The translations under genes were made by a program, and so were the position numbers. 36,500 bases of DNA from Clostridia bacterium (lineage in GTDB: Bacteria > Bacillota > Clostridia > Christensenellales > Borkfalkiaceae), in contig JAFTHU010000012.1 in NCBI GenBank assembly GCA_017457215.1, positions 1-36,500 on the forward strand, given 5' to 3'. The first letter of the stretch is position 1. Every line of letters begins with the position of its first letter. Of the stretch, positions 1-36,500 are shown one piece after another. The notes under the pieces were generated by a model. The model was not told the origin of the DNA and did not search any database. It saw only the letters and a list, made by a program, of their open reading frames with translations.

Positions 1-582
1 CGCTATACGCCGTATTGGGAAATTAAAGAGAGTGACGCCTACAACGCTGAACGTGACGCGTATAATAAGAAAATGGAAGAAACAGACCTTTTGCCGTTGC
101 GTAAAGCCATTACCGAGATTGTAGAAAACACCGATCTCAAAGTTTTTATTTGCCCCGAAGATTGTTCGCAAATAGCGCTTGGGAAACGTGCACTTTACGA
201 AAAATTACCACCGCAAATTCAGAAAAGAACGGTCGTGAAAGAAGAATTTTGGTTGCCCGACGAGGCGCTTGCCGTGTACAAAGAGAGTTGTGGGCTGTTT
301 GGTTGCGAAATGCATTCGCCTATTATGTGTATAGGAAACGGAGTGCCTGCAATCGTAGCGCGTTGGCGCGAGCAAACAACGAAAGGGTATATGATCGAAG
401 ATATTGGTCTTTCAAATTGGCTTTTCAATTTTGATATAGAAGAAGAGCGCGAAAAGTTCCCGAAAGTGGTATTAGAAATGGTCACCGACGCACAGCGTAG
501 CCGTGAATACGTGCAAAGCGGACGAAGAAATGCATTGGCGACGTATGACCGTATGTGCGATGAAATAAAGAAATATTTGTAA
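1..582 (+). CDS. Polysaccharide pyruvyl transferase-like protein, C-terminal part (5' end outside window)
   Basis: The reading frame is open from base 1, so the ATG at 73 is probably internal and 193 residues of a longer protein are visible. The recognisable part is the stretch around codons 100-140, with Cys-Glu-Met-His-Ser-Pro, then Gly-Asn-Gly-Val-Pro-Ala-Ile, and then Gly-Tyr-Met-Ile-Glu-Asp-Ile-Gly-Leu. This resembles the end of the GT-B-like fold in PS_pyruv_trans proteins, where a conserved His and a G-x-P-a-i block precede the C-terminal helices. Family members transfer pyruvate ketals onto cell-surface sugars or act as related glycan enzymes. There is no signal peptide or membrane segment in the visible part. 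The gene ends at TAA 580-582 and is followed by a 232-bp gap. The family call is from motif resemblance only; the substrate cannot be inferred. Confidence 0.6.
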   Translation, partial: RYTPYWEIKESDAYNAERDAYNKKMEETDLLPLRKAITEIVENTDLKVFICPEDCSQIALGKRALYEKLPPQIQKRTVVKEEFWLPDEALAVYKESCGLFGCEMHSPIMCIGNGVPAIVARWREQTTKGYMIEDIGLSNWLFNFDIEEEREKFPKVVLEMVTDAQRSREYVQSGRRNALATYDRMCDEIKKYL

Positions 583-599
583 AACACCCAACAAAAATC

Positions 600-745
600 G
601 ATTTAGGTTGGTTAAAGGTCACCAAAAGTACCTTTCGGGTTCAAAAAAATACGAGCGACCATACGCGAATATTTTTCCTTGGAAGCAGAGAACTCCCCCT
701 AATAAGGTCTCCACTCGAAGTCAAACTGAATTCTATTTTTTTATT
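600..745. other. Non-coding stretch, possible conserved intergenic element
   Basis: The stretch between the first gene and the next promoter is richer in G+C than the A/T-rich promoter region beside it. It contains GGTCACC at about 617, a short ACC-TTTC-GGGT hairpin at about 630 and a C-run at about 695. No T-run follows a hairpin, so I see no convincing terminator. On the minus strand one frame stays open for about 34 codons across it, but without a start or ribosome binding site. It may be a dispersed repeat or a gene remnant; I could not identify it. Confidence 0.25.
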
Positions 746-758
746 TTCCTTGAGAAAC

Positions 759-787
759 TTGACTTTTTTACAAAAAATTGATATAAT
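759..787 (+). promoter_or_regulatory. Sigma-A promoter of the SGNH esterase gene
   Basis: The -35 box TTGACT (759-764) and the -10 box TATAAT (782-787) are separated by 17 bp, and a TG one base before the -10 box makes it an extended -10. The start of transcription would be about 794, giving a leader of about 20 nt before the ATG at 815. The ribosome binding site is weak (AGAG at 802-805). Confidence 0.85.
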
Positions 788-814
788 AACAAAAAATTTT
801 TAGAGAAACGGATT

Positions 815-1867
815 ATGCCTATAAAGAATGCAGCAGCGATTGACAACAATTTTTCCCCATCAATAATTTCGCCAAAAGATAACTTGGTATATTATAACGC
901 GGAAGAATTTGATATTTACGGCGTAACACATATCGATAGCGTATATCGTAGAATGCCCTATTCCGTTGCAAAGAGCATAAGCGAAAACGTGGCGCTTATC
1001 TCTTCGGAATGTGCCGGCGGACGAGTTCGTTTTATTACGGATAGCCCGTATATTGCTATTTTCGTCAAATACCGTTCCGTAGCCAAAGTTCCCAATTATT
1101 CTTTTACGGCGACAATGGGTTTTGATCTTTATTCTGGGAAGCGCTACGTTGGTTGCTTTGTACCCGCTATAGATACGATAGATACGTTTGAAAGCGTTAT
1201 CAACTTAACGGAAATCGGAAAAACGAGCGAATACACCTTAAATTTCCCTGTATGCAGTGAGATAAGCGAATTATATATCGGCGTAAAACAAGGAAGTAAA
1301 ATCGGACGAGCCCCCAAATACGCCATACAAACACCTATTGTATTTTACGGGTCGTCCGTAACGCAGGGTGCTTGCGCTTCTCGACCAGGAAACACTTACG
1401 AAAACATCATAAGCCGCGCCCTCGATTGTGATTATCTAAACCTTGGTTTTTGGGGAAACGCAAAAGGCGAAGAAGAAATGGCGAACTATATTGCAAATAT
1501 AAAAATGTCCGCATTCGTATTCGATTATGATTACAATGCGCCCAGTGCTGAACATCTGCAAAAAACGCACGAAAAAATGTTTAAAATTATACGCGAAAAG
1601 AATCCAAGTCTACCCATTATCGTCCTTTCCGCTCCAAAATGTTATCTTAACGACACGGATATAAAACGGGTTGCTGTGATAAAGAAAACCTGCGAAAACG
1701 CTATTCGTAGCGGCGATAAATTTGTCCGTTTTATTTCGGGAGCAGAAATCTTAAAAGACGTTAAAGATACTGCGTTGGCTGATAATATACACCCTGGCGA
1801 CAGCGGTTTTATTTCTATGGCAAAATATATAGGCGATGCCTTGAGAGAATTTTTAAATAAAACTTAA
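815..1867 (+). CDS. GxDLY-domain SGNH/GDSL hydrolase (esterase)
   Basis: A 350-residue two-domain esterase. Residues 1-165 form the beta-rich N-terminal domain typical of this class, with the signature Gly-Phe-Asp-Leu-Tyr at 102-106 (the GxDLY motif). Residues 170-350 are the SGNH hydrolase domain. Block I is Gly-Ser-Ser at 179-181 (Ser181 is the likely nucleophile), block II is Gly211, a block III Asn is at 241, and the catalytic dyad is Asp323/His326 in Asp-Asn-Ile-His-Pro-Gly. Family members remove acyl groups, often acetyl, from carbohydrates. No signal peptide is visible, so action in the cytoplasm is likely. The gene stands alone between its own sigma-A promoter and a bidirectional terminator. 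The fold is well supported; the substrate is unknown. Confidence 0.85.
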   Translation: MPIKNAAAIDNNFSPSIISPKDNLVYYNAEEFDIYGVTHIDSVYRRMPYSVAKSISENVALISSECAGGRVRFITDSPYIAIFVKYRSVAKVPNYSFTATMGFDLYSGKRYVGCFVPAIDTIDTFESVINLTEIGKTSEYTLNFPVCSEISELYIGVKQGSKIGRAPKYAIQTPIVFYGSSVTQGACASRPGNTYENIISRALDCDYLNLGFWGNAKGEEEMANYIANIKMSAFVFDYDYNAPSAEHLQKTHEKMFKIIREKNPSLPIIVLSAPKCYLNDTDIKRVAVIKKTCENAIRSGDKFVRFISGAEILKDVKDTALADNIHPGDSGFISMAKYIGDALREFLNKT

Positions 1868-1911
1868 TATTCAATTCAGTTTAATAAAAATACACAAAAG
1901 AACAAAGCAGT

Positions 1912-1940
1912 AAAAAAGCCACCTCAAAGGGTGGCTTTTT
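1912..1940. terminator. Bidirectional intrinsic terminator
   Basis: A GCCACC/GGTGGC stem (1918-1923 with 1930-1935) and a 6-nt loop are flanked by an A-run on the left (1912-1917) and a T-run on the right (1936-1940). It can end transcription of the esterase gene (+) and of the convergent exporter gene (-), whose stop codon lies 15 bp away. Confidence 0.9.
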
Positions 1941-1954
1941 AATAAGCATTATCA

Positions 1955-2923
1955 TTACTGACTCTCTTCAATAGATTGCGTTTTTTGTTTCTTTTTAGTA
2001 TCTAATGCACCTGCAACGCCTGAAAGTACAGCTGCTAAAAATGCAATACTTGCGCCTAACACGAAATTTAACGTTAACGTATCCTTACCAAATAAAACCG
2101 CTAAAATTGCCGTAACCACCGCCGAACAAGGCATAATTACCGCAACCGCCGTTGCGTCTATATATTTCATAACGTTCGTTCGAATCAACCAACAAAGCGT
2201 ACTTGAACCCAACGCCAACGCCAAAACACTAAAAATATGTTTTGCTTCCCAAGAATATTTGATAATTTCAATCGGTTCGCCACCAATTTTTATATTATGT
2301 AAGCTCAATGCTATCACAAAAGAAATAATCGCCTGCACCCACATTTGTATCATGACGTACAACCCAGCCGACATTTTTTTTGCAAACGCGCCCGTTGCGG
2401 CAATATTTACGCCATAACAAAGTCCTGCAAGCGCACATAAAACCTCACCGACGCCAAAGGAAATCGTGTTGTTAGAAAAATTCATTCCGCTCAATATAAA
2501 AGAACCGACCAAGCATAAAACACTAGCTAAAATAGTGATAATATTCGGTTTTTTCTTAATAAAAATAAAAAGCAAAATGGGTACGAGCACACAAGAAAGA
2601 TTTTCTAAAAACGCATACTGTGTCGGCGTAGTATATTTTAACCCGATTTTTTGCAAAAGCGAAGCGATTGTATTAAAGAATCCCGTGGGCACAGCAAGCA
2701 AAAAATAGCCTTTATGTAAATTTTTTAATTTCGGAGCAAAAATGATAAGCAATGCTGTTGCCGCAATCAAACCGATTGTTCCGTTATACATCGACGCCGA
2801 ATAACTTTTTAATAAATTATTGGTAAATAAGGGTACCGTCCCCCACACTACCACGACAAATATCAACCCTAAATAAGCAAATGTTTTTATACTTTTTCTC
2901 TTTTTTTCGTTTTCAATACCCAT
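1955..2923 (-). CDS. EamA-family DMT-superfamily transporter
   Basis: About 322 residues, with ten hydrophobic segments arranged as two repeated EamA halves. The first half runs from roughly residue 15 to 150 and the second from about 165 to 310. A charged Lys/Asn/Glu N-terminus precedes the first helix and a Lys-rich tail follows the last, as usual for these inner-membrane permeases. Family members export amino acids, nucleosides or other metabolites; the substrate cannot be read from the sequence. I chose the ATG at 2921-2923 because GGGG lies seven bases before it and because the only longer start, a TTG at 2957-2959, lies upstream of the -10 box. It is divergent from a LysR regulator, which probably controls it. 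Confidence 0.85.
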   Translation of the reverse strand: MGIENEKKRKSIKTFAYLGLIFVVVVWGTVPLFTNNLLKSYSASMYNGTIGLIAATALLIIFAPKLKNLHKGYFLLAVPTGFFNTIASLLQKIGLKYTTPTQYAFLENLSCVLVPILLFIFIKKKPNIITILASVLCLVGSFILSGMNFSNNTISFGVGEVLCALAGLCYGVNIAATGAFAKKMSAGLYVMIQMWVQAIISFVIALSLHNIKIGGEPIEIIKYSWEAKHIFSVLALALGSSTLCWLIRTNVMKYIDATAVAVIMPCSAVVTAILAVLFGKDTLTLNFVLGASIAFLAAVLSGVAGALDTKKKQKTQSIEESQ

Positions 2924-2949
2924 AATAAAACCCCAAGGAACTTTTCTAT

Positions 2950-2978
2950 AGTATAACAAAATTGTTGACTTTTGTGAA
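2950..2978 (-). promoter_or_regulatory. Promoter of the EamA transporter gene
   Basis: On the minus strand the -35 box TTCACA (2973-2978) and the -10 box TATACT (2950-2955) are 17 bp apart. Transcription would start near 2943, about 20 nt before the ATG. The -35 box overlaps the spacer of the opposite promoter and reads TGTGAA on the + strand, the same half-site as in the nearby palindrome. Confidence 0.75.
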
Positions 2979-2993
2979 ACGGAGATTTATAAT
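2965..2993 (+). promoter_or_regulatory. Promoter of the LysR regulator gene
   Basis: TTGACT (2965-2970) and TATAAT (2988-2993) are 17 bp apart, a near-consensus sigma-A promoter. It overlaps the divergent transporter promoter, so one bound regulator could control both directions. Confidence 0.85.
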
Positions 2994-2998
2994 AGGGA

Positions 2999-3015
2999 TG
3001 TGAAAAAAATTCACA
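2999..3015. promoter_or_regulatory. Putative LysR operator palindrome
   Basis: A perfect interrupted palindrome, TGTGAA-N5-TTCACA, contains a T-N11-A core (3001-3013) as expected for LysR-type sites. It lies at the predicted transcription start of the regulator gene, which suits autorepression. A second TGTGAA half-site lies at 2973-2978, 26 bp upstream, on the transporter's -35 box. Confidence 0.6.
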
Positions 3016-3031
3016 ATTAAATAGGAGAATT

Positions 3032-3880
3032 ATGGACACTTTAAAAATAAAAGCTTTGCTTTCTGCTGTAAAATTAAAAAGCCTCTCCAAAGCGGCGGAA
3101 GAAATCTCTTACACTCCGTCTGCTCTTTCGCATATGACAGACTCTTTAGAAGCAGAGCTTGGCGTGAAACTATTAAAGCGTACACCTATGGGTGTACAAT
3201 TAACCGAAGACGGCGAATTGCTGTATGATAAATTATTGATGCTAGCGGAAGCTGAAAACGATTTATTAAAGGCAGCGAAAAGTCTTTCCGAGAAACACGA
3301 TTCTACTTTACGCATTGGTGCCTATTCTAGCATCTCACAACATCTTTTACCTGAAATTCTACATAGTTTCAAAACTGCATATCCAGATATAATAGTTTCC
3401 ATTACCGTAGCAAACCGTTTTAACGGGTGGTTGGAAGAGAATACCGCTGACGTCATATTTTCTGACAAACGCCCTACTGAAAACTGCGAATGGCTTCCTT
3501 TTATGACAGACCCTTTTGTTGCAATCGTCCCCTCCGACGCTTTAAAAGGCAAAAAACAGGTCCAAAAGGACGAATTATACCCTTATCCGTATATTTCCAC
3601 AAACGAAACTTCCATATGTGAATATTTCGATATAAGCCGCTTTAAAGAAGTTCTGTGTTTCAATTCCGTAGATGACGATTCCGTATTGTCTATGGTAAAA
3701 GAAGGTATCGGGGTTTCCGTTCTACCCGCCCTTGTTTTAAAAAAACCGTGTAAGGGCGTACGAGTTTTAAAATTATTCCCCGAAATATCCCGCACCTTGG
3801 GTATTGCTTTTAATAAGAACTCTGAACGTTCCTCTGTTGCCAGCTTGTTTATTAAATTCTTGAAAGATATTACTTTTTGA
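3032..3880 (+). CDS. LysR-family transcriptional regulator
   Basis: 282 residues. Residues 1-60 are the winged helix-turn-helix: a Leu-Ser-Lys-Ala-Ala-Glu-Glu stretch, then a Ser-Ala-Leu-Ser-His recognition helix and the Leu-Gly-Val-Lys-Leu-Leu-Lys-Arg wing. Residues from about 90 to 280 form the periplasmic-binding-protein-like effector domain. The length is slightly short for the family. The start is supported by AGGAGA four bases before the ATG. It is divergent from an EamA transporter with overlapping promoters, the usual arrangement when a LysR protein regulates its neighbour in response to the transported compound. The effector is unknown. Confidence 0.92.
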   Translation: MDTLKIKALLSAVKLKSLSKAAEEISYTPSALSHMTDSLEAELGVKLLKRTPMGVQLTEDGELLYDKLLMLAEAENDLLKAAKSLSEKHDSTLRIGAYSSISQHLLPEILHSFKTAYPDIIVSITVANRFNGWLEENTADVIFSDKRPTENCEWLPFMTDPFVAIVPSDALKGKKQVQKDELYPYPYISTNETSICEYFDISRFKEVLCFNSVDDDSVLSMVKEGIGVSVLPALVLKKPCKGVRVLKLFPEISRTLGIAFNKNSERSSVASLFIKFLKDITF

Positions 3881-3884
3881 TTAT

Positions 3885-3913
3885 AAAAAAACAGCCGAAA
3901 GGCTGTTTTTTTT
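3885..3913. terminator. Bidirectional intrinsic terminator
   Basis: An ACAGCC/GGCTGT stem (3891-3896 with 3901-3906) with a GAAA tetraloop is flanked by six A's on the left and a run of eight T's on the right. It lies between the regulator gene (+) and the lipoprotein gene (-), which converge here. Confidence 0.92.
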
Positions 3914-3924
3914 CATTTTTTAAT

Positions 3925-4779
3925 TTATGCAATAGAACTTGCCGTTTCTTCGCTGTTTTCAAAACTCTCGTTTTCCGAGGAAGAATTTCCACCCTCCTCC
4001 GTTTCATCTTCGGAAACAATCAATGTTGCCGTCAATTCAATATCAGTCGCCGTATTGTTAATGATTTGAAGCTTCGCCACGTAATAAGAATCGTGCGCTT
4101 CACCCAGCATCTGAATATCAATAGCCCCGTCTTTTGCGCTGTACGTAACCCCGCTGTAAACAATCGTTACATCTGCTTGCTCAATATGCAAAATCCTATC
4201 CATAGCTTTCGAAATACCGTAATAATGAGAGGTATTCGCTTTTATTGTAGGAACGGTCATAAACGCATCCGTTTCATCCGTTTCTTCGTTCGTGCCATAA
4301 TAGCATATATGGGGATTTAACGACGAACCGCTTTCCCAGTTGGAGATAACAAGTGTAACGTTCGTTGTTACTTCGTTAACGACAAAATCCGTTACAATTC
4401 CGATACCCGCCGTTTCAGGATTTGCGTCATAACCGAAAAGTTCACCCTCTTTTACAGGTGGCATTTCCGTATAAACAATGGAATAATCACCCACTGCAGG
4501 AGCAATTACGTCTGCTTGCCCATTTTCATCCGTCGTATACGCGCCGATTTCGGTTGCTCCTTGCACAATTTTAAAAGAAACTCCCTTTACCACGCCGCCA
4601 TCTTGGTCTTTTATCGTTATTGTATAAAGAATTTCTCCCCCTATAATTTCCGAAGATGAACTTTCCATACTATTATCGGAAGAAGAGGATGAATCGTCCT
4701 TTCCGCAAGCGGTGGCAGACGCCATTGCAAACAAGCTACAAGCGGCAAAAAGCGTAATCAGCAATTTTTTTATTTTCAT
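3925..4779 (-). CDS. Secreted lipoprotein with prealbumin-like domain
   Basis: 284 residues. A Lys-rich start and hydrophobic segment end in Thr-Ala-Cys at 23-25, so Cys25 is the probable lipidated residue; the lipobox is atypical, with Ala at -3. A Ser/Asp/Glu linker (about 28-46) follows, then a beta-domain at about 50-115. This has the Thr-Asp-Glu-Asn-Gly-Gln-Ala turn and Gly-Asp-Tyr-Ser-Ile strand of prealbumin/SpaA-like folds. A second beta-rich region (about 125-255) has no family I recognise, and the tail is again Ser/Glu-rich. It is likely anchored on the outside of the membrane. AGGAG lies eight bases before the ATG. The gene has its own promoter and lies between two terminators, so it is monocistronic. 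The function is unknown. Confidence 0.8.
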   Translation of the reverse strand: MKIKKLLITLFAACSLFAMASATACGKDDSSSSSDNSMESSSSEIIGGEILYTITIKDQDGGVVKGVSFKIVQGATEIGAYTTDENGQADVIAPAVGDYSIVYTEMPPVKEGELFGYDANPETAGIGIVTDFVVNEVTTNVTLVISNWESGSSLNPHICYYGTNEETDETDAFMTVPTIKANTSHYYGISKAMDRILHIEQADVTIVYSGVTYSAKDGAIDIQMLGEAHDSYYVAKLQIINNTATDIELTATLIVSEDETEEGGNSSSENESFENSEETASSIA

Positions 4780-4807
4780 ATTCTTTGCTCCTATATATTT
4801 TTTCTTT

Positions 4808-4836
4808 ATTATAACACTTTATATAGGAAAATGCAA
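4808..4836 (-). promoter_or_regulatory. Promoter of the lipoprotein gene
   Basis: On the minus strand the -10 box TATAAT (4808-4813) is preceded by TGT, an extended -10. A weak -35 box, TTGCAT (4831-4836), lies 17 bp upstream. Transcription would start near 4801, about 20 nt before the ATG. Confidence 0.7.
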
Positions 4837-4884
4837 GAATTTTTAGCGTATACCCTTTATATTTATAAACGAATACAAAAGTAG

Positions 4885-4918
4885 AAAAGCCGACGGGTTG
4901 TCCCGTCGGCTCTCTTTT
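4885..4918. terminator. Intrinsic terminator ending the MoxR/VWA operon
   Basis: A strong 10-bp stem, AGCCGACGGG (4888-4897) with CCCGTCGGCT (4902-4911), has a TTGT loop. On the minus strand it is followed by TTTTC, and on the plus strand by CTCTTTTT. It lies 38 bp after the stop codon of the repeat-containing surface protein. Confidence 0.85.
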
Positions 4919-4948
4919 TATCGCTTTGTATTATGCATACAATTTATT

Positions 4949-7393
4949 TTAGTTTTCCTTCTTCTTGAAAACTGCTACTGCGCAAAGACCAAGTGCTGCA
5001 ATACCGCAAGCGATACCGCCTACAACACTGCCGCAACCCTTCTTGCTGCTGGATTCTTCTTCACTGGAAGAACTTGCAGGAGCAGAGGAAACTACTTCAT
5101 CTTCGGAAGAAACAACTTCGTCTTCGGAAGAAACAACTTCGTCTTCGGAGGAAACTACTTCGTCTTCGGAGGAAACAACTTCGTCTTCAGAAGAAACAAC
5201 TTCGTCTTCAGAGGAAACTTCTTCGGAAGATACTTCTTCGGAGCTTACTTCTTCGGAGCTTACTTCTTCAGAGGAAACTTCTTCAGAGGAAACTTCTTCG
5301 GAAGATACTTCTTCGGAGCTTACTTCTTCGGAGCTTACTTCTTCAGAGGAAACTTCTTCAGAGGAAACTTCTTCAGAGGAAACTTCTTCGGAGGAATTTT
5401 CTTCGGAGGAATCTTCTTCACCGGGAACTTCAGGTTCTTCGGATTCTACTTTTTCCGTTGCAAATTCAGTAAGGTAATTACCTGCATACGGCGTACCATA
5501 GTTTTGGTCGTATGTAACCACAAGTTCAAACTCATCCGTAATCTTAAGCGCTATAGCAGCATTTCCATCTTCCAACGTAAACAGATTGTCGCCGTCAACG
5601 TCTACAGCGTATACTACTACATAATCAGAGAAAATAGGTTCCCACGTCTCAAAATCCATACCAGTTTGAATAGATACCGTAACCGTTGCTTTGCCGTCTG
5701 CAAATACAACGCTACCGCATTTTTCACCGGACATATCGTCAAATACGTCATATTCGCCGCTTAAAATATCCGCAAGGCTAGGAGCTTCGTTTACCGTTAC
5801 GGTAACGCTTGCTTCCAATTCTTCAACAATCGTCGAATAGAGGTTGATCGTATACGTACCAACAGCCGTAGGCGCAAATACGATTGCATTGAATTCGTTA
5901 CCACCGTAGTTTACCGTGGTAGGCGTCCAGCAATCTACTTCGTCGCCGTTAGCGTCCAACACTTCGATTTCCGTGCTTGCGTCAGCCTTGGTGTTATCCG
6001 TCATACCGCCAATCACAACGGAAGTGCCAGCAAACATAGAATAGGTTTCACCCATTGCTGCTTGATAATAGTTGCCCCATTCTTCCGTATAAACAGCCGC
6101 GCCGAGCGTCTTAGGAAGAGGATTCTTTACCGTGATAACGGTGCTTGCTACTTCTACGTCATTCAAGCAAATAGAAACGTTATAAGTACCGGGTTTATAT
6201 GCAATAATTTTAATCGCATCCGTATAAGTTTCCGACGTATTGTAATCCGTCGCTTTCGTATAGAAATCACCAATCATTGCATAGGTGTTTACAGCGTCTT
6301 CAGGAAGAACAACGCTGATCTTGTTTGCTTTGGTGGACGCCGTTGCAGGAGCAACATCCGTTACGTTAAACCAAGCCGTTGCACCCGTTTCCATTTCCAA
6401 CGTTGCGGGAAGAGCGTTACCTTCTGCATCCGTAACCTTCATAGAAGTCATTCTGTAATCCATCATGTTGTTGACAACTTCACCTTCGGCTAATTGTTCA
6501 AACGCATAAACCGTCGTTTCATCAGGGTCTGTTTCGCCAACAAGATACCAATATTCATTCTCCGTATCCCATGCGTGCGAAGCAACGTATGTACCGGACC
6601 AATCTTCACCTGCAGGAACCGTTTCCGTCGTAGTCGTACCGTCTTCCCCTTCTACTTCTACTTCCGTCGTCAACCAATTACCTTCGTCGTCCTGCGTTTG
6701 GTTATTCCACCAGGTTTGCACTTGCATCTCACCACCTACAAGCATTCCGTTTTCATCGATACCGAAGCCTATAAACACACGATAATATAAAGTGCTTACG
6801 TAATCGAACGTCATTACAAACGAACCTTCGGAATTAACTGCAAAAACTTCGCCGTTCGTATTCATGTTTTCATCATTACTCATATATTCATACATACCAG
6901 CAATGAAGTTTTCCAAACCGTATGCTTCTACTGCATAACCAAGGCTAAACTGATAACCATTGAAAACGTCAGCGGTGAATTCATTTTCATTATAGGTCGG
7001 TTCGGTATCCGTGTTCCCCCAAAGCGCATAAATACTGCCATCGCTCATTTCCGAGAACCATTTCTCTTCCTTGTACTCGTATTCTGTGTCTACGCCCGTC
7101 GTTTCCGAATAGTGCATATATTTTTCGCCCTTTTCGTACGAAATCAACGTACTCGTTTCACCGCTTTCGTTGACTACAGTTTTGCCAACGTTAGCAATTT
7201 TAACTTTCGAACTGTTTTCTTTAATCGAAGCAAGTGCGTCTTCGAAAGTCATAGAAGCTACGTCCGCGTTCAGCACGGCAGCAGAGAGTTTCGTCTTTGC
7301 TTCGCCGGCATTTTGATTGCTACCTACAGCTGCGATTCCGCATACTGCAAAGCAAGCAATCGGCATTGAGAGATACTTTACAATTTTCTTCAT
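4949..7393 (-). CDS. Surface protein with Ser-Glu repeat stalk and Cys-containing C-terminal membrane anchor
   Basis: About 814 residues. The start is the ATG at 7391-7393 because AGGAGG (7401-7406) lies seven bases before it; an in-frame ATG at 7414 lies upstream of that site. A signal peptide (about 1-30) precedes an extracellular region of about 630 residues with Ig-like beta segments and no family I can name. Next comes a stalk of 12 units of Ser-Ser-Glu-Glu-Val and six units of Ser-Ser-Glu-Asp-Glu-Val-Val. The protein ends with Lys-Lys-Gly-Cys-Gly-Ser, a hydrophobic helix and Phe-Lys-Lys-Lys-Glu-Asn, laid out like a sorting signal or membrane anchor without LPXTG. It is the last gene of the MoxR/VWA operon, 38 bp after the lipoprotein gene with no promoter or terminator seen between them. 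It is probably the exposed end product of the system, but this is inference. Confidence 0.8.
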   Translation of the reverse strand: MKKIVKYLSMPIACFAVCGIAAVGSNQNAGEAKTKLSAAVLNADVASMTFEDALASIKENSSKVKIANVGKTVVNESGETSTLISYEKGEKYMHYSETTGVDTEYEYKEEKWFSEMSDGSIYALWGNTDTEPTYNENEFTADVFNGYQFSLGYAVEAYGLENFIAGMYEYMSNDENMNTNGEVFAVNSEGSFVMTFDYVSTLYYRVFIGFGIDENGMLVGGEMQVQTWWNNQTQDDEGNWLTTEVEVEGEDGTTTTETVPAGEDWSGTYVASHAWDTENEYWYLVGETDPDETTVYAFEQLAEGEVVNNMMDYRMTSMKVTDAEGNALPATLEMETGATAWFNVTDVAPATASTKANKISVVLPEDAVNTYAMIGDFYTKATDYNTSETYTDAIKIIAYKPGTYNVSICLNDVEVASTVITVKNPLPKTLGAAVYTEEWGNYYQAAMGETYSMFAGTSVVIGGMTDNTKADASTEIEVLDANGDEVDCWTPTTVNYGGNEFNAIVFAPTAVGTYTINLYSTIVEELEASVTVTVNEAPSLADILSGEYDVFDDMSGEKCGSVVFADGKATVTVSIQTGMDFETWEPIFSDYVVVYAVDVDGDNLFTLEDGNAAIALKITDEFELVVTYDQNYGTPYAGNYLTEFATEKVESEEPEVPGEEDSSEENSSEEVSSEEVSSEEVSSEEVSSEEVSSEEVSSEEVSSEEVSSEEVSSEEVSSEEVSSEEVSSEDEVVSSEDEVVSSEDEVVSSEDEVVSSEDEVVSSEDEVVSSAPASSSSEEESSSKKGCGSVVGGIACGIAALGLCAVAVFKKKEN
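5091..5395 (-). repeat. In-frame tandem repeats coding the Ser/Glu stalk
   Basis: Six 21-bp units (5091 to about 5215) code for Ser-Ser-Glu-Asp-Glu-Val-Val, and twelve 15-bp units (5216-5395) code for Ser-Ser-Glu-Glu-Val. Within the second set, 5216-5290 and 5291-5365 are identical 75-bp blocks of five units each, a recent higher-order duplication. The whole tract would be expected to change length by slippage. Confidence 0.95.
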
Positions 7394-7431
7394 AATAATG
7401 CCTCCTTTTTGCATTAATAAATTGATCTAAA

Positions 7432-8952
7432 TTAAATAAAACGACAACAAGCGAACAGCCATTGTTCGTCTTCGTCTGCATAAATTCGATGCGCTTGTCC
7501 CGTTGAAGGATCTGTCCAAGTTTCTGCATATCCTTCCCCATCACGGAAATACGCCGATTTTTCCGCAAATTTTTGCAAAAACATCTGTACTTCTTCCGTT
7601 ACGGGATATACGCCGTACGAATTAGAGATATAATCGTATAACCCTTTTTTTCCAACGCATTCGGGCACGCCTTTAATTCCTACAACACCCTGTCTTTCAC
7701 AGGATGCATACCCCTCGATAAAGAGTTTATACCATTCCGTACCGCTAGAAACCAACAATTCCGCCGTACCGCTTACCGCTTCCACGTCTACAAATGAGGG
7801 CGGCACTGCCGCTTGGAAGAAACGATGTGCAACGCTGATACGAGCAAACAGAATGGGGTCATTTACGCTTACCTCCGCGTCGGGCGATTCTTTAATATGA
7901 TAAAAACCGTCCTCTTCGCACAGTTCATATAATTCGCCAATGTATTGATAAGAATCCGTAGACCCAGCCAAAGGCTCTTCTAACTGATCGATACAAGTTT
8001 TCCCCGTAAGCCCATAGGCCTCATTGGTGATATAACCGATATTCGCTAATTTTTGCTGATACCCATCCTCTATCCCCACAATCTTTTTCTCGGTTCGAGT
8101 CGGGGTATAATCCGTTCTCGTCAATAAAAGATATACTGTTACGGGATATTCGTTATATTTATGTTCTGCACTGACCGAAAATGTATATACAACACCTTGA
8201 CCGTTATCCCCAATGTTGTCGGAAGATACGTTTACGCTGTATTTCGGATTTCTGGTATACAGCCCCGTAGCGCCGCCATCTTCAAGATAATGCGAAAAAT
8301 ACATTGCCCCTGGCGACGCACCGTTGTATACGGCAAATTTCGGATTTATTACGTTCTCTGTAACGTCAACAATCGTTTGAATTGTATATGTGCCGCTTGT
8401 TCTCGGACGGAATTGATAAAAAATCTTTTTCGTTTTGGAATCAATCTCCACTGCATATGCGCCGATTTTATTTAACGGAATACAATTATATTCGTCAACG
8501 CCATCACCATCGCCCGAACGCAATAAATCAAAAATCTCTATAGAAATATCCTCGTCATCGTTCGTTGCCATGTGTACGTTGGGATCGTATACGTATCCTT
8601 CTGGAAGATTGTATAATGTTACCGCATAATCGCCGTCCAACCCTGTCATTCGAGCCTTGCCGTCTTCTTCAAAAACGGCGCGCGCCCTCTTTGTACCGTC
8701 GCTCCATTGCACCTCTATCCCCGACGTTTCCAAGAACGGTTCTCCGTTATATATAAGCTTCACCGTAAAAACGCCGTCTTTTTCTTCTTCGGATACGTCT
8801 GTTTCACTGCTTCCCACATCACTCTGTTCACCGCTGAAACTTTCTTCCGAAGACGTCGATTGCGAATCAGTTTTTTCTTCCTTTTCGCCGCACGCAACGC
8901 CAAACAATAAGAATACCGCGAGAAGTCCGCTTAAAAATCGTCTAGTTTTCAT
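7432..8952 (-). CDS. Lipoprotein of the MoxR/VWA operon
   Basis: 506 residues. The signal peptide ends in Phe-Gly-Val-Ala-Cys, with Cys21 as the likely lipid-modified residue, followed by a Ser/Glu/Asp linker to about residue 58. Residues 60-140 form a prealbumin-like beta domain (Gly-Asp-Tyr-Ala-Val, then Leu-Pro-Glu-Gly-Tyr) similar in layout to the lipoprotein at 3925-4779. Residues about 165-270 look like another beta-sandwich. The C-terminal 200 residues are unassigned, with several Cys including a Cys-Cys near the end. Its ATG overlaps the TGA of the preceding VWA gene by four bases (ATGA), so the two are translationally coupled. It probably works outside the membrane with the VWA proteins. 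No enzymatic motif was recognised. Confidence 0.78.
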   Translation of the reverse strand: MKTRRFLSGLLAVFLLFGVACGEKEEKTDSQSTSSEESFSGEQSDVGSSETDVSEEEKDGVFTVKLIYNGEPFLETSGIEVQWSDGTKRARAVFEEDGKARMTGLDGDYAVTLYNLPEGYVYDPNVHMATNDDEDISIEIFDLLRSGDGDGVDEYNCIPLNKIGAYAVEIDSKTKKIFYQFRPRTSGTYTIQTIVDVTENVINPKFAVYNGASPGAMYFSHYLEDGGATGLYTRNPKYSVNVSSDNIGDNGQGVVYTFSVSAEHKYNEYPVTVYLLLTRTDYTPTRTEKKIVGIEDGYQQKLANIGYITNEAYGLTGKTCIDQLEEPLAGSTDSYQYIGELYELCEEDGFYHIKESPDAEVSVNDPILFARISVAHRFFQAAVPPSFVDVEAVSGTAELLVSSGTEWYKLFIEGYASCERQGVVGIKGVPECVGKKGLYDYISNSYGVYPVTEEVQMFLQKFAEKSAYFRDGEGYAETWTDPSTGQAHRIYADEDEQWLFACCRFI

Positions 8953-11840
8953 TTGCGCACCCCCGTTTTCTTTTTATCTTTGTTGCCGAAAAAGTTTTTA
9001 ATATCCACCCAGCGAAGCTTTCGAACCATAATATCGAAAACAAACAAAACCACTGCGGCTATCATCAAGGGAATGGTACAATCAAACGTACTAATCGCTA
9101 CGTCGCTTTCGTCGTTGATAAGTTCAATATCCCCATCCGTGTAAATATTACCGTGCGAACGAATTGCTTTGTGTAAATCGGAAACGTTGTATCCCGTAAA
9201 ACGGTTATATTCGGGCGTATAATCCAGTATATACGCAACCTGTTTTTCACGTTTTATTTCTTCTTTTCCCGTCGGCATATACGAAATGGTAATATCATAA
9301 CGACCCGTTTCCGCCGTTTCATAATTATATATATATCTTTGAGAATCGAAAATTAATTGAATCGTTTCCGTTTTCCCGCTCGGAGAAACAATCGTTGCCG
9401 TTGCCATCGCGTCATAGGTCAATTCCGCAGGCGTAACGTCAAATTTTAAAAATCTTCCATCGTAATCTACCGAATCCGTGAATGGCACGTCCGTTTTTTG
9501 CTGGGGCATGTTCGTTTTTTCTATGTTTTTCATAAATGGAGCAAACGTTTCCTCTGCCCGCCATTTATACGTAGTATTGCCCGTAATTTTTACCGTAAGC
9601 GTGGATACTTTCCCCTGTCCGTAATTCCAATACGCATAAATCGGATTTTGAATTACCATCGGCTCTTCCGCTTTTTCGCCGCTTGGAAGAATGTACTCCA
9701 TTTCATAATCCGCATACAAAACAGTAGTCGCGCTCGATTTTGCCCGCGTGTATACGTATTCGCTCACTCTCGTAAACTCCGAGCCGTTTTCATAGCCCTG
9801 CTCTTCGCCAAGCCCGTTTAACACCTCGTCCCGATACGCAGAAACCTTTACTTGCAGTTTGGGAGAGTTTTTCGTACCGTTACTAATAATAGAATCGGTT
9901 AAACTGTTTGCCGCTTTCCCCAACAACACACCCGCAGCTTCACTGGGGGATTTTATTTGGAAGAAGTTTTCCATGCGCAGGAAATTACCCGAAGTGGCTA
10001 TTTTATTCATTCTGGCATAACCATTCGTATCCAGTCCCAAGAAAATAGACCAAACGTGAATACCGCTCGTCTTCATATCAGCCGCTATGGTAACCGGATC
10101 TTGTCCTGCATAATCCCACGTTTTTCCGTCGCTAATCAATATTACTTGGCGGTTAATCGTTTGCTTTGCTACGTTGGAAGTTGTTAAAATATCATACGCT
10201 TCTTGCATAGCCGCACTGATAACAGTACCTTGCATCATTTGAATAGAGCTAATTTTCTCGATAATTTTTTCGCGATTTTCTCCTACTTTCACAGGAGCTA
10301 ACCCCGTAATGGTGGAATGATCGCCCCAAAACGCTACGACGCTGACATATTCGTCGTCGCCAAGCAAATCCAACATTTGCACTGCGGTATTTTTTGCCAA
10401 CGCATCCAGTCCACCCGTATACATCAAGCTTCGGGATGAATCCAAAACGATGACGGTTGTCCTAGCCGATTGATCGCGATTGCCGTACTTTACGGGCAAC
10501 ATATCTTCCAGCGCTTTTAAATTATCGTCCGTTGCGTTTTGAATTTTATTATCACCAATCGTTATTAAGCTCTTTCCGTAATTTGCTACAACCATATCCA
10601 AATTGGAAAGAAACAGCTTTCTGTTATTAAATTTCTCATTGGAAACGTCAACGTCCGCCAGAATAATTTCGTCGTATTCCATCAACTCGTCGATAGCTGT
10701 CGGTACGTTATACGTTGCATTTACTTGCTGTAAATATACGTTAAAAGTCGTTTTCTCGCCTTCGTATACGCCGTTTACCCCTTCCGTCGAAGTATCTTCG
10801 CCGTACATGTCCAAGAGAATTTGCATTTGCATATCTAAATTTGAAGTGCCTGTCAAAACCAAAACGTGTTTATGACAAGCAACCGTTTGTACAAAAGAAC
10901 AAACATTGTTATCAGCAAGCTCGTCGGCTACTTCCCCTGCATAATTTTCAGCACGTACTTCCACGCGATAATTTACGGAAATGCTTTTGTTTTTTTCCGT
11001 TGCAGATTCTTCTCCGTCCAACGTTTGCGGAATTTGCGTCGGCAAAGGAAATTCCACCGACGTATACCCTGCCTCAAGGGTAGGATACAATACGCCTATT
11101 ACTTCGTCCTCGCGGTAAAGCGTTACCGTTGCGTTTACTTGACTTTGATTCGATTGCAAAAGCACCGAAACGGATTCTATATTGTTTTCATACGTGAAAG
11201 CGTTATATTCTACCGAAGTAACCTGCACTTCTTCTACGTTTTCACCAAGATTGTTGTCGATATAAATTGCGTCTATGTAAATACCGTCCTTGCGTAAACT
11301 TTCTACCGTCGAAACGATTCCGTTTGCGCCCTCGGCATCCGTTTGCTTTCCGTCCGATATCAAGACGATACGTTTGACTGCGCTTTCACTAAACAGAGAA
11401 GCGGTATATTCTAACGCGCCCTTTATATCCGTTGCCGTATTATCTACAGTAAAATCTTTTACCGTACTGAAGCCACCGCCCATCGACGTATTAATTTGAC
11501 AATCACGACCAAATACAACAACGCCCATTTCAGAATTTTGAGGAAGCGCATCCGATACCGCGCGAACGTGTTCGTCTACCGTATCCAGATTCCCGTTTGC
11601 AGAATACGAAACGTCAGCGACAACAAATACTTCCGTCTTCGTAAGCGTCGCTGTCACTTTTGTTCCCGCCACGCCAAAAGACATAAATAATACGATAACG
11701 ATATGCAAAATCAACGACGCTACAACGCCCTTGGTACGATTTGCCTTTCTAATAGCAATACAATACGGCACGATAACAAGCGTCAACAGCGGAATCGCTA
11801 AGAGTAAGAGGTAGGTATTATCGAAGCTGATATTTATCAT
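8949..11840 (-). CDS. Membrane protein with two VWA domains
   Basis: 963 residues. Two N-terminal helices (about 9-30 and 38-58) are followed by a VWA domain (about 70-200). Its MIDAS is Asp76-x-Ser78-x-Ser80, with Thr137/Asp138 and Asp163. A middle part (about 325-450) resembles the glutamine-amidotransferase-like fold of related membrane proteins but has no catalytic Cys that I can see. A second VWA domain follows (about 460-625), with Asp467-x-Ser469-x-Ser471, Thr539 and Asp571. The rest is beta-rich, and a C-terminal helix (about 925-943) precedes a Lys-rich cytoplasmic tail. The bulk therefore faces outward. It overlaps the preceding BatA-like gene by 23 bp and the following lipoprotein gene by 4 bp. 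VWA domains with intact MIDAS bind protein partners through a metal ion; the partner is unknown. Confidence 0.85.
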   Translation of the reverse strand: MINISFDNTYLLLLAIPLLTLVIVPYCIAIRKANRTKGVVASLILHIVIVLFMSFGVAGTKVTATLTKTEVFVVADVSYSANGNLDTVDEHVRAVSDALPQNSEMGVVVFGRDCQINTSMGGGFSTVKDFTVDNTATDIKGALEYTASLFSESAVKRIVLISDGKQTDAEGANGIVSTVESLRKDGIYIDAIYIDNNLGENVEEVQVTSVEYNAFTYENNIESVSVLLQSNQSQVNATVTLYREDEVIGVLYPTLEAGYTSVEFPLPTQIPQTLDGEESATEKNKSISVNYRVEVRAENYAGEVADELADNNVCSFVQTVACHKHVLVLTGTSNLDMQMQILLDMYGEDTSTEGVNGVYEGEKTTFNVYLQQVNATYNVPTAIDELMEYDEIILADVDVSNEKFNNRKLFLSNLDMVVANYGKSLITIGDNKIQNATDDNLKALEDMLPVKYGNRDQSARTTVIVLDSSRSLMYTGGLDALAKNTAVQMLDLLGDDEYVSVVAFWGDHSTITGLAPVKVGENREKIIEKISSIQMMQGTVISAAMQEAYDILTTSNVAKQTINRQVILISDGKTWDYAGQDPVTIAADMKTSGIHVWSIFLGLDTNGYARMNKIATSGNFLRMENFFQIKSPSEAAGVLLGKAANSLTDSIISNGTKNSPKLQVKVSAYRDEVLNGLGEEQGYENGSEFTRVSEYVYTRAKSSATTVLYADYEMEYILPSGEKAEEPMVIQNPIYAYWNYGQGKVSTLTVKITGNTTYKWRAEETFAPFMKNIEKTNMPQQKTDVPFTDSVDYDGRFLKFDVTPAELTYDAMATATIVSPSGKTETIQLIFDSQRYIYNYETAETGRYDITISYMPTGKEEIKREKQVAYILDYTPEYNRFTGYNVSDLHKAIRSHGNIYTDGDIELINDESDVAISTFDCTIPLMIAAVVLFVFDIMVRKLRWVDIKNFFGNKDKKKTGVRK

Positions 11841-13689
11841 AACAATATACCCCCCAATCTATCGCGAACACAACGAACAAGAGAATGAAGAAGAAAATTA
11901 AATCATCATATTTTCCATCCAAACGCTCGTCGCTGGCTTCCCCTTGCAATCGGAAGGAATCTTCCGTTGCCGTTACGCAACTTTCCGTTTTGGGAATCCC
12001 CGCATAAACGTTATAACTGCGTTCCTCCCCGCTCACCGTCAAAAGAAGTTGATACGTCCCTGGAATGGTAAGCACGTATTCCGCAGCCTCTATTCCCGTT
12101 GCGGGATACGTCATTTCTCCGTTCGGCGCTTTAATTTTTATCGTAGTGCAAGCAGGCGGAACGTTAACAGCCAACTTTTCCCCGCAATCGTATTCCGCAC
12201 GTTCTAATACGTCCGGGAAAGAAAATTCTACAAGATTTCGCATCAAAATTACATAATCAGGCACAATGGAAAAATTAGAATTTTCAAAACTGAAACCAAA
12301 GACAACTTCACTATTTCCGTACACGTTCGTCCCCGTAAAAACAACGGGATCGCCCGTCGGCGTTTCGTAAAGAACGGTAAACGGATAATACAACCCATAT
12401 TTGATGTATTTCGCCACATAAATTTGCGCACCTTGCAAATCTGCCGTCAATTTTCGAGAGGTTGACGATGACGTTTTCTTTAAGCGCAAAGCTACTTCCT
12501 TTTCTGCCGTTTCAGCTTGGTAGGTAAAACCCGTCCCTTCTAAACTCTTATTCAAGTTAAAATACCAAACCGCCCCGTCTACGGGAACTTCGTTCGGTAC
12601 GTAATTGTCGTATATATATAACCCATAACCAGTGGGCGCACCTGTTTTTTCCACTTCGGCGTATTCTTTTGGCGAATAGGTTTTAATATTTGCGTTGCCA
12701 ACAGACTCTAACGCCCAAGACAAGAATTTCGGATTTTCACTAACCAACAGCGTATCATAGGAATTTTCCACTTCCAAATTATACTGCATTTTCTCGTTAT
12801 CCGTCATCAAAGAATCTGCGTTGGGAATTTCCACTTTGAGCCACGCGTAAGAATTTCTTTCTACGTAGAATTGTACCGTTTTTTCTTCGCCTTTAACAAG
12901 ATTTTCCGTTTTTACCTCTACTGCGACATTGGTATCGTCCATATACAAGCGAACGTCTACCGCCCCGTCTTCCTCAAAAGACACGATGGTTGCTTCAATT
13001 TTAAATGCCGCAAGCGCGCTATCCCGCTCGCAAGTTACACCCACAACCGCGTAGTTTTGTTCACCGTCTGATACGTTTATTAATTCCACGTTATCATGCG
13101 ACTTATAAGACTTATCCGTGACCAAATAAGTCTCCATTCCCTTACTTTCGTTAAAGTATCCTTGTGCAATTTCCAACGCATTTACAAAGCTGACCGTACC
13201 ATACGAGGGTTCGGCTTTAGATAAAGCGGAAAGCGCTTCTTCCTTGTCCTGCGATTGATTACATATCACCTTGGTTTCCGTTGCACTCACGCAAACAATC
13301 GTATAAACGCTCCCTTTCATCGAATCGTCAATCCGTTCGCGAATCTCTTCTTTTGCGATTTCAAAGCGGGTATTGCCGTCTTGTTCCATCTGCATACTGC
13401 CCGAAGCGTCCAAAATAAAGCAATATTCGTGCGCTTTATCGGAAAATATAAATACGGGATTGGCAATGGTAAGCGATATGGCAATAACGATAATTATTTG
13501 CAATATCAAGCTAATCAGCCCCACCAGCTTCGGAGGGGTTTTCTTTCTTTTTAAGAATTTTTCGCTCAACGTCCAAAGATAAGTTGAAGCAATCGTCTGT
13601 TCCGTATACTTATTTTTAATTAAATAGATTATGATTAGAATGGGTACGCCGATAAGGCCCAACAATCCCAAAGGATGTATAAACGTCAT
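11818..13689 (-). CDS. BatA-like VWA membrane protein
   Basis: 623 residues. The N-terminus has the His-Pro-Leu-Gly-Leu-Leu start and two helices (about 7-24 and 55-80) of the BatA N-terminal family. Next comes a VWA domain (about 88-220) with an intact MIDAS, Asp94-Ala-Ser96-Gly-Ser98-Met. The long extracellular region (about 230-580) is beta-rich and unassigned, and a helix near the C-terminus (about 595-613) returns to the membrane. Bat-type proteins are partners of MoxR ATPases, thought to help assemble or activate envelope proteins. Its ATG overlaps the TGA of the DUF58 gene by four bases. Confidence 0.88.
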   Translation of the reverse strand: MTFIHPLGLLGLIGVPILIIIYLIKNKYTEQTIASTYLWTLSEKFLKRKKTPPKLVGLISLILQIIIVIAISLTIANPVFIFSDKAHEYCFILDASGSMQMEQDGNTRFEIAKEEIRERIDDSMKGSVYTIVCVSATETKVICNQSQDKEEALSALSKAEPSYGTVSFVNALEIAQGYFNESKGMETYLVTDKSYKSHDNVELINVSDGEQNYAVVGVTCERDSALAAFKIEATIVSFEEDGAVDVRLYMDDTNVAVEVKTENLVKGEEKTVQFYVERNSYAWLKVEIPNADSLMTDNEKMQYNLEVENSYDTLLVSENPKFLSWALESVGNANIKTYSPKEYAEVEKTGAPTGYGLYIYDNYVPNEVPVDGAVWYFNLNKSLEGTGFTYQAETAEKEVALRLKKTSSSTSRKLTADLQGAQIYVAKYIKYGLYYPFTVLYETPTGDPVVFTGTNVYGNSEVVFGFSFENSNFSIVPDYVILMRNLVEFSFPDVLERAEYDCGEKLAVNVPPACTTIKIKAPNGEMTYPATGIEAAEYVLTIPGTYQLLLTVSGEERSYNVYAGIPKTESCVTATEDSFRLQGEASDERLDGKYDDLIFFFILLFVVFAIDWGVYCYDKYQLR

Positions 13690-14570
13690 TTCAGTACCCC
13701 CATGTCCACCATTTCGCCAAAAAGAACTTCACCTACGGACGCTTCCGCGGAAAGAAGTAAATAATCGGCGTTTCGTGCCATACAATAATTTCTAATTCTG
13801 CCTGTCGCATATTCTAATGCTTTTTTATATGCTTTTATAATTTCTCGGTCAATATGCTTTCTGTACGTTCTTTGAATATCTTCCGAATCGAAAAAGTGCA
13901 CTTTCCCGCGAATAATCGGATTTAATTCTTCTCTGGAAAGTATTTGCATGCACAGTACGTGACGACGTTTATCTACCAAATAATCAATCGCTTCTTCATA
14001 ATTGTTTTCCGTTAAAAAATCGGAAATAATAATGGACATTCCATCGCCGTATCCTACCTTTTCAGGTAAAATGGCTTCGCTTATATAGCTGTCGCCAAAA
14101 AATTCCACTTCATTAAATTTATGTACGGAATTAATAAACGCCTCTCTGCCCACTATCCCAGAAATCAACTCTTCCACTTCTTTCCCGCGAATAATATAAA
14201 CGGAAACTTTGTCCATCTCGCAAACGGCAAGATACGCAAGCGTGGCTGCAATTTTTAATGCCTGCTCCGCCTTTCCGCCTTTACCATAATCCATTGAACG
14301 GCTTGCGTCAATATAAATACGCGTGTGCATTTGACGTTCGTCTAAATAAAGTTTTAAATACAATTTATCAAAGCGTGCGTAAGCATTCCAGTCGATTTTT
14401 GTTATATCATCGCCCGGAATATAATCGCGGTAGTCGGAAAATTCGCAGGAAGAACCAAAACTCTTGGTTTGATGATTTCCTCCAAACATACCCGCTACGT
14501 TATTTTTTACAAGCATCTGCAACGTTTCTACCTGTTGCAAAAATGCTTCGTCGATTACAAACTTACCCAT
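13686..14570 (-). CDS. DUF58 domain protein (MoxR partner)
   Basis: 294 residues, soluble. It carries the DUF58 signature at about 48-66 (Arg-Asp-Tyr-Ile-Pro-Gly-Asp-Asp, then Ile-Asp-Trp-Asn-Ala-Tyr-Ala-Arg). A VWA-like fold follows, with a MIDAS at Asp88-x-Ser90-x-Ser92. DUF58 proteins nearly always sit directly after a moxR gene and are thought to bind the ATPase. Here the gene follows moxR by 31 bp and overlaps the BatA-like gene by ATGA. The family assignment is firm; the molecular role of DUF58 proteins is not settled. Confidence 0.93.
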   Translation of the reverse strand: MGKFVIDEAFLQQVETLQMLVKNNVAGMFGGNHQTKSFGSSCEFSDYRDYIPGDDITKIDWNAYARFDKLYLKLYLDERQMHTRIYIDASRSMDYGKGGKAEQALKIAATLAYLAVCEMDKVSVYIIRGKEVEELISGIVGREAFINSVHKFNEVEFFGDSYISEAILPEKVGYGDGMSIIISDFLTENNYEEAIDYLVDKRRHVLCMQILSREELNPIIRGKVHFFDSEDIQRTYRKHIDREIIKAYKKALEYATGRIRNYCMARNADYLLLSAEASVGEVLFGEMVDMGVLK

Positions 14571-14601
14571 GAAACTCTACTCTGATTTACTCTATTTTTT
14601 C

Positions 14602-15588
14602 TTATTTTGAACGGCGGGTTTCTTTAATCAGCAACCCAATTACGTCATCTACCGTTAAATGCTCGTTAACCGCGTTATAATTAATTTTAATTCTATGTCT
14701 TAATACCGGACGAGCAAGCGCATCGATATCTTCGTAAGATACGTTATAATTGCCGTTGATTAACGCACGAACTTTCGCACTGGTAATCAATGCCTGCGCT
14801 GCACGGGGCGACGCGCCGTATTTAACGTATTTTTTCGCGCTAGAAACTGCCGTTTCTCTTTCTGGATGGGTATTTGCAACCAAATTCGTTGCGTACAACA
14901 ATACGTCGTCTAAAACGGGAACGCCGGATGCCAAAGCGCGCATTTCCAAAATCGTATTGCCATCTATCACGGCATTTGCCGTTTCATCCATCGTAATTTG
15001 CGTCATATTTACGATATCCATAAGCTCTTGCACTTCGGGGAATTTCATAACCAATTTGAACATAAAACGGTCCATTTGCGCTTCCGGCAAAGGATACGTA
15101 CCGTCTTGTTCAATCGGATTTTCCGTAGCCAAGACAAAGAAAGGTTCCGCTAATTTATACGTCTTGTTGGCTATGGTAACTTTATGTTCCTGCATAACCT
15201 CCAACATTGCCGACTGCGTTTTCGGCGTAGCACGGTTAATTTCATCCGCAAGTACGAGATTTGCAAAAATTGGACCGCGGCGAAAAACGGTATTCAGTTT
15301 CCCGTTGTCATCCTTTTCTACAACGTTGGTACCCGTTACGTCCGAAGGCATTAAGTCCGGCGTGAATTGAATTCTTGAAAAAGGAAGGCTTAATACCTGC
15401 CCAAGCGAACGGACAAGACGGGTTTTCCCTACCCCCGGTACCCCCTCTAACAATACATTACCACCGGCAATAATCGCAATAATTACGTTATCGATAATAT
15501 CCTGTTGCCCGACAACGTCCTTTTTTAATTCTGATTTGATTTTTGCAACATAGTCGCTAAATTTATATATTTTTTCCGTGTTTTCCAT
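14602..15588 (-). CDS. MoxR-family AAA+ ATPase
   Basis: 328 residues, the usual length for the family. Walker A is Gly-Val-Pro-Gly-Val-Gly-Lys-Thr at 49-56, Walker B is Leu-Val-Leu-Ala-Asp-Glu at 111-116, sensor 1 is Ala-Thr-Glu-Asn at 154-157, and the Met-Asp-Arg-Phe block holds Arg174, the likely arginine finger. MoxR proteins act as ATP-driven chaperones that remodel partners carrying VWA domains. The gene follows the operon's first gene by 17 bp with GGAAGGAA before the ATG, and is followed by DUF58 and VWA genes, the standard partner set. Confidence 0.96.
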   Translation of the reverse strand: MENTEKIYKFSDYVAKIKSELKKDVVGQQDIIDNVIIAIIAGGNVLLEGVPGVGKTRLVRSLGQVLSLPFSRIQFTPDLMPSDVTGTNVVEKDDNGKLNTVFRRGPIFANLVLADEINRATPKTQSAMLEVMQEHKVTIANKTYKLAEPFFVLATENPIEQDGTYPLPEAQMDRFMFKLVMKFPEVQELMDIVNMTQITMDETANAVIDGNTILEMRALASGVPVLDDVLLYATNLVANTHPERETAVSSAKKYVKYGASPRAAQALITSAKVRALINGNYNVSYEDIDALARPVLRHRIKINYNAVNEHLTVDDVIGLLIKETRRSK

Positions 15589-15605
15589 AGTATTCCTTCC
15601 TTAAC

Positions 15606-17198
15606 TTATGCTTTTTGCGTACCGTCCAACAGCTTTTGGCTGTATTCTTGCAACATTGCTTTCAGCTCGTCGCTTAATCCCTCGCCCTCCCATATGGGCG
15701 CGTATTTTTCTTTATATTCGTCGTTTTCCAAAACTTTGCCGTACTCCACATGGCCGTCTGCGTATATGGGGTCGAATATTTTATCGCTGCCCGCATATAT
15801 CGTTCCGCCCCCGCCGCTACCGCCGGTGCCGTCGCCGTCTTCGCCGCCACGTAAACCGCCAACAGACGGAATAACGTCGCACGCAAGCAGCGGCAATTCC
15901 GATTTATCAATTCGAAAAGCAGAAGTTAATTCGTCAATTACCGCAATCCGAACACGCAAATTCTCCTTTTGCTCTTCCAACGCATCAGCGAGATATCCCG
16001 ATAAAATAACGTTGTCGTTTTCGTCTATGTTACCGCAAGCCGAAAGAAGAACTTTTTCAATTTCCTTTGCCAATCCTTCCTCTGTAAAGTTTTCCTCACT
16101 TGCGCTTATCTTACCAAGCTGCTCCGCTAACTTTTTCACCGCTACATACAGTGAATCTTGCAACAACGGATTTTCTTGCGGCTCTTTCGAATCGGAGTTG
16201 GACGAATCTTCTATTTCTTCCTCCCCTGATACGCCTTCATTGGAGGACGCAGAGAGCAACATCGTCGGCGCAACTACGTCTTTAGGTTTTACTAAATTTT
16301 CCATACGAACGTAAGTTTCCGTAAAAAAAGCCGCGATTTCCTCTTTTGTGGTTAAAGAAGTTGCCAAACGCTCGTTCATAACTTTGACCAACGTAACGGG
16401 GTCTAACTGAATCATTGCCACGGCGGGAATTCGAACGGTTTCGTTCGCGCTATTGTCCAACTCAACGCAGATTTTTTTATAGGTGTTTACCGCATCCACG
16501 TAGCCATCTACCGCTACGATACAGTCAATTACTTTTTCTTTCATTGTCTTTTCCAAAGTAACCGTTTCCAAATCCGCTATTAGCTTTTTAATTTCCGCAA
16601 CCGTTTGCTCTTTGGCAGGAGATTTCAACGCGGATTCTGTTTCTATAGAAAGAATCAACGCATTGATTTTATTCCTTTGATAATCGCTCAATTTAAACGT
16701 TGCCTCTTGTATTTGCGGCGGCTGTATCACAATGGGCGCACTCTCTTTTTTAGGAACTGCAATCCCCGTAATCAACATACCGATTCCCAAGGAGACTGCC
16801 AATGCATTCATCCAAAAACGTTTCACTACGTTTCCACGTCTTGGCAAGTATTGCAATCTTTGTTCAGCGTCTTCCCGTTGCAGTTGGACAATAGTGCCCT
16901 CCTCGTTCTGAAAGGCGACCATCGTTTGCACTTTTTCATTCAAAGCATATTTTTCGTCTAATGCTCGCGCTAATTTTTTTTCTGTTTTTTTCAATAAAAA
17001 ATATAAAGTTGCAAAGATGAGCCCCGTCGCAAAAACACCTATAAAAATCAAATATCCAATTTTTAAAGCATTTTCCAATCGTTTCACAAAAAGAATGCTT
17101 AAACCGACGAAAAATACAGCGAAAGCAAACGAATACGCCAACGATTTTATCAGCGCATCTCTATTTACCTCTCTTCTCAATTTTTTAAAAAAATCCAT
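15606..17198 (-). CDS. Three-helix membrane protein, first gene of the MoxR/VWA operon
   Basis: About 530 residues. I chose the ATG at 17196-17198 because the two upstream options, a TTG at 17285 and an ATG at 17252, lie in the -35 box and at the predicted transcription start. Helices lie at about 18-37, 47-69 and 128-148. Between helices 2 and 3 is a Leu-Ala-Arg-Ala-Leu-Asp-Glu block at 76-82, followed by Leu-Asn-Glu-Lys-Val. A similar motif occurs in large membrane proteins (DUF4175-like) that accompany MoxR/Bat genes. The rest is a helical, probably outward-facing region with Ser/Glu and Gly-rich stretches near the C-terminus. No enzyme motif is visible, and the DUF4175 link is tentative. 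Confidence 0.75.
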   Translation of the reverse strand: MDFFKKLRREVNRDALIKSLAYSFAFAVFFVGLSILFVKRLENALKIGYLIFIGVFATGLIFATLYFLLKKTEKKLARALDEKYALNEKVQTMVAFQNEEGTIVQLQREDAEQRLQYLPRRGNVVKRFWMNALAVSLGIGMLITGIAVPKKESAPIVIQPPQIQEATFKLSDYQRNKINALILSIETESALKSPAKEQTVAEIKKLIADLETVTLEKTMKEKVIDCIVAVDGYVDAVNTYKKICVELDNSANETVRIPAVAMIQLDPVTLVKVMNERLATSLTTKEEIAAFFTETYVRMENLVKPKDVVAPTMLLSASSNEGVSGEEEIEDSSNSDSKEPQENPLLQDSLYVAVKKLAEQLGKISASEENFTEEGLAKEIEKVLLSACGNIDENDNVILSGYLADALEEQKENLRVRIAVIDELTSAFRIDKSELPLLACDVIPSVGGLRGGEDGDGTGGSGGGGTIYAGSDKIFDPIYADGHVEYGKVLENDEYKEKYAPIWEGEGLSDELKAMLQEYSQKLLDGTQKA

Positions 17199-17256
17199 AC
17201 TCTTCGTCGTCCATCTTTTTATTTTGGAAACAATCTTCCAAATTACATACATCGTT

Positions 17257-17285
17257 ATTATATCATTTTTTTTATTTTTCGTCAA
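17257..17285 (-). promoter_or_regulatory. Promoter of the MoxR/VWA operon
   Basis: On the minus strand TTGACG (17280-17285) and TATAAT (17257-17262) are 17 bp apart, and TGA before the -10 box makes an extended -10. Transcription would start near 17250, giving a leader of about 50 nt. This is the only good promoter seen for the seven genes down to the terminator at 4.9 kb. Confidence 0.85.
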
Positions 17286-17338
17286 TAATTTTTATAATAA
17301 AATATATATATATTTATTATACAACCGAATTTTTACAT

Positions 17339-17368
17339 AAAAAAAACGCGGTTACCCGCGTTTTTTTT
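17339..17368. terminator. Bidirectional intrinsic terminator
   Basis: A CGCGG/CCGCG stem (17347-17351 with 17356-17360) and TTAC loop lie between an A-run and a T-run of eight, which extend the pairing. It follows the DUF1858 gene on the minus strand by 2 bp and closes the purine operon's tail. Confidence 0.9.
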
Positions 17369-17370
17369 GT

Positions 17371-17571
17371 TTAGTCTTCTAAACCTTCGTTCAATTTTGC
17401 AAGCAATGCGTCCAAGTCTTCGCCGTGCACCGCAACCGCTTCCGCAACCGTTTCCCCATGCGCCATCGCACATCCGAAACAATGCATACCCGCCGCCATT
17501 AAAATTTCAGGGGCATTTGGATTAATTTGCAAGCAATCTGCAATTAAAGTATCTGCTGTAATTTTTGCCAT
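17371..17571 (-). CDS. DUF1858 redox disulfide domain protein
   Basis: 66 residues, a complete stand-alone domain. Helix-rich, with Gly-Met-His-Cys-Phe-Gly-Cys (Cys31 and Cys34, a CxxC pair) followed by Ala-Met-Ala-His-Gly-Glu-Thr. This is the signature of the DUF1858 / hybrid-cluster-protein-associated redox disulfide family. Members are small proteins of anaerobes, thought to take part in redox or metal chemistry; the function is not established. AGGAG lies eight bases before the ATG. It is downstream of the CpsB-like gene by 71 bp, with a weak promoter between, and no hybrid cluster protein gene is in this window. Confidence 0.88.
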   Translation of the reverse strand: MAKITADTLIADCLQINPNAPEILMAAGMHCFGCAMAHGETVAEAVAVHGEDLDALLAKLNEGLED

Positions 17572-17602
17572 TTTTATATCTCCTTTTATTTTTTCTATTA
17601 TT

Positions 17603-17629
17603 ATTGTAACACGTTTTTTCTAAATTCAA
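17603..17629 (-). promoter_or_regulatory. Possible promoter of the DUF1858 gene
   Basis: On the minus strand TACAAT (17603-17608) is preceded by TGT (extended -10), with TTGAAT (17624-17629) only 15 bp upstream. The short spacer makes this weaker than the other promoters listed. Confidence 0.45.
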
Positions 17630-17642
17630 ACGTATTTTTTCG

Positions 17643-18395
17643 TTAACGATACGATTTAAAAAATTTTCTTATGGGTTTTCCTTGGGGAACGGGAAAATCC
17701 TCTCCCGCAAGGAGTTTCTCCATTATTTCTTGGGCACGTTCCCATTCTGCCGCATATCCCGCTTTCTCTACCGCCTTTTTTGCTTCCAATAAATCCACCG
17801 AGCGTATCACCGTATCGTGGGCATCCGAACCGATACAGTGCACAAAACCATGTTCTAGTAAAGCCATTGCAAATTTTCTGTCTCGTTTCTCGATAAATGC
17901 TCTTGCGTTTACCTGTAAAAAACATCCCATATCCGATAATTCAGAAATCAAATTTGGCCGTTTCCTTACCTCACAATAACGCTCTACGTGCGCTATCACA
18001 GGGACACATCCCGTTTCGTAAATAACATCTGCCAATGCGGGCAATAAGCCTCTGCTCCATTTTCCTAAAAAGGGAAGTTCTATTAATATAATCTTCGTTC
18101 CTTCTATAGTAAGCTTGCCAAATTCTTCATGGTTCGGAAGATTTATCCCCGTAAAATGAACCTCTGCTCCCAAGCGAATATCTATGCCTTGAGGAATACG
18201 TTCTTTTAAATGGGCATAGGCGTTATTTCGCTGCGTTAAAAAACGCTCGGGAGAACGTTTTCCGTAGTAATGCGGCGTACATAACACCGTTTTTACCCCT
18301 TGCGAAAGCTCTTGCTGAAACATATACAAAGAGGTGGCAGTATCTTTCGCCCCATCGTCAAGATGGGGCAATATATGCGTATGAAAATCAATCAT
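17643..18395 (-). CDS. CpsB/YwqE-type PHP-domain tyrosine-protein phosphatase
   Basis: 250 residues, the usual length. The PHP metal-binding residues are all visible: His5 and His7 in Asp-Phe-His-Thr-His, Asp-Asp-Gly at 13-15, His42, Glu78, Glu106, His136 in Ala-His-Val-Glu-Arg-Tyr, and Asp191/His193 in Gly-Ser-Asp-Ala-His-Asp. CpsB, CapC and YwqE are manganese-dependent phosphatases that dephosphorylate the bacterial tyrosine kinases controlling capsule and exopolysaccharide synthesis. No kinase (CpsD/YwqD) or Wzz-like gene is nearby. Instead it lies 26 bp after purL with no terminator between, so it appears to be read through from the purine operon. A histidinol-phosphatase-like PHP role is less likely given the motif order. 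Confidence 0.87.
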   Translation of the reverse strand: MIDFHTHILPHLDDGAKDTATSLYMFQQELSQGVKTVLCTPHYYGKRSPERFLTQRNNAYAHLKERIPQGIDIRLGAEVHFTGINLPNHEEFGKLTIEGTKIILIELPFLGKWSRGLLPALADVIYETGCVPVIAHVERYCEVRKRPNLISELSDMGCFLQVNARAFIEKRDRKFAMALLEHGFVHCIGSDAHDTVIRSVDLLEAKKAVEKAGYAAEWERAQEIMEKLLAGEDFPVPQGKPIRKFFKSYR

Positions 18396-18421
18396 TTTTC
18401 CTCTTTGCCTCCTCGATATTT

Positions 18422-21400
18422 TTATTTAAAATAACGAACGCCGCTTTCAAAAATCTTCATATCGAAGTTGCCTTCGACGTTTTTGTACAGATTTTCACCC
18501 GTACGTTCACTGTGCCCCATCTTACCAAACACTCTGCCGTCAGGCGAAGTGATACCTTCGATTGCCCACATAGAACCATTTGGATTGAAAGGCGAAACCA
18601 TCGTTGCTTTCCCATTCAAATCGGCATACTGCGTTGCAATTTGTCCGTTCCCTTTCATCTTTTCAAGTTCTGCAATCGGCGCAACGATTTTACCTTCGCC
18701 GTGCGATACGGGCACTTTGTAAACTTCGCCGACCTTGCAAGCGGACAGCCAAGGCGACAAATTGGAAGCCACACGCACGTCTACCACCGTCGATACGTGG
18801 CGCGAAATATTGTTAAACGTAAGGGTGGGCGAATTTGCCGTCATTTCGGTTACGTGTCCATACGGTACGAGACCAAGCTTGATAAGCGCTTGGAAACCAT
18901 TACAAATACCCAACGCCAAACCATCACGATTATTCAAAAGTTCTTCAAGCTGTTCTGCTATATACGGGTTACGGAAGGTCGTTGCAATAAATTTACCGCT
19001 ACCGTCCGGTTCGTCCCCACCGGAGAACCCACCTGGGAACGCTACGATATTTGCATTTTTAATTGCTTTTACGATACGTTCTACGCTCTCTTCGATATCC
19101 TGCGCCGTGCGGTTGCGAACGACAACCGTTTCCACTTCCGCCCCCGCAAGAACAAATTTCCGTGCGGTATCCAATTCGCAGTTCGTACCGGGGAACACGG
19201 GGATAAACACTCTGGGTTTTGCAATCTTCGTAGCAATATTACTGTATTTTTCACCCGAAGTATAATCGCAATCCTCCGCTTTTCCCTCAGCAGGTGCAGT
19301 CGTCGCAAAAACGCTTTCTAACGGACTGATATAAGCGCAAGCCGCCTTGTCCAAAGAAACGCTTTCCTCGCCGCATACGTATTTATCACCGCATACCTGC
19401 CCTACGTATTGCTTGTTCACGCAGCTACAAATTGCAGTTTCGTCTTTGAGCGAAATAATCAAATCGCCGTAGCCCTCGCTGTACAATTCGTCTGCGCTCA
19501 TTGCAAAATTTACACCCAAATCGTTACCGAGCGCCGACTTAATAACCGCCGCGCCAATACCGCCGTTTTCCACGACAGTCGCAAAACTAATATTGCCGTT
19601 TTCGATATTTTTGAAAATTTCGCCGTATATCTTTTTAAGCGCGTCAAAATCGGGTACGGAATTCTCGTCCTTGGGTACGGGAACGTAATAGAGCTTCTCC
19701 CCACCCTTGAGTACGTTGGTGATGAGCTTGCTTGCCTTGGCGGGCGCAAGCGCAAACGAGATGAGCGTAGGAGGTACGTGAATACTCTCGAACGTACCGC
19801 TCATGCTGTCTTTACCGCCAATTGCACCAAGTCCAAGCCCGATTTGCGCATATACTGCGCCAAGCAATGCGGACGCGGGAACGCCCCACACTTTTGCTTC
19901 GCCCGTCATTCTTTGGAAAAATTCTTGCAAAGTTAAACGGATATCGCTGTATTTTGCACCCGTAGCCACTACTTTAGACACAGAGGCAACGATAGAATAG
20001 ATTGCGCCAATAAAAGGGCTAGTTTCCATCAAATACGGAGAATACCCGTATGCTGATACCGTACATACGTCCGTTTCGCCGCCACAAATCTTTGCCGCCA
20101 TAGCAATAGCAGGCGTACGTTGCGTTTTGCCGCCCCAAGGCATATATACCGTTCTTGCGCCAATGGTCGAATCGAACGTTTCCGATAAACCTTTCTTTGC
20201 GCATACGTTCAAATCCGACAAAACTTTTTTGGTTTCTTCTGCAAAGTTCAAGCCCGATTTTTTATCAAACCAAGTGGTAACCTCGTCAGCAATTTCCACG
20301 TTTGCTTCCTGTTTTATGCCGTTGGTATTCAGGAATTCACGGGAAATATCCACGATTGCTTTGCCCTTAAGGAACATTTTCATTCTACCCGTGTCCGTAA
20401 CGACTGCTACGGGCGTAGCGGACAAATTTTCTTCCGCCGCAAGGGCGATAAACGATTCTACGTCTTTCTCGTCTACTACCACCGCCATACGTTCTTGCGA
20501 TTCGGAAATGGCAAGCTCTGTACCGTTCAAACCTTCATATTTTTTAGGCACTTTATCAAGGTCGATATTTAAACCGTCTGCAAGTTCGCCGATGGCAACG
20601 GATACACCGCCTGCACCGAAATCGTTACATTTCTTAATTTTACGGGTCGCTTCTTTGTTTAAGAACAAACGTTGCAATTTTCTTTCCGTCAACGCATTAC
20701 CCTTTTGTACTTCTGCACCGCAAGTTTCTACCGAGTGAGAATCGTGCGCCTTGGAAGAACCGGTTGCACCGCCGCACCCGTCGCGTCCCGTTTCACCGCC
20801 GAGCAAAATAATCACGTCGCCCGCCTTAGGTGTTTCACGGTAAACCATTTCCTTTCTTGCCCCGCCGACAACAAAGCCCGTTTCCAAACGTTTTGCTTTA
20901 TAGCCTTCGTGATATACTTCGTCAACGATACCGGTAGCCAAACCGATTTGGTTACCGTAAGAAGAGAAACCCGCCGCCGCACGTTGCGTGATAGCGCGTT
21001 GCGGCAATTTCCCCGCCAAAGTATCTTCCAATTTTTCTCTAGGGTCGGACGCACCCGTAATACGCATAGCTTGATATACGTACGTTCTACCGCTCAACGG
21101 GTCGCGGATTGCGCCGCCAAGACAGGTCGCCGCGCCGCCGAACGGTTCGATTTCCGTCGGGTGGTTGTGCGTTTCGTTTTTGAACATAACGAGGTATTGT
21201 TCTTTCTTTCCGTCGATTTCCGCTTCGATTTGAATAGAACAAGCGTTAATTTCTTCAGATATATCAAGGTTATCCAAAACCCCGTCTTTTTTCAATTTTT
21301 TCGCCGCTATCGTCGCCAAATCCATAAGGCAAGGATATTTGTCGGGACGTGCGCCGTTAAGTTCTTTATACAAATCCTCGTAAAGATGGTACGCTTTATG

Positions 21401-22123
21401 AATACCCTCGTTTTTGGAAGTGATTTTTACGTTTTTGAGTTCGGTTGCAAACGTTGTATGGCGGCAATGATCCGACCAATACGTATCGATTACTTTGAGC
21501 TCCGTTTCCGTGGGATTACGTTTTTCACTCTTGAAATAATCACGAACGAACGCCAAATCCAAAGCACTCATTGCAAAGCCAACGTTCTTATGATATGCCT
21601 TGATTTCGTCATCGGACATATCAATAAAACCGTCCACGTCCGCAACGGGAGCGCCTTCTACCGCCATACGAACGAGTGTTTCGGGTTTTTCAAAACCGAT
21701 TTCTTCGCTTTCTACGGGGTTGATAATATGTTTTTTAATCGCAGCGAGCTCTTCATCCGTTACGCCTTTCGCCATATAAATTTTGGCGCATTTAACAAGC
21801 GGACGAGCCTTTTTCGTCAACAGCTGAACGCATTGCGCCGCACTGTCTGCACGCTGATCGTACTGCCCCGTCAAATAACTTACGGCAAACGCCTTATAAC
21901 CTGCGGGAATTTCCAATTCTTCAAGATATACGTCGTCAACGGGAGGCTCGGAAAAAACGGAAGGAATTGCCGCTTTTAATTCTTCCTCGCTCAAACCCTC
22001 TACGTCATAGCGAAGTATCAAACGGAAATCTTCCGTCGTAATATTAAGGAGCGTTTTGATGTCAGCCGCCTCTTTTCTTGCTTGTACGTTATCTTTCTTT
22101 TCTACAAAAATTCTGTAAATCAT
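18422..22123 (-). CDS. purL: Phosphoribosylformylglycinamidine synthase, single-chain
   Basis: About 1233 residues. It converts FGAR to FGAM with glutamine and ATP, the fourth step of purine synthesis. The N-terminus is the PurS-like domain, and the two AIR-synthase-like halves carry the Asn-Glu-Thr-His-Asn-His-Pro-Thr-Glu block around residue 320. The C-terminus is a glutaminase with the nucleophile Cys1074 in Leu-Gly-Ile-Cys-Asn-Gly-Phe, and a His/Glu pair in Met-Gly-His-Ser-Glu-Arg near the end. The fused form replaces separate PurS, PurL and PurQ, as in one clostridial clade of the family. I chose the ATG at 22121-22123 (GAGG six bases before) over the GTG at 22135. It lies 12 bp after purD. 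Confidence 0.96.
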   Translation of the reverse strand: MIYRIFVEKKDNVQARKEAADIKTLLNITTEDFRLILRYDVEGLSEEELKAAIPSVFSEPPVDDVYLEELEIPAGYKAFAVSYLTGQYDQRADSAAQCVQLLTKKARPLVKCAKIYMAKGVTDEELAAIKKHIINPVESEEIGFEKPETLVRMAVEGAPVADVDGFIDMSDDEIKAYHKNVGFAMSALDLAFVRDYFKSEKRNPTETELKVIDTYWSDHCRHTTFATELKNVKITSKNEGIHKAYHLYEDLYKELNGARPDKYPCLMDLATIAAKKLKKDGVLDNLDISEEINACSIQIEAEIDGKKEQYLVMFKNETHNHPTEIEPFGGAATCLGGAIRDPLSGRTYVYQAMRITGASDPREKLEDTLAGKLPQRAITQRAAAGFSSYGNQIGLATGIVDEVYHEGYKAKRLETGFVVGGARKEMVYRETPKAGDVIILLGGETGRDGCGGATGSSKAHDSHSVETCGAEVQKGNALTERKLQRLFLNKEATRKIKKCNDFGAGGVSVAIGELADGLNIDLDKVPKKYEGLNGTELAISESQERMAVVVDEKDVESFIALAAEENLSATPVAVVTDTGRMKMFLKGKAIVDISREFLNTNGIKQEANVEIADEVTTWFDKKSGLNFAEETKKVLSDLNVCAKKGLSETFDSTIGARTVYMPWGGKTQRTPAIAMAAKICGGETDVCTVSAYGYSPYLMETSPFIGAIYSIVASVSKVVATGAKYSDIRLTLQEFFQRMTGEAKVWGVPASALLGAVYAQIGLGLGAIGGKDSMSGTFESIHVPPTLISFALAPAKASKLITNVLKGGEKLYYVPVPKDENSVPDFDALKKIYGEIFKNIENGNISFATVVENGGIGAAVIKSALGNDLGVNFAMSADELYSEGYGDLIISLKDETAICSCVNKQYVGQVCGDKYVCGEESVSLDKAACAYISPLESVFATTAPAEGKAEDCDYTSGEKYSNIATKIAKPRVFIPVFPGTNCELDTARKFVLAGAEVETVVVRNRTAQDIEESVERIVKAIKNANIVAFPGGFSGGDEPDGSGKFIATTFRNPYIAEQLEELLNNRDGLALGICNGFQALIKLGLVPYGHVTEMTANSPTLTFNNISRHVSTVVDVRVASNLSPWLSACKVGEVYKVPVSHGEGKIVAPIAELEKMKGNGQIATQYADLNGKATMVSPFNPNGSMWAIEGITSPDGRVFGKMGHSERTGENLYKNVEGNFDMKIFESGVRYFK

Positions 22124-22135
22124 ATCTATCCTCAC

Positions 22136-23410
22136 TTACTCTTTTACAATATCTCTGTACTTGATACCGATATCTTTTCTGTAATACATGCCGTCGAAAT
22201 GTATTTTTTCAGCATTTGCATACACCTTTTGACGAGCCGCTTCAATATCTACCCCCCTGGCAACAACGCCAAGTACTCTGCCGCCGCTGGTAACGATTTT
22301 GCCGTCCTTTTCCGCCGTACCTGCATGGTATATGGTAACGTCTTTATCCAAATCGCCAAAAGTGATTTCTTTACCCTTTTCATACTTTTCGGGATAACCG
22401 CCGCTTGCGAGTACCAAGCATACGCAAGCTCCGTCTTCCCACTCGATAGTTACTTCGTCCAAACGTTCGTCTACCACCGCTTCGAAAATATCCATCAAAT
22501 CAGTTTTCAACATAGGCAAAATTACCTGCGTTTCGGGATCGCCGAAACGGGAGTTGTATTCAATTACTTTCATACCGTCTTTCGTCTTCATCAAACCGAA
22601 ATACAGCACACCTTTAAAGGTTCTACCCTCCGCGTTCATAGCCGCTACGGTAGGGAGCATAATCTTTTCCATTACTTCTTTCGCTGTTTTCTCGCCGTAA
22701 AAAGGCGCAGGTGAAAACGTGCCCATACCGCCCGTGTTCAACCCCTCGTCGTTATCCAAAGCTCTTTTATGATCGCAACTAGTAATCATCGGTTTAATGG
22801 TTTTTCCGTCCGTAAACGCAAGAGCGGAAACTTCCGGTCCAACCAAAAACTCTTCTACGACCACTTTGCTGCCTGCAGAACCAAATTTTTGGTCGAGCAT
22901 CATTTCTTTTAAGCCATCCAAAGCTTCCTCTCTTGTCATGCAAATCAACACGCCTTTTCCAAGCGCCAACCCGTCCGCTTTTAATACAACGGGAATATCG
23001 CAGGTTTCTACGTATTTTTTCGCCGCTTCATAGTCTGCAAACGTTTCATATTTTGCGGTAGGAATATTATATTTTTTCATCAATTCCTTGGAAAACGCTT
23101 TACTTGCCTCAATAACCGCCGCATTTTTATTCGGCCCAAAAGCGCGATGCCCGCGACTTTGCAATTCGTCCACCAACCCCAAAGCCAAAGGGTCGTCGGG
23201 GGTTACTACCGTAAAATCGATATCGCCCTTTTGATCTATCCAATCGCCAACCGCTTTCACGTCGCAATAATCCACGTCAACAAGCTCTGCCATTTCCGCA
23301 ATACCTGCATTGCCTTTCATTGCATAAATTTTATTTACTCTCGGCGATTTTTTTAACGCCGCGATGACCGCGTGTTCTCTGCCGCCGTTTCCGATTACCA
23401 AAACGTTCAT
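22136..23410 (-). CDS. purD: Phosphoribosylamine-glycine ligase
   Basis: 424 residues, the normal length. It joins glycine to phosphoribosylamine using ATP to give GAR. The N-terminal domain starts with Gly-Asn-Gly-Gly-Arg-Glu-His-Ala. The ATP-grasp region has Val-Leu-Lys-Ala-Asp-Gly-Leu-Ala-Leu-Gly-Lys-Gly, then Thr-Gly-Gly-Met-Gly-Thr, and Asn-Ser-Arg-Phe-Gly-Asp-Pro-Glu-Thr-Gln for metal and ATP binding. GGAGA precedes the ATG. It lies 18 bp after purN and 12 bp before purL. The preceding PurF must supply unstable phosphoribosylamine to it, so close synthesis of the two fits. All motifs appear intact. Confidence 0.97.
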   Translation of the reverse strand: MNVLVIGNGGREHAVIAALKKSPRVNKIYAMKGNAGIAEMAELVDVDYCDVKAVGDWIDQKGDIDFTVVTPDDPLALGLVDELQSRGHRAFGPNKNAAVIEASKAFSKELMKKYNIPTAKYETFADYEAAKKYVETCDIPVVLKADGLALGKGVLICMTREEALDGLKEMMLDQKFGSAGSKVVVEEFLVGPEVSALAFTDGKTIKPMITSCDHKRALDNDEGLNTGGMGTFSPAPFYGEKTAKEVMEKIMLPTVAAMNAEGRTFKGVLYFGLMKTKDGMKVIEYNSRFGDPETQVILPMLKTDLMDIFEAVVDERLDEVTIEWEDGACVCLVLASGGYPEKYEKGKEITFGDLDKDVTIYHAGTAEKDGKIVTSGGRVLGVVARGVDIEAARQKVYANAEKIHFDGMYYRKDIGIKYRDIVKE

Positions 23411-23428
23411 TTTTCGTTCTCCGTTTTT

Positions 23429-24043
23429 TTAATGAATGCGTACTTTTCGCCCGCATTTTTCAATTTTTCCTTCGCATAACAATTTCACACATAAGGGCAA
23501 CATTTCATGTTCCTCTTTCAAAATACGTGCTTGTAATGTTTCGGGAGTGTCGTTTGCCATCACAGGTACGCTGCGTTGCATAATAATTGCCCCGCCGTCT
23601 ACGTCTGCTTCTACAAAATGCACCGTTGCACCGCTTAATTTTACACCGTATTCAATCGCCGCTTTATGTACATGCAAGCCGTAATAACCCATACCGCAAA
23701 AGGATGGAATCAGCGAGGGATGAATGTTAATCACCCCATCCTCAAACTCTTTTATAAAGCTTGCGGGAACGACCAACAACCACCCAGCAAGTACGATATA
23801 TTCCACCCCCGCAGCCTTTAACACCTTGGCTACGTCCGCATAAAAAGCGTCTTTGTCTGCATATTTTTCCTTATCGTATACAAGCGTATGGATACCGTGT
23901 TTTTGCGCACGACTAATTGCGCCGATTGCGGGTTTGGATGCTACTAAATATTCAATTTTGCAAAATTGTTCACGTTCATTAGCGTCGATTACAGATTGAA
24001 AATCCGTGCCGCCGCCCGATGCAAATACCGCTATTTTCTTCAT
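23429..24043 (-). CDS. purN: Phosphoribosylglycinamide formyltransferase (PurN type)
   Basis: 204 residues. It transfers the formyl group of 10-formyltetrahydrofolate to GAR, making FGAR. The phosphate loop Ala-Ser-Gly-Gly-Gly is at 8-12. The catalytic set Asn106, His108 (in Asn-Ile-His-Pro-Ser-Leu) and Asp149 (in Asp-Val-Asp-Gly-Gly) matches the well-studied E. coli residues Asn106, His108 and Asp144. It starts only three bases after the purM stop codon and has no clear ribosome binding site, so translation is probably coupled to purM. Confidence 0.95.
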   Translation of the reverse strand: MKKIAVFASGGGTDFQSVIDANEREQFCKIEYLVASKPAIGAISRAQKHGIHTLVYDKEKYADKDAFYADVAKVLKAAGVEYIVLAGWLLVVPASFIKEFEDGVINIHPSLIPSFCGMGYYGLHVHKAAIEYGVKLSGATVHFVEADVDGGAIIMQRSVPVMANDTPETLQARILKEEHEMLPLCVKLLCEGKIEKCGRKVRIH

Positions 24044-24046
24044 AGT

Positions 24047-25075
24047 TTATTTTAAAATAACCTTCTTGTCCCCTGCAACAGCTTTACCGATTACCACTAC
24101 GTCTTCGCCCGTTGCTTTCAACGACTCCATCGTCGCGTCCACGTCTTTGGGATCTACGCAAACTATCATACCGATACCCATATTAAAGGTATTGTAAATC
24201 TGTTCGTCGGTAATACCCGCACGCTTTTGCATTACTTTGAATACGGGGGGAACTTCGTAAGAATTCTTATCGATTTCTGCCGATACGTTTTCAGGTAAAA
24301 TTCTGGGAATGTTTTCGATAAATCCACCGCCAGTGATGTGTGCGATACCCTTTACTTGTACTTTTTCAATAAGCGTCAAAATACTCTTTACATAAATACG
24401 TGTGGGTTTCAACAACACCTCCGCCGCCGTTGCGCCAAGCTCTTCGTCATACGCCTCCAACGCCGCTTTATCGCTATCGCCGAAAAGTTTACGAACCAAG
24501 GAATAACCGTTGGAATGTACCCCCGTTGATTTCAAACCAATCAACACGTCGCCGGGCTTAATGTCTTTACCATTGATAACTTTTTTCTTGTCCACAATAC
24601 CTACGGCAAAACCTGCAAGGTCGTATTCCCCATCGGGATAGAACCCAGGCATTTCTGCCGTTTCGCCACCGATAAGCGCACAACCTGCCTGACGGCAACC
24701 GTCTGCAATACCCTTTACTACGTCTGCTTCCGCTTCTGGATACAATCTGCCGCAAGCATAGTAATCCAAGAAAAATAAAGGTTTCGCGCCTTGGCATACA
24801 ATATCGTTTACACACATTGCTACTGCATCAATACCTATCGTATCGTGTTTTTGAAGTAAGAAAGCGTATTTAAGCTTCGTACCAACCCCGTCCGTGCCTG
24901 CGACAAGAACGGGCTCTTCCATCTTTTCGCCCGCAATCGAATAGAACCCGCCAAACGAACCCAAATCGCCGATTACGTTTGCGTCATAAGTAGATTTTAC
25001 GTGTTTTTTCATTAATTCAACAGCTTTATAACCTCTCGTTACGTCTACGCCGCTGTCCTTGTAAGAAATAGCCAT
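24047..25075 (-). CDS. purM: Phosphoribosylformylglycinamidine cyclo-ligase (AIR synthase)
   Basis: 342 residues, the usual length. It closes the imidazole ring, turning FGAM into AIR with ATP. Typical blocks are [10 protein letters not shown] near residue 60 and Asp-Ala-Val-Ala-Met-Cys-Val-Asn-Asp. Further on are Gly-Gly-Glu-Thr-Ala-Glu-Met-Pro-Gly and the C-terminal His-Ile-Thr-Gly-Gly-Gly-Phe. GGAGA lies about 11 bases before the ATG. It lies between purF (17-bp gap) and purN (3-bp gap). Confidence 0.97.
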
Positions 25076-25092
25076 ATTTATCGTTCTCCATT

Positions 25093-26505
25093 TTATTTTT
25101 TATTTTCAGAAATTTTATAATCGTACTTATTTTCGCCCGACGAACTAGGCGTTTCCGTGGGATATTTTCCGTCGAAACATGCCGCACAATACCCTTTGCA
25201 TTTGCCGCTTTCCGCTAATTTGAAAACGTCTTCAACAGAAAGGAATCCAACCGAATCCGCCCCGAATATACGCGCCATTTCCTCGGGAGTGTGATTACAA
25301 GCAATCAACACTTCGCGAGAGGCAATGTCCGTTCCGTAATAGCAAGGATTGAGGAATTGAGGCGAAGAAGAACGCACGTGAATTTCCGTAGCGCCTGCAT
25401 CCCGCAAAAGTTTCACAACACGAGCCATCGTCGTACCGCGAACAATGGAATCGTCTACAAGAATTACTCGTTTCCCCTTTACCGTTTCTACAACGGGATT
25501 AAGTTTGATACGAACTTTGTCTTCACGTAAATTTTGACCGGGGTCAATAAACGTTCTGCCGATATATTTATTTTTAATAAGTCCTAAACCGTAAGGAATA
25601 CCCGATTCTTCCGCATAACCGATTGCCGCGTCGATACCCGAATCGGGGGCACCGATAACAACGTCAGCATCTACTCCGCAGGAACGGGCAAGAAACATAC
25701 CCGCACGTTTTCTAGCCAAATGTACCGAACAATCGGAAATTACCGAGTCGGGACGGGCAGTATACAAATATTCGAACACGCAAAGTCTTTCCGGTTGTTT
25801 GTTGCAATGTTCTTTTATAGCGCGAAGACCTTCTTTGGTGAACACGAGGATCTCACCCGGTTCAATATCTCGAATATGCGCCGCGCCTACCGCATTAAGC
25901 GCACACGTTTCGCTGGAAATTACATATTCACCATCCTCCCGTTTGCCGTAACAAATCGGATGCACACCGTTCACATCCCGCGCCGCAATCATTTTTTGCG
26001 GAGACATAACAATCAAAGAAAATCCGCCTTTCAATTTGGAAAGCGCTTTGGTTACAGCCTCTTCTATCGAATGAGAAGTGATACGCTCTTTTATGATGAC
26101 CGCCGAAATAATCTCTGCATCGTTGCCGGTATGAAATATCAAACCTTGCATTTCCATTTCTGCTTTCAGTTCGGCGCTGTTTACCAATTTACCGTCCATG
26201 GCAATTGCCATTCTACCCTTGCTGTGGTTGACCACTATGGGTTCGGAATTGATGCGGTCTTTCGTATCCAATGTACCGTAACGCACGTTCCCAAGTGCCA
26301 TTTGTCCCAAACCAAGATTTTTCATTACCGACGGCGTGAACACGTCGTTGACCAATCCCGAATCTTTATAAGTATGAAAAACGCCGTCGTCGTTCACAAC
26401 GATACCGCTGGACGCTTGTCCACGATGTTGCAACGCATACAACCCGTAATACACGCTTGACGCCACATTTTCCGTTTTCGTTCCAAAAATCCCAAATACT
26501 GCCAT
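25093..26505 (-). CDS. purF: Amidophosphoribosyltransferase lacking the glutaminase nucleophile Cys
   Basis: 470 residues. PurF makes phosphoribosylamine from PRPP and glutamine. The phosphoribosyltransferase half is canonical: PRPP loop at 346-359 ([13 protein letters not shown]), and Cys242, Cys388, Cys440 and Cys443 at the positions of the 4Fe-4S ligands in the Bacillus-type enzyme. The N-terminal glutaminase half keeps His-Arg-Gly-Gln (27-30), Arg75 and Asp129. However, the protein begins Met-Ala-Val-Phe-Gly-Ile, where the family has Cys-Gly-Val-Phe-Gly-Ile, and the usual oxyanion Asn-Gly is Asp104-Gly105. A longer start is excluded by an in-frame TGA two codons upstream, and GGAGG supports this ATG. 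It may use ammonia directly or a partner glutaminase. Confidence 0.93.
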
Positions 26506-26554
26506 ATATCAGTCCTCCGTTGGCTCTATACGAATATTTCGCAACTTGTTTCGC

Positions 26555-27043
26555 TTAAAGCAACGCTTGCAACGCCGCGTCGTCCGCATTGATTTTGTCT
26601 TGCATTGCCTTCTTATAATCAGCCAGTTGCGCGGAAATTTCAGGATACTTTATGCCGAGAATCTGCAACGCCAAAAGTCCTGCATTTTCACCGCCGTTTA
26701 CCCCTACGGTCGCGACGGGAATCCCCGAAGGCATTTGCACGATGGAAAGCAAGCTGTCTAAACCACCCATCATATCAGTTTTTACGGGCAGCCCAATTAC
26801 GGGCAACGTCGTAATCGCGGCGATTACTCCGCCAAGATGCGCCGCTTTTCCCGCCGCACAAATTAAAACCTCGATACCGCGCTCTTTTGCAGTCGACGCA
26901 AACTCGTGTGCTTCGTCCGGCGTACGGTGTGCGGATATAACGCGAACCTCCGTTTCCACTCCAAATTTTTTCAACACGGAAACCGCGGGCTTTACCACGT
27001 CAAAATCCGATTTACTACCCATCAAAATACCAACTTTACCCAT
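26555..27043 (-). CDS. purE: N5-carboxyaminoimidazole ribonucleotide mutase (class I PurE)
   Basis: 162 residues. It moves the carboxyl group of N5-CAIR to give CAIR. Class I signatures are Met-Gly-Ser-Lys-Ser-Asp at 8-13 (Ser10 and Asp13 bind the substrate) and Ser-Ala-His-Arg-Thr-Pro with the catalytic His39. The Leu-Asp-Ser-Leu-Leu-Ser-Ile-Val-Gln-Met-Pro block completes the set. A class I enzyme normally needs PurK to make N5-CAIR, and no purK lies next to it, so it must be elsewhere or absent. GAGAGGA precedes the ATG. It is the first enzyme gene of the operon, behind an attenuator-like leader. Confidence 0.96.
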   Translation of the reverse strand: MGKVGILMGSKSDFDVVKPAVSVLKKFGVETEVRVISAHRTPDEAHEFASTAKERGIEVLICAAGKAAHLGGVIAAITTLPVIGLPVKTDMMGGLDSLLSIVQMPSGIPVATVGVNGGENAGLLALQILGIKYPEISAQLADYKKAMQDKINADDAALQALL

Positions 27044-27359
27044 AAAACATCCTCTCCGATTGTATTTTTTTAATCAAAAATGGAGCGCAATTTTTATTGC
27101 ACTCCACCCTTAATAATGCTATTTTTGCGCGAAAAAGCGTGTTTTACTCCTACCGAAAGAAGCCCGCATATCCCTATCAGAAATCTGCGTGCGGAAAACG
27201 TCGTATAACCCTTTTGTTTTCCCGTTACTTCGATACCTTGCATACCGTAGCCCTTCTCTTTCGCTCGTGCTTTTTTCTTATCTTTTTCGCCCCTAGATTT
27301 TTGCGTGCGCTGCCTCGCTCCTCGATAGCAGCAATTTTTAAACGCCGTTTCCAACATAC
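27044..27359 (-). promoter_or_regulatory. 5' leader of the purine operon
   Basis: About 315 nt are transcribed from the promoter at 27366-27394 before purE. The leader contains a hairpin with a 7-bp stem (27193-27199 with 27216-27222), a possible GCTGC/GCAGC hairpin close to the 5' end, and an intrinsic terminator at its 3' end. I see none of the conserved cores of the purine, ZTP (pfl), PRPP/ykkC or T-box leaders, so no riboswitch class is assigned. One frame is open from an ATG at 27357 to a stop at 27094 inside the terminator loop. An inner ATG at 27243 has AAGG before it (49 codons), so a leader peptide is possible. Confidence 0.6.
27076..27106 (-). terminator. Intrinsic terminator inside the purine leader (attenuator)
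   Basis: On the minus strand an 11-bp stem with one G-U pair, TGGAGTGCAAT (27106-27096) with ATTGCGCTCCA (27091-27081), has a 4-nt A loop and is followed by TTTTT (27080-27076). The purE ATG is only 33 bp further on, and no second promoter with a -35 box lies between. The operon must therefore be expressed by read-through or antitermination. Confidence 0.8.
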
Positions 27360-27365
27360 AAAAAT

Positions 27366-27394
27366 ATTATACATAAAACAGAGCCGCAAGTCAA
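27366..27394 (-). promoter_or_regulatory. Promoter of the purine operon
   Basis: On the minus strand TTGACT (27389-27394) and TATAAT (27366-27371) are 17 bp apart, one of the best promoter matches in the window. Transcription would start near 27359. Its strength contrasts with the terminator placed before the first enzyme gene. Confidence 0.85.
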
Positions 27395-27436
27395 GTATTT
27401 TCATGCAAATTTTCAGCCCGCAAAAAGATTATACCT

Positions 27437-27474
27437 AAAAAGGAGCTCTGCCTTATAAAACAAAACTCCTTTTT
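27437..27474. terminator. Weak bidirectional terminator
   Basis: AAAAAGGAG (27437-27445) pairs with CTCCTTTTT (27466-27474) around a 20-nt loop. Only four of the nine pairs are G-C, so it is weaker than the others. It lies about 30 bp after the stop of the sugar isomerase gene and before the purine promoter. Together with 27360-27503 this fills the gap; nothing else was seen there. Confidence 0.5.
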
Positions 27475-27503
27475 TTCTCTTTATTAAATTACTTTCTTGT
27501 TTC

Positions 27504-28361
27504 TTACTCTTTTACAAACGTATCTCCAATCTCTTGATAACCCGCTTTTGCAAGTAAATCTTTCATTGCAGCAACGGCAGCATCAAAGGATTCCGTAGAC
27601 GTTTTATACGTAAATTTATGCTTCATTACCGTTTTATCAATATGAGAATATCCCTCAAATACAGCCAAATGCGGCTCTAATGTAAAGGTCTTTTCCCCGT
27701 CAATGCTACTTAAAATATCCCCGATTTTGCCATCGCCTTGGCCAGCAGGCACAAGTTGGTCTGTTTCAGCAATAACGTCTTTTACGTGATAGTAATCAAT
27801 TTTCCCCGCAAAGATTCTCTGCGTATCCTCTGCCTTTTCGCCTACTTGCAAATAGTTGGCAGGATCGTAAATATGACACAATCCCTCTACGTTTTCCATA
27901 ATATCCAAGACGCGCGAAGCGATATCGCCATAAATATCTTTTTCGTTTTCATGATGCAATTTTACGCCGTATTCCTTTGCAATTGCTACCATTTTCCTTA
28001 AACGAGAAATTACTTCGTCACGGCTGTCGTACGCTTCAAAAAAGCTGAACATACGAATTTTATCCGCGCCCAAAATATTCGCAAGCGAACAGGTATGACG
28101 CAAAAGTTTTTCCACTTCTTCAAAACTGTCTTGAATTTTCGATTTTCCAATCGGCGAACCAATCGACCAAACCTGAATACCGTTGGCGTCTAATTTTTCA
28201 CGAATCTCTTTCGCTTCTTCTTCCGTCAATGCCGTAACGTTTTTTCCGTCCACACCGCGCATTTCCATATATGGAATGTTATTACGCTTCAACGCCTCAA
28301 TTTGGCCCTCTAAAGAACTTGCCGCTTCATCACTGAATGCACAAAGTTTTACTTTAACCAT
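27504..28361 (-). CDS. Sugar phosphate isomerase/epimerase family TIM-barrel protein
   Basis: 285 residues, the usual length of this xylose-isomerase-like barrel family. The expected metal ligands are visible at strand ends: Glu138 (in His-His-Glu-Asn-Glu), Asp166 (in Tyr-Asp-Pro-Ala-Asn-Tyr), His192 (in His-Val-Lys-Asp) and Glu229 (in Leu-Glu-Pro-His). Val-Pro-Ala-Gly-Gln-Gly-Asp-Gly follows the His loop, as in sugar epimerases of the family. No signal peptide, so cytoplasmic. GGGGAGG lies seven bases before the ATG. It has its own promoter and closes the carbohydrate group on this strand. The substrate cannot be fixed; related proteins act on keto-sugars and inositol derivatives. Confidence 0.87.
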   Translation of the reverse strand: MVKVKLCAFSDEAASSLEGQIEALKRNNIPYMEMRGVDGKNVTALTEEEAKEIREKLDANGIQVWSIGSPIGKSKIQDSFEEVEKLLRHTCSLANILGADKIRMFSFFEAYDSRDEVISRLRKMVAIAKEYGVKLHHENEKDIYGDIASRVLDIMENVEGLCHIYDPANYLQVGEKAEDTQRIFAGKIDYYHVKDVIAETDQLVPAGQGDGKIGDILSSIDGEKTFTLEPHLAVFEGYSHIDKTVMKHKFTYKTSTESFDAAVAAMKDLLAKAGYQEIGDTFVKE

Positions 28362-28424
28362 TATAAATCCTCCCCAATAACTCTTTTCCTGTGCTCCGCT
28401 TTAAAAAAGCACATTTACTCTTTT

Positions 28425-28452
28425 ATTATATCATATTTTTTGCACTTGTAAA
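28425..28452 (-). promoter_or_regulatory. Promoter of the sugar isomerase gene
   Basis: On the minus strand TTTACA (28447-28452) and TATAAT (28425-28430) are 16 bp apart, with TGA before the -10 box (extended -10). The leader would be about 57 nt. Confidence 0.75.
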
Positions 28453-28466
28453 GATTTTTGCAAAAA

Positions 28467-30032
28467 TTACAATCCATAATTGTTAAAACGATCTTCGTAA
28501 AGATAAGGTTTTTCAGACAAACGATTTAACAACATAACGGGAATAGCCTCTACGTGATATCTGCCGTATTCTTCCACTAAAATCAAAATTCGGTTATGGG
28601 CAGAAATCTTTTCAGGTGCTGTAAGCACGATTTCCGTCGGTAAACAGTTAAAGGTGTTTTCCGTAATACTCATCCAGAACGGAACGTATACGTCAAACTC
28701 CTCCGCGTTCGCCGTCCAGCCCTCCGGCATAATCAACGATACTTTGATGTTATGCGGTTGTTGCCCAAATGCTTTCAAACGGTTTTGGAACATAATCGAA
28801 ATGCGTTTTTGTTCACCAGCAACCGCATAAGGCCCGCCGTGAACGGTAACCAACGCATACACCGCACCGCAATTTTTCACAATTGTATTCGGCGTTTTAA
28901 GAGAAAGCAAGGACGCCGCCAGCTCTTCCGATTCTTCACTCTGTCCATAAGGCAAAGCAAAGTATGTTATTTCCTCTGCGGAAACTTCCGTAGCCTCGTC
29001 TTTCACAAAAACAGGCGTTTTCGCAAAATGCCCTTTCATTTGTAAGGTAACGGTAGGCGCAAGCGTAGTAACCTTTTCCGTGAGTTTAGTACAAGTGCCC
29101 ACAAACGGGAATGCCGTTCCTTGGTTTATACTGCACGTAACGATTTTATCCCCGATATATTCCTCCCAATCTTGAGAAATACCCGCCGTGCCTTTCATAA
29201 TACCCAAAATAGATCCAACCGTACCGGCGGTACAATCAGTATCGTCGCCGCAGTTCACCGCAAGCAACATAGATTTTTTGAAATCGCCCTCGCCATACAA
29301 AATACCCAGAATAGCGTAGCCCACGTTAGAGGGCGCGGAGAACCAACCGTCGCCGATATCGTAATTCTCTTTTAAAATTGCATCACGCGCATCCATAGCA
29401 GGAACACCGTTATCATAGCAATCCAACAAAAGACGAATCGTGCGCGCCATTCTGCTTTCATAAGGAATTTTCGCAAGCCCAATTTCAATCAATTTACGAA
29501 TATCCGAAACCACAAACGCAGCACTCTCCAATGCAGCAACGAACATTGCCGCATACGTACCTTCGCCGTTGCCGTGATCCACCTTTGCGTCCTCGATTGC
29601 ATATCTTGCCGCCATATCGGGTTGTGCAGGAAATAACGTCGCCCAAATCTCGGTGCGAATCCACGCGCCGTTAGAGTGCTTTAAACGCCAGTTGTTTTCC
29701 GTTTCGCCCGTAAGCGGCGGAATAATACCCAGCTCCATATTGCGCCGCGCAATGGCATATTCCCCTGCGTACATGGTAATATAAGACAGCCAATAATCCC
29801 CCAGAACTTCTGCCGTGAGATGTTTCGGACCTTCTATTTCCATTGCGTGTAACCAAACGAGTTGCAAATCCAAATCGTCGTTGGGAAGGGGTTCGCCTTT
29901 TGCCGTTGAAAACCCCGTAATATTCAATTTTTTACGCACGCCTTCATAGGGGCCCCCCAACGTGCCGCCTATGTTTTTACCAATCCAGCAAGCTTTTACT
30001 TTATCTTTGTAGGATGCGTAATTTAATTTCAT
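28467..30032 (-). CDS. ADP-ribosylglycohydrolase family protein with extra C-terminal domain
   Basis: 521 residues. Residues 1 to about 310 are the all-helical ADP-ribosylglycohydrolase fold: Gly-Gly-Thr-Leu-Gly-Gly-Pro-Tyr-Glu near the start, acidic Asn-Asp-Asp-Leu-Asp at 51-55, and Asn-Cys-Gly-Asp-Asp-Thr-Asp at 260-266. These provide the two-magnesium site of DraG/ARH enzymes. The remaining 200 residues are beta-rich and unassigned; DraG itself is about 300 residues. Family members remove ADP-ribose from proteins, but many clostridial ones lie in sugar gene clusters, so an N- or O-glycoside substrate is as likely. It lies between an AGE epimerase gene and a sugar isomerase gene and has its own promoter. 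The ribosome binding site is mediocre. Confidence 0.85.
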   Translation of the reverse strand: MKLNYASYKDKVKACWIGKNIGGTLGGPYEGVRKKLNITGFSTAKGEPLPNDDLDLQLVWLHAMEIEGPKHLTAEVLGDYWLSYITMYAGEYAIARRNMELGIIPPLTGETENNWRLKHSNGAWIRTEIWATLFPAQPDMAARYAIEDAKVDHGNGEGTYAAMFVAALESAAFVVSDIRKLIEIGLAKIPYESRMARTIRLLLDCYDNGVPAMDARDAILKENYDIGDGWFSAPSNVGYAILGILYGEGDFKKSMLLAVNCGDDTDCTAGTVGSILGIMKGTAGISQDWEEYIGDKIVTCSINQGTAFPFVGTCTKLTEKVTTLAPTVTLQMKGHFAKTPVFVKDEATEVSAEEITYFALPYGQSEESEELAASLLSLKTPNTIVKNCGAVYALVTVHGGPYAVAGEQKRISIMFQNRLKAFGQQPHNIKVSLIMPEGWTANAEEFDVYVPFWMSITENTFNCLPTEIVLTAPEKISAHNRILILVEEYGRYHVEAIPVMLLNRLSEKPYLYEDRFNNYGL

Positions 30033-30085
30033 ACACTCAACCGCCTTTATTATTTCTATTATATCGCTTCTTTAAAGCCGTATTT

Positions 30086-30114
30086 ATTATAACACAAATT
30101 TTTTTATGTGTCAT
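30086..30114 (-). promoter_or_regulatory. Promoter of the ADP-ribosylglycohydrolase family gene
   Basis: On the minus strand ATGACA (30109-30114) and TATAAT (30086-30091) are 17 bp apart, with TGT before the -10 box (extended -10). The leader would be about 47 nt. No terminator was found for the epimerase gene upstream, so read-through is also possible. Confidence 0.78.
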
Positions 30115-30160
30115 TACATCAAAATTGCAGATATATGCTCTAAAATTTCATTTAAGCCTA

Positions 30161-31372
30161 TTAAAGCAATGCGGGCAGGTCTTTTTCCCAGTTTTCTAAA
30201 ATTTGGTCGCATAAAATCAAACAACGCAATAAATGATACGGTCCTTTCCACAGCGAACCTTTTTGTTCGTGCGAAACCGTACCGTCGCGATGCAAATAGC
30301 CGTACCATTCGCCAAATTTTTCATCAGGGAAATGCGAGAATATGTACGCGTGCAACTTTTCATACCATGCCGCATATTTTTCATCACCCGTAATTTTATA
30401 CGCAACGAGCGTCGCAATCAAAGCTTCGTTATGTACCCACCAGAGTTTCATATCATGCTCCAACTGTTCGCAGGGTCTGCCGTACAAATCGCGGAAATAA
30501 TAAATTCCGCCGTATTCCTGATCCCAACCAATATCCAATGACCAATCCAAAATATTAAGCGCTTGTTTTAAAAGTTTTTCATTGCCCGTTTGCACAGCCG
30601 CATTCATCAAGAACCAAGAATTTTCAATAGAATGTCCGGGATTGATGGTACGTCCCACGGGATTATCCAAAATACTTCCGTCGACGTATACCGTTTCCAA
30701 CACGCACTTGTGTTCTTCCTTATAATGCAAACGCATCATATCATCTACAATTTTCGCAATAATCTCGTCGTAATACGCATAATTTCCCGTAATACGTCGC
30801 AAAGTCTGTGCCGAGCTTACCAAAACCATCGGATTTGTATTAGAATGCAAAGGACGAATTTCTGCGTTTTCTTTCGGCGTAATTTTGAACGGGTCTGCCT
30901 TTGGATCGCAATACATTGCCCACATAAAATCAAAATATTTTACCGCTAAATCCAAATCTTCTTGATTTTTGCGGAGCAAATAATATTCTGCAAAACCTAC
31001 CGTCAAGAAACTTTCCGAAAAGAAATAACGGCGTTTGCGCAAAGGTTGCCCGTCTTGCGTTACCGTGAAAAACATTCTGCCGTCGGTATCGATACAATGT
31101 TCCTTGATAAATTTTGCCCCTGCATCCGCCGCACTTGCCCATTCTTCTTTCACGCCGTATACGTTACAAAGTTTGGAAAAAGTCCAAAGACATCTGCCTT
31201 GAAACCAAACGCTCTTATCGTTATTGTAAGATTTCCCCTCACGGTCTACGCTGGTAATAAAACCGCCGTATTTCTTGTCTATCAAATCGGATTGCATCCA
31301 AAACGGCTCTACGTCGTTAAAAAGCGTATCGTGATAAAATTTGTTTAATTCTTTAATTCTTGCAAGTTCCAC
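30161..31372 (-). CDS. N-acylglucosamine 2-epimerase (AGE) family protein
   Basis: 403 residues, the family length, an (alpha/alpha)6 barrel. The two catalytic histidines of AGE are at His247 (Asn-Pro-Gly-His-Ser-Ile-Glu) and His380 (Gly-Pro-Tyr-His), close to the positions 248 and 382 known for the porcine enzyme. His314 and Glu316 (Trp-Trp-Val-His-Asn-Glu) also belong to the pocket. Family members epimerise N-acetylglucosamine to N-acetylmannosamine, or isomerise mannose, cellobiose and other sugars. The start is GTG with AAGGAG eight bases before it, overlapping the DUF4127 stop region. The gene is 15 bp after DUF4127, so the two are co-transcribed. Which sugar it acts on cannot be told. 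Confidence 0.9.
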   Translation of the reverse strand: MELARIKELNKFYHDTLFNDVEPFWMQSDLIDKKYGGFITSVDREGKSYNNDKSVWFQGRCLWTFSKLCNVYGVKEEWASAADAGAKFIKEHCIDTDGRMFFTVTQDGQPLRKRRYFFSESFLTVGFAEYYLLRKNQEDLDLAVKYFDFMWAMYCDPKADPFKITPKENAEIRPLHSNTNPMVLVSSAQTLRRITGNYAYYDEIIAKIVDDMMRLHYKEEHKCVLETVYVDGSILDNPVGRTINPGHSIENSWFLMNAAVQTGNEKLLKQALNILDWSLDIGWDQEYGGIYYFRDLYGRPCEQLEHDMKLWWVHNEALIATLVAYKITGDEKYAAWYEKLHAYIFSHFPDEKFGEWYGYLHRDGTVSHEQKGSLWKGPYHLLRCLILCDQILENWEKDLPALL

Positions 31373-31387
31373 TTTTATTTCTCCTTA

Positions 31388-32881
31388 TTACTTTTCTTCC
31401 ATAATTAAACCGACTTCAAACATTCTGCGCCAAGGCAAATAACACTCGGCAATTTTATATTTGTCTGCGACTTCGGGATAATTTGCGTACATATAATCGT
31501 TTAACAATTCTTCAATACGCGCGCTTACTTCCCCGCGCTGTACCTTTGTATCTTCATATTTGTATCCCATCTTTTCCACTTCATAATCCCAGACGAGTTT
31601 TCGAACATATGCACAATATCCGATATCTTCGTACATACGTTCCGCCGTGAATTTGCGGTGCGTGGGCGTATCACCGTAAAAATAACGCAGAATCGCTTGA
31701 CAAATAACCGTTCCCAAAGTATTTGACGAAGTATTCCAACCTGCGTACCCCCACAAATTTAAGAACCCTATTTGCGAAGTGATTCTTTCGCAAAGACGCA
31801 CGTCTGCACCGTTACAATAAGCGATATCGGCAACGGCGACCCCTTTTCCTGCCTTTACAGCCGCTTCCATCCGTTCTACAAACGCAAACAAATCCCGTTC
31901 GTAATACTGTCTGCCGTGCGGTTGTGAAATATTTTGCACTTTTCCTACGGGAAGATTGCAAAAGAGCAAGATATCCGCCTCATCCTCGTTCTCGCACTGC
32001 ACGCCGCCTGCGCTGGCAATTTGTGCGGCAATACTCTTATAAACCGCCCGATCCTCGTATAACGGAATAACGTTTTTACATTCTTCCTTGGGGTATATCG
32101 GGCAAATTTTAGGCGCATAGCCTTCCATATCCGCTACACAGCGCGCAAGCAAAGACATACCACCCTCGTCCGCGCCCGGATAAATCGCTACGTTCAAATT
32201 TTTTTCCGCAATCATCAAACGCACCTTTGCCTGATCCATCGCCGTAAATCCGCACGGGTTGGAATCGTCTTGCAAAATTACAAACGAATCAAACACAGAG
32301 CCAACCAAATCCAAGGTTTTCATGAACAACGAAATATTACATTCTCTACGGGTCAAATAATCGTCTAAATAGGGCTCAACGACCTTTAAGCGAGCCTTTT
32401 CGGCAAGATATTCGGCTTGCGTAATTTTCCCATCCTTAAACTTATGCTCGTTTTGTCCGTATTCAAATATCTCTAAACCGCAAATACCGTAATAATCGGG
32501 CTCTTCGTCCGCGTCCGAATAGCAGGGACAACGCATCACAAGGGAAAAACCGTATATCGTCATCTTGGGGTTACGGTCTTTGAGTTGCTTCAAAACAGTT
32601 AACCGCTCTTCCAAGGTTTCACGGGAAAGATTGTGCAAGCGTGAGGGAATAATCCCACCGTACAAAAGTGTGTCTATTGCAATAACAAGATAATCGGCAT
32701 CCATACATTCCCGCTCTAAAAACGCTTTGATTTTATCATAGTCCGCGGGGATTTTTTTATCGCCCATTTCTTCCAAGGTAGGACGAACCAATCGGAAATT
32801 TTTATTTTCTTCGCTTAAAAAACCGACAAACGAATAATTACAAGGTCTTTCATCCAATGGCAAATATACAATCTTTTTCAT
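31388..32881 (-). CDS. DUF4127 family protein
   Basis: 497 residues. It starts Pro-Leu-Asp-Glu-Arg-Pro-Cys-Asn (8-15) and has Ile-Asp-Thr-Leu-Leu-Tyr-Gly-Gly-Ile-Ile-Pro-Ser-Arg around 70-82. These are the signature stretches of DUF4127, a soluble Firmicutes family of unknown activity that often lies in sugar-use clusters. A cluster of Asp/Glu/Cys residues around 115-130 could be catalytic. GGTGG precedes the ATG. It is 10 bp after the esterase gene and 15 bp before the epimerase gene, in one operon. The conserved acidic residues would suit a hydrolase, but that is a guess. Confidence 0.85.
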   Translation of the reverse strand: MKKIVYLPLDERPCNYSFVGFLSEENKNFRLVRPTLEEMGDKKIPADYDKIKAFLERECMDADYLVIAIDTLLYGGIIPSRLHNLSRETLEERLTVLKQLKDRNPKMTIYGFSLVMRCPCYSDADEEPDYYGICGLEIFEYGQNEHKFKDGKITQAEYLAEKARLKVVEPYLDDYLTRRECNISLFMKTLDLVGSVFDSFVILQDDSNPCGFTAMDQAKVRLMIAEKNLNVAIYPGADEGGMSLLARCVADMEGYAPKICPIYPKEECKNVIPLYEDRAVYKSIAAQIASAGGVQCENEDEADILLFCNLPVGKVQNISQPHGRQYYERDLFAFVERMEAAVKAGKGVAVADIAYCNGADVRLCERITSQIGFLNLWGYAGWNTSSNTLGTVICQAILRYFYGDTPTHRKFTAERMYEDIGYCAYVRKLVWDYEVEKMGYKYEDTKVQRGEVSARIEELLNDYMYANYPEVADKYKIAECYLPWRRMFEVGLIMEEK

Positions 32882-32890
32882 AAACCACCA

Positions 32891-33685
32891 TTATTTATTT
32901 AAAATGTTTTGATATGCAACAAAATACCGTCTGCCCAAAATATGTAACGATTCCCGACAGAAATGAATATCATCGCCATTACCGTTCTTTTGGTCGTTTG
33001 ATAACAAATCCGCCGTTTCCACATAACGCGCGTTACCGCTTTCCGATACCACTTGTTGAATTTTTTCTAAAATCGGAGTGCAAATATCAAGGTTTTTACT
33101 TTTCCAATCGTTGACAAATTCGCCTGCAATAAAGGGGATTTCTTTCCCGTAACGGGTACGCACGCCGTTTAACAGCGCCGATAACTGTTCTTTATAAATC
33201 TCGGGAGAATTATTTTCAAATGCATCGTGTTCCCCTTGATGCCACAAAAGACCTACTATACGGTTTTCAGAGTTTAACGACAAGGCATAATCCGCTAATT
33301 CTAACATCTTTAAATAAAGAATATCTTGCAACCCCCATTGTTTTTTCTTAAAACCTGTACCGCCAACGCCCGCGCGGATAATTAAAAGCGCTCTGTCATC
33401 AGCTAACAATCCTGCCTTTTCATATTCTTCCGCAAAGGTAAGAGAAAAATCGCCCAATATACCGTTTTCCCCCTCGCGTTCTTTCGCTGGTTCGATTACA
33501 AAGGGTTTATCTAAATAGGTGATTTTCATATTTTCTTCTGTAACCACCACTTCTTTTTCCGCATACAAATAATAAACGTTCGACGAGGGAATTAACTCCT
33601 GCGAAACTGCGCCGACGCCGCAGCCCTCGGCATTCGATTGCCCCGCTTGTATGATAATATCAAATTTTTGTTTTTGAAAGCCCAT
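32891..33685 (-). CDS. Sialate O-acetylesterase-like carbohydrate esterase
   Basis: 264 residues from the ATG at 33683-33685, chosen because AAGGAA lies seven bases before it and a longer TTG start (33751) lies upstream of the promoter's -35 box. The SASA/SGNH-type motifs are visible: Ser17 in Gly-Gln-Ser-Asn, Trp148-His-Gln-Gly-Glu at 148-152, and Asp238/His241 in Asp-Asp-Ile-His. Family members remove acetyl groups from sialic acid or from plant polysaccharides such as xylan. No signal peptide is visible, so it likely acts on imported sugars. First gene of the operon with DUF4127 and the AGE-type epimerase, which would suit an acetylated amino sugar as substrate. Confidence 0.85.
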   Translation of the reverse strand: MGFQKQKFDIIIQAGQSNAEGCGVGAVSQELIPSSNVYYLYAEKEVVVTEENMKITYLDKPFVIEPAKEREGENGILGDFSLTFAEEYEKAGLLADDRALLIIRAGVGGTGFKKKQWGLQDILYLKMLELADYALSLNSENRIVGLLWHQGEHDAFENNSPEIYKEQLSALLNGVRTRYGKEIPFIAGEFVNDWKSKNLDICTPILEKIQQVVSESGNARYVETADLLSNDQKNGNGDDIHFCRESLHILGRRYFVAYQNILNK

Positions 33686-33713
33686 AATATTCCTTAAAAA
33701 ATTTTTTTCTTTT

Positions 33714-33742
33714 ATTGTAACACAGTCCATTGAAAAAAGCAA
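33714..33742 (-). promoter_or_regulatory. Promoter of the esterase-DUF4127-epimerase operon
   Basis: On the minus strand TACAAT (33714-33719) with TGT before it (extended -10). The -35 candidate TTGCTT (33737-33742) matches only three of six bases, at a 17-bp spacing. The leader to the ATG would be about 20 nt. Confidence 0.55.
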
Positions 33743-33787
33743 GATTTTCAATGATTTTTTTTGCTGTTAAAATGAAAATAAAAGATA

Positions 33788-33812
33788 AGAGTCGGGCAAT
33801 TTGCCCGACTCT
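33788..33812. terminator. Intrinsic terminator after the beta-helix protein gene
   Basis: A 12-bp perfect inverted repeat, AGAGTCGGGCAA (33788-33799) with TTGCCCGACTCT (33801-33812), forms a stable hairpin. On the plus strand it is followed by CTCATTTTTT. On the minus strand the tail is TTATCTTTTATTTTC, enough to end the gene whose stop is at 33849. Confidence 0.85.
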
Positions 33813-33848
33813 CTCATTTTTTAAATCGCTACTCGATTTTTTCACGTT

Positions 33849-36500
33849 TTAGGCATTATAGCCGCAACGTACGTTCGCATAGTAGACCGTGCTGCTTGCC
33901 GCAGTGGTATTGATACAGATTGCGTTCATCGTTTCCGTGACGCCTGCGTTTTCAGTCGTCGCTTCGTTTTCCACGTTTGCGATGGACATACGTACCGTAT
34001 AAACGGTATTCGTTTTCCAAGCACCAACGCTAGAGGTAACGTCCACGCCGTTTTCAAAAATCGTTATCGTTCTATCACCTTGCCATACACCAGAGCCATT
34101 TGCGCTTAACGATACGCCGTTCGTCTTCAAGCTATAGTTACCAGCGTTAACGTTTCTACCGTTATACGTCCATATGCTAAATCCCGTTACAGAACTATTC
34201 GCGTCGATAACAAAATCGAATTCAAAGTAATCTGCTGCGGTATCTGCAACAGCAAGATATAATCTATCCGTCCAACTGCTTGCAGACGTATGCGTATAAA
34301 CCGTCGTACCTTGCTCAAAGCCTAACACACTCGCATCGCCCTGATAATACGGCAATACTTCAGAATTAAATTCAAGCAACATTTCCTCTTCATCAAGGGA
34401 CTCATATCCCGCAATATAAACCTGTGCGTTTTCACCGCCGAAGCCAAATCGCAATTGAGTACTTGTAACGTTGTAAATCTTCAGAATATAAATCTTGCCC
34501 GTTTCAAGAGTTTCAGAAGGAGCTACTCCGTTTTCATCAAATAAAGTAGCACTCATCAGATATTTCTCTTTAGCACCTGTACCCAACGAAACCACGCCTG
34601 CTTTCGAAATAGTGAACATGTGCATATTACTATACGTATCATCGCCATACATATGAATGTATGTATCAGCCGTCAACGCCGTACCAAGAGAGAAACGTAT
34701 GATAACCGTCTTCGCTTTGTTATCAGCATTGTCAAGATTTAAAAGCAATCCGTTATTCCAAGACGTACTTGTCGTATGAGCACCAACATATTCATACACC
34801 ATCGAATTAGCATCAAATCCAATTGCTTCCTTATCGCCTGTGTAAACATTAAGCGTGCCCGAAGGCGCACCGCTTACAGTAGCAGGCGACATATCAGTAA
34901 TAGCTAAATGTGAAATTGGCGTCTTGCCGAAAGATACTACGCCGTCGGAGTTCACGCTCCAAACAGAGCTGAAACCATTAGCAGCGGTAATATCTTTGGT
35001 ATCCATCGTATCCCAATCGCTTACCTTGGTAACGCCTGCTTTTTGCGTGCTGTCTACTTGAATGCTGTCAACGGTATCAATAGCCGTAATTACGTACGAA
35101 TTAGAAACTTTTCCGCTTGGCTGATTCCAAGTAATCAAACCGCTAATCCAGTTTGCAGGCACTTCAATACCTGCGCTTCTGGTAACCCTTACAATACTGT
35201 TTTCTACCGTGCCTGCGTTCTGGCGAACAAGGCCTGCACCGTCCATCCAGTCCATAGCTTCCGTCTGCGCGTCTCCTCTCGTCGATAACGTAGCGATATT
35301 GAAATCTACGTAAACGTTGCTTACCGTACCGTAATTGCAAACTACAAGACCGCGGTCATACGAACCGCCACTCGTATTCAAATCTGCAATTTCAAAACGG
35401 ATATTCTTTAACGTACCGTAGTTGTTCACGATAAACGCGGGCTTATAACCGCCTTCATTCCCCACATAGCTAGCCAGTGTCGTATTTACGATGCCGTAAC
35501 CGTTACCGTCAATCGTACCCGTGAAATCACCTTTAATCCAAGCCAACGTTAAGCCGTTCATATTCAAATCGGAGGTAAGAACGTAGCTTGCCGACATATT
35601 AGATTGGATAATATTCCTCAACGCCGTAGGATTTGCCACGTTGGAGCTGTTGAGTTTTACTCTGCTGTCGATAAAGACAGGAAGCGTAACCTCGCCGCCG
35701 TCGTAAGCAAGGATAAATTCTGCGTCGTTGTAATCGCTTTCCACAAATTGAGCTGTAGAAATTGCCAAAGAAGTACCGCTAACCGTTCCGTTGAAAATTT
35801 CCACTTCGTTGTAACGTACGGAAACCGTCTTGCCGTTGAGGATATCGTACGCTTCGCTGATATCCAACGCTACCGTATCCGCTTTTTCAACAGCCGTACC
35901 GTTGACAGCATAAATGCCGTCAACCGTTACTCTGTTTTCCATAGTTGTGAACGCAATCGAGTTCCAATAAGGAACACCGTCTACAATCGTCCAATATGCG
36001 GTATCCCACGTAGCCATTTCTGCTTGTGCCGCTTCGTCCGCCGCAAGTGCGTCCTTGCCCAAGAATACGCCGTATACACTACCTGCAAGCGCGCCGTCTT
36101 GACCTACAACTTTCGGTACAAGGTTAACAGCCGCATTAGCGTGATTATCTACAACAGCATACGCGCCTTGATACGTACCCATTGCCTGCGTACCGTCTTT
36201 ACTGTTACCGCCGAGCGCATAGAATTGCGACGTTGCATATATTTTAGAATTGTTTGCTCCGTATGTTGCGCCTTCGATATTTACGTAAACGTCTTTTATG
36301 GTAGGACCGTAACCGTCATCCGCATTTGTACGGTTCGTTCTAAACAATACACCGTGCGTAGCGGTTACTGCGTGTGTAAATTGCACATAGATATTTTCCA
36401 TCGTACCCGATGCCATCGCTGTAAGGAAACCGCCGATGTTGGCAATATTTGATTTTGCATTGGTGAAACCAACGTTACGAATGATACCGTTTACGTTCAA
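33849..36500 (-). CDS. Large secreted beta-helix-type surface protein, C-terminal part (5' end outside window)
   Basis: The frame is open to the window edge, so 883 residues of a longer protein are visible and its signal peptide is not. Residues 1-100 and about 300-490 hold repeated Gly-rich strands such as Gly-Thr-Ile-Asp-Gly-Asn-Gly-Tyr-Gly and Gly-Thr-Val-Ser-Asn-Val-Tyr-Val. These resemble GLUG-type or right-handed beta-helix repeats of adhesins and surface enzymes. Two similar 166-residue modules follow (552-717 and 718-883). Each starts with Tyr-x-Gly-Asp and has a Ser-Trp stretch, probably carbohydrate-binding or lectin-like sandwiches. There is no LPXTG, no membrane anchor and no S-layer domain at the C-terminus, so it is likely released or anchored by the missing part. 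Codon usage looks like that of its neighbours. Confidence 0.75.
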   Translation of the reverse strand: MNVNGIIRNVGFTNAKSNIANIGGFLTAMASGTMENIYVQFTHAVTATHGVLFRTNRTNADDGYGPTIKDVYVNIEGATYGANNSKIYATSQFYALGGNSKDGTQAMGTYQGAYAVVDNHANAAVNLVPKVVGQDGALAGSVYGVFLGKDALAADEAAQAEMATWDTAYWTIVDGVPYWNSIAFTTMENRVTVDGIYAVNGTAVEKADTVALDISEAYDILNGKTVSVRYNEVEIFNGTVSGTSLAISTAQFVESDYNDAEFILAYDGGEVTLPVFIDSRVKLNSSNVANPTALRNIIQSNMSASYVLTSDLNMNGLTLAWIKGDFTGTIDGNGYGIVNTTLASYVGNEGGYKPAFIVNNYGTLKNIRFEIADLNTSGGSYDRGLVVCNYGTVSNVYVDFNIATLSTRGDAQTEAMDWMDGAGLVRQNAGTVENSIVRVTRSAGIEVPANWISGLITWNQPSGKVSNSYVITAIDTVDSIQVDSTQKAGVTKVSDWDTMDTKDITAANGFSSVWSVNSDGVVSFGKTPISHLAITDMSPATVSGAPSGTLNVYTGDKEAIGFDANSMVYEYVGAHTTSTSWNNGLLLNLDNADNKAKTVIIRFSLGTALTADTYIHMYGDDTYSNMHMFTISKAGVVSLGTGAKEKYLMSATLFDENGVAPSETLETGKIYILKIYNVTSTQLRFGFGGENAQVYIAGYESLDEEEMLLEFNSEVLPYYQGDASVLGFEQGTTVYTHTSASSWTDRLYLAVADTAADYFEFDFVIDANSSVTGFSIWTYNGRNVNAGNYSLKTNGVSLSANGSGVWQGDRTITIFENGVDVTSSVGAWKTNTVYTVRMSIANVENEATTENAGVTETMNAICINTTAASSTVYYANVRCGYNA
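33852..34847 (-). repeat. Tandem pair of 166-residue modules in the beta-helix protein
   Basis: 34350-34847 and 33852-34349 code for two modules of exactly equal length. They share Tyr-x-Gly-Asp, Gly-Phe-x-x-x-x-x-Val-Tyr, a Ser-Trp-x-x-x-Leu stretch and a Gly-Lys-Ile-Tyr/Asn-Thr-Val-Tyr pair at similar spacing. Identity is low elsewhere, so the duplication is old. Confidence 0.65.

Follow-up and report, generated by a model that had tools for sequence, protein, structure and literature searches.

A clade of Clostridia in which the operon-borne PurF lacks its catalytic cysteine and may use free ammonia

The PurF encoded in the DNA studied here (a stretch of 36,500 nucleotides from a Clostridia bacterium of the Borkfalkiaceae, contig JAFTHU010000012.1, which we call the window) has no catalytic cysteine. 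We consider it probable, at roughly 0.78, that this protein serves its lineage as the housekeeping PurF and that it would make phosphoribosylamine from PRPP and free ammonia. The best explanation we can offer is that such an ammonia-dependent PurF would be part of a clade-wide shift from glutamine to ammonia in three nucleotide enzymes, namely PurF, CarA and GuaA.

The purF gene lies at 25093..26505 on the minus strand (the preliminary description of this DNA named no strand) and encodes a PRPP amidotransferase of 470 aa. Its product scores 458 bits against TIGR01134, above the curated cut-off of 350, and matches B. subtilis PurF (1ao0) along nearly the full length with an E value of 5e-126. 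The protein begins MAVFGIFG where Cys-bearing relatives have EECGVFG (Glu-Glu-Cys-Gly-Val-Phe-Gly), and codons 1-2 (26500..26505, minus) thus give Met-Ala in place of the catalytic Cys1-Gly2. Residue 1 (Met) is aligned with Cys, residue 2 (Ala) with Gly and Asp104 with Asn in 31/31 Cys-bearing rows from the genus and the family; C1M and G2A occur together in all 44 MAV-start rows, versus Cys-Gly in all 31 Cys-bearing ones. On the coding strand, the start region reads GGAGG-ACTGATAT-ATG. It consists of a ribosome binding site (26514..26518, minus) 8 bases ahead of the ATG and an in-frame TGA (26509..26511, minus) two codons 5' of the start, and because of this TGA a longer purF start is impossible.

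The Ntn/class II glutaminase domain (residues 1-235; 25801..26505, minus; PF13537 61.7 bits, PF13522 45.6 bits) is predicted to be dead. Apart from its first two residues, the PurF alignment gives Ala for the canonical Glu at residue 31 (26413..26415), Asn for His at residue 73 (26287..26289), Glu for Gln at residue 88 (26242..26244) and Asp for the oxyanion-hole Asn at residue 104 (26194..26196, all minus). Going by PurF structures, we take C1, G2, E31, H73, Q88 and N104 to be placed at the glutamine site. The phosphoribosyltransferase domain (residues 236-450; 25156..25800, minus; PF00156 35.6 bits) holds an intact PRPP loop of 13 residues (25429..25467, minus), as well as Cys440 and Cys443 (25177..25188, minus), which together with Cys242 and Cys388 presumably form an Fe-S site. 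The preliminary description had claimed a PurF without its N-terminal catalytic cysteine and without room for a longer start, with the oxyanion Asn replaced by Asp104, and with Arg75, Asp129, the PRPP loop and all four Fe-S cysteines intact; each of these statements stood up, and D351, D352 and the four cysteines proved invariant in 81/81 rows. No Rfam match (riboswitch or other) was found in the window at the gathering threshold.

A full-length purF with the MAV start is carried by 44/57 genomes of the genus, and it is thus not a sequencing slip. Six genus genomes have a Cys-bearing PurF (G001, G002, G003, G054, G055 and G056), one has only a C-terminal PurF piece (G028), another only a distant PurF paralogue (G034), and in five of the 57 searched no PurF was found (G022, G023, G024, G027 and G032). 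G050 holds both kinds of PurF, the Cys-bearing copy lying on a contig of 4,430 bases, and G052 has an extra short C-terminal piece besides its Cys-less PurF. These two genomes and G053, all among the 44, also carry Cys-bearing or full-length PurF, CarA or GuaA on other contigs; composition hints at contamination for G053 alone (tetranucleotide r 0.60), its signal being ambiguous for G050 and G052. All or most of the genomes are MAGs, that of the window being 73% complete. In a set of named genomes, for which 80 of 91 relatives were kept, 51/80 loci are Cys-less and 29/80 have the Cys (L154, in which EECG is present, belongs to the latter group). The 51 named loci and the 44 genus genomes must not be summed, as many are identical organisms. 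All named Cys-less records are titled MAG; 40/51 titles name a host site, always the cecum, colon or rectum, in roe deer, sheep, goat, water deer or yak, and the other 11 (SIG isolates) give no host.

In a quick, midpoint-rooted PurF tree of 95 rows, the 52 Cys-less rows, that of the window included, form one clade on a branch with an SH-aLRT of 100. The preliminary description had proposed to see whether the Cys is lost across the clade and whether a second purF with Cys exists in the same genome, and had named close relatives with the Cys as a possible refutation. The loss does span a single clade, Cys-bearing relatives stand only outside it, and a second PurF was not found in the window's 73%-complete genome. 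That the Cys-less purF is more than chance or assembly error we regard as confirmed at the level of sequence.

The 81 aligned rows comprise 10 basal and 42 derived Cys-less rows, the window among them, and 29 Cys-bearing rows. Met at the Cys position and Glu at residue 88 are found in 52/52 Cys-less rows, all 10 basal ones included, while residue 88 is Gln in 29/29 Cys rows. Residue 2 is Ala in 42/42 derived rows, Gly or Ser in five basal rows each, and Gly in 29/29 Cys rows. Residue 31 is Ala in 42/42 derived rows and Glu in 10/10 basal and 28/29 Cys rows; residue 73 is Asn in 42/42 derived rows and His in 10/10 basal and 29/29 Cys rows. At residue 104, Asp is present in 41/42 derived rows and Asn in 29/29 Cys rows, the basal rows being mixed (N5 Q3 E1 A1). 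Arg75 is kept in the derived rows, and Asp129 mostly so (D36 E6). Judged from this alignment, the loss is stepwise: Cys and Q88 went first, as seen in the basal rows, and G2A, E31A, H73N and N104D were fixed later. The pair of Cys1 and oxyanion Asn-Gly that marks a working class II (Ntn) glutaminase is absent from the derived rows.

Codon comparison indicates that the dead glutaminase half is still under purifying selection. For derived rows, the median pairwise dN/dS is 0.099 in the glutaminase half (residues 5-230) and 0.068 in the phosphoribosyl half (240-450); these values, drawn from 284 pairs with usable dS, are rough, as dS is near saturation (median 1.6). Columns conserved in the Cys rows are replaced in derived rows at 9/101 positions of the glutaminase half, C1, G2, E31, H73, Q88 and N104 among them, versus 4/104 in the other half, where three of the four are small/hydrophobic exchanges (V286A, I363V, I414F). 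This concentration of replaced columns in the PurF glutaminase half is not significant (Fisher p 0.16). Decay is unlikely given the 52-row clade, the intact phosphoribosyl half and a dN/dS of about 0.10 in the dead half, which agrees with the preliminary view that this is not a decaying gene.

The operon order in the window is purE-purF-purM-purN-purD-purL, all on the minus strand: purE at 26555..27043 (TIGR01162, 206.3 bits), purM at 24047..25075 (TIGR00878, 444.3 bits), purN at 23429..24043 (TIGR00639, 191.2 bits), purD at 22136..23410 (TIGR00877, 527.9 bits) and purL at 18422..22135 (TIGR01857, 1652.3 bits), the last being of the large form with a C-terminal glutaminase that apparently works (GICNGFQ, MGHSER). 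The operon had been called complete; a pur operon is indeed present, but purC and purH, found at this place in relatives, are missing. More precisely, purH (an AICAR transformylase type, to judge from its position and its resemblance to locus L132) is absent from the pur operon of derived rows and purC from that of the window (intervals 23410-23429 and 26505-26555). Among the 51 named Cys-less loci, purF is flanked on one side by purE (34) or purC (17) and on the other by purM in 50/50 loci holding that flank, no gap exceeding 73 bases, as in Cys-bearing relatives that share this gene order. All 51 loci have ordinary pur genes directly beside purF, with no candidate feeder glutaminase among them. 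Elsewhere in the window, the list of open reading frames has a large protein that looks secreted and carries long SSEE-type repeats towards its C terminus (4949-7414, minus), and beside the pur operon lie a xylose isomerase-like TIM barrel, an ADP-ribosylglycohydrolase, a GlcNAc 2-epimerase and a DUF4127 protein (27504-32881, minus).

CarA is altered in the same genomes. Its nucleophile elbow has Cys in 0/36 readable Cys-less genomes (Gly in 33, Asp in 2, Glu in 1) and its catalytic His is present in 0/35; both residues are kept in 6/6 Cys-bearing genus genomes. Eight of the 44 Cys-less genomes gave no CarA or none that could be read; the window's own, 73% complete, is one of them, and there it was not found. 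The closest evidence to the window comes from G005, whose PurF is 88% identical and whose CarA has FGIGLGHQ for the FGICLGHQ of the E. coli chain, without the class I Cys and His expected of a glutamine-hydrolysing enzyme. Among 30 family loci read, both residues are present in 24/24 of the Cys type, and the six without both are the clade's own. Of the CarA columns invariant in eight Cys copies, 11/68 are replaced in the GATase domain versus 0/44 in the N-terminal domain (the Cys-less set has 41 rows, with G034 and G007 left out and G042 entered as two pieces). The CarA tree requires two losses, one for a clade of 40 rows and one for G034. The G034 protein (L241) belongs to another CarA subfamily and lost its catalytic Cys and His independently; this genome also has a GuaA frame of 331 aa, and its sole PurF is of the MGGFFG type discussed below.

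A GuaA match was found in 40/44 Cys-less genomes. All 38 complete lineage copies are short frames of 326-352 aa without a glutaminase domain, and two lineage copies are cut by contig ends; G050 and G052 have an additional long copy. In the Cys-bearing genus genomes the GuaA frames measure 518-593 aa in 5/6, G002 giving no match. The GuaA of the window's genome, 326 aa long, matches positions 195-512 of a GuaA model of 512 positions and has no N-terminal class I GATase domain. A class I GATase of about 202 aa was considered as a split GuaA subunit and rejected: the copy in the window's genome, its sole PF00117 match, is HisH (TIGR01855, 231 bits), and three further ones that were read look HisH-like. 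The ATPPase part of GMP synthetase alone uses ammonia (PMC10526850).

Glutamine is still made and used elsewhere in these cells, since PurL, HisH and GlmS keep their Cys and glutamine synthetase-type matches occur in 40/44 Cys-less genomes; a total loss of glutamine use is ruled out on the same grounds. PurL retains GICNGFQ in 37/37 Cys-less loci holding that part (H-x-E was seen in 36), the four HisH-like proteins that were read (G000, G005, G006, G015) retain GICLGMQ or GVCLGMQ, and GlmS, present in 6/44 Cys-less genomes, retains MCGIVG in 6/6. The search for glutaminases covered two families, PF13522 (class II) and PF00117 (class I). In 36/44 Cys-less genomes PF13522 matches nothing but PurF, and a free-standing class II partner was rejected on this account. 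In the other eight, the extra matches are GlmS (G019, G020, G026, G037, G049, G050), the Cys-bearing PurF of G050, and two frames in G052 (537 and 371 aa) and one in G042 (399 aa), which we take by their length to be AsnB- and GOGAT-like; an AsnB-length frame occurs among the 44 only in G052. AsnB and GlmS are missing outside the clade as well: in G001 and G056, too, PF13522 matches PurF alone. Class I matches, read in five genomes, are dead CarA and HisH-like proteins, with some in two genomes that we take to be hydrolase-like. The ammonia-using AsnA is present in 35/44 Cys-less and also in 2/6 Cys-bearing genus genomes. An ammonium transporter (Amt) was found in 1/44 (G052); NH3 can diffuse. 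NagB-type matches, sought as a substitute for GlmS, occur in 51/57 genomes and prove nothing, being present whatever the kind of PurF. As a separate observation, CTP synthase (PF06418) was not found in 42/44 Cys-less genomes, being present in G052 and G053; the 42 include 7 of the 9 Cys-less genomes with a completeness of 90% or more and a contamination of 5% or less.

In the mechanism we propose, PurF would bind PRPP and its loop would close, and ammonia from the ammonia-rich hindgut would attack C1 of PRPP, yielding the phosphoribosylamine that PurD uses. What the dead domain would still provide is the fold, contacts and a passage to the second active site. High ammonia would make glutamine hydrolysis dispensable, whereupon glutaminases that are fused and structurally needed (PurF, CarA) may have been inactivated and a separable one (GuaA) deleted. 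The inference of ammonia-dependent synthesis draws on two reports: replacing Cys1 of E. coli PurF by Ala or Ser leaves its use of ammonia in place and its glutamine activity undetectable (PMC3261824), and ruminal ammonia was 6.4 and 9.1 mM in ewes in one study, which concerns the rumen and not the hindgut (PMC12448400). The preliminary suggestion of a natural PurF that is ammonia-dependent or fed by a glutaminase is thus supported, ammonia being favoured over a feeder subunit by the lack of any other class II match in 36/44 genomes and by pur-gene neighbours in 51/51 loci, but its scope was too narrow, CarA and GuaA being affected as well. One might go further and suppose that a clade of ruminant-hindgut Clostridia has shifted PurF, carbamoyl phosphate synthetase and GMP synthetase to free ammonia and has rebuilt the PurF pocket as an entry for NH4+. 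Q88E in 52/52 Cys-less rows and N104D in 41/42 derived rows add two acidic residues that could hold NH4+; we put this fuller version forward tentatively, as one that may well be wrong.

An alternative that we find unlikely is that a separate glutaminase protein supplies PurF in trans, using the dead domain as its dock and handing ammonia over there. Conservation of that domain would suit a docking surface, and HisH and PurL retain their glutaminase motifs. Against it, 36/44 Cys-less genomes have no class II match besides PurF, the class I matches read in five genomes are dead CarA, HisH-like or hydrolase-like, and in the named loci purF has purE or purC and purM as its direct neighbours. Still less probable, in our judgement, is that the protein is no longer the PurF of the pathway, being dead or regulatory, and that phosphoribosylamine is made otherwise, e.g. 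from ribose-5-phosphate and ammonia without an enzyme. Such non-enzymatic formation is described for Salmonella if ammonia suffices (PMC3485032), and purH, together with purC in the window, has gone from the operon. On the other hand, the Asp pair of the PRPP loop and the four cysteines are invariant, selection is stronger on the phosphoribosyl half than on the dead half, the operon is conserved, and no other PurF was found in the window's genome.

That another residue has taken over as nucleophile, so that glutamine is still cut, would be in keeping with the retention of Arg75 and mostly of Asp129 in derived rows. It is very improbable all the same, as Met1-Ala2 is invariant in these rows, an N-terminal Cys, Ser or Thr is nowhere fixed, and the oxyanion Asn has been replaced, as have the conserved His, Glu and Gln. 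As for an artefact of assembly or start site that masks a Cys, Cys starts were missed in 3/58 archaeal purF annotations (PMC3261824). The Cys codon just 5' of the ATG in locus L124 is one residue out of register, and ATG, GTG and TTG are all missing between it and the upstream stop. With the TGA upstream in the window and an identical start in 44 genus genomes and 41 derived named loci (the organisms overlap), a start-site artefact is refuted at the sequence level, and we give the artefact reading as a whole hardly any weight.

Ammonia-dependent use of PRPP by the window's PurF would have precedents in the Cys-less archaeal PurF' and in vertebrate CPS1. Canonical PurF (TIGR01134; B. subtilis 1ao0, E. 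coli 1ecb) shares the PRPP loop, the four cysteines and the place in the operon, but the window's PurF is without catalytic Cys1 and propeptide and its glutaminase residues are replaced. The crenarchaeal PurF' (PMC3261824) is likewise a PurF-like protein near pur genes whose N-terminal Cys is missing (often Ala or Val); it accompanies a Cys-bearing PurF, however, as an extra copy. Here, the Cys-less protein is the single PurF found in the window's genome, G050 alone among the 44 having a second full one, and, unlike PurF', it arose inside a bacterial clade. Vertebrate CPS1 (PMC4655335) is an ammonia-dependent carbamoyl phosphate synthetase that keeps a dead glutaminase-like domain (with Ser for the catalytic Cys in human). 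It differs from PurF in being another enzyme with a class I glutaminase and a need for N-acetylglutamate; the Cys-less bacterial CarA is its bacterial parallel. Single-domain NAD synthetase uses ammonia and its family is divided between glutamine and ammonia donors, ammonia use being inferred as ancestral there (PMC3376133), whereas the PurF tree suggests an ancestral use of glutamine that was lost. In the literature searched (mainly non-subscription, and among the matches listed) we found nothing on a sole bacterial Cys-less PurF or on a joint loss in CarA and GuaA, and the combination of a sole operon-borne Cys-less PurF, a dead CarA and a GuaA without glutaminase looks new.

The same bacterial family has a PurF paralogue of the MGGFFG type, also without an N-terminal Cys, with an intact PRPP loop and near pur genes. 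It is not close kin of the window's PurF: the two are 27-30% identical over the aligned part, and the paralogue has other pocket residues and forms a separate lineage. MGGFFG-type loci, whose proteins start with MGGFFG or a similar sequence, are L294-L303, L305 and L073. For 12 genomes (G034, G058, G063, G069, G073, G074, G080, G087, G089, G101, G116 and G137) this type is the best PurF-type match listed and the only one, with purH nearby in 11/12 and a divergent purC in 9/12. A CarA match is missing, among the matches listed, in eight of these MGGFFG-only genomes (G058, G063, G069, G073, G074, G080, G087, G089). At L085-L088 the MGGFFG-type PurF stands in tandem with a Cys-bearing one.

A reason commonly given for the channelling of ammonia by glutamine amidotransferases is that free ammonia is usually scarce. 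If the proposed shift is real, the steps of PurF, CarA and GuaA in this clade would depend on environmental ammonia and would be insensitive to glutamine analogues. A clade that has given up such channelling in three nucleotide enzymes and keeps it in PurL and HisH would be a natural experiment on the need for channels, and for PurF the basal rows supply the order of the steps. There is also a consequence for annotation, as proteins with a dead or lost glutaminase can still pass the cut-offs of "glutamine-hydrolyzing" models, which is the case for the CarA of G005 (TIGR01368) and the GuaA of the window's genome (NF000848).
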